Shown: positions 1 to 64,000 of the stretch, piece after piece
How positions within the stretch are numbered: position 1 is the stretch's first letter
Layout of the letters: each line of letters starts with the position of its first letter
From: Mycolicibacterium aichiense
Lineage (GTDB): Bacteria > Actinomycetota > Actinomycetes > Mycobacteriales > Mycobacteriaceae
Direction: 5' to 3'
Length of the DNA stretch: 64,000 nucleotides
NCBI RefSeq assembly: GCF_010726245.1
Contig: NZ_AP022561.1
Span: 5,642,001 to 5,706,000 of the forward strand
Translations under genes and position numbers: made by a program
Notes under the pieces: generated by a model
The model's input: the letters and a program-made list of their open reading frames with translations, nothing else
The model's database searches: none
What the model was told of the DNA's origin: nothing

Positions 1-1
1 T

Positions 2-358
2 CTGGTGGGCCTGCGCTGGCTGGCCGCGCACCGTCCGGCACGGCGCGCCACCCGAGTGGCCCTCGATTACGACGACGATCACACGGTCACCGTGAACGCC
101 AACGCGGTGGCCCGGGCATCGGCCACGGCCTTGAAATCGAATGCCCAGGTTCTGAAAGCCAGTGGCGGCGCCGCCGTTCGCGGCGGCATCCCCACCGTGA
201 CGTTGACCGCGACGGTCCCGGCGCGGCACGGACTTCACGCCGGCATCCGGGCCGCCGACGCCACCATGCGCACCGCCGGGGCGATGCTCGGCGACACCGT
301 TGCCATCCGCACGGTCCTGCGGACCGACGCCAACCACCGTCAACGCCGGGTCAGCTGA
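2..358 (+). CDS. C-terminal part of a DUF6286-like (envelope-stress cluster) protein, 5' end outside window
   Basis: The frame is open from the first bases of the window, so this is the end of a longer gene. The 118 visible residues are soluble, rich in Ala, Thr and Arg, and alternate short beta-like stretches. This resembles the C-terminal domain of actinobacterial DUF6286 proteins that sit with Asp23/Gls24 alkaline-shock proteins and their membrane anchors. That match is from general sequence feel rather than a decisive motif. It converges on the giant repeat protein; a strong hairpin lies between them. Confidence 0.5.
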   Translation: MVGLRWLAAHRPARRATRVALDYDDDHTVTVNANAVARASATALKSNAQVLKASGGAAVRGGIPTVTLTATVPARHGLHAGIRAADATMRTAGAMLGDTVAIRTVLRTDANHRQRRVS

Positions 359-520
359 ACGGCTACAGCGCCTTGGGCTGGTCTGGGAGACGCTCCCCTG
401 TGCTCGTGACACGAGTAACCACATCGGCGGGCTTCTGCCCCAAGCCAGAACGGCCCGCATCGCTACAAGTCCCCATCTGGGGGAGGCTGCGGGCCAGTTC
501 AGAATTGTCGCGCCCGACGG

Positions 521-569
521 GACCGATGACGACGCGGCGCGTCCCCCGGGGCGCGCCGCGACATCGGTC
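521..569. terminator. Long hairpin between convergent genes
   Basis: The outer arms at 521-528 and 562-569 are perfectly complementary (gaccgatg/catcggtc). The inner arms at 534-541 and 552-559 (gcggcgcg/cgcgccgc) pair perfectly, and a CCCC/GGGG tip closes the stem. It lies between the stop codons of the two converging genes (358 and 575). It has no U-tract, so it would act as a GC-rich bidirectional terminator or mRNA end-protecting structure. Confidence 0.6.
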
Positions 570-574
570 TAGGG

Positions 575-3500
575 CTACAGGTTCGTCGCGGTATCGATCA
601 CCGTGATCGAAGGACCTTGGCCGGTGGTATGGACTGCGCTCGTCACGTAAAGCTTCCCGTCGGGACCAATATCGAGGCCGACCGGAAAGGCAACAGCGGC
701 GAGGTCACTGACTGTGCCGTCCTGGCCGACGGCGAGCACGTGGCCGGTGACGTCCGCAATGTAGGCGGTGCCGTTCGGGCCCACCGTCACGTTGTAGCTC
801 GCCCTATTCGGTAGCGCGATGGTCTTCTGAAGCACGCCGCCGGAGCTGAAGATCAGCAACGCCCCATCGATGCTCGTACCACTGTCACTCGACGCCGTGA
901 CCACATAGACGCGGCCGTCCGGGCCAACGCTGACCCCCAGTGCCGCAGCATCGAGATCGACGGTCGTCATCAGCGAGCCGTCGCCATTGAGGACGGTCAA
1001 CTTGCCGCTCTGCGGTGTATCGGTGTTGGTGATGACGCTGCTGACATAGATCCGGCCGTTGCCGAGGGCGAGCCCGGCAGCACCGGCGATCGACCGGATC
1101 AACTGCGGTGCGTAGCCGTTGACCGGGTCGTACGCCGTAACCGTGCCGAGAGCGACATCAGTGACCAATAGGCGACCGTCCGGCCCGATCTCGACGTCGA
1201 GCGCACCACTGCCGGGACCGAGGTCGGCCAATTGGGTGACCGATGTGCCGTCGGCACTGACCACCACAAGTTTGGAATGGCTGCTGCCAGAAGAGTCGTA
1301 GTTGTAGCCAAGGACGTACTTCTGACCGCCACTATCGACGGCGATTCCGTACAAGCCGACGAACTCGTTGAGACCGTTGCTCGTTCCGTCCTCGACCAGA
1401 TCGGTCGGGTCGAGGACCGAGATCGAGCTGGTCACGGTTGCCTGTGTGTAGTCGTTGACGGCGACGTAGAGCAACCCGTCGTTGCCGACCGTGATCATGG
1501 TGGGCACGGCCGCGAGACCCGAACCAGACCGTACGGTGCCGATGGGACCGCTCGAATCGACCGCGATCACTCGTCCGTTATTGATCACATAGGCAGTGCC
1601 ATCGGCACCGACCGCCAACCCCGTGGAGCCGCCGCTACCCAGCGGCACAGTCGATTCGACAGTTCCGTCGGACTGCAGGATCGTCATTTCGGCGCTTCTC
1701 GTGTCGCTGACATAGCTGGTCAGGTAGATCCGCCCGTCTGGACCAACCGCCAACCCGGTGACTTCGTGGGAAGTCTGGTCGCCGAGATTTACCGGAGGGA
1801 GAACGACGTTGCCGTCGGAATCTATGGCCGACAGATAGCCGGCGACGGTGCCGCTGTCCGGGTCATAGTGGTAGCCGGTGAAGTAGATCGCGCCGTCCTG
1901 GCCGACGGCCACGTGGGACGCTCCACCGGAACGGACCGCAATGATCGCCCGCGAACCGGTGACAGGGTTGATCACGGTGATCCCGCCGGGTCCGGCGGTA
2001 TAGATAAGTCCATCCGAGCCGGCGTCGAAGGATCCGAAACCGTTCAACGCCACTGGGCCCAGATCTGACACCGTCCCGTCGACGTCTACCTTGGCAAGTC
2101 TTGTGACTCCCAAGAAGGTGTCGACGACGCCGGCGACATACCTGGCACCGTCGGGTCCTACTGTCAGGCCGACAATGTATTTGAAGTCATCAACGCTGTC
2201 GAGGACCGTCTGCACCTTGATGTTGCCCGGATCCACCACTGACAGGGCGTTGTTCTTCAGGACGTAGAGGCCCTGAGTACCCATCGCGATTGCTTCGATA
2301 TCTGTTCCGTCGCTGGGTATTCCGTTCAGCACGCCGAAGGGTCCCGATGCGTTGACGGTGAAGATCCCATCGTTGTACGCAACGTATACGGTGCCGTCCG
2401 CCCCGACCGCAATGCTCGACCCCGGCAAGTTGGCCAACGAAATCCGCTTGTCGACCGAACCGCTTGGGCCCACGACCACCACGGTGTACGTGGAGCTGTT
2501 GGGATCAGCGCCGAGAATGTAAGCGTGCCCGTCTGCACTGACGACCAGGCCTTTCGCATCGGAGTATCGGAAGCCGAGATCGACCGGCGCGACCGCTACC
2601 GAACCGTCGGGGTTGAGCACTGTCAACGCCGAGGGGATCGCGTCCTCTCCGAAGCCGGCCCATGCGGTGAGGTAGATCTTCCCGTCGTTGCCGACAGCCA
2701 TATGGACCGCGTCTCCGCTCAAGTCCGTGCCGATGTCGACCGAGCCGAGCTCGCCGTCGTCCAAGATCACGTGTGGGGTGCCATCGGTGTCATACACCGT
2801 CAATGTGCCGTCTGCACCCGACCAGCCGTTGTCGAGGACATATACCCGATCGTCCGGGCCGACCGTCACGTCGGCGAGGTACGGCCACCCGATGTTGTCC
2901 AGGTCGATGACGGGGGTGATCATGCCGTCCTCACCGAGTCGGCCGACGACAAATCGGTCGTATCCCATTCCAGTGTCACCTATTTCAACGAATGCCTTTC
3001 CCACGACGTACACACCACCGGAGGCGGTGATCTGGATCTGAGGTTGGTCGAAACTCGCCAGGGTCAGCGACGACTGGGTGGGTACGGCGACGTTGACGGT
3101 GACGGCGGCGCTGTTGCCGGTGGTTCCATCGGAGATGGTGTAGGTGAAACTGTCAGTCCCGGTGTAGTTTTCGTTCGGCGTGTAGGTGATGGTGCCGTCT
3201 TCGTTGACTGCTACGGTGCCGTGCGCGGCCGTCCCCGCAACAGTCACGCTCAACGGGTCGCCGTCCACGTCGGTGTCGTTGCCCAACACATCGATGGTCA
3301 CCGGCGTGTTCGGGGCGGTACTGGCCGAATCGTTGACAGCTGTGGGTGCGTCATCGACGGGGGTGACGGTCACCGACACGGTGCCTGTGGCAGTGCCGCC
3401 GTGGCCGTCGGAAACCGTGTAGGTCAGCGAGTCGACGCCATGGAAATCGGCGTCCGGGGTGTAGGTGAGTGTGCCGCCGGCGAGCACCGCCGAACCGTGT

Positions 3501-6058
3501 CCGGGCTGACTGATCCCGGTGACGCTCAGCGTGTCCCCATCCTTGTCAGAGTCGTTGCCCAACAATGTCACCGTACTGATCGAGACCGCAGTGTCCTCGG
3601 CGGTGGTCACAGCGTCTCCGCCCGCGATGGGAGCGTCGTTGACCGGCGTGACCGTCACCGACACGGTGCCGGTCGCCGTGCCACCGTGGCCGTCGGAAAC
3701 CGTATAGGTCAGCGAGTCGACGCCATGGAAATCGGCGTCCGGGGTGTAGGTGAGTGTGCCGCCGGCGAGCACCGCCGAACCGTGTCCGGGCTGACTGATC
3801 CCGGTGACGCTCAGCGTGTCCCCATCCACGTCGGAGTCGTTGCCCAACAGGGTTGTTGTAGAGACCGAGACCGGCGTGCCCTCGACGGTACTCGCGGAGT
3901 TGGGACCCGCCACCGGCGCATCATTGACCGCGGTCACCGTCACCGCCACCGTGGCCGTCGCCGTGCGCCCATGCCCATCCGACACCGTATACGTAAAGCT
4001 ATCGGCACCAGAGAAGTTCGCCGTCGGCGTATAGGTCACCGTGGTCCCATTGAGCACCGCGGTGCCGTGCGCCCCCGACGACACCCCCGTCACCGACAAC
4101 GCGTCACCATCGGGATCAGAATCATTGCCCAACAACGTCCCCGCACTGATCGACACCGCAGCATCCTCAGCAGTCGTCACCGTGTTGTTCCCGGCCACCG
4201 GAACGTCATTGACCGCGGTCACCGTCACCGCCACCGTGGCCGTCGCCGTGCCCCCATGCCCATCCGACACCGTATACGTGAAGCTGTCCGCCCCATTGAA
4301 ATTTGCCGTCGGCGTATAGGTCACCGTGGTCCCATTGAGCACCGCGGTGCCGTGCGCCCCCGACGACACCCCCGTCACCGACAACGTGTCCCCATCGGGA
4401 TCAGAGTCATTGCCCAACAACGTCCCCGCACTGACCGACACCGCCGTGTCCTCAGCCGTCGTCACCGAATTCCCACCGGCCACCGGAACGTCATTGACCG
4501 CGGTCACCGTCACCGCCACCGTGGCCGTCGCCGTACCCCCATGACCATCAGACACCGTGTACGTGAAGCTGTCCGCCCCATTGAAATTCGCGTTCGGCGT
4601 ATACGTCACCGTCGTGCCGTTCAACACTGCGGTGCCATGGGCACCCGACGACACCCCAGTGACCGACAACGCATCCCCATCGGGATCAGAATCATTACCC
4701 AACAACGTCCCCGCACTGACCGACACCGCCGTGTCCTCAGCCGTCGTCACCGAATTCCCACCGGCCACCGGAACGTCATTGACCGCAGTGACCGTCACCG
4801 CAACCGCGCCCGTCGCCGTACCCCCGTGCCCATCAGACACCGTGTACGTGAAGCTGTCCGCTCCATTGAAATTCGCGTTCGGCGTGTAAGTGACCGTGCC
4901 ATCCGTCAATACCACCGAACCGTGCTGACCCTGACTGACCCCACTGACCGACAACGCGTCCCCATCGGCATCGGAATCATTGCCCAACAACGTCGTCGTG
5001 CCTACCGACACCGCAGTGTCCTCAGCCGTGGTGAGCGTTCCGTCGTTGACGACAGTCGGCGCCTGGTTGGGTTTGGAGACGAAACCGATCGCAGTCAGCA
5101 AATTGGTGATGGTATTGCTGATGGCTGTGACTGCCGTGTTGACTGCGGTGCTGATCGCGGTCAGCGCAGTGTTGACGGCGTTGTTGATCGCGGTCAACGC
5201 GGTATTTATGAACGACCCGAGGGAGCTGATGAAGGACTCCAGCGGGCTGGCGGCGGCGTGAGGAGTGGCCAACGCCGAGAGTGTCTTCGCCGCAGTGGTC
5301 TTAGTGAGCGGTTCGGATTCGTCGGCCTCGGTCTGTGACGTCAGCCGGGAGCTAGCGACGACCTGCCGCGTGCGGCCGCGGCCACCGAATTCGCGACGGG
5401 TACCGGCCAACAACACCACATCCGTTGGCGAGCCAACCGGATCACCCCCCGGCGACCCGGTGCCCGACAACGTTGCGAGCGCGCCACCAATTGCCTGGTT
5501 GCTCGTCGGCGCCATCGCCGACGCGGTGGCTACCGGACCCGCCGGGTGTGCGCCCGCAGTGACAACCACGTCGGTCCGAGGCCGCGCCACATCATCTGAG
5601 TGGTTGTCCGCGGAATCCTGGCCACCCGTTGCCGTAACGGGGGTGTCGGTGCCGACGGCCCTGGCCTCCGATTGATCGTGCTTCGCGGTTGGCGACAACG
5701 TTGCAGGACCATCTGCTGGTACCGCGCCGGCATCACGACCGTGGCGTCGTCCCCGGTCCGCGGTGTCACCCGTCTGAGCCGAGCCGGCACCGGAAGTCGC
5801 GTCCACGGGACGGCGCCCCACATGCGCCGACGACCGACGACCCGCTCCGACGGACGCGCCGCCCGCGCCGTGGCCTCGCGACGAGGCCTTACTCGGTTGA
5901 TCGGAGCTGGCTGACGCGGAGTCCGATCCGTCGGCATGTGCGACCCCACACGTCAGCGAGCCCAGGCCCACCCCGACCCCGAGTGCGACGGCCAACGCGC
6001 CGATCCGCCCGATCGCCTTCTCCATGCGCAGCGTCTTGCCGACAGAAATTGAGTGCAT
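575..6058 (-). CDS. Giant secreted repeat protein: seven cadherin/Ig-like repeats plus beta-propeller-like C-terminus
   Basis: 1827 residues. The start at 6058 is chosen because GGGGAGG lies 7 nt upstream and a signal peptide follows directly (hydrophobic core, then AHA, cleavage near residue 42). Residues 43-280 are low-complexity, with an LLAGTRREFG motif seen in other mycobacterial surface proteins. Residues about 283-323 form an Ala/Thr/Asn amphipathic heptad stretch. Residues 332-992 hold seven tandem repeats (six of 95 aa, the last 91) with LLGNDSD.DGD, YTP.A.F.G.DSFTYTVSDGHGG and VTVT.VND.P signatures typical of tandem VCBS/cadherin-like domains. Residues 993-1827 are repeated V.VGPDG.VYV blades like NHL/SMP-30 propellers. 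No LPXTG or membrane anchor was seen. Likely a cell-surface or exported adhesin/binding protein; ligand unknown. The frame stays open upstream to 6766, but that part runs over the divergent regulator gene and lacks a signal peptide. Confidence 0.9.
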   Translation of the reverse strand: MHSISVGKTLRMEKAIGRIGALAVALGVGVGLGSLTCGVAHADGSDSASASSDQPSKASSRGHGAGGASVGAGRRSSAHVGRRPVDATSGAGSAQTGDTADRGRRHGRDAGAVPADGPATLSPTAKHDQSEARAVGTDTPVTATGGQDSADNHSDDVARPRTDVVVTAGAHPAGPVATASAMAPTSNQAIGGALATLSGTGSPGGDPVGSPTDVVLLAGTRREFGGRGRTRQVVASSRLTSQTEADESEPLTKTTAAKTLSALATPHAAASPLESFISSLGSFINTALTAINNAVNTALTAISTAVNTAVTAISNTITNLLTAIGFVSKPNQAPTVVNDGTLTTAEDTAVSVGTTTLLGNDSDADGDALSVSGVSQGQHGSVVLTDGTVTYTPNANFNGADSFTYTVSDGHGGTATGAVAVTVTAVNDVPVAGGNSVTTAEDTAVSVSAGTLLGNDSDPDGDALSVTGVSSGAHGTAVLNGTTVTYTPNANFNGADSFTYTVSDGHGGTATATVAVTVTAVNDVPVAGGNSVTTAEDTAVSVSAGTLLGNDSDPDGDTLSVTGVSSGAHGTAVLNGTTVTYTPTANFNGADSFTYTVSDGHGGTATATVAVTVTAVNDVPVAGNNTVTTAEDAAVSISAGTLLGNDSDPDGDALSVTGVSSGAHGTAVLNGTTVTYTPTANFSGADSFTYTVSDGHGRTATATVAVTVTAVNDAPVAGPNSASTVEGTPVSVSTTTLLGNDSDVDGDTLSVTGISQPGHGSAVLAGGTLTYTPDADFHGVDSLTYTVSDGHGGTATGTVSVTVTPVNDAPIAGGDAVTTAEDTAVSISTVTLLGNDSDKDGDTLSVTGISQPGHGSAVLAGGTLTYTPDADFHGVDSLTYTVSDGHGGTATGTVSVTVTPVDDAPTAVNDSASTAPNTPVTIDVLGNDTDVDGDPLSVTVAGTAAHGTVAVNEDGTITYTPNENYTGTDSFTYTISDGTTGNSAAVTVNVAVPTQSSLTLASFDQPQIQITASGGVYVVGKAFVEIGDTGMGYDRFVVGRLGEDGMITPVIDLDNIGWPYLADVTVGPDDRVYVLDNGWSGADGTLTVYDTDGTPHVILDDGELGSVDIGTDLSGDAVHMAVGNDGKIYLTAWAGFGEDAIPSALTVLNPDGSVAVAPVDLGFRYSDAKGLVVSADGHAYILGADPNSSTYTVVVVGPSGSVDKRISLANLPGSSIAVGADGTVYVAYNDGIFTVNASGPFGVLNGIPSDGTDIEAIAMGTQGLYVLKNNALSVVDPGNIKVQTVLDSVDDFKYIVGLTVGPDGARYVAGVVDTFLGVTRLAKVDVDGTVSDLGPVALNGFGSFDAGSDGLIYTAGPGGITVINPVTGSRAIIAVRSGGASHVAVGQDGAIYFTGYHYDPDSGTVAGYLSAIDSDGNVVLPPVNLGDQTSHEVTGLAVGPDGRIYLTSYVSDTRSAEMTILQSDGTVESTVPLGSGGSTGLAVGADGTAYVINNGRVIAVDSSGPIGTVRSGSGLAAVPTMITVGNDGLLYVAVNDYTQATVTSSISVLDPTDLVEDGTSNGLNEFVGLYGIAVDSGGQKYVLGYNYDSSGSSHSKLVVVSADGTSVTQLADLGPGSGALDVEIGPDGRLLVTDVALGTVTAYDPVNGYAPQLIRSIAGAAGLALGNGRIYVSSVITNTDTPQSGKLTVLNGDGSLMTTVDLDAAALGVSVGPDGRVYVVTASSDSGTSIDGALLIFSSGGVLQKTIALPNRASYNVTVGPNGTAYIADVTGHVLAVGQDGTVSDLAAVAFPVGLDIGPDGKLYVTSAVHTTGQGPSITVIDTATNL
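3083..5065 (-). repeat. Seven in-frame tandem repeats, 285-bp unit
   Basis: Unit boundaries on the minus strand fall at 5065, 4780, 4495, 4210, 3925, 3640 and 3355, exactly 285 bp apart. The last unit (3355-3083) is 273 bp. Units 2-4 (4780-3926) are nearly identical at DNA level, and units 5-6 (3925-3356) form a second near-identical pair. The outer units 1 and 7 are more diverged. This pattern indicates recent unit duplication or gene conversion. Confidence 0.95.
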
Positions 6059-6332
6059 GATGCGGCCTCCCCGTCCAGCCGGAATATCCGGTTCCCGGCG
6101 GAATGCTATGGAGACGGGTCGAGACACCGATACAGGGATTTCCCTGGTATTTGCCAGGCCGATGCCAGCGAACGACGAGCGATGCGGCGGTCCGGCGCCG
6201 TAGACAGCGACCGTTTGGCGGTGCTGTGCGATACCGACTGTCGACGACATCGTAAAAAATGAGTACCGTCGCGCCCTAAACGAGTAGCGACTTACCCTAA
6301 TCACCTGCCAGGTCTCTGTCAGGATCCTGTTC
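6059..6332. promoter_or_regulatory. Divergent promoter region between repeat protein and LuxR-type regulator
   Basis: 274 bp without a gene. For the minus-strand gene there is a TAGCAT -10 box (6103-6108 on the plus strand). A perfect palindrome at 6133-6146 is described separately. For the plus-strand regulator a TACCCT box is seen near 6294-6299. The part around 6250-6300 is clearly AT-richer than its surroundings. Confidence 0.55.
6133..6146. promoter_or_regulatory. Palindrome CAGGGATTTCCCTG, candidate activator site 1
   Basis: A perfect 6+2+6 palindrome starting 24 bp upstream of the -10 box of the repeat-protein gene, centred about -43 from its predicted transcription start. A second copy with one difference lies at 9430-9443 at the same position relative to the other minus-strand gene flanking the LuxR-type regulator. 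Confidence 0.6.
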
Positions 6333-9119
6333 GTGGGGGTACAGATCGTCGGTCGCAGCCACGAGCTGCAACGGGTGCAGGCAGTACTCCAACAGGCCCG
6401 CAGTGCACCGACGGCAATGATCCTCGACGGCCCGGCGGGCATCGGTAAGAGCACCGTATGGCGTGCCGCGACCGACTGGGCGAGGGCCGCCGGATTCATG
6501 GTGTTGACCACAACCGGGGCAGCCGCCGAGGCAGGATTGGCGTGGGCCGGCCTGGCCGACCTGCTCGCCGATATCGACGACGCGACGCTGGCCGGCCTGC
6601 CGGCACTACACCAACGCGCGCTGTGCGCGGTGAGCACCGGCGAGTCGGTCCCTGGTGGAGATGAACGACTGGTGGCGACCGCTTTTCGAGCCGCCATCGA
6701 AGCGTCGTCTCGCCGCCGGCCCGTACTGATAGCGGTCGACGACGCCCACTGGCTCGACGAAGCCACCCGGCTGGTGCTGGGCTTCTCGGTGCGCCGACTC
6801 TCCGGACCGGTAGGAGTGGTGGCCGCCTACCGCAGCGGTGACCCCGGCACCCTCGACCAGTCTTGGGTGGCACCTCGTGATCCTGAGGCCTTGTCGCGTG
6901 TGACGGTCGGCCCCATGAGCCTGGGTGCCCTGCACGCAGTGATCGCGACCCGCCACGAAATGACCCCACCCCGACCCACGATGGTCCGCATCCATAGCCT
7001 GTCGGGCGGAAACCCTTTCTACGCATTGGAATTGGCCCGCGGGCTACATGAACATGCCAGTGCTGACCTCGCCGTGCTGCCGCCGACGCTCACCCGGCTG
7101 TTGGGTGAGCGGATCGGCGACCTCGACCCGCTCACTGCGCAGGCCGCCGTGACCGCGGCAACCGCGGCCGAACCGACCGTGGAATTGGTCGCGGCGGCCA
7201 TCGGTCGCCATCCGACCGAGCTCGTCGAAATCCTGCAATCTCTGGAAAGCCGGGGGGTGCTCGCCTTCGACGGGCACCGCATCCGGTTTTCTCATCCATT
7301 GATCGCCTCGGCCATCATCGCCGACGCCGACCCGACCGCCCGGCGTCACGCCCACCGTTGCTTGGCGAACGTGATCGACAACCCCGAACTGCACGCGCGC
7401 CATCTCGCCCTCGCCACGCCCTACGGGGATCCGGAAACCCTGGCCGCGTTGGACGGTGCCGCCGAGTCCGCCGCAGCGCGCGGGGCTTATAGCGTGGCCG
7501 CCGAACTCGTCGGGCTGGCAATCGGTCTCGGCGGCGACACCGGATCACGTCGGCTGCGCGGCGCCGAGTTCCACTTTCGCGCGGGTGCCCTCGATGAGGC
7601 AGAGGAGTTGATCGCCCCCGTCGTAGACACGTTGTCTGCGGGACTGTTCCGAGCGCTCGGTCTCATAATTCTGGGCAGTGTGCGCGGCTATCGCGACGGC
7701 ATGGCCAAGGCCGTAGGAGTGCTTCAGCGCGCCGTCACCGAAGCCGCCGAGATTCCCGCGCTGCGAACCCAGGCACTGTTGCTGTTGGCGCTCGCGACAG
7801 GACTGGGCGGCGACATGGCCACCTGCGTGGCCCACGCCCGGCAGGCACGTCATGATGCCGACGAGACCGGGATCGCCGCGTTGCGTAGTCAAGCACTGGC
7901 GTTGTGGGTGCACGTCAGCTTCATGTACGGACTGGGCACCGACACCGAAGCCTTGCGGACCGCTCTCGAACTCGAAGACTCCGACAGCACGGTGCCCGCG
8001 ACTCTTCAACCGACCGCGGTGTACGCCATCAACTGCGCGTGGACTGGTCGACTCGACGAAGCCCGCACAGCAATGGACGAGGTGGCGCGCCGTTGCGCCG
8101 AACGCGGAAGCGAAGTCGACGTGGTCTGGGCCGCTGAACAACTCACAATGATCTACATCGGCCTCGGCCGCTACCACGATGCGCAACAATGCGCCGCCGA
8201 GGCGCTCGAGCGAGCCAGGCAGGTCGACGCCCAACTTCCCCTGATCAGCGCCTACACCTCAGTGGCCGGCGCCGGCGCCTACCGAGGTGACCGGGAACTC
8301 ACGCGCACCGCAGCACGCCAGGCAATCGAGTTGGCCGGTGCTGCGCAGCTGACCTATCTGATTGGTCCGCCCCTGATGAGTTTGGCGTTCGTCGAGGTTT
8401 CCGCCGGTGACTATGCGACGGCACTACAGACTCTGCAGCCGCTACTGGCCGCCTTCGATCGCGTGCACGGCACCGAGATCATGGCCGGCGCCTACCTCCC
8501 CGACGCGGTGGAAGCGCTGACCGCCGTCGGTCGCGCTGATGAAGCCGAGCCTTTGGTTGCGGCGCTGGAATCCAATGGCGCACTTCACGATCGCGGATGG
8601 ATGCTGGCGACGGGGGCGCGGTGCCGCGCACTGATGGCGGCGGCGCGCGGCGATCTCGAGGCCGCCTTCGGGCATGCGGAACGGGCAATGGCCCACCACG
8701 ACCGGTTACCCATGCCCTTCGAACGCGCACGCACCCTGCTACTGGTCGGCCAATTACTGCGCCGCCGGCGACGTCCGCAGGCCGCCTACGAGGCGTTGCG
8801 CCAGGCAGCTGACGTCTTCACCGAGATCGGGAGCCCGTTGTGGGCGTCCCGCGCACAAAGCGAGCTGGATCGGCTCGCCGCGCGCTCGGCCGGCGGTGTG
8901 CTGACCGGCGCCGAACGCCAGGTCGCCGAGTACGCGGCCGCCGGGATGTCGAACAAGCAGATCGCCACGGCGTTGTACCTTTCGCCGAAGACGGTGGAGA
9001 TGTATTTGTCCAACGTCTACCGCAAGCTCGGCATCCGCTCTCGCGCACAGCTCGCCGGCCGTCTCGACGGTACTGGTGCTACGGGTACTCAGATCACGCC
9101 GCCGTCGGCGGCGATGTAG
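6333..9119 (+). CDS. LuxR-family transcriptional regulator with N-terminal AAA/NACHT-like ATPase (LAL/MalT type)
   Basis: 928 residues, a typical length for the class. The P-loop GPAGIGKST is at residues 33-41 and a Walker B-like VLIAVDDAHWLDE near 130. A long helical, TPR-like middle follows. The C-terminal LuxR helix-turn-helix spans about 856-915 (LT.AERQVAEYAAAGMSNKQIA...LSPKTVEMYLSNVYRKLGI). The GTG start follows a CAGGA-like ribosome site. Members couple ATP and an inducer to DNA binding. The palindromes at 6133 and 9430 flank the gene on both sides, so it probably activates the repeat-protein gene and the 101-aa gene, although the nearby NarL-type response regulator is an alternative. 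Confidence 0.93.
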   Translation: MGVQIVGRSHELQRVQAVLQQARSAPTAMILDGPAGIGKSTVWRAATDWARAAGFMVLTTTGAAAEAGLAWAGLADLLADIDDATLAGLPALHQRALCAVSTGESVPGGDERLVATAFRAAIEASSRRRPVLIAVDDAHWLDEATRLVLGFSVRRLSGPVGVVAAYRSGDPGTLDQSWVAPRDPEALSRVTVGPMSLGALHAVIATRHEMTPPRPTMVRIHSLSGGNPFYALELARGLHEHASADLAVLPPTLTRLLGERIGDLDPLTAQAAVTAATAAEPTVELVAAAIGRHPTELVEILQSLESRGVLAFDGHRIRFSHPLIASAIIADADPTARRHAHRCLANVIDNPELHARHLALATPYGDPETLAALDGAAESAAARGAYSVAAELVGLAIGLGGDTGSRRLRGAEFHFRAGALDEAEELIAPVVDTLSAGLFRALGLIILGSVRGYRDGMAKAVGVLQRAVTEAAEIPALRTQALLLLALATGLGGDMATCVAHARQARHDADETGIAALRSQALALWVHVSFMYGLGTDTEALRTALELEDSDSTVPATLQPTAVYAINCAWTGRLDEARTAMDEVARRCAERGSEVDVVWAAEQLTMIYIGLGRYHDAQQCAAEALERARQVDAQLPLISAYTSVAGAGAYRGDRELTRTAARQAIELAGAAQLTYLIGPPLMSLAFVEVSAGDYATALQTLQPLLAAFDRVHGTEIMAGAYLPDAVEALTAVGRADEAEPLVAALESNGALHDRGWMLATGARCRALMAAARGDLEAAFGHAERAMAHHDRLPMPFERARTLLLVGQLLRRRRRPQAAYEALRQAADVFTEIGSPLWASRAQSELDRLAARSAGGVLTGAERQVAEYAAAGMSNKQIATALYLSPKTVEMYLSNVYRKLGIRSRAQLAGRLDGTGATGTQITPPSAAM

Positions 9120-9394
9120 GCGCTCACACCGCCGGTCACACGATCCGGCGGACAGCCTGCATCTCGACAGACCCGCCACACTGCTTCAGCGGTATCGGCC
9201 CGGAACAGCCCGAAGACCATCTCGTCCACCGGGGAGGTCACCGTCAACACCACCGACACCTCGGTCCCCCGCAGTCGGGCTGCCGCGGCGTGGTCGATGA
9301 GCCTGCCGGCGACATCCCCAGTCGAGGCGTCGAACAGCGCCGTCTGATACCACTCCACCAGAAAACGATGGCCCGGGTTCTGCGAAATCCTCAC
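9089..9394 (-). CDS. Conserved small protein of unknown function (101 aa)
   Basis: GTG start at 9394, preceded by a TAGCTT -10 box (9401-9406) ending 6 nt upstream, so the mRNA is probably leaderless. The 101-residue product is soluble with an alternating alpha/beta pattern (W.V....D.V.G.RA) and ends GGV(I). It resembles short stand-alone alpha/beta-barrel proteins, but I do not recognise the family. The gene overlaps the end of the LuxR-type regulator tail to tail by 31 bp. Its promoter carries the second palindrome, so it is probably a target of that regulator. Confidence 0.75.
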   Translation of the reverse strand: MRISQNPGHRFLVEWYQTALFDASTGDVAGRLIDHAAAARLRGTEVSVVLTVTSPVDEMVFGLFRADTAEAVWRVCRDAGCPPDRVTGGVSAYIAADGGVI

Positions 9395-9400
9395 CCAACC

Positions 9401-9443
9401 AAGCTAACTCGCCGTCCGGCCGGCTGAATCAGGGATTCCCCTG
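9401..9443 (-). promoter_or_regulatory. Leaderless promoter with candidate activator site 2
   Basis: The -10 box TAGCTT is at 9401-9406. The imperfect palindrome CAGGGATTCCCCTG at 9430-9443 starts 23 bp upstream of it and is centred at about -42.5 from the predicted start at 9394. It differs at one base from the perfect copy at 6133-6146, and the following GGT is also shared. Confidence 0.6.
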
Positions 9444-9452
9444 GTCGTGCGC

Positions 9453-10658
9453 TCACGCGTCGGAGAAATCACCGTCAGGCACCGCGACGACGACCGTCGT
9501 ACCACCACCCGGAGTGTCGACCAACCGCACCGAACCGCCCATCGCCTCGACACCGACCACCAGCGACGACAACCCGATGTGCCCCTCGGCGACCTTCTGG
9601 TTGAGAACGGCCGGGTCGAAGCCGACGCCATTGTCGACCACCCGCAGCACCAGCGAATCGGCCTCGTGATCCAATTCCACCCTCAGCCGGGTGGCCCGAG
9701 AGTGCTTGTGCGCGTTGGCCAACAGCTCACGGGCGGCGCGATAGAGCAGGGCCTGGGACGTCGGCTTGCCCACTTCTTCGACTGCACAGTCGATGCTGAC
9801 GTTCCAGCGGCGCTCGTACTGCCCGACCAGTTCACGCAGGGCCGCGCCAAGGCCGACCTGCGCCAGCACCTGGGGATGCAGCGTCGAGACCGCGCTGCGC
9901 AACATGTTGATGGCGTCCTGCAGCGCGGTGTCGACCCGCTCGAACCCGATGGCCGAGGGCTGTTCGCGCAGGTCCTCCAGATCCAGCCGGGCGGCGAGCA
10001 GGTTCTGCAGCGGCCCGTCGTGGAGTTGCTCGGACAGCTGCCGGTTGTTGCGCTCGTCGGCCTGCATCGACTCCGAGACCAGCCTGCGCCGTACCTCCAG
10101 AAGCGACCGCACCCGGGCCCGGCGGCGGGCCAGCACCAGGCACAGCGCGGTGGTGGCCAGCGCCAGCCAGGCCAGGCAACCGACCTGGACGTAGACGACG
10201 TTGGGCAGACCCATGGTGTCGTCACGCTTGGAGTAGATGATCCAGGCCACCAGGTATCCGACCGCCGTGCTGGCCCCGATCAGCGCGGTGATCTCCGGTC
10301 GGTCCAGGAAGGCGACGGTGATCGGGATCAGGAAGAAGATCGGCAGCAGCCAGCTCGTCGCGCCCCCGGAGGCGACGCACATGGCCAGCACCGCCACCAC
10401 GTCGATGGCGGTCGACGCCCAGCCGAACCACCATTGCAGCGGCCTGCGGACCACGACGGTCAGCCATACCGCGGCGGTGGCGGTGTAGACGATCAGCACC
10501 GACCAGTACACGGCGGGCAGCCAATGGTCGACGCCCTCGATCCACACCAGCAGCCCGATCAGCACGATCAGCGGCAGCCGCAGGACGGCCGCGACCCGGA
10601 CCGGCTCGGTGCCCAGGAAATCGGCCGCGCGGCTCAGCGGGGCCGGCAGATTACTCAA
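9453..10658 (-). CDS. NarL-type membrane sensor histidine kinase
   Basis: 401 residues from a TTG start that overlaps the stop of the upstream response regulator (cTTGAGTAA), the usual translational coupling. The N-terminal 175 residues carry about five to six membrane segments. A HisKA_3 dimerisation/phosphoacceptor motif (SEQLHDGPLQNL) lies near residue 210. The HATPase_c domain has N-box RELLANAHKHS and G-box DNGVGFDP. No periplasmic sensor domain is obvious, so the signal is probably sensed in or near the membrane. A longer frame upstream (to 10736) lies inside the regulator gene and is less likely. Confidence 0.92.
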   Translation of the reverse strand: MSNLPAPLSRAADFLGTEPVRVAAVLRLPLIVLIGLLVWIEGVDHWLPAVYWSVLIVYTATAAVWLTVVVRRPLQWWFGWASTAIDVVAVLAMCVASGGATSWLLPIFFLIPITVAFLDRPEITALIGASTAVGYLVAWIIYSKRDDTMGLPNVVYVQVGCLAWLALATTALCLVLARRRARVRSLLEVRRRLVSESMQADERNNRQLSEQLHDGPLQNLLAARLDLEDLREQPSAIGFERVDTALQDAINMLRSAVSTLHPQVLAQVGLGAALRELVGQYERRWNVSIDCAVEEVGKPTSQALLYRAARELLANAHKHSRATRLRVELDHEADSLVLRVVDNGVGFDPAVLNQKVAEGHIGLSSLVVGVEAMGGSVRLVDTPGGGTTVVVAVPDGDFSDA

Positions 10659-11295
10659 GCAGTCCCCGCCGCATCGCCTCGGCGACCGCCGCCGCGCGGT
10701 CCCCGACACCCAACTTCTCGTACAGCCGCTGCACATGGGTCTTGACCGTCGAGGGCGCCAGGAACAACGCCTCGGCGATCGCCGGAATGCTGCGTCCCCC
10801 GGCGATCATGCTGAGCACTTCGCGTTCCCGCGAGCTCAGCGACGGTCCGGACGGCTCGGCGCGGCGCCGGATTTCGACCGCCAGCCCGGACGCCAGCCGG
10901 GGGGCCAGAACGTCGCGGCCCTTGGCGCAGTCGAGTACTGCGTTGACGATCTCCGATCGGCTGGAGTCTTTCGGCAGATAGCCCGCCGCGCCTTGTTGCA
11001 GCGCGTGATAGACGATTTCGGCGTCGTCGTGCGCGGAGACCAGCAGCACCCGGGTCGGCAGTTCGTCGCGGCGCACGGCGGCAGCCACCTCGGCGCCGTC
11101 CATTCCGGGCATCCGGTAGTCGAGCAGCGCGACGTCGGGCGTGTGTTCCTTGATCGCTGCCAGGGCCGACGTGCCGTCCTCGGCTTCGGCAACGACCTCG
11201 ACCTCGCCGCTGCCCGACAACGCCCGGACCAGTCCGTCGCGGAACAGCGGGTGGTCGTCGCCGACGACGACGCGCACCTTTCGGTTATCGGACAT
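10651..11295 (-). CDS. NarL/FixJ-family response regulator
   Basis: 214 residues. The receiver domain has the acidic pair DD near residues 13-14, the phospho-acceptor Asp in VALLDYRMPGMDG and the conserved Lys in GYLPKDSS. The C-terminal LuxR HTH is LSSREREVLSMIAGGRSIPAIAEALFLAPSTVKTHV. It is first gene of the pair with the overlapping kinase. An interrupted inverted repeat lies in its upstream region shared with the divergent small gene. Confidence 0.95.
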   Translation of the reverse strand: MSDNRKVRVVVGDDHPLFRDGLVRALSGSGEVEVVAEAEDGTSALAAIKEHTPDVALLDYRMPGMDGAEVAAAVRRDELPTRVLLVSAHDDAEIVYHALQQGAAGYLPKDSSRSEIVNAVLDCAKGRDVLAPRLASGLAVEIRRRAEPSGPSLSSREREVLSMIAGGRSIPAIAEALFLAPSTVKTHVQRLYEKLGVGDRAAAVAEAMRRGLLE

Positions 11296-11326
11296 GCCAG
11301 GAGCTTCCCACAGGGGTCCGCTGATC

Positions 11327-11349
11327 GGGGGACAAACACTTCATCCCCC
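11327..11349. promoter_or_regulatory. Inverted repeat GGGGGA-N11-TCCCCC in a divergent promoter region
   Basis: Six-base arms at 11327-11332 and 11344-11349 separated by 11 nt, between the response-regulator start (11295) and the 55-aa gene (11444). A plausible NarL-family autoregulatory site; no known consensus matched exactly. Confidence 0.35.
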
Positions 11350-11443
11350 GCAGGGGCCTATCGGCGGACAGACAGCTCCCGACCTGCGCGGGATAGTCGA
11401 TTCATCGCCGAAAACCATCGGCCGCAGAAGCAAGGAGACGGAC

Positions 11444-11611
11444 ATGGACCACACATTCACTCGTCGCTTCACCACCGCCCTGGCTGGCCCCACGCTGGCG
11501 GTGGGCGTCCTGGCCGGCACCTTGATCGTCGACACCCCCGCAGCGACCGACACCATGGGCCTGAGCCTGGCCTCGGTTTCCTCGGCCGGACTGGTCGACA
11601 TCCACCTGTAA
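11444..11611 (+). CDS. Small exported peptide (55 aa)
   Basis: ATG with AAGGAG 7 nt upstream. The product has basic residues after the start (RR), a hydrophobic stretch of about 20 residues (TTALAGPTLAVGVLAGTLIV) and a short polar-hydrophobic tail, as in an exported or membrane-inserted peptide. It has no recognisable domain. It is transcribed away from the two-component pair and towards a 17-codon ORF and a terminator, which suggests one short transcript. Confidence 0.65.
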   Translation: MDHTFTRRFTTALAGPTLAVGVLAGTLIVDTPAATDTMGLSLASVSSAGLVDIHL

Positions 11612-11655
11612 CTCCACTCAGCAGCCGCGAAACTGCGCGAGAGCGAGGAGGTCAG

Positions 11656-11709
11656 ATGAGCACTACCCGTCACTTGTCCACGAGATCCCGGAGGTTTATT
11701 GATCGCTAA
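11656..11709 (+). CDS. Very short ORF, 17 aa, Arg-rich
   Basis: ATG preceded by GAGGAGG with 4-nt spacing, a better ribosome site than most genes here. It encodes 17 residues, five of them Arg, and stops 17 bp before a perfect terminator hairpin. Leader peptides before terminators act as attenuators in some mycobacterial genes (whiB7 leaders, from memory). However, fadE2 downstream appears to have its own leaderless promoter, so this may simply be the end of the small-peptide transcript. Confidence 0.45.
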   Translation: MSTTRHLSTRSRRFIDR

Positions 11710-11726
11710 CCCTCTTACTCCACATG

Positions 11727-11769
11727 ACAACGAGGCCCTCCCTATGGTCATAAGGGAGGGCCTCGTTGT
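11727..11769 (+). terminator. Intrinsic terminator, perfect 17-bp stem
   Basis: Arms 11727-11743 and 11753-11769 are fully complementary with a 9-nt loop, followed by TGTTT. It lies between the 17-codon ORF and fadE2. Confidence 0.9.
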
Positions 11770-11792
11770 TGTTTAGACGGGTGTCATATCGT
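11766..11792 (+). promoter_or_regulatory. Predicted leaderless promoter of fadE2
   Basis: TATCGT at 11787-11792 is followed by exactly 7 nt and the ATG at 11800. A weak TTGTTG at 11766 could serve as -35 and overlaps the terminator's 3' arm. Confidence 0.5.
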
Positions 11793-11799
11793 GGCGGTC

Positions 11800-13029
11800 A
11801 TGGATTTCGCCATGTCTGCCAAGGGTGCTGACTACCACAAACGCCTCACCGAGTTCATGGTCGAACATGTCTTCCCGGCCGAGAAGGTCTACGACGAGTA
11901 CCGCGAGGCCGCGGGCCCGGGTGACTTCACCGTGCCGCCGGTGGTCGAGGAACTGAAGGTGCTTGCCAAAAAGCAGGGCCTGTGGAACCTGTTTCTGCCG
12001 CCGGAGTCGGGGCTGACCAACCTGGAGTACGCGCCGCTGGCCGAGCTGACCGGCTGGAGCACCGAGATCGCGCCCGAGGCGATCAACTGCGCGGCGCCCG
12101 ACACCGGCAACATGGAGACGCTGCACCTGTTCGCCACCGAGGAGCAGCGCAAGACATGGCTGGAGCCGCTGCTGGCCGGCGAGATCCGCAGCGCTTTCTC
12201 GATGACGGAGCCGGCGGTCGCCTCCAGCGATGCCCGCAACATCCAGACTCAGATGGTCCGCGACGGTGACGACTACATCATCAACGGCCGCAAGTGGTGG
12301 ACCTCAGGCGCCAACGACCCGCGCTGCAAGGTGCTGATCGTGATGGGGCGCACCAATCCTGACGCCGCCTCGCATCAGCAGCAGTCGATGATCCTGGTGC
12401 CCACCGATACCCCCGGCGTGCAGATCCTGCGCTCGACGTCGGTGTTCGGCTGGCAGGACCAGCACGGCCACGCCGAGGTGATCTACGACAACGTGCGGGT
12501 GCCCGCGTCGAATCTGCTGGCCGAGGAGGGCATGGGCTTCGCGATCGCGCAGGCGCGGTTGGGCCCGGGCCGGATTCATCACTGCATGCGCGCGATCGGG
12601 GTCGCCGAGCGCGCGCTCGCGCTGATGACCCATCGCGCCCGTACCCGCATCGCGTTCGGCAAGCCGCTGGCCGAGCAGGGTGTGGTGCAACAGCAGATTG
12701 CGTTGTCGCGCAACGAGATCGACCAGGCCCGCCTGCTTTGCCAGAAAGCCGCCTGGACCATCGACCAGCACGGCAACAAAGAGGCCCGCAATCTGGTCGC
12801 CCAGATCAAAGCCGTCGCGCCACAGATGGCCTGCAACGTCATCGACCGGGCGATCCAGGTGCACGGCGGCGGCGGAGTCAGCGATGACTTCCCGCTGGCC
12901 CGGATGTACGGCTGGCAGCGGGCCATGCGCATCTTCGACGGACCCGACGAGGTCCACATGCGCAGCATCGCCCGAGCCGAGATCGGCGCGGAGCCAAGCG
13001 CTTTCGCAGCGGCGGTGACCGGCGCGTGA
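11800..13029 (+). CDS. fadE2: Acyl-CoA dehydrogenase, FadE2 type
   Basis: 409 residues. ATG at 11800 is preferred over GTG at 11791 because the -10 box sits 7 nt before it. Acyl-CoA dehydrogenase signatures include [16 protein letters not shown], a central FAD-binding beta domain ([11 protein letters not shown]) and the C-terminal helical domain with [20 protein letters not shown]. It would oxidise an acyl-CoA to the enoyl-CoA with FAD. The FadE2-type subgroup acts on substrates that are not well defined. It is followed by an overlapping phosphatase gene, the same pair as Rv0154c-Rv0153c of M. tuberculosis (from memory). Confidence 0.95.
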
Positions 13030-13820
13030 GCCACACTGCACTGTCGGGTGCGTGGAACTTCCGCGATATCGCCGACACCACCGGGATCCGGCCCGGCAAG
13101 TTCTTCCGGTCCAGTGAGCTCAGCCGGCTCGACGACGACGGCCGGGAGGCCTTCCGCCGCTTGGGTATCACCGATGTCGCCGATCTGCGCTCGCCGCAGG
13201 AGCTGGAGCGCCGCGGCTCCGGAGCGGTGCCCGACGGCGTCGCCATCCATCTGCTGCCGTTCCCCGACCTGTCCAACACGACAGCCGAGGCGCCGCACGA
13301 GACCAGCTGGCAGAAGATGATGACCGAGAAGGTCGACGACGAGGACGTCGAAGACGCCGCCGAACGCTTCATGACCGGCGAATACGAGAAGTTCCCCGTC
13401 CTCGCCGGCGCGCAACGCGCAGTGCGCCAAGTGTTTTCGCTGTTGAGCGCGGGACGTCCGGTGATCACGCACTGCTTCGCAGGTAAGGACCGCACCGGTT
13501 TCACCGTCGCGGTCGTGCTGGAGTCCATCGGCGTGCCGCGCGACACGGTGCTCTCCGACTTCCTGCGCAGCAACGACGCCGTCGAATCGCTGCGTGAGCG
13601 GATCATGGAGTCGATCGTCAGCCGGGCCGGCGAGACGCCGGAGATCGCCACGTTCGCCGAGGCGCGCCTGACCAATGGGGTGCTCGGTGTGCGGGAGGGC
13701 TACCTGGCCACCGCGCACCGGGTGATCGCGGAGAATTACGGCGACCTGGATGGCTTCCTGCGCACCGCGGGGGTGTCCGAAGAGGACGTTGCGCGTACCC
13801 GCAAAGAACTACTGGGTTAG
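13026..13820 (+). CDS. ptpB: Protein tyrosine/lipid phosphatase PtpB
   Basis: 264 residues with GTG overlapping the fadE2 stop (GTGA). The active-site loop [11 protein letters not shown] (Cys-X5-Arg) near residue 155 carries the Lys-Asp pair typical of the MptpB group, which accepts phosphotyrosine, phosphoserine and phosphoinositides. The N-terminal WNFRDIAD motif and the C-terminal lid helices are present. In M. tuberculosis the homologue is secreted and modulates the host; in an environmental species the role is unknown. Confidence 0.95.
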
Positions 13821-14294
13821 CAGCAGACCAGCCACCCACACCCCGGTGGCGATCAGGCCTCCGGACAGCTCGACACCGACCGAGAGCGCCGCGGCCTTCA
13901 GCGCAAGGACCGTTGCCGCCCAGGCACGCCGCTGATCGCGCCGGGCCGCCAGCTCGGCGAGGTACACGCCGAGCACGAAACCGAACAGCAGGCCGATCAC
14001 CGGCACCACGAAGAAGCCGATGATGCCCAATACCGCACCCGCACCCAGTGTCCATGTACCCACCTCGCCGGCGCGCATGCGCCGGGCGGGCAGGAGGTAC
14101 TTGATCAGCAGGGTCGCGCCGAGCACCGCGGTGACCACTCCCAGCACCACCCAGGACACCAGGCTGCCCTCGACGACAGCCCACACCGCGATGGCCGCGT
14201 AAATCAGCAGGGTGCCCGGCAACAGCGGCACGATGACGCCGACCAGCCCGATCGCGATGGCCAGCCCCACCAGGACGATCCCGCCGGTGCTCAC
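13809..14294 (-). CDS. DUF456 small integral membrane protein
   Basis: 161 residues from GTG at 14294. It has four to five hydrophobic segments rich in Gly/Val/Leu, including GVIVPLLPGTLLIY and GIIGFFVVPVIGLLFGFVLGVYLAEL with the glycine-zipper pattern of the DUF456 family. Function unknown. It overlaps the ptpB 3' end tail to tail by 12 bp and follows the LysE-like gene by 14 bp on the same strand. Confidence 0.85.
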   Translation of the reverse strand: MSTGGIVLVGLAIAIGLVGVIVPLLPGTLLIYAAIAVWAVVEGSLVSWVVLGVVTAVLGATLLIKYLLPARRMRAGEVGTWTLGAGAVLGIIGFFVVPVIGLLFGFVLGVYLAELAARRDQRRAWAATVLALKAAALSVGVELSGGLIATGVWVAGLLLTQ

Positions 14295-14308
14295 TCGGTC
14301 AAACCTAC

Positions 14309-14932
14309 CTAGGCCCGATACAGCCCGAGCGCCACGTAGCCGATGAACACCGCCACCAGAACGCAGTCGACCAGGAGGATGCGGCGACGCGCGCGGTCGG
14401 AGAAGGTTCGGCCCAACCGGGCACCTGCGGCTGCCAGGGCGAGCTGCCACGACAGCGACGCCGCGAAGGCGCCGACGACGATGGCCGCCGCCTCGACAGC
14501 CCGGTAGGGCGGTGCCGCGGCGACGATGAGGCTGAGAAAGTAGATGACCGTCATGGTGTTCATCAGCGTGAACGCGAGGAATTCGGCATAGGCGCGGATC
14601 GGCGACCCGCCGTGCCACGTGCGTGTCGGCGCCGAGTCGGCACCAGGATGCAGAAGCTGACGCACGGCGAGCACCCCGATCAGCAGCAGCACCGCAATCG
14701 CGAGCCAGTGCAGCAGCTCGGCCCACGGTGCGAGCAGGCGATTCAGTGCAGCACCGGCCGCAACTGCGATCGTGGCCCACACCGCGTCGCCGGTCGCGAT
14801 ACCCGCTCCGGCCGCCGTGGCGACGCCAAACCCGGTGTGGGCCGAGGTCTCCATCACGAGCATCGCGGCGGCGCCGGACAGAACCGCGGCGCTGAGACCA
14901 ATCAGGAAGCCGGCGGCCAGCGCTCCGATCAC
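14309..14932 (-). CDS. LysE/RhtB-family exporter
   Basis: About 207 residues. The GTG at 14932 is chosen because it sits 5 bp after the DUF1989 stop; the frame continues upstream but would overlap that gene. Six hydrophobic helices with the LysE-type N-terminus (GFLIGLSAAVLSG) and a central NTMTVIYFLSLI segment. Likely exports amino acids or related small metabolites. Probably cotranscribed with the DUF1989 and DUF456 genes. Confidence 0.8.
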   Translation of the reverse strand: MIGALAAGFLIGLSAAVLSGAAAMLVMETSAHTGFGVATAAGAGIATGDAVWATIAVAAGAALNRLLAPWAELLHWLAIAVLLLIGVLAVRQLLHPGADSAPTRTWHGGSPIRAYAEFLAFTLMNTMTVIYFLSLIVAAAPPYRAVEAAAIVVGAFAASLSWQLALAAAGARLGRTFSDRARRRILLVDCVLVAVFIGYVALGLYRA

Positions 14933-14937
14933 CTGCG

Positions 14938-15552
14938 TTAAGGCCCGACCTCGAGCCGCAGAGGGGTGCAATGGTCGCCGTTGATCGGCTCGAGGTCCAT
15001 GGAGCAGGCCGTCACGACCACGTGAACGGCGGTCTCGGCTCGAAGCGTGACGGAGTCACCCGGGCTGGTCAGCGCCGGAAGCGCAGTGAACGACCCGTCG
15101 GCCTCCACAGGGGAGCGCTGGAAGAAGTTCACCGGGTCCGGGACAGACTGCGGGTGCCAGTCCACCTGCACCGCAGCTGTACGGAAATTCTCGCTGCAGC
15201 TCGGGTGGTAGCCCGCGTATGCCATCGCTCGGTACATCTCCGCACTGCAGGGCGGCTCAAGCATGTCGTGCGCGCCGGGTGAGTCATCCCGCTCGAACGT
15301 GAGCAGCGGACGGTAGGCGGTGCTGAAGAACGACTGACCGACAGCCGGGAACAGCCGCCAGGTACAGGCTCGCGTCACCGGAACACTGAGCCACTCGTCG
15401 AGGTCGCTCGCCGAAACCGCGAACAGGTCGGCGACCTGGGACCCCTCGATGTCGATGATCTTCAGCCGATGGCCGGCCGCCAGGGTCACTACCGCGCCGG
15501 ATTGCGCGGGAATCTCGACAGTTGTCGGCACATCGCTTGTTGGCACCACCAT
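14938..15552 (-). CDS. DUF1989 (urea-carboxylase-associated) family protein
   Basis: 204 residues; GGGAGG lies 9 nt before the ATG. It carries the family's hallmarks: G..L.I.DIEG.QV.D, an S....P...F.RDDSPGAHDML segment, and C/H-containing stretches (CSENF, NFFQRSP) that may bind a metal. Relatives lie next to urea carboxylase or amino-acid transporters and are linked to guanidine/urea-type nitrogen metabolism. Here the immediate partner is the LysE-like exporter. Confidence 0.85.
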   Translation of the reverse strand: MVVPTSDVPTTVEIPAQSGAVVTLAAGHRLKIIDIEGSQVADLFAVSASDLDEWLSVPVTRACTWRLFPAVGQSFFSTAYRPLLTFERDDSPGAHDMLEPPCSAEMYRAMAYAGYHPSCSENFRTAAVQVDWHPQSVPDPVNFFQRSPVEADGSFTALPALTSPGDSVTLRAETAVHVVVTACSMDLEPINGDHCTPLRLEVGP

Positions 15553-16014
15553 CAGCCGAAACCTCCCGACTCGGGGCCACGATGCTACCGCCGCAAGCCC
15601 AGCGACGGTGCGCGATCCGAGGCGTCAGCCGAGCTCGACGGTGGTGTGAGCCACCATCCTGGGAGCCCGAACCGGCACCGCGGAACAAACTGGACATGTG
15701 TCTTGTACAAGCGCGCACCAGCCGATAGTTTGGCCCGATGCGCCACGAAACACCGCGCCATCCCTACCTGGGTGTAGCGCATAATTGCATTTCATAAGTG
15801 ATTTTCCCGAAGCCCGTACCAACATCGCGGGGCGGCGGGCTAAAATAGACAGGTGTCCAGCGGCATGATGTTGGACCTCAGGTAATCCCATTCGGGATCT
15901 CTGGCCACCGGCAACCGCGCAGGGGGTACGGAGTTCGCAGGTGAACCCTGCCATTCCATACACTGACATCTTCCATCCGGCCTCGCCCACGACCAACCAG
16001 ATCGGACCGCATCG
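15553..16014. other. Non-coding divergent region between DUF1989 gene and pntA
   Basis: 462 bp in which I see no convincing gene; open frames here have no ribosome site and poor codon bias. It contains an AT-richer stretch near 15775-15850 with TAAAAT at 15841-15846 and an inverted repeat ATCCC-N4-GGGAT at 15885-15898, about 115 bp upstream of pntA. It may contain the pntAB promoter and a repressor site. Confidence 0.5.
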
Positions 16015-17547
16015 ATGCTCATCGGGATTCCACGCGAGTCTCTACCGGGGGAGACGCGTGTCGCCGCCACACCGCAGACCGTCGGACAGCTCATCAAACT
16101 CGGTTATGACGTCCTCGTCGAATCCGGTGCGGGCGTCGCGGCGAGCTTCTCCGACGAGGCATTCGTCGAGGCCGGTGCAGGTATCGGGACCACCGCGGAA
16201 ACGCTGGCCACCGATATCGTCCTCAAGGTCAACGCACCCACCAGTGCCGAGATCGCCGCACTGCGCGACGGGGCGACCTTGATCAGCCTGATCTCCCCGG
16301 CCCTGAAACCCGACCTCGTTGAAGAACTGTCCACGCGGCCCATCACAGTGCTGGCCATGGACGCGGTCCCGCGTATCTCGCGAGCCCAGTCTCTGGACGT
16401 CCTGTCGTCGATGGCCAATATCGCCGGGTACCGCGCGGTCATCGAGGCAGCACATGCGTTCGGCCGGTTCTTCACCGGCCAGGTGACCGCGGCGGGCAAG
16501 GTTCCGCCGGCCAAAGTTCTGGTGGTCGGCGCGGGTGTGGCCGGCCTGGCAGCGATCGGCGCCGCAGGCAGCCTGGGTGCCATCGTGCGCGCCACCGACC
16601 CGCGCCCCGAGGTCGCCGATCAGGTCAAATCCCTTGGTGGTGAGTATCTTTCGATCGAATCACCGGAGATCGAGGTATCGGCCACCGGGTACGCCAAGGA
16701 GATGGGCGACGATTACAAGGCCCGCGAGGCGCAGCTGTACGCCGATCAGAGCCAAGATGTCGACATCATCATCACAACGGCGCTGATTCCCGGGCGGCCC
16801 GCGCCGCGCATCATCACCGCCGACATGGTCGCCTCGATGAAATCGGGCAGTGTCATCGTCGATATGGCCGCAGCCAACGGCGGCAACGTCGAGGGCACCG
16901 TCAAAGACCAGGCGATCCTCACCGACAACGGCGTGACCATCATCGGCTACACCGACCTGGCCGGCCGGCTGCCCGCCCAGGCATCCCAGCTCTACGGGAC
17001 CAACCTGGTGAACCTCCTCAAACTGTTGACCCCGGAGAAAGACGGCGCGCTCGTACTCGATTTCGACGACGTCGTGCAGCGGTCGGTCACCGTGGTTCGC
17101 GACGGCGAGACGACGTGGCCGCCACCACCGGTACAGGTATCTGCTGCCCCGGCACCGGCGGCGACAGCCGCCCCTGCAGTGCAGCAGACGAAAGAGCCGA
17201 TGACGATGGGCCGCAGGCTCGGCATCACCTTCGGTGCCGCCGCCGTGCTGTTCGGACTCATCGCGTTGTCCCCGGCCGCACTGCAGGTACACCTGACCGT
17301 CTTCGCTTTGGCGATCGTGATCGGCTACTACGTGATCGGCCACGTGCACCACGCCCTGCACACCCCGCTGATGTCGGTGACCAACGCGATCTCGGGCATC
17401 ATCGTCGTCGGCGCGCTGCTCCAGATCGGCCACGGTGACGTCATCGTCACCACATTGGCCGCCGTCGCCATCCTGCTTGCCAGTATCAACATCTTCGGTG
17501 GCTTCGCGGTGACGCGTCGCATGCTCGCGATGTTCTCGAGGAGCTAA
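16015..17547 (+). CDS. pntA: Proton-translocating NAD(P) transhydrogenase alpha subunit, fused form
   Basis: 510 residues, the same length as E. coli PntA. The N-terminal domain I (about 1-370) binds NAD(H): [45 protein letters not shown] and the [15 protein letters not shown] loop. A Pro/Ala linker (about 372-396) joins three to four membrane helices with [25 protein letters not shown]. It couples hydride transfer between NADH and NADP+ to proton entry, supplying NADPH. M. tuberculosis has this subunit split into PntAa and PntAb (from memory); here it is one chain. Confidence 0.97.
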
Positions 17548-17548
17548 G

Positions 17549-18970
17549 TTGTTCACATTGGAAACGGCCGCCACCGCGGCCTACGTCGTCGCGGCCCTGC
17601 TGTTCATCCTGGCGCTCGCCGGGCTGTCCAAGCACGAAACATCGCGGGCCGGAAACACATTCGGCATGGCCGGCATGGTCGTCGCGCTGGTGGCCACCAT
17701 CGCGCTGGCGCTGGCCCGCCATATCGAGCCGGTCGGCCTGGGCCTGCTGATCGGAGCCATGGCCATCGGTGCCGCGATCGGGTTGTGGCGTGCCCGCGTC
17801 GTCGAGATGACCGGCATGCCCGAGCTGATCGCGCTGCTGCACAGCTTCGTCGGCCTGGCAGCGGTGTTGGTCGGCTGGAACGGCTACCTGCACGTCGAAC
17901 ACGATCTGGCCGGCGCCGAGGCCGCAGTGCTGAGCAACGAGGGCATGCTCGGCATTCACTCCGCCGAGGTGTTCATCGGCGTGTTCATCGGTGCCGTCAC
18001 CTTCACCGGATCGATCGTCGCCAATCTGAAACTGTCGGCGCGGATCAAATCCGCCCCACTGATGTTGCCCGGCAAGAACTTTCTCAATGTCGGCGCCCTG
18101 GTGTTGTTCGTTGCCTTCACCGTCTGGTTCGTCATCGAACCCCAGCTGTGGCTGCTCGTCGTCGTCACGGTGTTGGCGCTGCTGCTGGGCTGGCACCTGG
18201 TCGCCTCGATCGGCGGTGGCGACATGCCGGTCGTGGTGTCCATGCTCAACAGCTATTCCGGTTGGGCTGCAGCAGCTTCGGGCTTCCTGCTGTCCAACGA
18301 TCTGCTGATCGTCACCGGCGCCCTGGTCGGATCATCGGGTGCCTACCTGTCCTACATCATGTGCAAAGCCATGAACCGCTCGTTCATCTCGGTCATCGCC
18401 GGTGGGTTCGGCATCGAGGCAGGACCGGCGGAGGACAAGGACTACGGCGAACACCGCGAGATCACCGCCGAGGGAGCCGCCGAACTCTTGGCGTCGGCCA
18501 GCTCGGTGATCATCACCCCTGGCTACGGGATGGCCGTGGCCCAGGCCCAGTACGGCGTGGCCGAACTGACCCGCAAGCTGCGCGAGCGTGGTGTCACCGT
18601 GCGATTCGGTATCCACCCCGTCGCAGGCCGGCTGCCCGGGCACATGAACGTGCTGCTGGCAGAGGCCAAGGTGCCCTACGACATCGTGCTCGAAATGGAC
18701 GAGATCAACGACGATTTCGAGAACACGTCGGTGGTTTTGGTGATCGGCGCCAACGACACGGTGAACCCGGCGGCCTCGGAAGATCCCGGCAGCCCGATCG
18801 CAGGCATGCCGGTGCTGACGGTCTGGAATGCCGAACACGTCATCGTGTTCAAGCGGTCCATGGCCTCCGGTTACGCCGGGGTGCAGAATCCGCTGTTCTT
18901 CCGCGAGAACACCCAGATGCTGTTCGGCGATGCGCGCGACCGGGTCGACGACATCAACGCCGCGCTGTAA
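17549..18970 (+). CDS. pntB: NAD(P) transhydrogenase beta subunit
   Basis: 473 residues from a TTG start one base after the pntA stop. The N-terminal half has about nine membrane helices ([44 protein letters not shown]). The C-terminal domain III binds NADP(H): [40 protein letters not shown] and [14 protein letters not shown]. Very close to the proteobacterial form. Translationally coupled to pntA. Confidence 0.97.
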
Positions 18971-18979
18971 GACCGCGCG

Positions 18980-19849
18980 GTGAACCACCGCGTTCCGATG
19001 TGGTCGGTGCCGATGTTCTTCATCGTCGGTGCTGTATCGCAGTATGTCGGTGCCGCACTGGCGGTGTTCCTGTTTGCGACGGTCAACCCGGCCGCGGTGG
19101 CGTGGCTACGTGCCGCGGGGGCCGCCGTGGTGCTACTCGCCTGGCGCCGCCCGTGGCGGCAGGGGTGGACGCGCCGCGGCCTTGCCGTCGCCGCCGGATT
19201 CGGGATCGTCACTGTCGGAATGAATGTCGCCTTCTTCGAGGCGATTTCACGCATTCCGCTGGGTACCGCAGTGGCGATCGAATTCATCGGACCCGTCGCG
19301 GTGGCAACGCTGGGCACGCGGCGCCCCCGTGATGTCCTGGCCGTCGGGCTCGCGGCGGGCGGAGTGGCGCTGCTAGCCGGAGTGCAGGCCGGCGCGGACG
19401 CCGTCGGTGTGTTCTTCGCACTGACCGCCGCGGCGCTGTGGGCGGGTTACATCCTGCTCGGCAAACGGGTCGCCGAGGCGGGGTCCGGTCTGGGGTCCCT
19501 GACCATCGGGATGGCCGTCGCGGCAGTGTTGCTGGCGGCGCCCTTGCTGGCCGGCCAGTTACACACCGACGCACACGTGCTCAGCGATCCCCGGATCTGG
19601 CTTGTAGGTCTTGGCGTCGGTGTGCTGTCCACCGCCGTGCCGTACGCACTCGATCAGTTCGTCCTCACGGTCATCCCCCGGGCCCGCTTCGCCTTGCTTC
19701 TGGCGCTGCTGCCCGCCACCGCAGCCGGGATCGGCGCAGTCATGCTGAATCAGTGGCTGACAGCCGGCGAACTAGCGGGCATCGCGATGGTCATGGCGGC
19801 ACTGGCCATCAGTGCGCAAGACTCGGTCGCCGAGGACACCGGCACCTAG
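18980..19849 (+). CDS. EamA/RhtA-type metabolite exporter
   Basis: 289 residues with ten predicted membrane helices arranged as two EamA repeats (WLRAAGAAVVLLAWRRP; FFALTAAALWAGYILLGKRV; LSTAVPYALDQFVLTVIP). Resembles RhtA-like threonine/homoserine exporters, but the substrate is not certain. GTG start 9 bp after pntB, so it may be read through from the pnt operon. Overlaps the HAD gene tail to tail by 4 bp. Confidence 0.88.
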   Translation: MNHRVPMWSVPMFFIVGAVSQYVGAALAVFLFATVNPAAVAWLRAAGAAVVLLAWRRPWRQGWTRRGLAVAAGFGIVTVGMNVAFFEAISRIPLGTAVAIEFIGPVAVATLGTRRPRDVLAVGLAAGGVALLAGVQAGADAVGVFFALTAAALWAGYILLGKRVAEAGSGLGSLTIGMAVAAVLLAAPLLAGQLHTDAHVLSDPRIWLVGLGVGVLSTAVPYALDQFVLTVIPRARFALLLALLPATAAGIGAVMLNQWLTAGELAGIAMVMAALAISAQDSVAEDTGT

Positions 19850-20541
19850 AGCTTGTCGGCCAGATCGAGGAGATCCGTTGCGATGGAATCGAATTCATCG
19901 GCCTCGAACGGCACCCGATAGCGCCCCGGTTGCCCCCACTCCAGCGGCCGGTCGACGTATGCGGTCCGCAGCCCGGCATCGCGGGCGGCGCGCAGGTCGC
20001 TGGGGTGCGCGGCGACCAACATGAGCTCATCGGGTGCCACATCCATGATGTCCGCGCAGCCCAGGTAGGCCTCGGGGTCGGGTTTGTAGTGCCCGAAGAT
20101 CTCGGCCGAGAGCACGCAATCCCACGGCAGGCCCGCCCGTTTGGCCATCTCGGTCAGTAGCGAGACGTTTCCGTTCGACAGCGTGGTGATGGTGAATCTT
20201 TCCTTGAGCCGGTGCAGCCCGGCCACCGCATCAGGCCAGGGAGCCAACCGGTGCCAGGCGCGGTTGAGGTGGTCGACATCGTCCTCGTCGGCCTGGATGC
20301 CTGCCTCACGGAGCAGCTCGTCGAGGATTCTGCGGTGCAGATCGTCCAGGCGCGTCCAGGGCAGCTCGCCGCGGCGGACCTGATTCATCGCAGGGACGTA
20401 ACCGCCCCGCCAGCTGTCGGCGAATGCACCCCAATCCCGTTGCAGGCCTTGAGATTTCCCGAACTGTTCGAGCTCGCCGATGATGCTGGAACGCCAGTCG
20501 ACGACGGTGCCGAACACGTCGAAGGCCAGCACGCGGATCAT
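19846..20541 (-). CDS. Haloacid dehalogenase type II (HAD superfamily)
   Basis: 231 residues; the ATG at 20541 begins the typical MIRVLAFDVFGTVVDW, with the nucleophilic Asp in motif I. Motif II Thr/Ser is in TTLSNGN, the motif III Lys in GHYKPDPEAY and the motif IV acidic patch near AHPSDLRAARDAG. This is the 2-haloacid dehalogenase/epoxide hydrolase-like subgroup; it would hydrolyse L-2-haloacids or act as a phosphatase. It lies 37 bp downstream of the SDR gene on the same strand. Confidence 0.88.
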   Translation of the reverse strand: MIRVLAFDVFGTVVDWRSSIIGELEQFGKSQGLQRDWGAFADSWRGGYVPAMNQVRRGELPWTRLDDLHRRILDELLREAGIQADEDDVDHLNRAWHRLAPWPDAVAGLHRLKERFTITTLSNGNVSLLTEMAKRAGLPWDCVLSAEIFGHYKPDPEAYLGCADIMDVAPDELMLVAAHPSDLRAARDAGLRTAYVDRPLEWGQPGRYRVPFEADEFDSIATDLLDLADKL

Positions 20542-20578
20542 GGATGCACCTGCGTACCGGCCGACGACGCGGTCACGT

Positions 20579-21442
20579 TCAGCCGAGCTTGAAGGAGGCG
20601 TGCTCGGCAGCCGACAGGTCGTCGATCGTCGACCACTGGGCGGCGACGTCGTCGACGCTCGGGACATGGTCGAAGGTGACGCCCTCGTTCTGGAACAGCG
20701 CCGCGCGCTGCACCTTGCCACCGCCGACGATGAACACCGAAGCGGAGTCCGGCACCTCTTCGGTGCACAGATACCCGACCACCGGCGCGACGTACTCCGG
20801 GGTGAGCTTCTTGAACACCTCGGGCGGCAGGATGTCCTCGGTCATGCGGGTCGCGGCGATGGGCGCCAGTGCGTTGGCCTTGATGTTGTACTTGGCGCCT
20901 TCCTGGGCCAGCGTGTTGATCAGGCCGACCAGGCCGAGCTTGGCGGCGCTGTAGTTGGCCTGACCGAAGTTGCCGAACAGGCCGCTGGTGGAGGTGGCGA
21001 CGACGATGCGGCCGTAGCTCTGCTCGCGGAAGTGCGGCCAGGCCGCCCGGATCACGTTGTAGCCGCCGTACAGGTGCACCTTGAGCACGGAATCCCAGTT
21101 CTCGAACGGCATCTTGTGGAAGGTGCCGTCGCGCAGAATGCCCGCGTTGCTGACAATGCCGTCGATCTTGCCGAACTCCTCGAGCGCGGTCTTGACGATG
21201 TTCTCGCCGCCCTCGGGCTCGGCGACGGAGTCGTAGTTCGCGACCGCGCGGCCGCCGGCGTCCTTGATCTCCTGGACCACCTGATCGGCCATGTTGTGGC
21301 CTGCGCCGGTTCCGTCGCGCGCGCCGCCGAGGTCATTCACCACGACGCTCGCGCCTTCGCGGGCCAGTGTCAGGGCGTACTCACGACCCAGACCACCACC
21401 GGCTCCGGTGACGACGATGACTCGATCAACAACTCCGGGCAT
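20579..21442 (-). CDS. Short-chain dehydrogenase/reductase (Rv0148-like)
   Basis: 287 residues. ATG at 21442 with AGGAAGG 5 nt upstream. Cofactor motif VTGAGGGLGREYAL, NDLGG, SNAGILRD, and catalytic Tyr/Lys in NYSAAKLGLVGL. Length and start match the N-terminal reductase domain of multifunctional enzyme type 2 and M. tuberculosis Rv0148 (from memory), which acts on 3-hydroxyacyl-CoA or similar. Likely part of a lipid oxidation set with the ALDH and methyltransferase genes nearby. Confidence 0.92.
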   Translation of the reverse strand: MPGVVDRVIVVTGAGGGLGREYALTLAREGASVVVNDLGGARDGTGAGHNMADQVVQEIKDAGGRAVANYDSVAEPEGGENIVKTALEEFGKIDGIVSNAGILRDGTFHKMPFENWDSVLKVHLYGGYNVIRAAWPHFREQSYGRIVVATSTSGLFGNFGQANYSAAKLGLVGLINTLAQEGAKYNIKANALAPIAATRMTEDILPPEVFKKLTPEYVAPVVGYLCTEEVPDSASVFIVGGGKVQRAALFQNEGVTFDHVPSVDDVAAQWSTIDDLSAAEHASFKLG

Positions 21443-21521
21443 GGGCCTTCCTCTCCTGCGACTGACGGAACGTAACTCTTGTATACGTGGGCCGCCGGAG
21501 CTGCGGGCACCCGGGTTGGGC

Positions 21522-22526
<1,005 letters not shown>

Positions 22527-22607
22527 TCAACCCAGGTCAGCCAGATTGATACACCAAGGCTACCGAGAAGCTTAGCCAGACTATGCGACTGTGGCGCACG
22601 TCACCGC

Positions 22608-23249
22608 TCAGGAACCGGTGCGCCAGGCCTGACCATCGAGGAGCTGCAGGAATTGGTCGGTGATCGCAGTCAGACGATCTTGATCGCCCACGAAACCGGC
22701 ATAGAAGCCCAGCCCCCACATCACGGCCATCAGCATCTCGGCGGCCGCCTCGATGTCGATGTCCGCCCGAACCTCGCCCGATTCGACGGCATCCTTGATG
22801 GCCGCCTTCACGTACCCGCGGGTGAACTCCCGCGAATCGTGGTTGGACTCGGCCAACTCGGGATGTCGCTCGGACTCCAGCACCGAGGTAACCAGGAAGG
22901 CCGCCACCGAGCGGTCCTGGCCCTGAGCGTGAACGGCCGCCTGGATGAAGACGCGGATCCGCCCCGCCAGGGTGCTCTCCCGTTGCGACTGATGAACGGC
23001 GGACTCGATCACCGAGGCGTTCGTCTGGTCGACGACCTCTTGATAGAGCAGCCGTTTGCTGGCGAAGTAATGGTTAATCGCAGGTCGGGTCAAGTCGGCC
23101 CGGATGGCGATTGCCTGGAAGGTGGCAGCGTCATACCCCAATTCGCTGAACACCTCACGGGCAGCGCGCATGATGCGCTCGCGCGTTTCCGCTGCCTTAG
23201 CTGCTGGGGGGCGACCCGGGCCCCGACTGGCTGTATGCGGCACAGTCAA
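22608..23249 (-). CDS. TetR-family transcriptional regulator (Rv0144-like)
   Basis: 213 residues from TTG at 23249; GTG at 23243 is an equally plausible start. The N-terminal HTH is ETRERIMRAAREVFSELGYDAATFQAIAIRADLTRPAINHYFASKRLLYQEVV, followed by a helical ligand domain. It lies 150 bp upstream of the methyltransferase gene on the same strand. An inverted repeat TTGTG-C-CACAA at 23252-23262 touches its start and is a likely autoregulatory operator. Confidence 0.92.
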   Translation of the reverse strand: MTVPHTASRGPGRPPAAKAAETRERIMRAAREVFSELGYDAATFQAIAIRADLTRPAINHYFASKRLLYQEVVDQTNASVIESAVHQSQRESTLAGRIRVFIQAAVHAQGQDRSVAAFLVTSVLESERHPELAESNHDSREFTRGYVKAAIKDAVESGEVRADIDIEAAAEMLMAVMWGLGFYAGFVGDQDRLTAITDQFLQLLDGQAWRTGS

Positions 23250-23552
23250 AATTGTGCCACAACTTTGCGCATATTTTTGACGGCGAACGACATTTGCTCA
23301 GGTCAACAACATTAGAAATGTGTTCATATTTTGCCCCACCTTCGGAATCCGTTGCCACAACGACCGTTCGACCTGCGATCCGCGCCTGACATGCGGATTC
23401 CGGTTCGATTATCGGACAATGACCGATGCGTCATAATTTCCCGCGAAGCAATTCGCACGGATATTCGCTCAATCTGTGCCGGCGCGCGGATGTTCGCCGT
23501 CGAATGATTGCTGAGCTTTTGTCCGGAGTTTGCTGGGGCCATTTTCAGGGCA
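23250..23552. other. AT-richer intergenic region between TetR and aldehyde dehydrogenase genes
   Basis: 303 bp with no convincing gene; a 72-codon open frame here has atypical codon use and no ribosome site. The inverted repeat TTGTGCCACAA is at 23252-23262. A second GTTG-N3-CAAC element at 23351-23361 shares the 8-mer GCCACAAC with it. Base composition is visibly lower in GC than flanking genes, most strongly at 23250-23340. Confidence 0.5.
23252..23262. promoter_or_regulatory. Candidate TetR operator TTGTG-C-CACAA
   Basis: Perfect five-base arms around a single base, directly upstream of the tetR start. TetR regulators usually bind such short palindromes at their own promoter. Confidence 0.4.
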
Positions 23553-24953
23553 TCACAGAACCCTGCGCATTAGGCTGATCGCACGATCAGTATAGGGCGG
23601 ATACATCAGTTTCAGGTCAAATTTCGTGGGTTTGGCGAGGACGGCGCGTCGGTGGCTGAGCGTCTCGAAGCCCCACTTGCCGTGGTACGCACCCATACCG
23701 CTGGCACCGACCCCACCGAACGGCAGTTGCGGAACCAGGCAGTGCACCGCGACGTGGTTGATCACCGCACCGCCGGACGGCATCCGGTCGACGAGATCCC
23801 GTGCCGCCGACTGCGACGAGGTGAAGACGTACAACGCCAGCGGCTTGGGCCGGGCATTGACGAACGCGACGGCGGCATCCGCCGAATCCACCGAGAGGAT
23901 CGGCAGGATCGGGCCGAAGATCTCATCCGACATCACCGGGTCGTCGGCGGGCGGATCGACGATCACCGTCGGCTCGATCCGCAGGGCCGCACGGTCCGAC
24001 CGACCGCCGGTGACGACGGTGCCGCTGGTCGCGCTGATCAGTGATGCCAGCCTGTCGAACTGCCGCTCGTTGACGATGCGCAGCGACGGGTCCTGCTCCT
24101 GAGCGCGGAACTCCGCGATCGTCGCCACGATCTTGTCTGTCAGCTTCCCCACGATCGTGCGGTCGGCGAGCACGTAGTCCGGGGCGATGCAGGTCTGTCC
24201 GGAATTCATCAGCTTGATCCAGGCGATCCGGCGGGCCGCGACGTCCAGGTCGGCGTCGGGAAGCACCACCACCGGGCTCTTGCCGCCCAGTTCGAGCGTG
24301 ACCGGCGTCAGGGTCGGCGCGGCCGCCGCCATGATCTTGCGGCCGATCTCGGTGCCACCGGTGAACAACGCATGGTCGAAGCCCTGCGCAAGCAGATCCT
24401 GGGTGACCGCCGCGTCGCCCTCGACCACGCGGACAGCCTCGGAGTCGAGGTACTGCGGGACCAGCCGCGCGATGAGCGCCGAGGTGGCCGGCGCGAGTTC
24501 CGACGGCTTGATCACCGCGCCGTTACCGGCGGCGATCGCGGCGACCAGCGGCGCCATGCACAGATAGAAGGGGTAGTTCCACGGTCCGATCACCAGGATC
24601 ACGCCGAGCGGGTCGTACTGCACCCACGCCCGGCCGGGTTGCTGCGCCAGGGGAAGACGGGATTTCTGCGGTTTCACCCATTTCTTCAGCTGCTTGCGGG
24701 CGAACGCGGCTTCGGCCTTCGTCGAGCCGATATCGGCGAGCCAGGCTTCGAACGAGGATCGGCCCAGGTCACTGGCCAGCGCCTCGGCGATTTCCGGCTC
24801 CCGTTCGTCGCACATCCGCTCGACGGCGAGCAGCTGCTCGGACCGCCACGCCAGCGAGCGGGTGCGGCCGCTGTTGAATACCCGGCGCACGTCAGCCAGC
24901 ACGCCGGCGGCACCGCCTTCGGTCGCGTGGTCACTTGTGATCTGAACGGTCAT
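23553..24953 (-). CDS. NAD(P)-dependent aldehyde dehydrogenase (Rv0147-like, class 3)
   Basis: 466 residues with GAGGAG before the ATG. Catalytic Cys in NSGQTCIAPDYVLAD, general-base Glu in TLELGGKSPVVVLPDADLD, cofactor motif FTGGTEIGRKI and C-terminal HCLVPQLPFGGVGASGMGAYHG. The short length and C-terminal YPPYTDR...RRVL are typical of class 3 fatty aldehyde dehydrogenases, which oxidise medium to long aldehydes to acids. Divergent from the next TetR gene. Confidence 0.95.
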   Translation of the reverse strand: MTVQITSDHATEGGAAGVLADVRRVFNSGRTRSLAWRSEQLLAVERMCDEREPEIAEALASDLGRSSFEAWLADIGSTKAEAAFARKQLKKWVKPQKSRLPLAQQPGRAWVQYDPLGVILVIGPWNYPFYLCMAPLVAAIAAGNGAVIKPSELAPATSALIARLVPQYLDSEAVRVVEGDAAVTQDLLAQGFDHALFTGGTEIGRKIMAAAAPTLTPVTLELGGKSPVVVLPDADLDVAARRIAWIKLMNSGQTCIAPDYVLADRTIVGKLTDKIVATIAEFRAQEQDPSLRIVNERQFDRLASLISATSGTVVTGGRSDRAALRIEPTVIVDPPADDPVMSDEIFGPILPILSVDSADAAVAFVNARPKPLALYVFTSSQSAARDLVDRMPSGGAVINHVAVHCLVPQLPFGGVGASGMGAYHGKWGFETLSHRRAVLAKPTKFDLKLMYPPYTDRAISLMRRVL

Positions 24954-25076
24954 GCCAACTCCTCGATTCGATCGCGTGATTCAAGCTTGCCCCACTATCG
25001 ATCCGCGGTCACAAGCCGCCTGCGCAACTTGGTCACGATCCCGCCCGTCACCTCTGTCTTGTCGGGGCCCGCGCAT

Positions 25077-25082
25077 TATCGT
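25077..25082 (+). promoter_or_regulatory. -10 box of a leaderless tetR gene
   Basis: TATCGT ends 7 nt before the ATG at 25090, the spacing of mycobacterial leaderless transcripts. Confidence 0.5.
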
Positions 25083-25089
25083 TTGACCC

Positions 25090-25650
25090 ATGGCAACCGT
25101 TGCCAACCGAGAGGCGTACTTCGAGACTGGTCTCGAAGTACTCGCCGACGTCGGTTACGGCGGACTCAAACTGGCCGAGGTCTGTAATCGACTCGGTGTC
25201 ACGACCGGGTCGTTCTATCACTATTTCGCCAGCTGGCCGGCCTTCACCCGCGACCTGGTCGGCTACTGGGTGCAGGACCGGACCGTCCGGCTGATTGACG
25301 CCATCCGCGAGGTTTCCGACCCGCGCAGCCGCATCGAGGCGATCATCCAGGTCGGGTTGTCCCTGCCGCACCGCGCCGAGGCTGCGATTCGGTCGTGGAG
25401 TTCCGTCGACCCCCACGTGCTGGCCGTCCAGAGCGAGGTCGACCGGGCGCGGTACAAGATCCTCTACGACTCGGCAATCGAAATCGTCGGCGATGTCCGC
25501 CAGGCCGAGGTGTACGCCTCCTGGGCGGTCTACGTCTTCATCGGCTATGAGCAGGCGATCCTGCCTCGCGACCCGGGGACGTTCGGCTGGATCGCCCGCT
25601 ACATGCTCGACGCGCTGGATTCCGGCAGTTTCGCCAGCGTCCCCCAGTGA
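25090..25650 (+). CDS. TetR-family transcriptional regulator
   Basis: 186 residues. HTH in YFETGLEVLADVGYGGLKLAEVCNRLGVTTGSFYHYF, then a helical domain rich in Trp/Tyr. Probably leaderless. Divergent from the ALDH gene and immediately followed (4 bp) by the FUSC transporter, so either could be its target. The position beyond pnt and ALDH resembles Rv0158 of M. tuberculosis, but orthology is not certain. Confidence 0.92.
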   Translation: MATVANREAYFETGLEVLADVGYGGLKLAEVCNRLGVTTGSFYHYFASWPAFTRDLVGYWVQDRTVRLIDAIREVSDPRSRIEAIIQVGLSLPHRAEAAIRSWSSVDPHVLAVQSEVDRARYKILYDSAIEIVGDVRQAEVYASWAVYVFIGYEQAILPRDPGTFGWIARYMLDALDSGSFASVPQ

Positions 25651-25654
25651 CAGG

Positions 25655-27811
25655 GTGTTGACCCCGGCCGTCCTGTGGCGTCGGGCGGCCGATCGGATCC
25701 GGACGCGCGACCCCGAGAACGACGGAGCACGACGCGCCGCGCGGGCCGCAATCGTCATCCCGATCGCCGCCGCGGTCAGCTTCGCGGTCGGCGGCGGGTC
25801 GCAGACGCCGCTGTTCACCATCTTCGGATCGATCGCGCTGCTGATCGTGGTCGACTTCCCGGGCAACATGAACGCCCGGGCGGTCGCCTACGGCGGATTG
25901 GGCTTCAACGGCGCTGTGTTGATCAGCCTGGGCACACTGGCCGCGCCGATCCCGTGGCTCGCGATCATGCTGACGTTCCTCATCGGAGTGGCCGTCACGT
26001 TCTCCGGAGTGCTCAGCGAGATCGTCGCAGCCGGCCAGCGCGCCACCTTGCTGACCTTCGTGCTGCCGGTGTGCACGCCGGCCGGCCCGCTCGGTGAACG
26101 CCTGCTCGGGTGGCTGATCGCGCTGGCTATCTGCGTCCCGGCAGCACTGTTCCTCTTCCCGCCGCGCCACCACGGCGAGCTGCGCCGCCACGCCGCCGCC
26201 GTCTGCGCGGTGCTGGCCGACCGCATCGAGGGAACCGCGTCGGCCGCCGACGTCACCGCCGCGATGGACGCGCTGCGGGCCAACTTCCTCGGCGCCGCCT
26301 ACCGGCCGGTAGCCCTCACCGCGGGCAGCCGGGCGTTGGTCCGAGTGGTCGACGACCTGCAGTGGCTGTGCGATCGCGTCACCGGCGACACCGGCGAACT
26401 GCTCGGGCCGATCGGCGAGCCGGTGGTGCGGGTGCTGCGCGACTGCGCGCAAGTCCTGTTGATCACCCGTCCCGGCGCGCGGGCCGACGAACGCGCGCTG
26501 CTTGCCGCGGCGCTCATCGACCTGCGAACCATCGCGGTCGGCACGTATCGCCAGGACATCGTCGACCTCCTCGCCGAACCCGATGACCAGGCCGCGGTCG
26601 CGCTGGGCCGCACTCTGCTCAACCGGCGCACCATCGGCGCGGCCACCGGCGTGACCGGCCGGCTCATCGCCAGCGCCGCGGCGGCCGACGCACGTCCGGT
26701 GTGGGCGCGCGTCTTGGGCCGCCGGCTGCCCGAGACCGGGATCGCCGACCGGGTGTACTCCGAAACCGAGGCGGTCACCGCCTTGACCAGCGGACACCTG
26801 GCCACCCGGTCGGTGACCGCCCGCAACAGCCTGCGCACCGGGCTCGGCCTGGCGCTGGCTGTGCTCGTGACGTTCGTGTTCCCGGTCCAGCACGGCTTCT
26901 GGGTGGTGCTCGGCGCGTTGTCGGTGCTGCGCAGCAGCGCGCTGACCACCGGCACCACCGTCGTGCGTGCAGTGGTCGGCACGGTCATCGGCTTCCTCAT
27001 CGGTGCCGTCGTCATCGAACTCCTCGGCGTCGACCCGATCGTGCTGTGGGTGTTGTTGCCGATGGTCGCTTTCGGGTCGGCGTACGTGCCCGAGATCGGC
27101 TCGTTCACCGCCACCCAGGCCGCGTTCACGATGATGGTGCTGATCGTGTTCAACCTGATCGTGCCGAGCGGCTGGGCCGTCGGCCTGATCCGGATCGAAG
27201 ACGTCGTCGTGGGTGCGTCGGTCGGGGTCGTGGTGTCACTGCTGCTGTGGCCGCGCGGGGTCAAGACTGCTGTGCAGCAGGCCATCGACGCGGCCCGCGA
27301 GGTCGGTTCGCGCTACCTGCGGGCAGCCGTCCTGCGGGTCACCCGCGGCGCCTTCGAGCAGGCCGAAAACCAGGTGAACGCGCTGAGCCACGAGGCGTTG
27401 ACGGTGTCCCGGACGCTCGACGATGCTGTGCGCCAATACCTTTCGGAGAACGGCGGCCCGACGGATTCCCGGGCCCCCGTCGTGCGGGCGTCCAGCCGCG
27501 CGGTTCGGTTACGCGCGGCCGCCGATCTGATCGCCGATATCGTGCCCCCGCCGCTGGCGGTCTACCCGCGGGCACGGGCGGTGCTCGAGGCGCACGCCGC
27601 GGCGATCTGCTCCCGCTTCGACGGCAGCGGCGGCACCGGACTGACCGCACCGATCAGCGACGACCTGGTGCCCGCGTTGCGAGCCGAGGCCGGCAGCGGC
27701 GGGCTGGCCGTATCGGCGGCCCTGCCGCTGGTGACCGCGGCTGCCAATCTCGGCGAACTGGAGCTGACCTATCCGCCGGAACTGGCGAAGGAGGGGCCGA
27801 GATCGACCTGA
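25655..27811 (+). CDS. FUSC-family (aromatic-acid exporter-like) membrane protein
   Basis: 718 residues from GTG at 25655, 4 bp after the tetR stop; the frame is open upstream but lies within that gene. Two membrane blocks of about five to six helices each (residues about 30-170 and 395-535) are separated and followed by helical cytoplasmic regions. The second block has ...GFWVVLGALSVLRSSALTTGTTV and the GFLIGAVV...VLLPMVAFGSAYVPE pattern typical of FUSC/YccS/AaeB proteins. Likely exports organic acids or aromatic compounds under control of the adjacent TetR. Confidence 0.88.
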   Translation: MLTPAVLWRRAADRIRTRDPENDGARRAARAAIVIPIAAAVSFAVGGGSQTPLFTIFGSIALLIVVDFPGNMNARAVAYGGLGFNGAVLISLGTLAAPIPWLAIMLTFLIGVAVTFSGVLSEIVAAGQRATLLTFVLPVCTPAGPLGERLLGWLIALAICVPAALFLFPPRHHGELRRHAAAVCAVLADRIEGTASAADVTAAMDALRANFLGAAYRPVALTAGSRALVRVVDDLQWLCDRVTGDTGELLGPIGEPVVRVLRDCAQVLLITRPGARADERALLAAALIDLRTIAVGTYRQDIVDLLAEPDDQAAVALGRTLLNRRTIGAATGVTGRLIASAAAADARPVWARVLGRRLPETGIADRVYSETEAVTALTSGHLATRSVTARNSLRTGLGLALAVLVTFVFPVQHGFWVVLGALSVLRSSALTTGTTVVRAVVGTVIGFLIGAVVIELLGVDPIVLWVLLPMVAFGSAYVPEIGSFTATQAAFTMMVLIVFNLIVPSGWAVGLIRIEDVVVGASVGVVVSLLLWPRGVKTAVQQAIDAAREVGSRYLRAAVLRVTRGAFEQAENQVNALSHEALTVSRTLDDAVRQYLSENGGPTDSRAPVVRASSRAVRLRAAADLIADIVPPPLAVYPRARAVLEAHAAAICSRFDGSGGTGLTAPISDDLVPALRAEAGSGGLAVSAALPLVTAAANLGELELTYPPELAKEGPRST

Positions 27812-27861
27812 GGGCTGCATCGTGTTGCGATTGACGACCATCAGGTCGGTCTCGTCGCGCC

Positions 27862-28842
27862 CTACCGAGCTCGGTGCGGCATCAGCGCGCCGGGCGGAAC
27901 TGTGCCGAACCGGCCCGCGTTGAAGTCCTCGAGCGCCTGGACGACCTCCGACTTGGAGTTCATCACGAACGGCCCGTAGTGGAACACCGGCTCGCGAATC
28001 GGCTTGCCGCCCAACAGGAGAACCTCCATCGCAGGACGGTTCGAGTCCTGGGACGCGGCCGCGGCCACCGTGATGCGGTCGCCCGGGCCGAGCACCGCGA
28101 GCTGGCCCTGCTGGATCGGGTGGCCGATCGGTCCGACGGTGCCGCGACCGGAGAGCACATAGACCAGCGCGTTGTAATCACGCGGCCAGGCCAGATTCAG
28201 CTGCGCGCCGGCTTCGATAGTGGTGTGGGCCAGCGTGATCGGGGTGTGTGTCATGCCCGGCCCGGCCCAGCCGTCGACCTCACCGGCGATGACGCGGACC
28301 AGTGCCCCGCCGTCCTCGGACGACAGCAGGCGCACCGCCTGGCCCTCGATCGACTGGTAGCGCGGCTCGGCGAACTTGTCCGCGCGAGGCAGATTGACCC
28401 ATAGCTGGATGCCGTGGAACAGCCCGCCGCTCTCGACGAGTTCGGCCGGGGGTGTCTCGATGTGCAGGATGCCCGCACCCGCGGTCATCCACTGGGTCGC
28501 GCCGTCGGCGATCAGTCCGCCGCCCCCGTGTGAGTCCTGGTGGGCGAAGCGGCCGTCGATCATGTAGGTGACCGTCTCGAAACCGCGATGCGGGTGCCAG
28601 TCGGTGCCTTTGGGCTCACCGGGTGAGTACTCGACTTCACCCATCTGGTCCATGTGAATGAACGGGTCGAGGTCGGCGGCGCTGACTCCGGTGAACGCAC
28701 GCACGACGGGAAAGCCCTCGCCTTCGTACCCGCGCGGCCCGGTGGTGACGGACCGGACGGGACGTTCGGTATCGGACGGAGCGGCCGCGCGCAGGCGCGG
28801 GAGCGACAAGGTGTCTGCGGTAACTGCTGGCATGTCCGACAT
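27862..28842 (-). CDS. Pirin family protein
   Basis: 326 residues. A bicupin with metal-binding residues in the N-terminal half (DPFIHMDQMG, WHPHRGFETVTYMIDGRFAHQDSHG and ILHIETP), as in pirins that bind Fe and include quercetin-2,3-dioxygenases. It lies 26 bp downstream of ptsI on the same strand and may be read through from it. A perfect palindrome sits right before its ATG, in place of a clear ribosome site. Confidence 0.92.
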   Translation of the reverse strand: MSDMPAVTADTLSLPRLRAAAPSDTERPVRSVTTGPRGYEGEGFPVVRAFTGVSAADLDPFIHMDQMGEVEYSPGEPKGTDWHPHRGFETVTYMIDGRFAHQDSHGGGGLIADGATQWMTAGAGILHIETPPAELVESGGLFHGIQLWVNLPRADKFAEPRYQSIEGQAVRLLSSEDGGALVRVIAGEVDGWAGPGMTHTPITLAHTTIEAGAQLNLAWPRDYNALVYVLSGRGTVGPIGHPIQQGQLAVLGPGDRITVAAAASQDSNRPAMEVLLLGGKPIREPVFHYGPFVMNSKSEVVQALEDFNAGRFGTVPPGALMPHRAR

Positions 28843-28845
28843 AAC

Positions 28846-28859
28846 CGGACTGCAGTCCG
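28846..28859. promoter_or_regulatory. Perfect palindrome CGGACTGCAGTCCG upstream of pirin gene
   Basis: 14-bp perfect palindrome occupying most of the 26-bp gap between ptsI and the pirin start (28842). It could be an operator or a structure controlling translation of the pirin mRNA. It is too short and lacks a U-tract for a typical terminator. Confidence 0.4.
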
Positions 28860-28868
28860 ATTAATTCC

Positions 28869-30563
28869 TCACAGCACGCTCAGGGCCGCCGCGCGGGCGT
28901 CGGCCGCACTTGCCGTGGTCAGCACAGCGGCGGCGGCGTCACGACATTGCTGCAGCGTGACCGAGGCGAGCTTGGCGCCGACACCGGTCACCGCAGCGGC
29001 AGCCGCCGACAGCGAGGTGATGCCGAGACCGGCCAGCACGCATGCCAGCAACGGATCGGCGGCCGCTTCGCCGCAGACCCCCACCGGTTTGCCCCTAGTG
29101 GCGCCGGCGCGGGCGGTCTGGGCGACCAGGGCCAGCACCCCCGGCTGCCACGGATCGGTCAGCGTCGCCAGCTCGGCCGACATCCGATCGGCCGCCATCG
29201 TGTACTGGGCCAGGTCGTTGGTGCCGATCGACAGGAACTCGACGTGGTCCAGGATGTGCTCGGCCAGCAGCGCGGCGGCCGGCACCTCGATCATCACGCC
29301 GGGCACCAGGCCTCGCCCGCGAGCCCGGTCGGCGAATCGCTTGGCCTCGTCCGGGGTCGCGATCATCGGCGCCATCACCCACGGGGCACTGCCGGTCTGC
29401 TCGGCGGCCAGCGCGATCGCGTCGAGCTGGCGCTCGAGGACCTCGGGATGGAGGGCCTCGATCCGGATACCGCGAACGCCCAGCGCAGGGTTGGCCTCGT
29501 CGGGATGGCCGACGAACTTCAGCGGCTTGTCGGATCCGGCGTCCAGGGTGCGGATGACGACCTTGCGTCCGGCGAACGCATCGAGCACCTCGCCGTAGAT
29601 GGCGGCCTGCTCCTCGACGGTCGGCTCGGTGTCGGTGTTGAGGAAGCACAGTTCGGTGCGGAACAGCCCGATGCCCTCAGCCGGGGTTTCGCGGGCGGCG
29701 CGCGCGGCCGAACCGTCCTGCACGTTGGCCAGGATCGCCACCGGATGGCCGTCGGCGGTGGCACCGGGACCGCTCCAGCCGGCCATCGCGGCGTTCGCGG
29801 CCTCGGCAGCCTCGACGGCCGCAGCAGCCTCGGCGGGGTCCGGTGAGACGGCGATGGTGCCGCTGGTCCCGTCGATGAGGACATCGGTGCCCGCCGCCAG
29901 CTCGTCGAGGCCGTGCACGGCGACCACACACGGGATACCGAGCTGGCGGGCGATGATCGCGGTGTGGCTGGTCGGCCCGCCCAAGGTGGTGGCCAAGCCG
30001 ACGACGAGAGCCGGATCCAGTCCTGCGGTGTCGGCCGGGGCCAGGTCTTCCGCGCAGAGGATGGCGGGGTGGTCCGGCACCGGCACACCGGGTTCGGGCA
30101 GGCCGCTCAGTTCGGCGATCACCCGGTCGCGGATGTCGCGCAGGTCGGTGACACGTTCGGCCATGAGTCCGCCCATCTTGGTGAACATGTCGACGAACTG
30201 GGCCACCGCCTCGGCGGTGGCGCGCACCGCAGGCGTGCCGTCCTTGATGCGTTTCTCCGCCGCGCCCAGCCAGGCCCGGTCTTGGGCCAACATCGCGGTG
30301 GCGGCCAGCACCTCCGAGGCGGCGCCCGTCGCGAGGGCGGCGCGTGCGCGCAACCGGTCGGCGACGGCGGACGCGGCGGCGGTGAACCGAGCGGCCTCGG
30401 GATCTCGCTGTGCTTCACCGATCTGTTCGCCGGAGTCGAGTTCCTCGACCGAGGGTGCGCGGCCGGGCCGGATGACCGGTGCATAGCGAACACCGGGGAC
30501 CACCGGAACGCCGCGCAGCACCTGTCCGGCACCGAGTGAGGTAGGCGTGGAGGAAACGGTCAT
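28869..30563 (-). CDS. ptsI: PTS enzyme I (phosphoenolpyruvate-protein phosphotransferase)
   Basis: 564 residues, full length. ATG at 30563 is chosen because a TAACGT box ends 7 nt before it (leaderless). The HPr-binding helical domain is about 30-150. The phospho-His swivel motif GGPTSHTAIIARQLGIPCVV is near residue 190. The C-terminal PEP-binding barrel has GLFRTELCF, MIEVPAAALLAEHI and FLSIGTNDLAQYTMAADR, with Cys in GVCGEAAAD. It takes phosphate from PEP to HPr (ptsH, here 4 kb away). Divergent from the fruR-fruK-fruA-ptsH operon. Confidence 0.97.
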   Translation of the reverse strand: MTVSSTPTSLGAGQVLRGVPVVPGVRYAPVIRPGRAPSVEELDSGEQIGEAQRDPEAARFTAAASAVADRLRARAALATGAASEVLAATAMLAQDRAWLGAAEKRIKDGTPAVRATAEAVAQFVDMFTKMGGLMAERVTDLRDIRDRVIAELSGLPEPGVPVPDHPAILCAEDLAPADTAGLDPALVVGLATTLGGPTSHTAIIARQLGIPCVVAVHGLDELAAGTDVLIDGTSGTIAVSPDPAEAAAAVEAAEAANAAMAGWSGPGATADGHPVAILANVQDGSAARAARETPAEGIGLFRTELCFLNTDTEPTVEEQAAIYGEVLDAFAGRKVVIRTLDAGSDKPLKFVGHPDEANPALGVRGIRIEALHPEVLERQLDAIALAAEQTGSAPWVMAPMIATPDEAKRFADRARGRGLVPGVMIEVPAAALLAEHILDHVEFLSIGTNDLAQYTMAADRMSAELATLTDPWQPGVLALVAQTARAGATRGKPVGVCGEAAADPLLACVLAGLGITSLSAAAAAVTGVGAKLASVTLQQCRDAAAAVLTTASAADARAAALSVL

Positions 30564-30570
30564 GTGAACT

Positions 30571-30616
30571 ACGTTACAACAATCCATTGACAAGTCAACA
30601 CGATCGGGAGTAAAAC
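30571..30616. promoter_or_regulatory. Bidirectional ptsI/fruR promoter with palindrome TTGAC-AA-GTCAA
   Basis: The perfect palindrome at 30587-30598 supplies a -35 in both directions: TTGACA for the plus strand and TTGACT for the minus strand. For ptsI the -10 box TAACGT lies at 30571-30576, 16 bp from its -35 and 7 nt before the ATG. For fruR a TAAAAC box lies at about 30611-30616, 18 bp from TTGACA. A DeoR-type repressor on this palindrome would silence both operons. Confidence 0.6.
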
Positions 30617-30666
30617 AACACATATCAACATCCAATATGGCGCTTAGCCCACACAAACGGAGAATC

Positions 30667-31446
30667 GTGTACCCGGAGGAACGTCAGCAGGCGATCGCGG
30701 ACCGAGTGCTGTCCCAGGGACGGGTGTCGGTCGCCGAACTCGCCCAGACCTACGACGTCACCACCGAGACCGTCCGCCGGGATCTGGCTGCCCTCGACCG
30801 GGCCGGTGTGCTGCGACGCGTACACGGCGGCGCGGTCCCGGTGCGGGCCCTGCACGTGGTGGAGCCCGGGGTCGACGAACGGGAGACCACCCGCGCCGAG
30901 CACAAGGAGGCCATCGCCCGGGCCGCGGTCGATTTCCTCCCGCTGTCCGGGGCCACCGTGCTGTTCGACGCCGGCACCACCACCGCCCGGGTGGCGGCGA
31001 TGCTGCCTGCCGATCGAGAACTGGTGGTGGTGACCAATTCCGTACCGATCGCCGCGCGGCTGGCCGCCATGCCGTCGGTGAACCTGCAGCTGCTGGGCGG
31101 GCGGGTCCGAGGCCTGACCCAGGCCGCCGTCGGCGAACCGGTTCTGCGCACCCTCGACGCACTTCGGGTGGACATCGCGTTCATCGGCGCCAACGGCGTC
31201 ACCGTGGGCCACGGCCTGTCCACCCCCGACAGCGACGAGGCAGCGGTCAAACGCGCAATGGTGCGCTGCGCCAACTACGTCGTGGTGCTGGCCGATTCGT
31301 CGAAGATCGGCCGGGAGGAGTTCGTCAGCTTCGCCTCGATCGACCACGTCGACGCCCTGATCACCGATCCGGAGATCACCGCCGCCGACCGGGCCGCACT
31401 GACCGAGCGGGGCGTCGAAGTCGTCCTGGCAGGAGGGGAATCATGA
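30667..31446 (+). CDS. DeoR/GlpR-family repressor of the fructose operon
   Basis: 259 residues from GTG at 30667, preceded by CGGAG; an ATG at 30637 lacks a ribosome site. N-terminal DeoR HTH: RQQAIADRVLSQGRVSVAELAQTYDVTTETVRRDLAALD. The C-terminal sugar-phosphate sensor domain has DAGTTTARVA, TNSVPIAARL, GGRVR and FIGANGVT. It overlaps fruK by ATGA, so it most likely senses fructose-1-phosphate and controls the divergent promoter upstream. Confidence 0.93.
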   Translation: MYPEERQQAIADRVLSQGRVSVAELAQTYDVTTETVRRDLAALDRAGVLRRVHGGAVPVRALHVVEPGVDERETTRAEHKEAIARAAVDFLPLSGATVLFDAGTTTARVAAMLPADRELVVVTNSVPIAARLAAMPSVNLQLLGGRVRGLTQAAVGEPVLRTLDALRVDIAFIGANGVTVGHGLSTPDSDEAAVKRAMVRCANYVVVLADSSKIGREEFVSFASIDHVDALITDPEITAADRAALTERGVEVVLAGGES

Positions 31447-32420
31447 TCGTCACCGTCACGCCCAACCCGAGCATCGACCGGACGGTGACCCTGCCGACGC
31501 CCCTGGTCCGCGGCGCCGTGCACCGCGTGCAATCGGTGACCACCGAACCCGGCGGCAAGGGTGTCAATGTCGCGCGGGCACTGACACTTGCCGGGCTCGA
31601 CACCCTGGCCGTGCTGCCCGCCGCCCGCCACGATCCGCTTGTCACCGCGCTGCTGTCGTACGCCGTGCCGTTCTACGCGGTACCCATCGACGGCGGGGTC
31701 CGCACCAATCTCGCGATCACCGAATCAGACGGCACCACAACCAAAATCAACGAGCCCGGCGCGGCGATCGACGAGATCACGCTCGCGGCGCTGACCCAGG
31801 CGATTCTCGATCACGCCGCCGACGCGCGGTGGGTGGTGCTGTCGGGATCGCTGCCACCCGGCGTCCCCGATCACTGGTACGCCGACGTGGTGGCTCAATT
31901 GCAGGCCTACGACTGCAAGGTGGCGGTGGATACCTCCGACACGCCGCTGGCCGCGCTGGCCGCCAACTTCGGCACCGCTGCCCCCGATGTGATCAAGCCC
32001 AACTCCGAAGAGCTGGCCAGCCTGACCGGCGTCGATGCTCAGGCCTTGGAAGATGCTCTGGCCCAAGGCGATCCGGACCCGGTGGTGGCGGCCGCCCAGC
32101 AGCTGATCGACCGTGGCGCCAAGACGGTGCTCGCCACGCTGGGCGCCGCGGGCGCGCTGCTGGTGAACGACACCGGCAGCTGGCTGGCCTCCCCACCGCC
32201 GATCACACCCCGGAGCACTGTCGGCGCCGGCGACTCGTCCCTGGCGGGTTACGTCCGCGCCGACGTCGGTGGCGCCGAGGCGCCGGGGCGGCTGCAGATG
32301 GCCGTCGCGTACGGCAGCGCCGCTGCGGCACTTCCCGGTTCGGCGCTGCCGTCGCCGGCCCAGATCGATCTCGACGAGGTGGCGGTCACCTCGATATCGC
32401 CCTACCCCGCGCGCCCCTAA
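31443..32420 (+). CDS. fruK: 1-phosphofructokinase
   Basis: 325 residues, PfkB family. N-terminal MIVTVTPNPSIDRT, EPGGKGVNVARAL, and C-terminal STVGAGDSSLAGY containing the catalytic Asp (GAGD). It phosphorylates fructose-1-phosphate, the product of the PTS, to fructose-1,6-bisphosphate. Starts inside the regulator stop (ATGA) and precedes the permease gene by 16 bp. Confidence 0.96.
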   Translation: MIVTVTPNPSIDRTVTLPTPLVRGAVHRVQSVTTEPGGKGVNVARALTLAGLDTLAVLPAARHDPLVTALLSYAVPFYAVPIDGGVRTNLAITESDGTTTKINEPGAAIDEITLAALTQAILDHAADARWVVLSGSLPPGVPDHWYADVVAQLQAYDCKVAVDTSDTPLAALAANFGTAAPDVIKPNSEELASLTGVDAQALEDALAQGDPDPVVAAAQQLIDRGAKTVLATLGAAGALLVNDTGSWLASPPPITPRSTVGAGDSSLAGYVRADVGGAEAPGRLQMAVAYGSAAAALPGSALPSPAQIDLDEVAVTSISPYPARP

Positions 32421-32436
32421 ACCCCGAAAGGCCACC

Positions 32437-34431
32437 ATGACGAACTCCACGATCATCAGCACCGAATTGGTGCTGCTCGACGTCGACGCCGGATCGGACA
32501 AGGAATCGGTGATCGGGCGGCTCGCGAGCCGCCTTGCCGAGAGTGGCCGCGTCAGCGACGGCGCGGCACTGCAGGCCGCGGCCATGGCGCGCGAGGCGCA
32601 GTCGGCCACCGGGCTTCCCGGCGGTATCGCGATCCCGCACTGCCGATCGGCCGCGGTGAGCGCGCCGTCGATCGGATTCGCCAGGCTGGCACCGAAAGTC
32701 GACTTCGGCGCACCCGACGGCCCGGCGGATCTGGTATTCCTGATCGCCGCGCCGGACGGTGCCGGCGCCGAGCACATGAAGCTGCTGTCCAGCCTGGCAC
32801 GTGCGCTGGTGCGCCCCGACTTCGTGCAGTCGCTGCGCGACGCGAAGTCGGCCGAGGACGTCGTGGGCCTGGTCGACGGCGTGGTCAACCCCGACAGCGC
32901 CAAGCCCGCTGCCGCGCCGGCCGCCACAGCACCGGCCGCGCAAGCGAAGTCGATCATCGCCATCACCGCATGCCCGACCGGAATCGCGCACACCTACATG
33001 GCCGCCGATGCGCTCAAGCTGGCCGCCGAACGCGCAGGGGTGAACCTCACGGTGGAAACCCAGGGATCGTCGGGCAGCACCCCGGTGAGCGCGCAGACCA
33101 TCAGCGGCGCCGACGCCGTCATCTTCGCCACCGACGTCGGCGTCAAGGACCGGCAACGCTTCGCCGGCAAACCGGTGATCGCTTCCGGCGTCAAGCGGGC
33201 CATCAACGAACCCGACACGATGATCGCCGAAGCCGTTGCCGCCTCGGACAATCCGCAGGCCGCGCGAGTCGAGGGCAGCGCGGCCGCCGCCGACAGCGGC
33301 GCACCTGCCGGCGGAGTCGGCTGGGGAACCAGGATCCGGCAGATCCTGCTGACCGGCGTCAGCTACATGATCCCGTTCGTCGCCGCCGGCGGTCTCCTGA
33401 TCGCGCTGGGCTTCCTGTTCGCCGGCTACGACATCGCCAACACCCCGGACGGCGCCACCAAGTCGCTGGGCAACCTGATCGCCACTACCAACTCGCTGAC
33501 CAACCTGCCCAGCGGGGGCTTCACCCAGTATCTCGGTGCGGTGTTGTTCACCCTGGGCGGGCTGGCGTTCAGCTTCCTGGTCCCCGCACTGGCCGGTTAC
33601 ATCTCGTTCGCCATCGCCGACCGGCCCGGTATCGCACCGGGATTCACCGCCGGTGCGGTCGCGGTGTTCGTCGGCGGCGGCTTCATCGGCGGTATCGTCG
33701 GCGGCCTGATCGCCGGCTTCGCGGCACTGTGGATCAGCAAGGTGAACGTGCCGCAGTGGGCGCGCGGACTGATGCCGGTGGTGATCATCCCACTGGGCGC
33801 GTCGCTGGTGGTCGGCCTGCTGATGTTCCTGCTGCTGGGCCGCCCGCTGGCCGCGATCACTTCGGGGCTGACCAACTGGCTCAACGGCCTCACCGGAGCC
33901 TCGGTGATTCTGCTCGGCGTGATCCTCGGCCTGATGATGTGCTTCGACCTCGGCGGCCCGGTCAACAAGGCGGCCTACGCCTTCGCCACCGCCGGGCTCA
34001 ACGTCGCCGATCCCGCCTCGCTGCGGATCATGGCCGCGGTGATGGCCGCCGGCATGGTTCCGCCGCTGGCGATGGCACTGGCCACCACCATCCGGCCCGG
34101 CCTGTTCAGCGAACCTGAGCGCGAGAACGGCCGCGCCGCTTGGTTGTTGGGCGCCTCGTTCATCTCAGAGGGGGCGATCCCATTCGCTGCAGCCGATCCA
34201 CTGCGGGTCATCCCGTCGATGATGGCCGGCGGCGCCGTCACCGGCGCGCTGATCATGGCCTTCGACGTGACACTGAAGGCACCTCACGGCGGTATCTTCG
34301 TGTTCTTCGCGATCGGCAACCTGGTCTGGTTCCTGGTGGCGCTGGCCGCGGGCACCGCTGTCGGCGGGTTCGCCGTCGTCACCGCCAAGCAGTTCATCGG
34401 TAAGACGGCCGCCGCACCGGCGACCGCCTAG
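32437..34431 (+). CDS. fruA: PTS fructose transporter, fused EIIA-EIIB-EIIC
   Basis: 664 residues. EIIA (about 1-150) has the phospho-His in GGIAIPHCRS; EIIB (about 170-275) has the phospho-Cys in ITACPTGIAHTYMAADALK; EIIC (about 290-655) has eight or more helices, with LTGVSYMIPFVAAGGLLIALGF, GLMMCFDLGGPVNKAAY and FISEGAIPFAAADP. It imports fructose while phosphorylating it at C1. GAAAGG lies before the ATG at 32437. Domain order A-B-C is normal for actinobacterial FruA. Confidence 0.97.
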   Translation: MTNSTIISTELVLLDVDAGSDKESVIGRLASRLAESGRVSDGAALQAAAMAREAQSATGLPGGIAIPHCRSAAVSAPSIGFARLAPKVDFGAPDGPADLVFLIAAPDGAGAEHMKLLSSLARALVRPDFVQSLRDAKSAEDVVGLVDGVVNPDSAKPAAAPAATAPAAQAKSIIAITACPTGIAHTYMAADALKLAAERAGVNLTVETQGSSGSTPVSAQTISGADAVIFATDVGVKDRQRFAGKPVIASGVKRAINEPDTMIAEAVAASDNPQAARVEGSAAAADSGAPAGGVGWGTRIRQILLTGVSYMIPFVAAGGLLIALGFLFAGYDIANTPDGATKSLGNLIATTNSLTNLPSGGFTQYLGAVLFTLGGLAFSFLVPALAGYISFAIADRPGIAPGFTAGAVAVFVGGGFIGGIVGGLIAGFAALWISKVNVPQWARGLMPVVIIPLGASLVVGLLMFLLLGRPLAAITSGLTNWLNGLTGASVILLGVILGLMMCFDLGGPVNKAAYAFATAGLNVADPASLRIMAAVMAAGMVPPLAMALATTIRPGLFSEPERENGRAAWLLGASFISEGAIPFAAADPLRVIPSMMAGGAVTGALIMAFDVTLKAPHGGIFVFFAIGNLVWFLVALAAGTAVGGFAVVTAKQFIGKTAAAPATA

Positions 34432-34470
34432 TCAACGAAGTTCGAGAAACGAAACAAACAAAGGAGTCTC

Positions 34471-34728
34471 ATGCACACCAAGACCGTCATCGTCGGCTCG
34501 GCGATCGGATTGCACGCCCGCCCCGCCGCGATCATCTCGGAAGCCGCTGTCAACGCCGGGGTTCCGGTGACCCTGGCGGTGGACGGTGGCGAGCCGGTGG
34601 ACGCCGGATCGGCATTGATGATCATGACCCTGGGCGCGGGTAACGGCGCGCAGGTGACCGTCGCCTCCGAGGACGAGGCCGCCTGCAAGGCGATCGCCGA
34701 GCTGGTGCAGCAAGACCTCGACGCCTGA
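34471..34728 (+). CDS. ptsH: PTS phosphocarrier HPr
   Basis: 85 residues, full length. Phospho-His in IGLHARPAA (His15 equivalent); the Ser46 region is present as AGSALMIMTLG. AAAGGAG upstream. Carries phosphate from enzyme I to EIIA of the fructose permease. Last gene of the fruR-fruK-fruA-ptsH operon. Confidence 0.96.
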   Translation: MHTKTVIVGSAIGLHARPAAIISEAAVNAGVPVTLAVDGGEPVDAGSALMIMTLGAGNGAQVTVASEDEAACKAIAELVQQDLDA

Positions 34729-34747
34729 TCCAGCTGTCCCTTTCGAT

Positions 34748-34779
34748 TCACGCGTTCTGAACGTCACGCGTTCTGAACG
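34748..34779. repeat. 16-bp perfect tandem duplication at the end of the MBL-rhodanese gene
   Basis: tcacgcgttctgaacg occurs at 34748-34763 and again at 34764-34779. The second copy contains the stop and last codons of the minus-strand gene; the first is a copy beyond the stop. Looks like a replication-slippage duplication. Confidence 0.85.
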
Positions 34780-36140
34780 ACGGTGTCCCACGCGGCGTAA
34801 CCGCCGAGCAGATCACTGACGTCATCGAATCCGCGCTTGCGGAGCAGGCTGGCCGCGACCGAGGAGCGGTAGCCGCCGGCGCAGTAGACGACGGTGGGCT
34901 TGTGCGGGTCGAGCTCGCCGACCCGGTCGGGAAGCTGGCCCACCGGGATGTTGACGGCGCCACTCACCATTCCGGCGGCCGCTTCGCCCGGATTGCGGAC
35001 GTCGACCAGCTGCTCCGGCACCTCGGCCAGCCGGTCGCCGAGGCCGCTGGCGGTCAGCCGAGAGGCCACCTCGACGTCGTCGCGATGGGTGAACATCACC
35101 TCGTACGGCTCGGCGAGGTAGCCGACGACACGGTCGAAACCGATTCGGGCCAACCGGTTCTTACCCTCCAACTCCTGGCCCGGCTCCGTCATCAACACGA
35201 TGTCGATGTCGGGTTTGACCACAGAGCCGGCGAATTCCGCGTACCGGCCGCCCAATCCGATGTTGACGGCGCCGCGCAGGTGGCCCAACGCGAACTCCTC
35301 GGGAGCACGTCCGTCGACCAGGGTGGCTCCGGCCGCCACCGCCGCGCGCACCTCGGCGTAGGTCATCGCGCGCGGTGGTTTCGTCTCGTCCAGCAGGTCG
35401 CGGTCCTTGCGGTTGAGGATGGCGTCGTAGACGAAGTAGCCCGGTGCGGGCGGCTGGTTCGCGGTGACGAGGTCCAAGAAGGTCGCCTTGTCGGGGGCCC
35501 GCAGTGCGTAGTTGGTCATCCGCTGCTCACCCATGGTCGACCACAGATCCGTCGAAAGGTTCTTGCCGCAGGCCGATCCCGCACCGTGGGCGGGGTAGAC
35601 CCGGGTGGCGTCGGGCAACGTCATCAACTTGTCGTGCAGAGAGTCGTAGAGCTTGTCGGCGAGCTCCTCGCGACTGAATCCGATGGATGCCAGCAGGTCG
35701 GGACGCCCGACATCGCCGATGAACAACGTGTCGCCGGTCAGCACGCCGTACGGCTCGGTGTCGACGGAATGCTCATAGAGCACGATGCTCAACGACTCGG
35801 GGGTGTGCCCCGGGGTGTGCAGAAACTCCAACTGCACGTCGCCCAGGGAGTAGCGCTCGCCGTCGGCGACGCCCATGACGTCGAATTCGGGTTCGGCGAC
35901 CGAGGAGTAGACGATCGTCGCGCCGGTGGCCTTGGCCAGTTCCAGGTGACCGGACAGGAAGTCGGCGTGAAAGTGGGTCTCGATGACGAGCTCGATTCGC
36001 ATGCCGAGTTCTTCTGCGTCAGAGAGATATTCGGAGGTGTCGCGTTGCGGATCGACGACCACGGCTCGGCCGGTGGATTCGTCACCGATCAGGTAGGACG
36101 CGTGTGACAGGCAGTCCAGGTAGTACTGGATGAATTTCAT
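34764..36140 (-). CDS. Metallo-beta-lactamase/double-rhodanese protein (persulfide dioxygenase-like)
   Basis: 458 residues; AAAGGAA before the ATG. The MBL domain (1-250) has THFHADFLSGH, HTPGHTPES and GDTLFIGDVGRPDL, the ETHE1-like glutathione/mycothiol-persulfide dioxygenase pattern. Rhodanese domain 1 (about 265-355) lacks a Cys at its active loop (MTEPGQEL), so it looks inactive. Rhodanese domain 2 (about 365-455) has the active Cys in VVYCAGGYRSS. It should oxidise persulfide sulfur to sulfite/thiosulfate. It follows the TauE/SafE exporter by 23 bp, a standard sulfide-detoxification pairing. Confidence 0.93.
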   Translation of the reverse strand: MKFIQYYLDCLSHASYLIGDESTGRAVVVDPQRDTSEYLSDAEELGMRIELVIETHFHADFLSGHLELAKATGATIVYSSVAEPEFDVMGVADGERYSLGDVQLEFLHTPGHTPESLSIVLYEHSVDTEPYGVLTGDTLFIGDVGRPDLLASIGFSREELADKLYDSLHDKLMTLPDATRVYPAHGAGSACGKNLSTDLWSTMGEQRMTNYALRAPDKATFLDLVTANQPPAPGYFVYDAILNRKDRDLLDETKPPRAMTYAEVRAAVAAGATLVDGRAPEEFALGHLRGAVNIGLGGRYAEFAGSVVKPDIDIVLMTEPGQELEGKNRLARIGFDRVVGYLAEPYEVMFTHRDDVEVASRLTASGLGDRLAEVPEQLVDVRNPGEAAAGMVSGAVNIPVGQLPDRVGELDPHKPTVVYCAGGYRSSVAASLLRKRGFDDVSDLLGGYAAWDTVVQNA

Positions 36141-36163
36141 TTCGGTTCCTTTCTCCGGGACGA

Positions 36164-37048
36164 TCAGGTGGTGCCGGCCGCGGCGGTGGGCCGGGCCAGC
36201 AGACCGTGCAGGGGACACGCGGCAATGTGGTTGCACGCGAACATGAATGCGGGCACAAGTCCGGTCAGTGCGATGCCCACGTAGCCGACGATCGGATCGA
36301 GCTGCTCGCCGAGGATGACCGAGGCCATGATCAGGACGAACCAGCCGAACCCCTTGCGGAGTACCTCGGGGTTGACCTTGGCGGCGAACCTCGATCCGAC
36401 CAGTGCGCCGACGACGGCCGCGGCGGTCACCATCAGCGCCATGGTCCAATCGATCTGCACGACCGACAGGTAGCCGGCCAAGCCCGCGAATGAGTTCATC
36501 GCGATGACCGCCAGCGACGTACCCACAGCGGCCGGCATCGCCAGCCCGCCCAGCAGCACGAGTGCGGGAACCACCAGGAATCCGCCACCGGCACCGACGG
36601 TTCCCGTGACCAGTCCCAACGCGAGCCCCAGGGCAGCGGTCCTGGCGAGCAGCGCTACGCCGGTGTGCGCAGTAGCGGTGGGCGTCTTGCGGCCGCGCAG
36701 CATCGCGACGGCGGTGACCACCATGATCACCGCGAACGCCACGAGCAGCGCATCGCCGGGGATGAAACGGGTCAGCTGGCCGCCGCTGTACGCGCCCACC
36801 ATGGAGGTGGCGCCGAACAGCAGGGCGGTCCGCCACTGCACCCGACCGGCGCGCGCATGTGAGACGGCTCCCACGGCACTGGTCACGCCGACCACCAACA
36901 GCGACGTCGCGATGGCATGTTTGGCGTCCATGCCGGCCACGTAGGCCAGCAGCGGCACCGTGAGGATCGAACCGCCGCCGCCGAGCAGGCCCAACGAGAC
37001 GCCGACCGCAATCGCCAGTGCCACCGTCAACGCCAACATCACAGTCAC
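36164..37048 (-). CDS. TauE/SafE-family sulfite/anion exporter
   Basis: 294 residues, eight or so helices. Two inverted family repeats begin with LGLLGGGGSILTVPLLAY and GTVGAGGGFLVVPALVLLGG. GTG at 37048 has GGAAGG 5 nt upstream; an ATG 9 bp further in is possible. With the MBL-rhodanese partner it would export sulfite made from persulfides. Two ATACC-N6-GGTAT operators lie just upstream. Confidence 0.92.
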   Translation of the reverse strand: MTVMLALTVALAIAVGVSLGLLGGGGSILTVPLLAYVAGMDAKHAIATSLLVVGVTSAVGAVSHARAGRVQWRTALLFGATSMVGAYSGGQLTRFIPGDALLVAFAVIMVVTAVAMLRGRKTPTATAHTGVALLARTAALGLALGLVTGTVGAGGGFLVVPALVLLGGLAMPAAVGTSLAVIAMNSFAGLAGYLSVVQIDWTMALMVTAAAVVGALVGSRFAAKVNPEVLRKGFGWFVLIMASVILGEQLDPIVGYVGIALTGLVPAFMFACNHIAACPLHGLLARPTAAAGTT

Positions 37049-37062
37049 CGGTCCTTCCCGAG

Positions 37063-37113
37063 ATATACCATGGGGGGTATATAGGACCTTACGGTATATA
37101 CCCCCAGCGGTAT
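37063..37113. promoter_or_regulatory. Paired operators ATACC-N6-GGTAT upstream of the sulfur operon
   Basis: Site A is at 37063-37082 (ATATACC-N6-GGTATAT, perfect seven-base arms). Site B is at 37098-37113 (ATACC-N6-GGTAT). Their centres are about 33 bp apart, near three helical turns. A self-complementary GGTATATACC lies at 37093-37102. The architecture resembles sites of CsoR-family persulfide sensors (CstR), or ArsR-type BigR/SqrR as an alternative. No regulator of either family is encoded next to it. Confidence 0.6.
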
Positions 37114-37217
37114 GTGCAAGAGGGCTGTGTCACACGCCGGCGGGCGGGATCTATCAGGTCAGCGGATGTCGCTCGGCAAGCCACCCTGAGCAGTCCGCGA
37201 TGTGGGCCCGACCCGGT

Positions 37218-38969
37218 TTACGGGTGCAGCCTGGCCAACACCGCTTCATAGGTGACCCATCCGACAAGGAAGGTCCGGTCCGGATTCAGCACGGGCAGAC
37301 CACTGCCTCCCCGGCCCTTGAGCGCATCGAGGATGCGGCGGACATCGGCGTCAGATGCGATGGCGGCAACCGGCTTGACCAGATCCGACACCGTGCTCGG
37401 GGCGTCTGTTTCATCGAGCGCCTCGGCCACATCCTGGGCCGTGACGCACCCGGCGTAATGCCCGTCTTTGGTCACCACCGGCAACATGCCGAACGTCGTC
37501 TGCGACAGCGCCTTGGCGGCCGCGGTCATCGAACTGTCCACCGTCAGGGGCTCGGGCGCAGGAACAGCAAGATCGGCAGCATTCAGGTCCGGCAATTCAA
37601 CCGGCGGCTTGTCGAGGTCAACACCCCGCCGCCACAGCTTGGCCGTGTAGATGGTGTCTTTCGACAGCAGATGCGCAGTACCGGCGGCCATCACCACAGC
37701 TGCCATCAACGGCAGGATGATCGAGTACTCGCCGGTGAGTTCGAACAGGATCACCACCGCGGTGATCGGCGCTCGTGTCGCACCGGCCAGCGCCGCACCC
37801 ATCCCGATCAACCCGTATGCCCCCGCGGTTTCGGTGATCGTGGGAAACAGGCCATGGGCTACGGTGCCGAACGCGGTTCCGGCCATGGCGCCGACGAACA
37901 ACGTCGGCGCGAAAACTCCTCCGGAGCCACCGATCCCGATGGTGAGGCTGGTGGCGAACATCTTGCCCACCATGAGGAGCAGCAACATGCCGATCACATA
38001 CCGGCCTTCGACTGCATTCTCCAGGACCGGATAACCGACGCCGTACATCTGGGGCAGAGCCAGCAGGACGCCACCGAGAAGCAGCCCACCGACTGCGGGT
38101 CTGGCCCACTCCGGCCCACGCCACAGCCAGTCGCACAAGTCCTCCACGCGGTAGAGGATCTTCGAGAACGCAACCCCGACCACGCCTACGGCCACCCCGA
38201 GCGCCGCATAGAGGATGTACTCGGCCACATTGTGCACGGCGAACGACGGCAGCGAGAGAAACGGCTGGTTACCCAGCATTGCCCGCCCCACGACGTCAGC
38301 GGTGACGCTCGACAACACGACCGCGCCGAAAGACTGGGCCGCGAAGTCCCGGAGGATGAGTTCCATGGCGAAGAACGGGCCGGCCAGCGGCGCGTTGAAC
38401 GTTGCCGAGATTCCGGCCGCGGCCCCACACGCAACCAGAAGTCGGACCCTTGGGGTGTCGAGCCGAAGGATTTGGGCAATCGTGGAGCCGGCCGCCGAGC
38501 CGATCTGCACGATCGGTCCCTCCCGTCCGACCGAACCTCCGCCGCCGATGCACAGCGCCGAGGCCAGGGCCTTGACCAGGGTGACCTGAGGCGCAATCCG
38601 ACCGCCCTTATGGCTGACGGCATACATCACTTCGGGCACACCGTGCCCACGCGCCTCCGGCGCGAACTTGTGCACGATGGGTCCGTATATCGCCCCCGCG
38701 ATCACCGGGGTCAGCAGGAGGAACCACACTCCCAGAGCCGGCCACTGCGCGCTTGGTATCCGCCCCAGCCCGGAATAGTCGTCGTAACCGGTGAACACCC
38801 TGGTGAAGAAAGTGATCAGGAATCGGAAGCCGACCGCGCCCAAACCCGTTACCGCGCCGACGGCGACCGCAAGGGCCACCAGCGCCGATGGGCTGTCCCG
38901 CAGCCAGCCGACGACCACGTTACGACTGGCCATCGGGATTCTTCGGGGCATTCCGAGTCCATCGGGCAC
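37218..38969 (-). CDS. CLC-type chloride channel/transporter with C-terminal CBS pair (Rv0143c-like)
   Basis: About 583 residues. GTG at 38969 is preferred since CATACT lies 6 nt upstream (leaderless) with TTAGGA as -35; ATG at 38951 and 38933 are alternatives. The membrane part has GHGVPEVM, GGGGSVGREGPIVQIG with the gating Glu, and GIGGSGGVFAPTLFVGA. At the position of the proton glutamate of the E. coli exchanger (Glu203) I read Leu (MELILRDF). Two CBS domains (about 460-583) may bind nucleotides. Divergent from the second CLC gene. Confidence 0.92.
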   Translation of the reverse strand: MPDGLGMPRRIPMASRNVVVGWLRDSPSALVALAVAVGAVTGLGAVGFRFLITFFTRVFTGYDDYSGLGRIPSAQWPALGVWFLLLTPVIAGAIYGPIVHKFAPEARGHGVPEVMYAVSHKGGRIAPQVTLVKALASALCIGGGGSVGREGPIVQIGSAAGSTIAQILRLDTPRVRLLVACGAAAGISATFNAPLAGPFFAMELILRDFAAQSFGAVVLSSVTADVVGRAMLGNQPFLSLPSFAVHNVAEYILYAALGVAVGVVGVAFSKILYRVEDLCDWLWRGPEWARPAVGGLLLGGVLLALPQMYGVGYPVLENAVEGRYVIGMLLLLMVGKMFATSLTIGIGGSGGVFAPTLFVGAMAGTAFGTVAHGLFPTITETAGAYGLIGMGAALAGATRAPITAVVILFELTGEYSIILPLMAAVVMAAGTAHLLSKDTIYTAKLWRRGVDLDKPPVELPDLNAADLAVPAPEPLTVDSSMTAAAKALSQTTFGMLPVVTKDGHYAGCVTAQDVAEALDETDAPSTVSDLVKPVAAIASDADVRRILDALKGRGGSGLPVLNPDRTFLVGWVTYEAVLARLHP

Positions 38970-39120
38970 TCCTGCAGTATGGAATAGTTGCACACTGCTT
39001 CCTAATCGAGCTGTCGCGAGCGTCCTCTCGACAGCGCCGCGATGCCCTCGATATCTCTTGAACTGCAATATGATTCGCCATCTCGGTTCTGGATCCACGT
39101 CAGTGGTCCACCAATCCTGC

Positions 39121-39126
39121 TAGCCT
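39121..39126 (+). promoter_or_regulatory. -10 box of the leaderless second CLC gene
   Basis: TAGCCT ends 6 nt before the ATG at 39133. Confidence 0.5.
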
Positions 39127-39132
39127 CACACC

Positions 39133-40581
39133 ATGCCGCGGCCGCGTCAGAATCGTGACGTCGAACCGGGTGGTCCGTTGGGCGCATTCATTCGCAGGTC
39201 CGGTTATCTGCGGAAATGGCTGATCCTCGGCATCGCTATCGGCATCATCGCCGGACTCGGGGCAGTCACTTTCTATCTCGCGCTCGACTACACCGGCCAA
39301 TTTTTGCTCGGCTACGTCGGCGGCTATCAGATTCCCAAGCCGGTCGGCGACGGCGGCCAGCCGGGGTCACCAGGCTTCGTCCGTCCCTGGGCGATACCGC
39401 TGGTGACTTTCGGTGGCGCGCTGGTCTCGGCGTGGATCGTGGCCAAATTCGCCCCCGAAGCTGAGGGCCATGGAACAGACTCTGCGATCGAGGCGGTCCA
39501 CAGCGACCCGCGGGCGATCAGGGGCCGCACGATCGTGGTGAAGACGATCGCCAGTGCGCTGACGATCGGTTCTGGAGGTTCGGGTGGGCGGGAAGGACCC
39601 GCGGCACAAATCTCGGCCGGCTTCGGCTCGTTGATGACGCGTTGGCTCAACCTCACCGACGACGACGGACGGATCGCGGTATCGCTCGGCATCGGATCGG
39701 GGATCGGCGCGATCTTCGGGGCGCCCCTCGGAGGCGCAGTGCTCGCGGCCTCGATCGTCTATCGCGAGGACTTCGACTACAAGGTGCTGGTTCCGGGATT
39801 CATCACCTCGGCCACCGCGTTCTCCGTGTTCGGATCGATCCTGGGATTCGAGCCGCTGTTCGGCTACGTGGCCTCCGACTTCCGATTCCATCAACCGGCG
39901 ATCCTCATCTGGTTCGTCGTTTTGGGCATCGTCGCCGCGGCGTTCGGATATCTGTACGCCCGAATCTTCTACGGCACCGTCTCCGTTACCGCCAAGCTAC
40001 CGGGCAACAAGATCATCAAGCCGGCACTCGGCGGCCTCCTCGTCGGTCTCCTTGCACTCGCCATCCCGCAGGTACTCGCCAGCGGGTACGGGTGGGCGCA
40101 AAAAGCCTCCGACACAAGCACTCTGCTGTCCATCCCGCTGTGGATCGTGCTGCTGCTTCCGCTCGCCAAGATCATCGCGACGTCGTTGTCGATCGGCACC
40201 GGAGGTTCCGGAGGCATCTTCGGCCCCGGTGTCGTCATCGGCGCATTCGTCGGCGCAGCGATCTGGCGGCTCGGGCACGACATCGGGCTGCCGGGGCTAC
40301 CCGCCAGCCCCGGTCTCTTCGTGGTGGTCGGCATGATGGCGTGCTTCGGAAGCGTGGCTCACGCACCTCTTGCCGTGATGATCATGGTTGCGGAAATGAC
40401 CGGTTCCTTCTCGGTCGTACCGTGCGCCCTCGTCGCGGTCGGGATCGCCTACCTGCTGATCTCACGCACGCCGGTATCGATCTACAAGGCACAGCGACTC
40501 AATCGAGACAGCGCCGGCGCCCAACGGGTTGCTGATTCGGCACACGAGGTGCCGCGGCCGCGCGACGACTTCGCCGGCTAA
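39133..40581 (+). CDS. Second CLC-type chloride channel/transporter
   Basis: 482 residues without CBS domains. Signatures [34 protein letters not shown] (gating Glu) and [20 protein letters not shown]. The proton-glutamate region reads [12 protein letters not shown], again without an obvious Glu203 match. Only limited resemblance to its divergent neighbour, so the two are not a recent duplication. Probably moves chloride or another anion across the cytoplasmic membrane. Confidence 0.92.
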
Positions 40582-40685
40582 ACAGGTCACCGTCTCAACA
40601 CGATTCAGCAAAGTTCGGTGCTTTCGTGGGCACCGCCCTGCGATCATCAGCGGAGATCGACCCGACCGACGAGAAGGGTTACCCA

Positions 40686-41450
40686 GTGAGAGCTCCAACG
40701 ATGGCGCACCGACTGGCCGCAGAATTCATCGGTACATTCCTGCTGGTTCTGGGCGGGTGCGGCGCGGCGGTATTCGCCGCCAACCCGGCTGAAGACAGCT
40801 CCGTCGGCATCGGTTTCCTCGGTGTCGCGCTGGCTTTCGGCCTCACCGTCCTGGCCGGCGTCTACGCGTTCGGCACGATCTCGGGTGGCCACTTCAACCC
40901 GGCGGTCACTTTCGGCGCGGCCCTGGCACGCCGCGTCGAATGGAAGGCGCTCCCGGCGTACTGGGTGGTGCAGGTTATCGGCGGCCTGGCCGCCGGGGCG
41001 GTGATCTATTGGATCGCCAAGGGCAGGGCCGGTTTCACGCCGACAGGCCATATGGCCGCCAACGGATTCGGTGAGCATTCACCGTTCCACTACTCGCTGG
41101 CCGCGGTGGTGATCGCCGAGGCGCTTCTGACCTTCCTTTTCTTACTGGTGATCCTGGGCGCCACCGACGACCGCGCACCAAAAGGGTTCGCCGGCTTGGC
41201 AATCGGATTGATGCTGACGCTGATCCACCTGATCTCCATCCCGATCTCGAACACATCGGTGAACCCGGCGCGTTCGATGGGTGTGGCGTTCTTCAACGGC
41301 GACGGCGCGCCCGCGCAGCTGTGGGTGTTCTGGCTGGCGCCGCTCGCCGGCGCGGCCGTGGCGGGTGCTCTCTACCCGCTGCTGTTCGGCCGCGCCGAGG
41401 AGCTCGCGGACCGTCCGGTCCGTGACGACACGCTGGACTCGAAGGCCTAA
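40686..41450 (+). CDS. aqpZ: Aquaporin Z
   Basis: 254 residues from GTG at 40686 (GAGAAGGG 7 nt upstream); ATG at 40701 is the alternative. Six helices and two half-helices with both NPA motifs ([12 protein letters not shown] and [15 protein letters not shown]). The [13 protein letters not shown] run and overall sequence match AqpZ rather than GlpF, so water is the expected permeant. Overlaps dps tail to tail by 4 bp. Confidence 0.94.
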
Positions 41451-41998
41451 CTCTTCGCCTTCGCAGCCTTGGCGGCACCCTTCTCCGTCGACTTGCCCTC
41501 GTGTGACAAAGTCCCACCGGCGTTTTCGAGGTGAGCACGCACGAACCACTGGAACTTCTCCAGCTCGGCGGCGTGGCCGATGAGGATGTCCTGGGTCACC
41601 GGGTCGAGTTCCTCGGTTGCCTCGATGTTGTTGCGCAGGTCCTCGATGACACCGTCATACACGAGATCGACTGCGGCGAGGTGCGCCTGGACGGTGTCGC
41701 GCCCGACGCTGTAGTCGTCCCACGTGCGGTCCTTGAGGATGGCACCCGGGGTGCCCTGCGGCGACGCGCCCAGAGTGGCGATCCGTTCAGCGACTTCGTC
41801 GGCGTAGCCGCGGACCAGATCGACCTGTGGGTCGATCATCTCGTGAACGCCGATGAAGTTGGGGCCGACCACATTCCAGTGCACATGCTTCAACGTGAGG
41901 TGAAGGTCGTTGTAGGTGCTCAACTGCTTCTGCAGGAGATCGGTCACCTTACGAGCCTTCGCTTCGGTCAATCCGGGGACGGTGAACTTTGCACCCAT
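41447..41998 (-). CDS. dps: Dps-type ferritin (DNA-binding protein from starved cells)
   Basis: 183 residues, the same length as M. smegmatis Dps1 and very like it ([55 protein letters not shown]). The interfacial ferroxidase site uses the His/Asp/Glu in HWNVVG...HEMID...DEVAER. A Lys/Ala-rich C-terminal tail (residues about 165-183) would bind DNA. It stores iron and protects DNA in stationary phase and oxidative stress. AAAGGAG before the ATG. Confidence 0.96.
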
Positions 41999-42078
41999 CA
42001 ATAGCTCCTTTCGAGCGCTGGCTTCTCGAACGGCACATACCCGGGTTGCCGTGCTGGTAACCGGATGTAAGAGCTGCG

Positions 42079-43002
42079 TCACAAATTGCTGATGTGCTGC
42101 ACCGGCAGCCGCGCACCGAACCGCGGCTTGTACGCCAAGCGGGCGGCTTCGAGCAACCGGATAGCGCGGTACCGATGCGGGCGCTCCGGCTCCAGCAACT
42201 CCACCATCCCGGCATCGTCGACGGGGGTGCCGATCAGCGTCCAGCCCACCATCTTCGAGATGTGGTAGTCCCCGATCGACAGCGCGTCGGTGTCACCGAA
42301 TGCGCGCTGCGCGGTTTCGGCCGCCGTCCAGACCCCGACGCCCGGCAGTGTGGTGAGCGCGTCGCGGGCCGCGGTCGTGGGCCGGCCCGACAACCGTTCG
42401 AGCGCGTCCGCGCGCTGAGCGCATCCGATGATCGTGCGGGCGCGGCCGGGATCGATGTTGGCGCGGTGGAACTCCCACGACGGGATGCGCCGCCATACGT
42501 CGGCCGCCGGCGGCACCCGCATCCGTGCGGGCGCCGGGCCGGGCGCAGGGCTGCCGAACTTGGTGACCAGCAGGCGCCAGGCGCGAAACGCGTCGGCACC
42601 CGGCACGCGTTGCTCGATCACCGCGGGGATCAGCGCCTCCAGCACCCGTGCGGTGCGGCCGAGGCGCAGATGTGGCACCCGTTTGGCGGCGGCCTGGATG
42701 ACCGGGTGCTGCGGGTCATAGCTGGCGGGGTCGTCGTCAACGCCCAGCAGCGCAGGCAGCGCCTCGACGAATTCTTCGGCGCCGTCGCCCCACGCCTGGC
42801 ACCCCACGGCGTCGGGCGCAGTGCGGTAGATCCGAGCTGTCACCGGCCCGCTGGCTTGCAGGCTGGTGCGCCAGATCGCGCGATCGGCGTCGAGTTGGTA
42901 GCACGGGTCGCCGGGTCCGCGGCGTTGCGGCGCCAGCGTCAGCCCCGGGCTGGCAGGCCCGGGAAACAGCAGCGTGCGCTCCCGCACCGATTCGGGGGGC
43001 AC
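42079..43002 (-). CDS. DNA-3-methyladenine glycosylase II-like protein (AlkA/HhH-GPD)
   Basis: About 307 residues; GTG at 43002, 4 bp after the DUF427 stop, is the likely start. The HhH-GPD core is in the C-terminal half: helix-hairpin-helix LTTLPGVGVWTAAETAQRAFG followed by the catalytic Asp in ALSIGDYHISKMVGW. The N-terminal part is an AlkA-like beta domain of lower complexity. It would excise alkylated or otherwise damaged bases. Position matches Rv0142 (from memory). Confidence 0.87.
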   Translation of the reverse strand: MPPESVRERTLLFPGPASPGLTLAPQRRGPGDPCYQLDADRAIWRTSLQASGPVTARIYRTAPDAVGCQAWGDGAEEFVEALPALLGVDDDPASYDPQHPVIQAAAKRVPHLRLGRTARVLEALIPAVIEQRVPGADAFRAWRLLVTKFGSPAPGPAPARMRVPPAADVWRRIPSWEFHRANIDPGRARTIIGCAQRADALERLSGRPTTAARDALTTLPGVGVWTAAETAQRAFGDTDALSIGDYHISKMVGWTLIGTPVDDAGMVELLEPERPHRYRAIRLLEAARLAYKPRFGARLPVQHISNL

Positions 43003-43006
43003 CTGG

Positions 43007-43384
43007 TCAGTCCGGCGCGACGCTGATGTCGGCCTTGTTCGGGTAGAACGCGACGTGTCCCGCGATCGCGGCGACAGCCGGGTAGGGCTCCTCGTAGGTC
43101 CAGATCGCGTCCTCGACCGTGGCGTCCCCCGCGGTGACGCTGTAGTAGCTGGCCTCACCCTTGTACGGGCAGTACGTGCGGGTGTCGGTGCAGGCCAGCA
43201 CTGCCGGGTCGACGTCACCGAGCGGGATGTACTGCACCACCGGATAGGTGGATTCGGCAAGGCCGAGCGCGGCGCGGGTGTCGGCGACGAGTTGGCCGTT
43301 GATCCGGACCTGCACCCGGCCGGAGGTCGGGGTGATCGTGATGGGGTGATCGGCGGTCGGTTGCTTGATCTCACGTGTGCTCAT
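43007..43384 (-). CDS. DUF427 family protein (Rv0140-like)
   Basis: 125 residues. GGAGGAG upstream of the ATG at 43384. Family signatures: a small beta-barrel with PVVQYIPLGDVD, TYCPYKGEASYYSV and WTYEEPYPAVAAIAGHVAFYP. Function of the family is unknown. Followed closely by the glycosylase gene, so probably one transcript. Confidence 0.92.
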   Translation of the reverse strand: MSTREIKQPTADHPITITPTSGRVQVRINGQLVADTRAALGLAESTYPVVQYIPLGDVDPAVLACTDTRTYCPYKGEASYYSVTAGDATVEDAIWTYEEPYPAVAAIAGHVAFYPNKADISVAPD

Positions 43385-43462
43385 CGGTGTCTCCTCCGGG
43401 GATCGGCGTAGTTGGTGCAACACCGCCTTGCACTCACGATTCCCACGTTAGATCGCGCGCCG

Positions 43463-44830
43463 TCAGGGGCGGCGGGCAATCGTGTCCGCGATCACGGCGA
43501 TCGGGGAGGTGGACGCCCGCCCGCCGTCTTCGTGCCGGTCGGCCAGCTTGTACGCGGTGTACATGCCGCGAACCCCGAGCCAGCGCAGCGGCTCGGGCTC
43601 CCAGGTGGCCGAGTGGTGACCGACCCAGGGCAGCGCGGTCAACGGGGTGGACCGTTTGAGCACCAGGTCGGTCAGGGTCCGGCCGGCCAGGTTGGTCGCC
43701 GTCACACCGTGGCCGACGTAACCGCCCGCCTCGCCGAGTCCGGTGACCGGATCGAGGCTGACACCGGCCGACCAGTCCCGGGGGACGCCCAGCACGCCGC
43801 ACCAGCCGTGGGCGATCGGCACCCCGCGGGTCTGCGGCAGCGCGGTGTTGAGCACCCCGGTCAGGTAGGCGATGGTGTCGGCGCCGACCGCGCCGTCGTT
43901 GTCGATGCGGGAGGCGTAGCGATAGGGCACCGCCCGGCCGCCGATCGCGATGCGATTGTCGGCGGTGCGCTGGGCGTAGAAGAACCCGTGCGCCAGATCG
44001 CCCAGCGTTTCCCGGCCCGCCCAGCCGATGGACGCCCAGACGTCGTCGGACATCGGCTCGGTGGCGATCATCGCGCTGTTCATCGGCAGCCAGCGCCGCC
44101 GCAATCCGCGCATCCGGGCGGTGAAGCCCTCGGTGGCGCGCAGCACGATCGGCGCGCGCACCACGCCCCGCGGGGTTTCCGCCCGGCCGGGGCTGATCGT
44201 GGTCACCGGGGTCTGTTCGTAGATGGTGACGCCGAGACGCTCCACGACGTCGGCGAGGCCACGGGCCAGCTTGGCGGGCTGGATGCGGGCGCAGTGCGGG
44301 TTGAACATCCCGAGCACCACGCCGTCCACCCGGATCCGCGCGGCTGCTTCGGCGGCGGTCAGCAGTTCGATGCCGTCGGTGCCCCACTCACGGTCCTCGT
44401 CGGCCTCGGCGCGCAGCCGGCGTGCCTGCGAGGGGTTGCGGGCCACCTCGAGGTTGCCGCCCTTGACGATGTCGGCCTCGATACCTTCGTGCGCGGCCAC
44501 GTCGATCACTTCATCGACGGCGGCGTTGAGGGTCTGCTGCCAGGCGACGACGTTGGCGCGGCCGTACTTCTTGGCCAGCAGCCCGCGGTGGCCGGGCGCC
44601 AGGCCGGACAGCCAGCCGCCGTTGCGTCCGGAGGCGCCGAACCCGGCGAACCGCGCCTCCAGCACCACGATCCGCAGCGAGGGGTCGGCTTTCTTCAGGT
44701 AGTAGGCGGTCCACAGCCCGGTGTAGCCCGCGCCGACGATGCAGACGTCGGCATCGCGGTCACCCGGCAGCGCGGGACGCGGTTGGGGAAGCTCGGTGAA
44801 CCAGTGCGAGACGGCGCCGTTAATTGCCAC
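43463..44830 (-). CDS. FAD-dependent amine/amino-acid oxidase (DAO family)
   Basis: 455 residues. GTG at 44830 with TAGCCT ending 7 nt upstream (leaderless). N-terminal dinucleotide-binding VCIVGAGYTGLWTAYYL, then LEARFAGFGASGRNGGW (a flavin-attachment-type loop) and C-terminal GYVGHGVTATNLAGRTL. This resembles gamma-glutamylputrescine oxidase (PuuB) and related secondary-amine oxidases; substrate not determined. Confidence 0.9.
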   Translation of the reverse strand: MAINGAVSHWFTELPQPRPALPGDRDADVCIVGAGYTGLWTAYYLKKADPSLRIVVLEARFAGFGASGRNGGWLSGLAPGHRGLLAKKYGRANVVAWQQTLNAAVDEVIDVAAHEGIEADIVKGGNLEVARNPSQARRLRAEADEDREWGTDGIELLTAAEAAARIRVDGVVLGMFNPHCARIQPAKLARGLADVVERLGVTIYEQTPVTTISPGRAETPRGVVRAPIVLRATEGFTARMRGLRRRWLPMNSAMIATEPMSDDVWASIGWAGRETLGDLAHGFFYAQRTADNRIAIGGRAVPYRYASRIDNDGAVGADTIAYLTGVLNTALPQTRGVPIAHGWCGVLGVPRDWSAGVSLDPVTGLGEAGGYVGHGVTATNLAGRTLTDLVLKRSTPLTALPWVGHHSATWEPEPLRWLGVRGMYTAYKLADRHEDGGRASTSPIAVIADTIARRP

Positions 44831-44837
44831 GCACGAC

Positions 44838-44843
44838 AGGCTA
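44838..44843 (-). promoter_or_regulatory. -10 box of leaderless oxidase gene
   Basis: TAGCCT (minus strand) lies 7 nt upstream of the GTG at 44830. Confidence 0.5.
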
Positions 44844-44850
44844 GACCGAT

Positions 44851-45210
44851 CTACTGGACGACGAGCTGTCCGTGCATCGACGGGTGATAGGTGCAGTGAT
44901 AGGCGTAGGTTCCCGGCTTGCTCGGAGCCGTGAAGGTGGCCGTGCCCTTCTCGCCGACCTCGACGTTGAACGCGGCGCCGGAGTCGGCGGTGACGGTGTG
45001 CTCGACGCCGTCGGAATTGGTGACGGTGATGGTGGCTCCGGGTGACACCGGGCCGGGCGAGCCGAATTTCATGTCGGCGATGCTGATCGTCGGGCCGGCC
45101 GCGGGCGGAGCGGACGACGGTGAAGCTTTGGTCCCCGCCGAGCACGCCGCCACCAGGAGAACAGCAGCGAATGCGACGGCGACGTACAGAGCAAAGATGC
45201 GTGGCGTCAT
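44851..45210 (-). CDS. Cupredoxin lipoprotein (plastocyanin/amicyanin-like)
   Basis: 119 residues with a lipoprotein signal (lipobox LLVAACSAG, Cys near residue 23), then a Ser/Pro/Ala linker. The blue-copper fold carries His in EHTVTAD and the C-terminal Cys-His-Met cluster YHCTYHPSMHG. It would be a surface one-electron copper carrier. Whether it serves the neighbouring amine oxidase is not shown. Confidence 0.92.
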   Translation of the reverse strand: MTPRIFALYVAVAFAAVLLVAACSAGTKASPSSAPPAAGPTISIADMKFGSPGPVSPGATITVTNSDGVEHTVTADSGAAFNVEVGEKGTATFTAPSKPGTYAYHCTYHPSMHGQLVVQ

Positions 45211-45253
45211 ACGCGGGACACGTATTGGCCTGCGGCTGGGTTCAACCCCCCGC

Positions 45254-46273
45254 TTACTCCGACCGGCTTGCCTTCGCCTGCCGTTTCGCCTCGCGCAGCC
45301 CAACCCAGAAGCGCGCGGCTTCGCGGATGGATTCCTCGACGGGGCGCGGCTGCCAACCGAGTTCCTGAACGGCCTTGCTGCAGTCCAGCGGTCCCTCGGC
45401 GCGCATCAGCCGCAGCGAGCCCAACGACAGCTTCTCGTCGGTCTTCTGCAGCCGCGCTTTTGCGGTGCCCAGCGCGGCCAGCGCGTAGGCGACCGGGAGC
45501 GGGATCGTCTTCGTCGGCGGCGGCATGTTCGCCTCCAAGGCCGCGATGCGGGCCACTTCGGCGTTGCTGATCATCTTCTCGGAGATCAGGTAGCGCTCCC
45601 CGACCCGGCCGCGCTCGGCGGCCAGGATCATCGCGCGGGCCGCGTCGTCGACGCCGACCGCTTCGAGTTCGATACCGCCCATCACGAACGGCAGCTTCCC
45701 GAAGGCGGCCCCGGCGATGATGGCGCCGTGCGGGGTTCGCCCCCAGTCACCGCCGCCATAGGTCGTGGACACGCACATCGCGATCGCCGGCAGCCCGTGT
45801 TCGCGGGCGTAGCGCAGCACCAGTTGTTCGGCCTGCACCCGGGACCGGACGTAGGGGGTGAGTCCGCGGTCGGTGATGATGTCGGCTTCCGTGACCGTCC
45901 GGCCACGACGGCGGCCGACAGTGACGTAGCTGCTGGTGAAGATGAAGCGATGCAGGCCGGCGCCCCTGGCGATGTCGAGAACGTTGCGGGTGCCCTCGAC
46001 GTTGGTGTGGAACAGCGGGGCCGGATCGCTGAGCCAGCCGCGGGCGTCGACCACGCAGTAGTAGACGTCGTCGACGCCGGCCATCGCCTCACGCAGCACG
46101 TCGTTGTCCCAGATGTCGCCGACGAAGCGCTGCACGTCGAGGTCGTCGATGGAGATCGTGGACGCGTTCGGCCGCACCATGACTCGCACCTGATGCCCGT
46201 CGGCGACCAGCTGCCGGGTGACGTGCGAGCCGAGGAAGCCGTTGGCCCCGATGACCAGTTTCGGCTGGGTCAC
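45254..46273 (-). CDS. NAD-dependent epimerase/3-beta-HSD-like dehydrogenase (Rv0139-like)
   Basis: 339 residues; GTG at 46273 overlaps the SnoaL stop by GTGA. Rossmann motif LVIGANGFLGSHV, TSSYVTVG; catalytic Tyr-X3-Lys is not in the canonical form near TPYVRSRVQAEQLVL (Arg in place of Lys), so activity or substrate may differ. Extended SDR/atypical dehydrogenase of the steroid-dehydrogenase-like group. The operon lies behind a KstR-consensus site, consistent with sterol metabolism. Confidence 0.9.
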   Translation of the reverse strand: MTQPKLVIGANGFLGSHVTRQLVADGHQVRVMVRPNASTISIDDLDVQRFVGDIWDNDVLREAMAGVDDVYYCVVDARGWLSDPAPLFHTNVEGTRNVLDIARGAGLHRFIFTSSYVTVGRRRGRTVTEADIITDRGLTPYVRSRVQAEQLVLRYAREHGLPAIAMCVSTTYGGGDWGRTPHGAIIAGAAFGKLPFVMGGIELEAVGVDDAARAMILAAERGRVGERYLISEKMISNAEVARIAALEANMPPPTKTIPLPVAYALAALGTAKARLQKTDEKLSLGSLRLMRAEGPLDCSKAVQELGWQPRPVEESIREAARFWVGLREAKRQAKASRSE

Positions 46274-46770
46274 TTCATGCCCCCGTTGGCCTTCATCCAG
46301 GCGGCCGCCTCCTCGTCGAGGGTGCCGAGCTTCTCGGCTTTCTTGCACCACCTCATGCTGGCCTGCAGGAATTTCAGCGGGTTGTAGATGTCCTCCTGGC
46401 GCGACCAGAGGCCGTCGCCGGCGTAGGTGACGATCGAGATGTTGGTGGCGCTGATGATCGTGCCGTCACCGGGGTCGCGCATCGGGTTGTCCAACTCGCA
46501 GATGACCCGCCCGGTCTCCTCGTCGAACACCGCCCACAGCGACGGGAACTCGGTCATGTAGCTGCCGGGGAAGCTGCCCATGGTCTTGGTGATCCAGGCG
46601 CGCACTTCGTCGCGGCCCTTCATCGTCCCCATCGCGTGCTCGATGTAGTCGACGTCGGGGGTGTAGTGACTCACCCAGGCGTCCCAGTCCTGGGTTCTGG
46701 CGGCCTCGGCGACGGTGTTCTCGAACGTTGCAAAAGCTTCGGTCAATTCTTCACGGGAAAATCGCGCCAC
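46270..46770 (-). CDS. SnoaL-like polyketide-cyclase/ketosteroid-isomerase fold protein (Rv0138-like)
   Basis: 166 residues, a single NTF2-like fold: WDAWVSHYTPDVDYIEHAMGTMKGRDEVRAWI and a C-terminal WSRQEDIYNP. The GTG start is preceded by a TAGTTT -10 box 6 nt upstream, so it is probably leaderless, with a KstR-type palindrome covering the promoter. The fold is shared with ketosteroid isomerases and SnoaL cyclases. Confidence 0.9.
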   Translation of the reverse strand: MARFSREELTEAFATFENTVAEAARTQDWDAWVSHYTPDVDYIEHAMGTMKGRDEVRAWITKTMGSFPGSYMTEFPSLWAVFDEETGRVICELDNPMRDPGDGTIISATNISIVTYAGDGLWSRQEDIYNPLKFLQASMRWCKKAEKLGTLDEEAAAWMKANGGMK

Positions 46771-46776
46771 AGCTTC

Positions 46777-46794
46777 AAACTAGAACACGTTCTA
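46777..46794. promoter_or_regulatory. KstR-type operator TAGAACACGTTCTA overlapping a leaderless -10 box
   Basis: The perfect palindrome at 46781-46794 fits TNNAACNNGTTNNA, the published binding consensus of KstR, the TetR-family repressor of cholesterol catabolism in mycobacteria. It overlaps the -10 box (TAGTTT on the minus strand, 46777-46782) of the SnoaL-epimerase operon, a position suited to repression. Confidence 0.75.
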
Positions 46795-46821
46795 TCGACC
46801 TTTGTCGAGGGCTTGTCGGTA

Positions 46822-47238
46822 TCACGACCCGGCGGCGCGACTGCGTGATCTCCGGGACAAAACGGCTGACAGGCCGATACCGAGGATCGCGACGGCCCCA
46901 ACCCCCGACAGGACGATCGTCCAGATCCGCCGATCGGTCAGCTCCTTGTGGCACAACTCCACGTAGTCGGTGTTGACGATGATGTCGTCATGCGGTTCAG
47001 CCATGCCCGGCGTCTCCGGCACACCCGCTGGGCTGGGCGTGTTCTTTCCGCCCTGCACCGTCGCCGCCCGCGCGGCGGACAGGTCTGGAGCGACCGCGCT
47101 GCCACACCGAACCTGCGCCGGCTCAACCGAAACGGGCCCCCGATGCCCCGGTCCGGCCGACACCGGACTCAGCAGTCCTGCCACTCCGGTCACCAGCGCC
47201 AGTACTCCGACAACGACGATCGCCCACCTCATCACCAT
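46822..47238 (-). CDS. Small bitopic membrane protein of unknown function
   Basis: 138 residues. An N-terminal hydrophobic segment (WAIVVVGVLALVTGVAGLL), a central polar Pro/Gly/Ala region of about 75 residues with two Cys, and a C-terminal helix (IWTIVLSGVGAVAILGIGLSAVL) followed by an Arg-rich tail. The central part is probably outside the membrane. I do not recognise the family. Codon use is normal for the region. Confidence 0.7.
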   Translation of the reverse strand: MVMRWAIVVVGVLALVTGVAGLLSPVSAGPGHRGPVSVEPAQVRCGSAVAPDLSAARAATVQGGKNTPSPAGVPETPGMAEPHDDIIVNTDYVELCHKELTDRRIWTIVLSGVGAVAILGIGLSAVLSRRSRSRAAGS

Positions 47239-47443
47239 GGGGTTGCGCTACCCGCTCTCGCCGCAATTACACGTGGCTACCGGCACGCTCACAAACGGCC
47301 TGAGGCGGGGATGGGGTCGTGGTACCGATGCCAAGACCCACCTACCGACGTTGTTACAGCGAGGCTCAGCGCCGCAGCGCGCGTCGGTTCTGACTGATCT
47401 CTGACATGGGAACTATCCGAACAATCATTGAGGTTGTACAGGC

Positions 47444-47917
47444 ATGGCGCATGACTATCACCGCAATCCCGCCGCCGTTTCCGCGCTGTCCCCGGAGCAA
47501 TATCGGGTGACCCAGGAGAACGGGACCGAGCGGCCCTTCACCGGCGAGTATTGGGACAACCACGAGCCGGGCATCTACGTCGACGTCGTCTCGGGCGAAC
47601 CGTTGTTCGCCTCGACCGACAAATTCGAGAGTGGGTCCGGCTGGCCGAGTTTCACCAAGCCGATCGAGTCGTCCCCCGGAAAAGCAAACGTCGTCACCAA
47701 GAGGGACTTCAGCCACCTGATGGTCCGTACCGAGGTTCGCTCGGCGGCCGGCGACAGCCATCTGGGGCACGTGTTCAAAGACGGCCCTCGCGCGCAGGGA
47801 GGGTTGCGCTACTGCATCAACTCAGCTTCGCTGAGATTCATCGGGCTCGACGACCTCGAGGCGCAGGGCTACGGCGAGTACAAGCATCTGTTCGAGACTT
47901 CCAAGGAGGACGCGTGA
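47444..47917 (+). CDS. msrB: Peptide-methionine (R)-S-oxide reductase
   Basis: 157 residues. MsrB motifs: [43 protein letters not shown] and the catalytic Cys in [12 protein letters not shown]. The zinc-binding CXXC pairs of many MsrB are absent, as in the zinc-free subgroup. It reduces the R-epimer of methionine sulfoxide. Its stop overlaps msrA (GTGA). Confidence 0.96.
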
Positions 47918-48423
47918 GCAACACCAAGAGGGCGATTCTGGCAGGCGGTTGCTTCTGGGGCATGCAGGATCTGATCCGCAAGCAGCCCGGCGTGGTGTCC
48001 ACCCGGGTGGGTTACACCGGCGGCCAGAACGACCACCCCACCTACCGCAACCATCCCGGCCACGCCGAGGCGATCGAGATCGAGTACGACCCGGCGCAGA
48101 CCGACTTCCGCGCGCTGCTGGAGTTCTTCTTCCAGATCCACGATCCGAGCACGAAGAACCGGCAGGGCAATGACGTCGGCACCAGCTACCGGTCGGCGAT
48201 CTTCTACCTCGACGACGAGCAGAAGCAGGTCGCGTTGGACACCATCGCCGACGTCGACGCATCCGGGCTGTGGCCGGGCAAGGTGGTCACCGAGGTGACC
48301 CCGGCCAGTGATTTCTGGGATGCCGAGCCGGAGCATCAGGACTACCTGCTGCACTACCCCAACGGCTACACCTGCCACTTCCCGCGGGCGGGGTGGAAGC
48401 TACCGAAGCGGGCTCAGGTCTAG
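47914..48423 (+). CDS. msrA: Peptide-methionine (S)-S-oxide reductase
   Basis: 169 residues. Active-site [12 protein letters not shown] near the N-terminus, with [24 protein letters not shown] and [14 protein letters not shown] single extra Cys (YTCHF) may resolve the sulfenic acid. Translationally coupled to msrB, so both epimers are repaired together. Confidence 0.97.
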
Positions 48424-48427
48424 GGAT

Positions 48428-48494
48428 CGCGCCGAGTGTGCGGATTCGTACGCGACACACCGCTGTTCGCGGATGAGGACGCACACTCGTCGCG
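48428..48494. repeat. REP-like inverted repeat between convergent msrA and P450 genes
   Basis: Arms at 48428-48442 and 48480-48494 pair over 15 bp with one mismatch (core CGAGTGTGCG/CGCACACTCG), enclosing 37 nt. It fills the gap between two converging stop codons (48423 and 48498). Similar GAGTGTGCG palindromes are, from memory, scattered in intergenic DNA of fast-growing mycobacteria. Confidence 0.7.
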
Positions 48495-48497
48495 GTT

Positions 48498-49826
48498 CTA
48501 GCCGCGGCGGTGTACCACGACGCGCCCACCCTTTTTCGGGGTGAACGCCACGCCCCGGGAGTGCCACTTCTCCCCCGGCGCGCTGGTGGTCGCGATCGTG
48601 ACGTGCCGCAACACCGTACGCAGGACGACGTCCATCTCCATGTTGGCGAACGCGGCGCCGATGCAGCGCCGGGTCCCCCCGCCGAACGGGACCCACGCGA
48701 AGGTGTTGGGCTTGGTGTCGAGAAACCGCAGCGGGTCGAAGCGCTCCGGATCGGGAAACATCTCCGGATTCTCGTGCAGCTGGCACAGGCTGACCATCAC
48801 TGAATAGCCTTGCGGCACAACCCATTCACCGAGTTCGTAGCTCGGCGCCTGTACGTGACGGCCAGAGAAGTCGATCACCGTCCGATTGCGCTGGACTTCC
48901 AGGATCGTGGCCTGTCGATAGGCGTTGTCGTCGGTGGCGGCTTCGGCTACCAGCCGGCTCAGCACCTCGGGGTGGCGGGAGATCCGCTCGAAGGCCCACG
49001 CGAGCGTGGACGCGGTGGTCTCATGGCCGGCGGCCAGCAGAGTCAGCAGTTCGTCGCCGATCTCGCCGCGCGTCATCGCCGAGCCGTCGTCGTAGGTGCT
49101 GCGCAGGAACAGCGACAGCACATCGGTGCGGTCCTCGAGGTTGGGGTCGCTCTGCGCCTGGCTGATCAGCGTGTCCACCAGGCGCTCGTACTCCCGGCGG
49201 TACTCGACGAGCTTTCCCCACGGCGTCCAGGGCATTTCCCGCTTCGGCGAAGGCAGCACAGCCAGCCGGGATCCCAGCGTCACCCACTTCGGGATGAGCT
49301 CGCGCAGGCGCTGCAACTCGACACCGTCGGCGCCGAAAATCGCCCGCAGAATGATGTTCAACGTAATGTGCATCATCGGCTCGAGCGTTTCGAATTCGGT
49401 TCCCTGCGGCCAGGATTCGATCTCGCGCAGAGTCTCCTCGACCACGATCTGCTCATAGGCCCGGATGCTCTTGCCGTGGAACGGCGGGGTGAGTAGCTTG
49501 CGCCGCACCCGGTGCTCGACGCCGTCGAGGGCGAAGACCGAACCCGGGCCCAGCAGCCGGCTCAGATTGGGCTGGATGTTGTAGAGGATGTCCGGGCTGG
49601 TGGTGAAGATCTGCTTGGTCAGCGCGGGGTCGGACACGACGACGGTGTTGCCGAACACCGGTATCCGCACGGTGACGCAGCGCCCGTAGCGTCGGGTCAT
49701 CCACTCGGTCGTGGGCCGGCGGGCCATCATGAACGCAAAGCTGACCAGTGCATTCGGCAACCCCGGTGACGGCGGCAACTTCGTTTCGGCACGGACCGGC
49801 GCGGCGACGGTTGACGCTTGGCTCAT
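48498..49826 (-). CDS. cyp138: Cytochrome P450 (CYP138-like)
   Basis: 442 residues, full length. I-helix oxygen-binding LLAAGHETTAS, K-helix ExxR in EVQRNRTVID, and the haem-Cys loop FGGGTRRCIGAAFA. GGGAGGG lies before the ATG at 49826. Length, the divergent TetR and the converging msrA match Rv0136 (from memory). Substrate unknown; soluble monooxygenase needing a ferredoxin not encoded here. Confidence 0.93.
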   Translation of the reverse strand: MSQASTVAAPVRAETKLPPSPGLPNALVSFAFMMARRPTTEWMTRRYGRCVTVRIPVFGNTVVVSDPALTKQIFTTSPDILYNIQPNLSRLLGPGSVFALDGVEHRVRRKLLTPPFHGKSIRAYEQIVVEETLREIESWPQGTEFETLEPMMHITLNIILRAIFGADGVELQRLRELIPKWVTLGSRLAVLPSPKREMPWTPWGKLVEYRREYERLVDTLISQAQSDPNLEDRTDVLSLFLRSTYDDGSAMTRGEIGDELLTLLAAGHETTASTLAWAFERISRHPEVLSRLVAEAATDDNAYRQATILEVQRNRTVIDFSGRHVQAPSYELGEWVVPQGYSVMVSLCQLHENPEMFPDPERFDPLRFLDTKPNTFAWVPFGGGTRRCIGAAFANMEMDVVLRTVLRHVTIATTSAPGEKWHSRGVAFTPKKGGRVVVHRRG

Positions 49827-49850
49827 CGGTGACGCCCTCCCACACATTGC

Positions 49851-49901
49851 GTGGTACCGCGTTGTACCACTGGCTTGTGGGGTACGGTACCCTTCGGTAC
49901 C
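49851..49901. promoter_or_regulatory. Cluster of GGTAC palindromes between P450 and TetR genes
   Basis: GTGGTAC-N6-GTACCAC at 49851-49870 (perfect 7-bp arms), GGGTAC-G-GTACCC at 49880-49892 (perfect) and GGTACC at 49896-49901. All share the half-site GGTAC and lie in the 109-bp divergent promoter, so they are the likely operators of the adjacent TetR. Confidence 0.7.
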
Positions 49902-49935
49902 AGCCCTGACAAGGGTGGCGTGCGAAAGGAGGTCG

Positions 49936-50562
49936 GTGACCACGACAGCCGTTCCCGAGGCTCCTGCCGTCGGCCGAAACGACGGCTTCCGACGGCGGCT
50001 GCTCGACGGGCTTGCCGCGTCTATCGAAGAACGCGGCTACCGCGACACCACCGTCGCCGACATCGTCCGATACGCCCGCACCTCCAAGCGCACCTTCTAC
50101 AGCGAGTTCGCCACCAAGGAAGACTGTTTCGCCGAGTTGCTCACCGCCAACAACGACGAACTCGTCGAGGCAATCAGCGCTGCCGTCGATCCGCGCGCGC
50201 CCTGGCATGAGCAGATCCGCCAAGCCGTGGTCACCTACGTCGAGCACATCGACGAGCGGCGCGCGATCACCTTGAGCTGGATCCGCGAACTGCCCGCCTT
50301 GGGCGAGTATGCCCGGCCCACCCTGCGCCGGGGGTTCGCCCGACTCGCCACCATGATCGTCGACCTGTCCAGTAACGACGGATTCCGAACCGCCGGACTG
50401 CCGCCGATCTCTCATGCTATGGCGGTCATCCTGGTCGGCGGCCTGCGCGAGCTCACCGCGCAAACTATGGAGGACGGCGATCCGGCCAGCGACATCATCG
50501 AGCCGGCGCTGGCCGTCTCGCTCGCGTTGCTGGGGCCGAGACCTCAGTTTCCTAAGGTTTGA
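49936..50562 (+). CDS. TetR-family regulator divergent from the P450 (Rv0135c-like)
   Basis: 208 residues from GTG at 49936 with AAAGGAGG upstream; the frame is open further upstream but would cover the promoter. HTH: RRRLLDGLAASIEERGYRDTTVADIVRYARTSKRTFYSEFATKEDCFAELL. Probably represses cyp138 and itself through the GGTAC palindromes. Overlaps the ADH gene tail to tail by 11 bp. Confidence 0.93.
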   Translation: MTTTAVPEAPAVGRNDGFRRRLLDGLAASIEERGYRDTTVADIVRYARTSKRTFYSEFATKEDCFAELLTANNDELVEAISAAVDPRAPWHEQIRQAVVTYVEHIDERRAITLSWIRELPALGEYARPTLRRGFARLATMIVDLSSNDGFRTAGLPPISHAMAVILVGGLRELTAQTMEDGDPASDIIEPALAVSLALLGPRPQFPKV

Positions 50563-51730
50563 GAACCACTTTGAACATGCTGTCGGCCTTCTTCTGGAAC
50601 GTTTCGTAGGCCTTCGGGGCGTCCGACAACGGAAGCCGATGGGTGGCGAAGGTGTCCACTCCCAACGGATCGTCGTCGGTGAGCAGCGGCATGATATCGG
50701 GGATCCAGCGCTTGACGTTGGCCTGCCCCATGCGGAGCTGGATCTGCTTGTCGAACATCACCATCAGGTTGATCGGATCCGCGGCGCCGCCGTAGACACC
50801 CGACAGTGACACTGTACCGCCGCGGCGGACCACCGCGATCGCGGTGTGCAGCGCCGCCAGCCGGTCCACGCCCGCGTTACGCATGACAGCCCGACCGAGC
50901 GGAGACGGGAGGAATCCTGCTGCGGTCTGGGCGAATTCGGCGACGGGAGACCCGTGTGCCTCCATCCCGACGGCGTCGATGACGGAATCGGCGCCGCGGC
51001 CGTCGGTCAGATCAAGCACTCGCTCCAGCACGTCGCCCTCGCGAAGGTCGATGACTTCCTCGCAGTAGGGGCGGGCACGCTCCAGCCGATCGGTCACCAG
51101 ATCGATGCCGATCACCCGGTGCCGGTTGCGGTGCGCGGCCATCCGGCACGCCATCGACCCGATCGGTCCGAGTCCGAGCACCACCAGGGTGCCGCCGTCC
51201 GGCACGTCCGCGTATTCCAAACCCTGCCAGGCGGTGGGCAAGACGTCGGACAGATACACGTAGCGGTCGTCGGAGCCGCCGACCGGGACTTTGATGTGGG
51301 TGTAATTGGCGTGCGGTACCCGCAGATACTCGGCCTGGCCGCCGGCCACTTCGCCGTACAGCTTGGAATAGCCGAACAATGCTGCACCGGTGCCCTGGTC
51401 GCGGTTTTGTGTTGTCTCGCATTGGCTTTGCAGCCCCTGACCGCACATGAAGCAGTGCCCACAGGAGATGTTGAACGGAATCACCACGCGGTCACCGACT
51501 TTGAGCTCAGAGACCTGGTCGCCGACTTCTTCGACCACGCCCATGGCCTCGTGTCCGAGAATGTCCCCCGGCGACATGAAGGCACCGAGCACCTCGTAGA
51601 GGTGCAGATCGGAGCCGCAGATGTTGGTGCTCGTTACGCGGATGATCGCGTCGGTCGGCTCCTTGATCTGCGGATCGGGGACGGTGTCGACCGAGACGTT
51701 ACGGCGGCCGTGCCAGGTCACTGCGCGCAT
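50552..51730 (-). CDS. Zinc-dependent alcohol dehydrogenase (formaldehyde dehydrogenase-like MDR)
   Basis: 392 residues; GAGGAG before the ATG. Catalytic zinc ligands CGSD and GHEAMG; structural zinc lobe CGHCFMCGQGLQSQC; NAD-binding VVLGLGPIGSMACRMA. The long insertion before the cofactor domain and the C-terminal LPLSDAPKAYETFQKK place it with glutathione-independent formaldehyde dehydrogenase-like enzymes. Substrate not determined. Confidence 0.93.
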   Translation of the reverse strand: MRAVTWHGRRNVSVDTVPDPQIKEPTDAIIRVTSTNICGSDLHLYEVLGAFMSPGDILGHEAMGVVEEVGDQVSELKVGDRVVIPFNISCGHCFMCGQGLQSQCETTQNRDQGTGAALFGYSKLYGEVAGGQAEYLRVPHANYTHIKVPVGGSDDRYVYLSDVLPTAWQGLEYADVPDGGTLVVLGLGPIGSMACRMAAHRNRHRVIGIDLVTDRLERARPYCEEVIDLREGDVLERVLDLTDGRGADSVIDAVGMEAHGSPVAEFAQTAAGFLPSPLGRAVMRNAGVDRLAALHTAIAVVRRGGTVSLSGVYGGAADPINLMVMFDKQIQLRMGQANVKRWIPDIMPLLTDDDPLGVDTFATHRLPLSDAPKAYETFQKKADSMFKVVLKP

Positions 51731-51783
51731 GGGATCCTCCTCGCACTTGGGGTCAGGAGCCCGCATGCCCGTTCGGCAGGTCC

Positions 51784-52302
51784 TCAAACACAGCGCGGAG
51801 TGACGAACGCGAACGGCCGCGCAAAACCGAGCCGCGCCAGCCGACTGCGACGGATGTCCTCGATGGCTATGTCGAGCAGCGCACCGGAGGACGGTTCGTA
51901 ACACCGCAGCGCGGCGCCGTCGATCTCGAACAGCAGCACCCAATGACGCGGCAGCACCGCACCGATCAGCATCGCCACCGGCCAGCCCGCGGCCACCGCA
52001 TCGCACACGTCGGCCAGCCCGTCGTGGCACCGGGCCGGACGCCAGCGGTAGCGCACACCGCGGGCGATGCTGTGCTCGGTCATGGCCCGCGCCACACCGG
52101 CCGGGGTGGCGCCCAGAGCGTGCGGCCACACCACGTTGATCGCCCGGTGCACCCGAGCCTGCTCAGCGTCGAACCACGGCTGCGGCCGCTCGGCGTGCAG
52201 CGGGGCGCCGTACTCAACGTCGAGGAGCGCGCCTGTCATCACGGCCACACTCGGCCCGCAGCTGACGCCGTCGCGCTGGCGGGGCCACCCGGACACATCC
52301 AT
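51784..52302 (-). CDS. Stand-alone C39-like papain-fold cysteine peptidase
   Basis: 172 residues from ATG at 52302. The oxyanion Gln9 and nucleophile Cys15 are in QRDGVSCGPS, His120 in LPRHWVLLFEIDG, and the usual triad Asp-Pro is Glu136-Pro137 (CYEPSSG). This follows the pattern of the C39 bacteriocin-processing peptidases (Q....CG, HWVVL, DP..G), but without the ABC transporter they are normally fused to, and with Asp replaced by Glu. C39 enzymes cut after Gly-Gly in leader peptides. The divergent gene 100 bp away encodes a small peptide with an early Gly-Gly. Function inferred; it may be a non-proteolytic relative. Confidence 0.7.
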   Translation of the reverse strand: MDVSGWPRQRDGVSCGPSVAVMTGALLDVEYGAPLHAERPQPWFDAEQARVHRAINVVWPHALGATPAGVARAMTEHSIARGVRYRWRPARCHDGLADVCDAVAAGWPVAMLIGAVLPRHWVLLFEIDGAALRCYEPSSGALLDIAIEDIRRSRLARLGFARPFAFVTPRCV

Positions 52303-52402
52303 CTCGCTTCCGACGGTTTCAGTCGCTGTCGGCGCGGTAACTCCGTTCGCACCTATCCCTGCACACTGTGCCGTGCTCTTGCGGTTCGCGAAAGGATCTT
52401 TC

Positions 52403-52588
52403 ATGGCGCTCAACGACGACGACATCACGACTTCCACCCCCGGCGGCGAGGGCACCGCTGACGGCGGCTCCAATCCCGAAGGCCACGATGGCGGTGCCGA
52501 CGGCACGGCCGACGGCGGCGGTGAAGGCCCCGCCGACGGTGGTTCGAACCCCGAAGGCCACGACGGCGGCGCCGACGGCACCGCCTGA
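52403..52588 (+). CDS. Small acidic repeat peptide, candidate RiPP-type precursor (61 aa)
   Basis: ATG with AAAGGA 7 nt upstream. The 61 residues are almost entirely Asp, Glu, Gly, Ala, Thr, Ser, Pro and Asn, with two His and no Lys, Arg or Cys. After a leader-like MALNDDDITTSTPGG, two 25-residue repeats begin with GGEG at residues 14 and 39 and contain DGGSNPEGHDGGADGTA. Gly-Gly at 14-15 would suit a C39-type cut. It lies 9 bp upstream of a JmjC/cupin oxygenase gene, which could hydroxylate the repeated His, Asn or Asp. No homologue is known to me. Confidence 0.65.
   Translation: MALNDDDITTSTPGGEGTADGGSNPEGHDGGADGTADGGGEGPADGGSNPEGHDGGADGTA
52442..52585 (+). repeat. 75-bp tandem repeat inside the peptide gene
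   Basis: Two copies, 52442-52516 and 52517-52585 (the second slightly truncated), encode the 25-aa repeat. The amino acids are more conserved than third codon positions, so the repeat is under protein-level selection and is not a very recent duplication. Confidence 0.75.
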
Positions 52589-52597
52589 CCCGGTTCC

Positions 52598-53803
52598 ATG
52601 CTGAGCCGCTGCAGTGCGGTCGACGCGCAGACGTTCGCCGACCAGTACTGGGGCCGTAAGCCGCTCCTCAGCTCAGCCGCCGACCTGCCCCGGGACTTCA
52701 GCGATCTGCTGTCTCCCGGGGCGGTCGACGAGCTGATAGCCGAGCGCGGTGTCCGGGCACCATTCATCAGGCTGGCCCGCGACGGCGAGATCCTCGCCAA
52801 AGACTGCTATCTCGGCCCGGCCGGGTTCGGCGCAGAGATCGCCGACCAGGTCGACTCGGCGAAGGTCCTCGCCGAATTGGCCACGGGCGCAACGGTTGTC
52901 CTACAGGGCCTACACCGGCTATGGCCGCCGGTGATCGACTTCGTTCGCGACGCCGTCGACGATCTCGGCCATCCCGTGCAGGCCAATGCCTACATCACAC
53001 CCCCGGGCAACCGCGGCTTCGACCCGCACTACGACGTCCACGACGTCTTCGTACTACAGGTATCCGGACAGAAGCGCTGGGTGGTGCACGAACCGGTCCA
53101 CCACCATCCCCTACCCGACCAGCCGTGGACCCAGCATCGGGCGGCGATCGACCAACGAGTGCGCGGCGAGCCGGTGATCGACGCCGTGCTGAACGCCGGC
53201 GACGCGCTGTACCTGCCCCGAGGCTGGCTCCATGCGGCTCAGGCGCTCGACACCACGTCGATTCACCTCACCATCGGTGTCTCGTCCACCACCGGGCTCG
53301 ATGTGGCGCGCGCCGTGCTCGACGAGCTGTCCCGTGTCGAGGCCTTCCGCCGATCCCTGCCCATGGGTATCGCAGCCGATCAGGACGAGACGGCCGCCAC
53401 GGTGACCAAGGTGATGGCCGAGATGGTGGCGGCGTTGCGGGACAACGCGGCAACCGTGAGCACTGGCGCCGCCGCGCGGCTGACCGACCGGTACGCCGGG
53501 CTGACCCGACCCGTCGCGGTCCGTCCGTTGGCCACCCTGAGCGCAGCCGCCGACGCCGACGCCGAGGTGCGGTGGCGCCGTGGCCTGGTGGCCGGCCTGG
53601 ACAGTTCGGACGGCCGGGTTGTTCTTCGGCTTCCCGACCGGACCATCACGTTCCCCGCGTCCTGCGCCGGGGCGCTGCGCGCGCTGCACCGCGGCGAGGT
53701 GGTGCGGTCCGCCGCGCTGCCGGGGCTCGACCCCGCTGACGGTGCGGTTCTGATCCGGCGCCTGCTCAAGGAAGCAGTCGTCGTCCCCGCCCCTGCGCCA
53801 TGA
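52598..53803 (+). CDS. JmjC/cupin-4 Fe(II)/2-oxoglutarate oxygenase
   Basis: 401 residues. JmjC metal triad: His144-X-Asp146 in DPHYDVHDVFVLQ and His212 in YLPRGWLHAA, plus QVSGQKRWVVH, as in ribosomal oxygenases YcfD/NO66/MINA53, which hydroxylate Arg or His. A C-terminal winged-helix-like part (about 330-401) is usual for this group. It sits between the repeat peptide (9 bp) and the next gene (ATGA overlap). The peptide has no Arg, so His28/His53, Asn or Asp are the plausible targets. A ribosomal-protein substrate is the alternative. Confidence 0.85.
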   Translation: MLSRCSAVDAQTFADQYWGRKPLLSSAADLPRDFSDLLSPGAVDELIAERGVRAPFIRLARDGEILAKDCYLGPAGFGAEIADQVDSAKVLAELATGATVVLQGLHRLWPPVIDFVRDAVDDLGHPVQANAYITPPGNRGFDPHYDVHDVFVLQVSGQKRWVVHEPVHHHPLPDQPWTQHRAAIDQRVRGEPVIDAVLNAGDALYLPRGWLHAAQALDTTSIHLTIGVSSTTGLDVARAVLDELSRVEAFRRSLPMGIAADQDETAATVTKVMAEMVAALRDNAATVSTGAAARLTDRYAGLTRPVAVRPLATLSAAADADAEVRWRRGLVAGLDSSDGRVVLRLPDRTITFPASCAGALRALHRGEVVRSAALPGLDPADGAVLIRRLLKEAVVVPAPAP

Positions 53804-54723
53804 GTAGAGCCGGGCAGGGCTGCAGCGACCAGTCGCTGGCCCGCAACGACCCGATGTACGGGACGGCATCGGCCGGTACGTCGTGGCTGCTGCTCGAATT
53901 GGGAGGCGGCTGGGGACATTCGGCGTTCCTGGGCTCACCGTCGTGTATCGACCCGAAGCTGGGGCTGGCCGTCGTCCGGCGCGCCGAATCAGCCGGCATG
54001 CGGATCGCGGCGATCCGCAAGCACGGCCGCCGGGAGACCGCGCCACGATGGCGCTGGTTCGTCGCGCAGTGCACCGTCGGCAGCGAAGCGTTGTACGGCG
54101 GCGAGGTAACCGACCCGCGTGACTACCTCGACGTTGCGTTGGACGGCTCTGACGGCACTGTCTCGACCGACCCGCTCGTCGCGGTCTGCGCCCATGGCCG
54201 CCACGACATGTGCTGCGCCGTGCGCGGCCGGTCGGCTGCCGCGGCGATCGCCGCCGTTTATCCCGAATTCGCCTGGGAATGCTCACATCTGGGCGGTGAT
54301 CGGTTCGCGGCGACCATGCTCGTGCTGCCCGCGGGACTGTGTTACGGGCGAGTGGACCAGGCTGACGCGGCCGAACTGGTGAGCCGCTACCTGCACGGCC
54401 GGCTGGACGACCGGTTCCTGCGCGGACGCACGTCACTTCCCCACGCTGTGCAGGCCGCACAGCATTTCGCCCGAGAGGCGTTCGGCGACGATCGCATAGC
54501 CGCCTTCCCCCCGTTGGAGGTCGAGCCGGGTGACGGCACCATCCGGGTGGTGCTCGGCGCCGATCCCGACCCGGTCGAGGTGGTGCTCAACGAGGAGCTC
54601 TCGGAGCCTCTGCTGTCGCAATGCAACGCCACCGTGCCGGGGCGGGTGCGGATCTACACGCTCGCCTCGCTTACGACGGTGGGAAGCCGCCCGTCGCCAC
54701 CGGACCCCAACGCTGCGGGGTGA
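53800..54723 (+). CDS. Sucrase/ferredoxin-like family protein (thioredoxin-fold [2Fe-2S])
   Basis: 307 residues overlapping the oxygenase stop by ATGA. Family hallmarks: an N-terminal Cys (GCSDQSLARNDPMYGTAS), LVAVCAHGRHDMCCAVRGR with clustered Cys/His as cluster ligands, ECSHLGGDRFAATMLVLP and DQADAAELVSRYLHGR. Such proteins are thioredoxin-fold iron-sulfur proteins, possibly redox partners. Coupling to the oxygenase suggests it supplies electrons or protects its iron, an inference. Its 3' end overlaps the PPOX gene tail to tail by 53 bp. Confidence 0.88.
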   Translation: MSRAGQGCSDQSLARNDPMYGTASAGTSWLLLELGGGWGHSAFLGSPSCIDPKLGLAVVRRAESAGMRIAAIRKHGRRETAPRWRWFVAQCTVGSEALYGGEVTDPRDYLDVALDGSDGTVSTDPLVAVCAHGRHDMCCAVRGRSAAAAIAAVYPEFAWECSHLGGDRFAATMLVLPAGLCYGRVDQADAAELVSRYLHGRLDDRFLRGRTSLPHAVQAAQHFAREAFGDDRIAAFPPLEVEPGDGTIRVVLGADPDPVEVVLNEELSEPLLSQCNATVPGRVRIYTLASLTTVGSRPSPPDPNAAG

Positions 54724-55126
54724 CCCGGATCAGGCACTTGCCCTGTTTGACCATCGCCTCCCGGTACTCGTCCCAATCCGAGTGCTCGCCCGCGACCGCG
54801 CGGAAATAGTCGACCAGCGGTTCCACGGCGTCGGGCAACTCGATCACCTCGGCGGGCCCGTCGATCTGCACGTAAGCGTCGTTGAACTCGTCGGAGAGCA
54901 CCACCACGCTCGCTCGCCCGGTGCGGCGGATGTTCGCCGACTTGGCACGCTGCGGATAGCTGGAGATCACCAGGCGGCCCTGCTCGTCGACGCCGCCGGT
55001 CACCGGCGAGCTCTGCAGCGAGCCGTCGGCGCGGAAGGTGGTCAGCACCATGCGATGGCGGGGTCGGACGAACTCCAGCAGCTGATCGAGGTCCACGGAG
55101 TCGGCGGTGGCGATCTTGGGCGACAT
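54671..55126 (-). CDS. PPOX-class F420/flavin-dependent oxidoreductase
   Basis: 151 residues, split-barrel fold: LEFVRPRHRMVLTTFRADGSLQSSPVTGGVDEQGRLVISS, KSANIRRTGRASVVVLSDEF and a C-terminal VTPQRWGPV. Similar in length and motifs to the Rv1155 group, which binds F420 or FMN. Predicted leaderless: TAGAGT ends 7 nt before the ATG at 55126. Confidence 0.9.
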   Translation of the reverse strand: MSPKIATADSVDLDQLLEFVRPRHRMVLTTFRADGSLQSSPVTGGVDEQGRLVISSYPQRAKSANIRRTGRASVVVLSDEFNDAYVQIDGPAEVIELPDAVEPLVDYFRAVAGEHSDWDEYREAMVKQGKCLIRVTPQRWGPVATGGFPPS

Positions 55127-55133
55127 ATTCCCC

Positions 55134-55139
55134 ACTCTA
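55134..55139 (-). promoter_or_regulatory. -10 box of leaderless PPOX gene
   Basis: TAGAGT on the minus strand, 7 nt upstream of the ATG at 55126. Confidence 0.5.
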
Positions 55140-55195
55140 GGCCTGATCCGGGCGGCACCGGGCGTACGTTTGTCTTTCGACCTCAGGAGGACATC

Positions 55196-56236
55196 ATGGG
55201 CACCATGCGGGCGGAACGCTTCTACGCCGACACCAAAACTGTTGCGCTGGAAGATGTCCCGATCCCCGAGCCGGGCGAGGGTGAGGTGCTGGTCAAGGTG
55301 GCGTTCTGCGGCATCTGCCACTCCGACCTCAGCCTGATCAACGGCACGTTCCCCGCCCAGCGTCCGGTGGTGACCCAGGGCCACGAGGCGTCCGGAACCA
55401 TCGCGAAACTCGGTCCCGGTGTGACCGGCTGGTCCGAGGGTGACCGGGTGGTCGTCGCCGCGGGCCGGCCCTGCGGGCAGTGCGTCAACTGCCGGCGCGG
55501 AGACATGGCCACCTGCCTGCGGTTGCAGCTGATGGCGTTCGCCTATGACGGCGCCTGGGCGGAATACACCGTCGCGCAGGCCGCCGGACTGACCCGCGTA
55601 CCGGACAACGTGCCACTGGAGCAGGCCGCGATCCTCGCCGACGCGGTATCCACCCCGTTCGGAGCGGTGGTCAACACCGGCAAGGTGGTCATCGGGGAAT
55701 CGGTCGGCGTGTGGGGCGTCGGCGGTGTCGGCACGCACATCGTCCAGCTGGCGCGGCTGGTCGGAGCGGTTCCGATTGTCGCGGTCGACCTCAACCCTGC
55801 GGTCCGCGACCGCGCGCTGGAACTCGGCGCCGATTACGCATTCGACTCGCGCGACCCGGATCTCGCCGACAAGCTCGCCGAGGCCACCGGCGGGCGCGGA
55901 CTCGATGTCGCGTTCGACGCCGTCGGATTGAAGGTCACTTTCGAGCAGGCGCTGAACTCGCTGACCGGCGGCGGCCGGCTGGTGGGGGTCGGTATGAGCG
56001 CCGAATCCCCCACCGTGGGGCCGACGTCGATGTTCGGCCTGACCCGACGCCAGGTGCTCGGGCATCTCGGCTACCACAACAAGGACATCGAGACGCTGGC
56101 GCAGCTGGTGTCCCGTGGCCGATTGGATCTGTCCCGCTCGATCAGCCAGATCATCCCGCTCGAAGACATCGCCGACGGCATCCGCATTCTCGAAACTGCC
56201 GAAGGCAATCCGATCAGGGTGCTCGTCCAACCGTGA
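55196..56236 (+). CDS. Zinc-dependent alcohol dehydrogenase (MDR superfamily)
   Basis: 346 residues; CAGGAGG 5 nt before the ATG. Catalytic zinc site CGICHSD and GHEASG; structural zinc CGQCVNCRRGDMATC; cofactor motif GVWGVGGVGTHIVQLARLVGA. It would interconvert alcohols and aldehydes with NAD(P). First gene of a coupled trio with a methyltransferase and a TIGR03085 protein. Confidence 0.93.
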   Translation: MGTMRAERFYADTKTVALEDVPIPEPGEGEVLVKVAFCGICHSDLSLINGTFPAQRPVVTQGHEASGTIAKLGPGVTGWSEGDRVVVAAGRPCGQCVNCRRGDMATCLRLQLMAFAYDGAWAEYTVAQAAGLTRVPDNVPLEQAAILADAVSTPFGAVVNTGKVVIGESVGVWGVGGVGTHIVQLARLVGAVPIVAVDLNPAVRDRALELGADYAFDSRDPDLADKLAEATGGRGLDVAFDAVGLKVTFEQALNSLTGGGRLVGVGMSAESPTVGPTSMFGLTRRQVLGHLGYHNKDIETLAQLVSRGRLDLSRSISQIIPLEDIADGIRILETAEGNPIRVLVQP

Positions 56237-57093
56237 GCGCCGCCGCTGGGACCGCTCTCGGCCCGATGGTGATCGTGGCGGCCGACCAGCACGAGCCGAC
56301 CCCACTGGTGCGCGATCCGTGGGCCGCAGGTCTGCTTCCCGCTCCGACCCGCTTCATCGCAGCAGCCACTCGCTGGTCGCCGGTGCGCCGGGTGTTGCGG
56401 GCGGCGACCGCCCGACAGATCGCCGACGGCTGGGCCGGCTTCCTGTGCCGCAAACGCTACATCGACGATCAGCTCGACGCGGCGGTCGCCAAGGGTGTTG
56501 ATGCTGTGGTAATTCTCGGCGCCGGTTATGACACCCGGGCCTATCGGATGCCGGCGCTTGCCGGAGTTCCGGTGTGCGAGGTCGACCTGCCGGCCAATAC
56601 CGCGCGCAAGGCCGCCGCGGTGCGTCGTACATTCGGCCGCGTCCCGGACAACGTGACCCTGCTACCGGTGGACTTTGAGACCGATGATCTCGCAGACGTC
56701 CTGCAGCGCAACGGGTTCAGCGCCCAGCAGCGGACGTTCTACGTATGGGAGGCGGTCACCCAATACCTGACCGAACCGGCAGTGCGTAGGACGTTGGACT
56801 ACCTCTCGCACGCAGGGTCCGGCAGCGGACTGACGTTCACGTTCATCCGTGCGGATTTTCTGACCGGGCAGCAGTTGTACGGCGCGCAGCGGGCCCGAAA
56901 GCAGTTCGTGGTCGACAAACCCCTGTGGCGGTTCGGGCTGAACCCCGCCGATGTCTCGCCCCTACTGGCCGAATACGGCTGGCGTGAGATCGATCAGGTC
57001 GGTCCGGCCGAGTACACGGCCCGCTACCTGCGGCCGGCCGGACGCACCGACGTGGTGTCCGAGATCGAACGAGCCGTGTATGCCGAGCACTGA
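56233..57093 (+). CDS. SAM-dependent methyltransferase, leucine-carboxyl-methyltransferase-like
   Basis: 286 residues from GTG overlapping the ADH stop (GTGA). Motifs QHEPTPLVRDPWAAGLLP, SAM-binding VVILGAGYDTRAYRMP, CEVDLPANTARK and FYVWEAVTQYL. It belongs to the same broad family as the gene at 21522-22457, but is clearly a distant member. Substrate unknown. Confidence 0.9.
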   Translation: MSAAAGTALGPMVIVAADQHEPTPLVRDPWAAGLLPAPTRFIAAATRWSPVRRVLRAATARQIADGWAGFLCRKRYIDDQLDAAVAKGVDAVVILGAGYDTRAYRMPALAGVPVCEVDLPANTARKAAAVRRTFGRVPDNVTLLPVDFETDDLADVLQRNGFSAQQRTFYVWEAVTQYLTEPAVRRTLDYLSHAGSGSGLTFTFIRADFLTGQQLYGAQRARKQFVVDKPLWRFGLNPADVSPLLAEYGWREIDQVGPAEYTARYLRPAGRTDVVSEIERAVYAEH

Positions 57094-57727
57094 TCCGCCG
57101 TTCGACACCCGGGAGCGGGTGGCGCTGTGCGATCTCTTCGAACGTCTCGGCCCGGACGCGCCCACCCTGCTCGACGGGTTCACCACCAAGCACCTCGCCG
57201 CCCACCTGCTGCTGCGCGAGCGCGACCCGATTGCCGCGCCCTGTCTGGTTCTCCCCGGACCGCCCGCGCGGTTCGCCGAGCGGCGCACCGCGGCACTGGT
57301 CCAACACCGGGACTTCTCCTGGCTCGTGGACCGGCTGCGGTCCGGTCCACCCTTCGGCTTCTTCCGGCTGAGCTGGGTGCGCGACTTCCCCAGTCTCAAC
57401 GAGTTCTTCGTCCACCACGAGGACGTCCGGCGAGCCAATGGTGAGGGCCCGCGGACGGACCTGACCGCCGACCTGCAGGCCGCGCTGTGGCGAAATGTCG
57501 AGCGCGGCAGCCGCTTCCTGGCCCGCCGGGTGCGCACTATCGGCGTGGACCTGATCTGGGATACACACCGCTGTCGCGCCCGCCCTGGCGACCCGGTCGT
57601 CGAGCTCAGCGGCGCGCCCGGTGAGCTCCTGCTGTACCTGTTCGGCCGTCAGGATGCGGCACGCGTTGACGTCCTCGGGCCGCCGGATGCCGTCGCAGCG
57701 GTGCGGCGCGCACGGTTCGGGATGTGA
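57080..57727 (+). CDS. TIGR03085-family metal-binding protein (mycothiol-transferase/DinB fold)
   Basis: 215 residues from ATG at 57080, overlapping the methyltransferase by 14 bp. Signatures: DTRERVALCDLFERLGPDAPTL, TTKHLAAHLLLRERDP, LNEFFVHHEDVRRANG and a C-terminal GAPGELLLYLFGR. Members share the maleylpyruvate-isomerase N-terminal metal-binding fold and may act with mycothiol. Confidence 0.9.
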   Translation: MPSTDPPFDTRERVALCDLFERLGPDAPTLLDGFTTKHLAAHLLLRERDPIAAPCLVLPGPPARFAERRTAALVQHRDFSWLVDRLRSGPPFGFFRLSWVRDFPSLNEFFVHHEDVRRANGEGPRTDLTADLQAALWRNVERGSRFLARRVRTIGVDLIWDTHRCRARPGDPVVELSGAPGELLLYLFGRQDAARVDVLGPPDAVAAVRRARFGM

Positions 57728-57780
57728 GGGCGCCGTCCTCTGGGCGCACGCGACGTTCGGCAGAAAGTGTGGATGGTGAC

Positions 57781-57803
57781 TAGGCTGGCGTCTTGCGGAA
57801 GGA
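57781..57803 (+). promoter_or_regulatory. Predicted promoter and ribosome site of the uracil-catabolism operon
   Basis: A TAGGCT -10 box at 57781-57786 and GGAAGGA at 57797-57803, 6 nt before the ATG at 57810. Confidence 0.45.
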
Positions 57804-57809
57804 GCGCAC

Positions 57810-59084
57810 ATGTCCGCCGAAGCGCCGTCACCGGCCGCGCCGAAGGGCCAGCCCGGGCATATCCGGCTGACATCGCATCACGGCGCCGACGACGCCCTGC
57901 CGATCAGCTGGGGCGCGGCCACCCCCGCCGAGCGCGGTCCGCTGATCGGCACCACCAGTACCCGCAGTCACCGCAACGTCGTTGGTACCCATAGCGGTTC
58001 ATACAGCGTGTATCGCGCGCTGGCAGTGGCCGCCGGAGCGCTGTCACGCGAGCATCGGGCCGACCTGACCAACACCGCGCCCACCGACAGCATCGGCCCC
58101 TACCCGCAATGGAGTCGTCCCGAGGCAATCGTCAGCCTCGACCCGTGGGGGGCGATGGTGGCCGACGCGTTCGCCGCCGAACTGGCCGCCGGACACGACA
58201 TCCGGCCGACCATCGCGGTGACCAAAGCTCACGTGATACTTCCGGAGATCGCCGACGCCATCGACAAGGGGCGGCTGGTCCCGGACGGCCGGTTCTTGTT
58301 GCCCGGCGGCGCGGCGCTGGTGACCAAGGCCGCGATCGAGCCGGTCTGGTATCTGCCTGGTGTCGCCGAGCGTTTCGGGTGCAGCGAGGCGCATCTCCGC
58401 CGGGTCCTGTTCGAAGAGACCGGGGGCATGTACCCCGAGCTGGTCACGCGAAGCGATCTCGAGGTCTTCCTTCCCCCCATCGGGGGGCAGACCCTCTACA
58501 TCTTCGGCAACGCCCACGATCTCGCCGACCCCTCAGTGGAACTGACGGCTCGGGTTCACGACGAATGCAACGGCTCAGATGTGTTCGGCTCCGACATCTG
58601 TACCTGCCGGCCGTATCTGACGCACGCGATCGAGGAATGCATCCTCGGTGCCCAGCGCGGCGGCGTCGGGCTGGTCGCCTACTCCCGCAAGGAAGGTCGT
58701 GCGCTCGGCGAGGTGACCAAGTTCCTGGTCTACAACGCCCGCAAGCGTCAGCAGGGCGGCGACACCGCCGAGGCATACTTCGCCCGCACCGAATGCGTTG
58801 CGGGAGTGCAGGACATGCGATTCCAGGAGTTGATGCCCGACGTACTGCACTGGCTGGGCATCCAGAAGATCCACCGCCTGGTGTCGATGAGCAACATGAA
58901 GTACGACGCGATCGTCGGCTCCGGGATCGAGGTCGGCGAGCGGGTCAACATCCCCGACGAGTTGATCCCGGCCGACGCTCGGGTGGAGATCGACGCCAAA
59001 ATGGCTGCAGGCTACTTCACGCCCGGTCCGGTTCCGGATGCCGCCGAATTGAAGAAGGCCAAGGGCCGCGGGCTGGAGCATTGA
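57810..59084 (+). CDS. URC1-type GTP cyclohydrolase II homologue (uracil catabolism)
   Basis: 424 residues. A C-terminal GCH II-like domain has the zinc Cys in VHDECNGSDVFGSDICTCRPYL and the substrate loop YSRKEGRALGEVTKFL where riboflavin enzymes have RQEGRGIG. A 200-residue N-terminal extension (WGAATPAERGPLIGTT...THSGSYSVYRALAVAAG) is typical of the URC1 family. In yeast, URC1 acts in an alternative pyrimidine-degradation route. Here it overlaps a URC4 gene (TGATG), followed by uracil phosphoribosyltransferase, which fixes the assignment. Confidence 0.9.
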   Translation: MSAEAPSPAAPKGQPGHIRLTSHHGADDALPISWGAATPAERGPLIGTTSTRSHRNVVGTHSGSYSVYRALAVAAGALSREHRADLTNTAPTDSIGPYPQWSRPEAIVSLDPWGAMVADAFAAELAAGHDIRPTIAVTKAHVILPEIADAIDKGRLVPDGRFLLPGGAALVTKAAIEPVWYLPGVAERFGCSEAHLRRVLFEETGGMYPELVTRSDLEVFLPPIGGQTLYIFGNAHDLADPSVELTARVHDECNGSDVFGSDICTCRPYLTHAIEECILGAQRGGVGLVAYSRKEGRALGEVTKFLVYNARKRQQGGDTAEAYFARTECVAGVQDMRFQELMPDVLHWLGIQKIHRLVSMSNMKYDAIVGSGIEVGERVNIPDELIPADARVEIDAKMAAGYFTPGPVPDAAELKKAKGRGLEH

Positions 59085-60301
59085 TGGGCGCCGCGATCGA
59101 GGTCGACGTGGACAGCCCGGCGGGGGCGGCCGCTGCGCTGCGCAGTACTCGCGCCGTCCGTGAGCGGGCGGGATTGTTGACCGAACGCGCCCGCGCAGGC
59201 GATTCGCGGTGGTTCACGGTGCACGACGATGCACTGGACGCGGCCGCCGAATCGGTCGCCGAGGTCACCCGTCGACACTATCCGGATCTGCAGGTCCCGT
59301 TCCACAGCCGCTGGCGCCATTTCGAGGCCGGCGGTGTCGATCGCAGGGCTGAGCTACTCAGCCGCGCCGAGGCCACGGCGCTGGTCGACCTCACCGTGGT
59401 CAGCGTGCTGCTCGACGCCGGCGCCGGCCCGTCCTGGTCCTATGTCGAACCGGGGACGGGGCTACAGCTGAGCCGTTCAGAAGGCTTGGGGGTGGCGAGC
59501 TTTCACGCCTTTGCCTCGGGACTGTTCTCCTCCCACCCGGACGATCCGCTGCGGGTCGACACCGCCGGGCTGGCAGGGCTCACCGAACAGCGGCTTGCCG
59601 ACGCGTTCCAGGTCGACGGCACGAATCCGCTCGTCGGCCTCGACGGCCGGGTGGCGATCCTGCACCGGCTGGGTGCGGTCACCGCCGCCCAACCGGAGGT
59701 ATTCGGCGCCGATGGCCGCCCGGGCGGATTGGTCCACGCCGTGGGGGGCAGCTCAGCCCGCGCATCCGAGCTGTTGTCGATGGTGCTGGACTCGCTGGCG
59801 CCAATTTGGCCGGGCGGCAGCATGATCGGTGACGAACCCCTCGGCGACTGCTGGCGGCACTCCGCGCTGGACGGTCCCGGCCTGACCGCGGGATGGATGC
59901 CGTTTCACAAACTCTCGCAGTGGCTCACGTACTCGCTGCTGGAGCCGTTCAGCTGGGCCGGGATCACCGTGACCGATCTCGACGAGCTGACCGGGCTGCC
60001 CGAGTACCGCAACGGTGGACTGCTGCTGGACAGCGGTGTTCTCCGGTTGCGCAACAGCGCGGATGCCACTCGAAGTGTCAGCGTCGCAGACGAATTGGTG
60101 GTCGAGTGGCGCGCGCTGACCGTCACACTGCTCGACGAGCTCGCTCCCCTGGTCCGTCGGCGGCTCGGCGTCGACGCCGACCAGATGCCACTGGCGCGGG
60201 TCTTGGAGGGCGGCACCTGGGCGGCAGGCAGGACACTCGCTCAGCAGCTGCGCGGCGGCCTCCCGCCGCTGTCCATCGCCAGCGATGGCACAGTGTTCTG
60301 A
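59084..60301 (+). CDS. URC4 (DUF1688) protein of uracil catabolism
   Basis: 405 residues. DUF1688 signatures: [82 protein letters not shown] and [15 protein letters not shown]. The family is essential for the yeast URC pathway, though its reaction is not established. Starts within the URC1 stop and ends within the upp start (both TGATG), so the three proteins are tightly co-translated. Confidence 0.93.
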
Positions 60302-60930
60302 TGCGCGACGTCCACGTCATCGGCCATCCACTGGTGCAGCACAAGCTGACCCTGATGCGGCGCAAGGTCACGTCCACCAACACGTTCCGCAGGCTGGCCA
60401 ACGAGATGGCCACGCTGCTGGCCTACGAGGTGCTACGTGACACCCCGACCCACGACATCGTGGTGGAAACCCCGCTGGAGACCACCACCGGCACCGTCAT
60501 CGATGGTAAGAAGCTGGTCTTTGTCGCCATCCTGCGAGCCGGCACCGGCATCCTCGATGGGATGCTGACCGTCGTGCCCGGAGCCCGGATCGGACACATC
60601 GGGCTGTACCGGGATCCGAAAACCCGTGTTGCCGTGGAGTATTACTTCAAGATGCCCAGCGACCTACACGAGCGCGAGGTGGTCGTGGTCGACCCGATGC
60701 TGGCCACCGGCAACTCGGCGGTGGCGGCCGTGGATCGCCTCAAGGAATTTCGGCCCCGGTCCATCAAGTTCGTCTGCCTACTCACCTGCCCGGAAGGGAT
60801 CGCCGTCATGCACGATGCCCATCCGGAGGTACCGATCTACACCGCGGCGGTGGACCGCGGACTCGACGAGCATGGCTACATCGTGCCGGGTCTCGGCGAC
60901 GCCGGGGATCGGCTGTTCGGCACGAAATAG
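60301..60930 (+). CDS. upp: Uracil phosphoribosyltransferase
   Basis: 209 residues. [28 protein letters not shown], and the PRPP loop [22 protein letters not shown]. It makes UMP from uracil and PRPP. In the URC operon it corresponds to URC6 and supplies the phosphoribosylated intermediate that the pathway breaks down, rather than serving only salvage. Confidence 0.95.
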
Positions 60931-60955
60931 GCTCCGCGCCAGCAATCCTGGCCCG

Positions 60956-62500
60956 CTAGCCGGTGTAGTTCATGGTGGTCATCATTCCGGCCTCCATGTG
61001 ATATGCGTTGTGACAGTGCAGCATCCATTCTCCGGGGTTGTCCGCGATCATCCGCACCGCCACCGTCTGCATCGGTTTGACGATCACGGTGTCCTTCCGC
61101 GGCCCCGTGCTGCCATCGGGTTTGAGCACCTGGAAGGTGTGGCCGTGCAGGTGCATCGGATGCCACATCATGGAGTCGTTGACAAAGGTCAGCGTGATGT
61201 TCTGGCCCCGGTGGACCTGCAACGGAACCGTCTGGTCATAGGGCCTGCCGTTGATCATCCAGTCGTAGCGCATCATCATGCCCGACAGCCGAACCTGCAA
61301 CGCATGATCGCTGGTGGCCGGTAGCTGGACTTCCGTTGCGGCAGTGAAGGTGTCGACCGTTCCGACCCGTCCGGTGAGTTGCGTGGGCCGGAACGCGGCG
61401 TCTGGGGCGCTCCCGCCGCCGGTCGACAACAGCGCACGTGCGACAGCGTTCTTACCCTCGGCGGCGGCAACGAGAGGAAACACCCCGTCGCCCGCGGTCA
61501 CGATGACGTCGTAGCGCTCGCCCATACCGACCAGGAGAGCATCGACATCATCGGGCCGGACGGGAAACCCGTCGGTATGAGTGACGGTCATGCGATGCCC
61601 GGCCAGGGCGACCCGGAACGCGGTATCGGCGGCGGCATTGATGATCCGGATGCGAATGCGGTTCCCGGGTTTCGCGGCGAACGTCGTGGCAGCTGACGGG
61701 ATGCGGCCGTTGACGACGTAGTACGGGTAGCTGACGTCACCGGCGTCGCCGCCGAGCAGGTCACTGCTTCCCACACCGCCGACGCCGGGAACGCCGGGCA
61801 TCGATCCCATACCGCCCATGCCCGGCATGTGTCCCATACCGCCCATCCCCGGCATCTGCATCTGCCCCATGCCGCCCATCGACTGCAGCCCTCGGAAGAT
61901 CTGCTCAGGGCTGGTTCCGACGCCGGATGTCCAGTCGTCGAGCATCACAATCCACTCGGCGTCGTAGCGTCCCGGCTCAGCCGGATCGTCCACGATGACC
62001 GGTACGTACAGGCCGAAATCGGTGTCCAGGCCGGTATGCGGGTGCGCCCAGTACGTTCCGGGATGAGGGGAGCTGAACCGATAGATGAAGCCGGTCGCGG
62101 GTGCGATGTTCGGACTGGCCGGGCTGGCACCGTCCATGTCGTTGCGCAACGCGATCCCGTGCCAGTGCACCGAGGTCGGGTGATCGAGTCCGTTGTCAAC
62201 GGTGACTGCGATGTCGTCACCGACGTTGGCCCTGATCAGCGGACCCGGGACCTGCCCGTTGTAGGCGAATGTGCGTGCCCTGGCCCCGCCGAGGTCGATG
62301 TCGGCGGGGCCGGGGGTCAGGTGGGCGGTGACCGTTCTGCCGGTGTGCGGCCTGGCCGCCTCCGCGGCGTCGATCGCACCCGGCGTCGGGGCGCCTCCGG
62401 TGGGCCCGGAGTTGGCTGACCGACCACAGGCCACCAACGCCGCGCCTCCGAGGACTCCCGCGGCTAGGAAGCCGCGCCGGGTGAGCGCCTGTCGACTCAT
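60956..62500 (-). CDS. mmcO: Multicopper oxidase (MmcO-like), Tat lipoprotein
   Basis: 514 residues. A twin-arginine signal (LTRRGFLAAGVLGG) with lipobox LVACG. Copper ligands: HWHG, HPHTG, HPMHLHGHTF and HCHNAYHMEAGM for the type 1/2/3 sites. A Met/Gly-rich insertion (residues about 212-240, repeats of MPGMGGMG) is typical of cuprous-oxidising enzymes. Likely oxidises Cu(I) outside the membrane and gives copper resistance, as shown for M. tuberculosis MmcO. Divergent from a sensor kinase. Confidence 0.93.
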   Translation of the reverse strand: MSRQALTRRGFLAAGVLGGAALVACGRSANSGPTGGAPTPGAIDAAEAARPHTGRTVTAHLTPGPADIDLGGARARTFAYNGQVPGPLIRANVGDDIAVTVDNGLDHPTSVHWHGIALRNDMDGASPASPNIAPATGFIYRFSSPHPGTYWAHPHTGLDTDFGLYVPVIVDDPAEPGRYDAEWIVMLDDWTSGVGTSPEQIFRGLQSMGGMGQMQMPGMGGMGHMPGMGGMGSMPGVPGVGGVGSSDLLGGDAGDVSYPYYVVNGRIPSAATTFAAKPGNRIRIRIINAAADTAFRVALAGHRMTVTHTDGFPVRPDDVDALLVGMGERYDVIVTAGDGVFPLVAAAEGKNAVARALLSTGGGSAPDAAFRPTQLTGRVGTVDTFTAATEVQLPATSDHALQVRLSGMMMRYDWMINGRPYDQTVPLQVHRGQNITLTFVNDSMMWHPMHLHGHTFQVLKPDGSTGPRKDTVIVKPMQTVAVRMIADNPGEWMLHCHNAYHMEAGMMTTMNYTG

Positions 62501-62626
62501 CACCAATCCTGTCTTCTCGAGGGTTCGTCTTCTAGATTGCGGCGGACCCACAGCGGGTTTGGTGTTGGTTCTGTGAAGATTCGCTCAAGACCCGATCCCG
62601 CGGCGCCGGCGCGGCACGATGAAGAC

Positions 62627-63805
62627 ATGAATCTCTCCTCGCAGGCATTGCCGCGCGTGCCGGGAGCCCTGCTCAGCGGATTCGGCATGCGCCGGCGACT
62701 GCTGCTGGCACAGACTCTGGTCCTCCTCGCCGGCGGGGTGACCACCTGGGTCGTCGCATCAGTGGTGGGGCCACCGTTGTTCCGTGAGCACCTGCACATG
62801 GCCGGCGTCGCCCACGATTCCAACGAGCAGTACCACGCAGAGCAGGCCTACCAGCACGCCACTGCGCTCTCCATCGGGGTGGCGATCACGGTGGCCGCAC
62901 TCACCGCGCTGATCGCGACGGCCTACCTGAGCCGGCGGCTGCAAAAGTCCGTCGCCGAGGTCTCGGCGGCCGCGTCGGCGGTGGCCGAGGGTCGCTACGA
63001 CATCCGTGTCGCACCACCTCGACTCGGCCGGGAATTCGACGAGATGGCAACAGCATTCAACAAGATGGCGGACCGGCTGCAAGCCGTCGAATCGAGCCGG
63101 CGGCAGCTGTTCGGCGATCTCGCTCACGAGATCCGGACACCGGTGGCCGTGCTGGAGGCCTACCTGGAAGCCGTTGAGGACGGCGTGAAAGTCCTTGACC
63201 AGCCGACCATTGCGATGTTGCGGGAGCAGACCGGCCGTCTGGTGCGGTTCTCGGCCGACGCCGCCGCCCTGGCGCAGGCCGAAGAAGCTCATGCCACGAT
63301 CACCCCGGCATGGATCGAGGCCGACGAGGTCGCCCGCTCCGTCGGTGCCGCCCTTGCCGACCGCTACGCCGCGAAGAACGTCGCGCTGAACATTCAGGTG
63401 GGTGAAGGCATCCGGCTCTGGGCCGACCGCCAACGCCTGGCACAGGTGTTGAACAACCTGCTGGACAATGCATTACGTCACACCCCGCCGGGCGGTCGTG
63501 TTCGGCTCACTGTGGGCTCCACGGGCGACGACGTCGACTTCACAGTGAGCGACGACGGCGAGGGTATTGCGGCCGAACACCTTCCGCACGTTTTCGAGCG
63601 CTTCTACCGCGCTGACTCGGCGCGCAATCGCAACCGGGGCGGCTCCGGCATCGGGCTCGCCATCGCCAAGGCATTGACAGAGGCGCACGGCGGCACGATC
63701 ACCGCGACCAGCCCCGGCCCCGGGGCAGGCACCACCTTCACGGTGACGGTCCCCAGCCTGCCGGTAGCCGGGGCTCGCCGCGGCAATCAACGCGAATACG
63801 CGTGA
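62627..63805 (+). CDS. Membrane sensor histidine kinase (HisKA/HATPase), no partner regulator in view
   Basis: 392 residues. TM1 near residues 20-48, a short extracytoplasmic loop rich in His (REHLHMAGVAHDSNEQYHAEQAYQHA), then TM2 near 80-105. HAMP, phosphoacceptor His in FGDLAHEIRTPVAVLEAY, N-box NNLLDNALRHTPPGG, G-boxes DDGEGI and GGSGIGLAIAKAL. The His/Met-containing loop suggests metal sensing, fitting the copper oxidase and DUF305 neighbours. Weak ribosome site; no response regulator adjoins it. Confidence 0.92.
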   Translation: MNLSSQALPRVPGALLSGFGMRRRLLLAQTLVLLAGGVTTWVVASVVGPPLFREHLHMAGVAHDSNEQYHAEQAYQHATALSIGVAITVAALTALIATAYLSRRLQKSVAEVSAAASAVAEGRYDIRVAPPRLGREFDEMATAFNKMADRLQAVESSRRQLFGDLAHEIRTPVAVLEAYLEAVEDGVKVLDQPTIAMLREQTGRLVRFSADAAALAQAEEAHATITPAWIEADEVARSVGAALADRYAAKNVALNIQVGEGIRLWADRQRLAQVLNNLLDNALRHTPPGGRVRLTVGSTGDDVDFTVSDDGEGIAAEHLPHVFERFYRADSARNRNRGGSGIGLAIAKALTEAHGGTITATSPGPGAGTTFTVTVPSLPVAGARRGNQREYA

Positions 63806-63815
63806 GCTTCTCCGA

Positions 63816-64000
63816 CTACAGGGAGCTCAGAATCTGGTTCATGGTGTCGATCTCCTTTTGCTGGCTGGTGGCGATCGACGTGGCGAGGGCGATGGCGTCG
63901 GCGGACTGCCCGTCCTTGATCTCGTTCTGCGCCATGGTGATTGCACCCTGGTGATGCTTGATCATCTGGGTCAGGTACAGCTTGCTGGCCTCGACGCCCT
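63816..64000 (-). CDS. DUF305 family protein, C-terminal part (gene continues beyond window)
   Basis: Minus-strand frame open to the window edge, ending at 63816. The visible 61 residues contain MIKHHQGAITMAQ, the hallmark of DUF305, then E..DGQSADAIALATSI and QKEIDTMNQIL. Such proteins are usually secreted, four-helix, metal-handling proteins found near copper genes. It converges on the sensor kinase with a 10-bp gap. Confidence 0.9.
   Translation of the reverse strand, partial: GVEASKLYLTQMIKHHQGAITMAQNEIKDGQSADAIALATSIATSQQKEIDTMNQILSSL

What the first reader, a model, noticed from the sequence alone, without database searches (positions are those of the whole stretch)
51784..54723. Candidate new peptide-modification (RiPP-like) locus: repeat peptide, JmjC oxygenase, ferredoxin-like protein and C39-like peptidase
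Four adjacent genes fit a precursor-plus-enzymes logic. A 61-aa peptide has a leader-like start, an early Gly-Gly and two 25-aa acidic repeats. Nine bp later comes a JmjC Fe/2OG oxygenase (His144, Asp146, His212). Overlapping that is a Cys-rich thioredoxin-fold [2Fe-2S] protein. Divergent, 100 bp away, is a stand-alone peptidase with C39-type Gln9-Cys15-His120. C39 peptidases cut after Gly-Gly, and JmjC enzymes of this group hydroxylate His, Arg, Asn or Asp. The peptide has no Arg, Lys or Cys, so a hydroxylated His/Asn/Asp-rich product is predicted. There is no ABC transporter or known RiPP synthetase, so this would not be a standard class.
Basis: partly seen in the sequence, partly recalled or inferred. 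Interest (0 to 1): 0.82.

Follow-up and report, generated by a model that had tools for sequence, protein, structure and literature searches.

The report
Asp-rich repeat peptide with JmjC oxygenase
Many actinobacteria carry a three-gene unit, a tiny aspartate-rich repeat peptide with an oxygenase and a ferredoxin-like protein, which most likely makes an oxidised peptide of a kind for which I found no description.

Summary
The 61-aa repeat peptide (52403-52588), JmjC_2 oxygenase (52598-53803) and sucrase/ferredoxin-like protein (53800-54723) form one module. In 148 genomes of the genus the three genes occur in exactly the same 53, with no orphan. Across the phylum, 43 of 50 loci of this JmjC clade have an upstream ORF with a conserved leader (L-x-D-E-D-I-x-T) and an acidic, mostly repeated core; 0 of 15 lower-scoring JmjC loci do. 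The C39-like peptidase is not part of it: adjacent in 6 of the 53. Gly-Gly and His are not conserved across the family. Of the residues that this enzyme group is known to hydroxylate, only Asp is in every core. I predict a RiPP-like pathway that hydroxylates many Asp residues; the chemistry is inferred. A SigF-type promoter motif precedes the peptide in 40 of 50 mycobacterial loci (31 of 50 in its strict form), which suggests stress expression. A 2025 paper notes, in one sentence, RRE-like domains on PF08007 JmjC proteins and bacterial homologues in RiPP-like contexts; I found no description of this system. New variant of a known kind.

The parts
52403..52588 (+). Precursor-like peptide, 61 aa: leader MALNDDDITTSTP, then two repeats (52442-52510 and 52517-52585)
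   Evidence: homologues in 53 of 148 genus genomes, in each case beside the JmjC gene; 10 of 11 codon differences between repeats synonymous
52598..53803 (+). JmjC_2 (PF08007) Fe(II)/2-oxoglutarate oxygenase, 401 aa, NO66/MINA53-like fold with C-terminal winged-helix domain
53800..54723 (+). Sucrase/ferredoxin-like protein (PF06999), 307 aa, possible [2Fe-2S] protein
   Evidence: Pfam E 9.3e-16; Cys8, Cys130, His132, His135, Cys138, Cys139, Cys161 and His163 invariant in 19 aligned sequences; in the same 53 of 148 genomes as the other two genes
52316..52339 (+). SigF-type promoter-like site GTTT-N15-CGGTA, 63 bp before the peptide's ATG
   Evidence: [CG]GG form in 40 of 50 mycobacterial upstream regions against 21 of 7056 background tiles (strict GGG form, which the window's site does not match: 31 of 50 against 29 of 7056); consensus and variants in PMC4694148 and PMC7693655
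51784..52302 (-). Divergent C39-like cysteine peptidase, 172 aa: a neighbour in this lineage, not a core part

Best explanation
A RiPP-like peptide-modification module. The small gene encodes a leader plus an Asp-rich, mostly repeated core; the NO66-like JmjC oxygenase binds the leader (predicted) and oxidises the disordered core, most likely by hydroxylating many Asp residues at C-beta (inferred); the sucrase/ferredoxin-like protein is its usual redox or iron partner, for instance returning the enzyme's iron to Fe(II) (inferred). In mycobacteria the unit is probably switched on by a SigF-type promoter under stress (motif shown, expression not). I found no dedicated peptidase or exporter conserved beside it, so the product may stay in the cell or be trimmed by housekeeping proteases (inferred). 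Shown: the module, its reciprocal co-occurrence in the genus, leader and core conservation, predicted fold and catalytic residues. Inferred: substrate, chemistry and function.
For: Same 53 of 148 genomes for peptide, JmjC and SucFer (Fisher p 1.7e-41, which ignores kinship of the genomes). In 80 loci from Mycobacterium/Mycolicibacterium, Gordonia, Dietzia, Williamsia, Rhodococcus/Rhodococcoides, Antrihabitans, Herbiconiux and Agreia, tblastn finds the peptide upstream of the JmjC in 80 of 80 and SucFer downstream in 79 of 80. Phylum sample: 43 of 50 clade loci pass a strict leader test, 0 of 15 lower-scoring loci. The core changes between lineages while the leader stays. Asp is in 36 of 36 distant cores, His in 10, Asn in 13. 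Nearest solved relatives are NO66 and MINA53, whose C-3 (C-beta) His hydroxylation is in the abstract of PMC9994133; Asn/Asp/His hydroxylation by the relative FIH is recalled. Tethered AF2 model: leader residues 1-10 at mean pLDDT 84 with a strand at 9-12, core 14-83 below 50 (blocks mostly about 28), although the core is also conserved in the alignment.
Against: No modification has been seen. Asp as target is argued from what the cores share, and the parsing asked for an acidic tail, so part of this is built in; Thr, Gly and Ala are also in all 36 distant cores. The line between clade and out-group was drawn; in score it is narrow (L153 174 bits with precursor, L159 168 without), and the tree puts one 'out-group' gene, L180, inside the clade. 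SucFer is missing within the flank in 9 of 50 distant clade loci (one, L156, at a contig end) and in L077. L134 has an acidic ORF without clear repeats; L132 and L133 have repeat cores without the leader motif. Profile comparison of the C-terminal domain with PqqD/RRE gives no support (hhalign probability 8%, and 30% for the out-group). The tethered model forces the peptide near the enzyme, has no scrambled control, and the partner of the leader strand could not be read from the output.
Confidence: 0.55

Rival explanations
1. The oxygenase does the first reader's chemistry: it hydroxylates the one His per repeat, like its relatives NO66 and MINA53.
For: In the C-terminal repeat of 77 close precursors His is kept in 70; nearest solved relatives are histidyl hydroxylases.
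Against: Only 10 of 36 distant precursors have His in the core; 7 Dietzia precursors have Ala there in the last repeat; L131 has Gln. The two Asp of GHDGGADG are kept in 77 of 77.
Confidence: 0.12
2. The oxygenase makes a different oxidation, such as an ether or carbon cross-link (macrocycle), desaturation, backbone cleavage, or oxidation of another residue such as Thr.
For: [quoted passage not shown] I saw only its title in reference lists. Strict spacing in the near-set units would suit ring formation. Thr is in all 36 distant cores. A possible electron-transfer partner may hint at more than hydroxylation.
Against: The distant cores are mostly loose Asp repeats without fixed spacing. The nearest relatives of known function hydroxylate.
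Confidence: 0.2
3. The JmjC protein is a ribosomal-protein oxygenase and the peptide is incidental, or a regulator of it.
For: Fold and sequence closest to the ribosomal oxygenases NO66, MINA53 and YcfD.
Against: Reciprocal co-occurrence with the peptide in 53 of 53 genus genomes; lower-scoring JmjC_2 genes of the phylum sample have no such peptide (0 of 15); leader kept while cores diverge.
Confidence: 0.06
4. A C39-processed bacteriocin-like RiPP: the peptidase cuts after Gly-Gly to free the repeats.
For: Peptidase is 100 bp away and divergent here, with Gln-Cys-His intact; weak genome-level association with the module (29 of 53 against 30 of 95, p 0.008, kinship ignored).
Against: Adjacent in 6 of 53 module genomes and absent from 24 of 53; Gly-Gly not conserved in the family.
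Confidence: 0.04

Closest known systems
Ribosomal oxygenases NO66 (RIOX1), MINA53 (RIOX2) and YcfD, JmjC subfamily PF08007
   Different: Encoded with, and in the genus sample never without, a small repeat peptide and a SucFer protein; no ribosomal substrate indicated
BipG / BpmG / PbsQ, JmjC or cupin-like hydroxylases of biphenomycin-type RiPPs, acting on ornithine (PMC12707348, PMC12257519; passages read)
   Same: A JmjC/cupin oxygenase acting on a ribosomal precursor peptide
   Different: Those clusters hold MNIO, arginase-type and B12-radical-SAM enzymes and FHAFRF-type precursors; here precursors are acidic repeats and the only conserved partner found is SucFer
RRE-like domains fused to PF08007 JmjC proteins (PMC12710340; section 6 read in full, abstract and part of the references)
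   Same: Same Pfam family; the authors state that bacterial homologues at about 30% identity sit in RiPP-like contexts
   Different: That section gives no precursor, partner, distribution or name; whether the present clade is what they saw cannot be told (supplement not read)
Asp beta-hydroxylation in RiPPs by other enzymes (alphaKG-HExxH and MNIO enzymes: passages of PMC12636437 and PMC13060819; CinX recalled, CanE from a reference title)
   Same: Hydroxylated Asp in a ribosomal peptide
   Different: Different enzyme folds (recalled), and no Asp-repeat substrate in what I read

Membership tests
RiPP pathway | Small precursor gene with conserved leader and variable core beside a modifying enzyme | tested here: met
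RiPP pathway | Precursor and enzyme inherited together | tested here: met
   same 53 of 148 genomes, no orphans
RiPP pathway | Leader recognised by enzyme or RRE domain | tested here: inconclusive
   AF2 tethered model places the leader with confidence; hhalign against PqqD/RRE gives no support
RiPP pathway | Core is post-translationally modified | not testable with these tools
   needs mass spectrometry
RiPP pathway | Peptidase or exporter in the cluster (common, not defining) | tested here: inconclusive
   peptidase adjacent in 6 of 53; of the 26 largest neighbour families listed (cap; at least 6 loci each, within about 6 kb) 25 stay within Mycobacteriaceae and one has a single Rhodococcus-group member; families were not annotated
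Double-glycine leader (C39-processed) peptides | Gly-Gly at the leader end across the family | tested here: not met
   64 of 77 close precursors; 11 of 36 distant ones have any GG in the first 25 residues
JmjC Fe(II)/2OG oxygenase, ROX-type | HxD...H triad, 2OG-binding Lys, ROX fold with winged helix | tested here: met
   129 of 129 for H144, D146, K159, H212. The role of K159 is recalled
Ribosomal oxygenase (by function) | Hydroxylates a ribosomal protein | not testable with these tools
   no assay
Sucrase/ferredoxin-like (PF06999) | Pfam gathering score | tested here: met
   58.9 bits against cut-off 34.9
Sucrase/ferredoxin-like (PF06999) | Binds a [2Fe-2S] cluster | not testable with these tools
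   conserved Cys and His only
SigF regulon of mycobacteria | GTTT-N14-19-GGGTA or listed variants upstream | tested here: met
   31 of 50 loci in the GGG form, 40 of 50 with CGG allowed; background 29 and 21 of 7056 tiles
SigF regulon of mycobacteria | Expression lost in a sigF mutant | not tested
   no expression data used

The most novel reading that the evidence does not exclude
A phylum-wide, stress-induced ribosomal route to poly(3-hydroxyaspartate)-type peptides: a ROX-family oxygenase turned from ribosomal proteins to a dedicated Asp-repeat substrate, served by an Fe-S partner, whose product binds iron or another metal inside the cell, a ribosomal counterpart of hydroxyaspartate siderophores.
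Probability: 0.2. Interest if true: 0.88.

Novelty: new variant of a known kind. Interest (0 to 1): 0.74.

Why it matters
It gives a defined, testable substrate for an orphan branch of JmjC_2 oxygenases in bacteria, links the ribosomal-oxygenase fold to peptide natural products, and points to a sucrase/ferredoxin-like partner. The module is in 53 of 148 genomes of the genus sample, and the enzyme clade is in 52 of 396 genomes of a phylum sample (17 family labels; tallied by hand, out-group by score set aside), so whatever the product does is likely to be common in actinobacteria.

Tried and rejected
C39 peptidase as processing enzyme: rejected as a core part. Loci around six close peptidase homologues in genomes without the module (L088-L092, L094; about 1.5 kb each side) hold no DGGADG or DGGSNP repeat.

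RRE/PqqD homology of the C-terminal domain by hhalign: 8% for the clade, 30% for the out-group, so no support specific to this clade. The fold searches of the two full-length models show only JmjC-type proteins in the 50 rows printed; the C-terminal domain was not folded alone, so this is open.

Other conserved neighbours: a first clustering by longest ORFs was unreliable in GC-rich DNA; the second is described in the membership test and lists only the largest 26 families.

Measures dropped or corrected: start-codon picking cut off many leaders, so its leader count (90 of 122) is not used and one search replaced it. The 210-unit table was gathered with a pattern that fixes most Gly, Glu, Ala and Asp positions, so its invariance is built in; I use instead the last 22 residues of 77 precursors, taken without a pattern. 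One search also trims two over-long starts (L135, L175), which moved His from 11 to 10, Asn from 14 to 13 and GG from 12 to 11 of 36. The SigF pattern was first tuned by eye and then tested against real background; the CGG form rests on one published entry (GTTT-N15-CGGTA).

Literature: searches returned no description of an Asp-repeat/JmjC/SucFer system in the listings shown; two were for other points. Not readable: 10.1021/jacs.5c07332 and PMC12186529. Most subscription papers are not in the library, and no supplement was read.
Full report
What is there. The window lies in a one-contig 5.93-Mb genome of Mycobacterium in the broad sense, judged by its relatives (JmjC 90% identical in Mycolicibacterium rhodesiae, 76% in M. 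litorale). On the + strand lie a 61-aa peptide gene (52403-52588), a JmjC_2 oxygenase (52598-53803) and a sucrase/ferredoxin-like gene (53800-54723); a C39-like peptidase (51784-52302) is divergent. The peptide's two repeats are 75 nt apart. They differ at 11 nt over 23 codons, and 10 of the 11 codon differences are synonymous. In the last 22 residues of 77 related precursors, taken without any pattern, 13 positions (E2, G3, A5, G7, G8, D15, G16, G17, A18, D19, G20 and, with one exception each, G1 and D6) are fixed or nearly so, and His14 is kept in 70, while codon use varies. This is a protein under selection and not chance.

The module. Of 170 relatives of the JmjC gene found in a scan of GTDB species genomes, 80 loci were kept. 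tblastn places the repeat peptide upstream in 80 of 80, SucFer downstream in 79 of 80 (not in L077), and the peptidase nearby in 4. Three of the 80 peptides could not be parsed as one clean ORF: L004 and L018 run out of frame and L048 has Ns. In 148 genomes of the genus, peptide, JmjC clade member (53 strong hits; 7 genomes with only a weaker JmjC_2 paralogue set aside) and SucFer occur in the same 53 genomes. The peptidase occurs in 59 (4 weaker hits set aside), of which 29 have the module, and it is adjacent in 6 (G000, G004, G009, G024, G053, G136). So three genes are the unit and the peptidase is a local neighbour.

Beyond the genus. In 396 genomes of the phylum, 58 have a JmjC hit at E 1e-30 or better; by score 52 belong to the clade and 6 do not (hand tally). 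I read 65 loci: 27 and 38 regions, the latter including the 7 weaker genes of the genus sample. Some clade loci (for example L125-L127) repeat genomes or lineages of the first set. The line between clade (50 loci, 174 bits or more) and out-group (15 loci, 168 bits or less) was drawn after seeing which had precursors, so the contrast is not blind. A strict leader test finds a precursor in 43 of 50 and 0 of 15. Of the seven misses, L149, L157 and L182 have 148 bp or less of upstream sequence, L170 has the leader under a farther start, L132 and L133 have DGGADG cores without the leader motif, and L134 has an acidic ORF without clear repeats. Thus the 47 loci with upstream sequence all have an acidic small ORF there. 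SucFer is present in 41 of 50; L156 cannot be judged (contig end), and L128, L130, L134, L145, L152, L154, L157 and L172 lack it within the flank. A tree of 80 JmjC proteins, with 8 of the 15 out-group genes (the others left out by length or as near-copies), needs two changes: L180, a long branch without precursor, falls inside the clade.

Leader and core. In the near set, where parsing asked for an acidic pair near the start, the leader is M-A-[LI]-[DN]-D-D-D-[IM]-T-T (Ile or Met at 8 in 76 of 77, Thr10 in 75 of 77); it is recognisable in the distant ones (LTDEDIETV and the like). Cores differ by lineage: GEGPADGGSNPEGHDGGADGTA-type units in Mycobacteriales and Microbacteriaceae, DGDATDGTDADGTDA-type repeats in other classes, and two odd ones (L152, SADGTDQGVxGGTYGPRDA; L154, PTEDDENLDAPGEHSQDTGDE). 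A constant leader with changing core is what a leader-guided pathway gives. In 36 distant precursors without DGGADG, the core holds Asp, Gly, Ala and Thr in 36, Asn in 13 and His in 10; median Asp content is 32%. Of residues that this enzyme group is known to hydroxylate (His, Asn, Asp, Arg; partly recalled), only Asp is universal. Cys is absent from the 122 distinct precursors, whose start choices were otherwise poor.

Regulation. The SigF consensus GTTT-N14-19-GGGTA and its listed variants are published (PMC4694148, PMC7693655; passages). GTTT-N14-17-GGG[ACT]A lies within 160 bp of the peptide start in 31 of 50 mycobacterial loci (background 29 of 7056 tiles of the same loci); GTTT-N15-16-[CG]GG[ACT]A, which fits the window's own site, in 40 of 50 (background 21 of 7056). 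The 50 loci are related, so these are not 50 independent events. SigF of M. smegmatis has a role in stationary phase and oxidative stress (abstract of PMC4694148).

How it works. Best reading: a stress-induced, leader-guided, multi-site Asp hydroxylase system. The module, its inheritance, leader and promoter motif are shown; fold and leader placement are predicted. Asp as target, hydroxylation as chemistry, SucFer as iron or electron partner, and metal binding as purpose are inferences; hydroxyaspartate is a known iron ligand in siderophores (recalled). Another oxidation, such as cross-linking, is the main rival.

Novelty. Peptide homologues (96 at E 0.001 or better among 99 candidates) have no precomputed Pfam domain and, where named at all, are called hypothetical. 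No Pfam or NCBIfam family reaches its cut-off for the window's peptide or for five other precursors. Literature searches found only the one-sentence remark cited above and other JmjC/cupin RiPP enzymes (BipG, PbsQ). I rate it a new variant of a known kind: a new RiPP-like family with a known enzyme fold, pending the unread 2025 paper on alphaKG-dependent macrocyclization.

Noticed in passing
L152 (G422), upstream of JmjC: Same leader (LGDDDI) but a wholly different core of SADGTDQGVxGGTYGPRDA-type repeats, with no SucFer within 1.1 kb downstream.
   Followed up: no
L154 (G257), upstream of JmjC: Leader ITDNDIT followed by two copies of PTEDDENLDAPGEHSQDTGDE; no SucFer within 1.6 kb; long JmjC branch.
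   Followed up: no
L180 (G510): JmjC placed inside the precursor-bearing clade on a long branch, but no precursor or SucFer found: possible loss or change of substrate.
   Followed up: partly
L018 and L004, peptide gene: In M. litorale (L018) the third repeat runs out of frame and the frame continues into the JmjC frame; L004 also has a frame break after its first repeat. Repeat slippage or assembly error.
   Followed up: no
Dietzia loci L062, L063, L066, L067, L069, L070, L071: Last repeat has Ala in place of His (NPDGADGGADGTQ or ...GTA).
   Followed up: partly
upstream of the peptide in Gordonia and Dietzia loci: CATAGT within 200 bp upstream in 7 of 9 Gordonia and 10 of 10 Dietzia loci, a possible promoter element other than the SigF type.
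   Followed up: no
window 51784-52302 and 26 homologues: A stand-alone C39-like peptidase family with no Pfam hit for the window's member (Q-RDG...CGP...PRHWV...YEP or YDP), in 59 of 148 genus genomes, mostly away from this module.
   Followed up: partly
window 57810-60301: GTP cyclohydrolase II-like gene (PF12471, PF00925) next to a DUF1688 gene (PF07958); resembles a uracil catabolism (URC) cluster, a label recalled and not tested.
   Followed up: no
window 48498-50562: Cytochrome P450 gene (-) beside a TetR-type regulator gene (+).
   Followed up: no
genus genomes G030, G046, G059, G072, G083, G100, G131: A second, distant JmjC_2 lineage without precursor or SucFer.
   Followed up: partly
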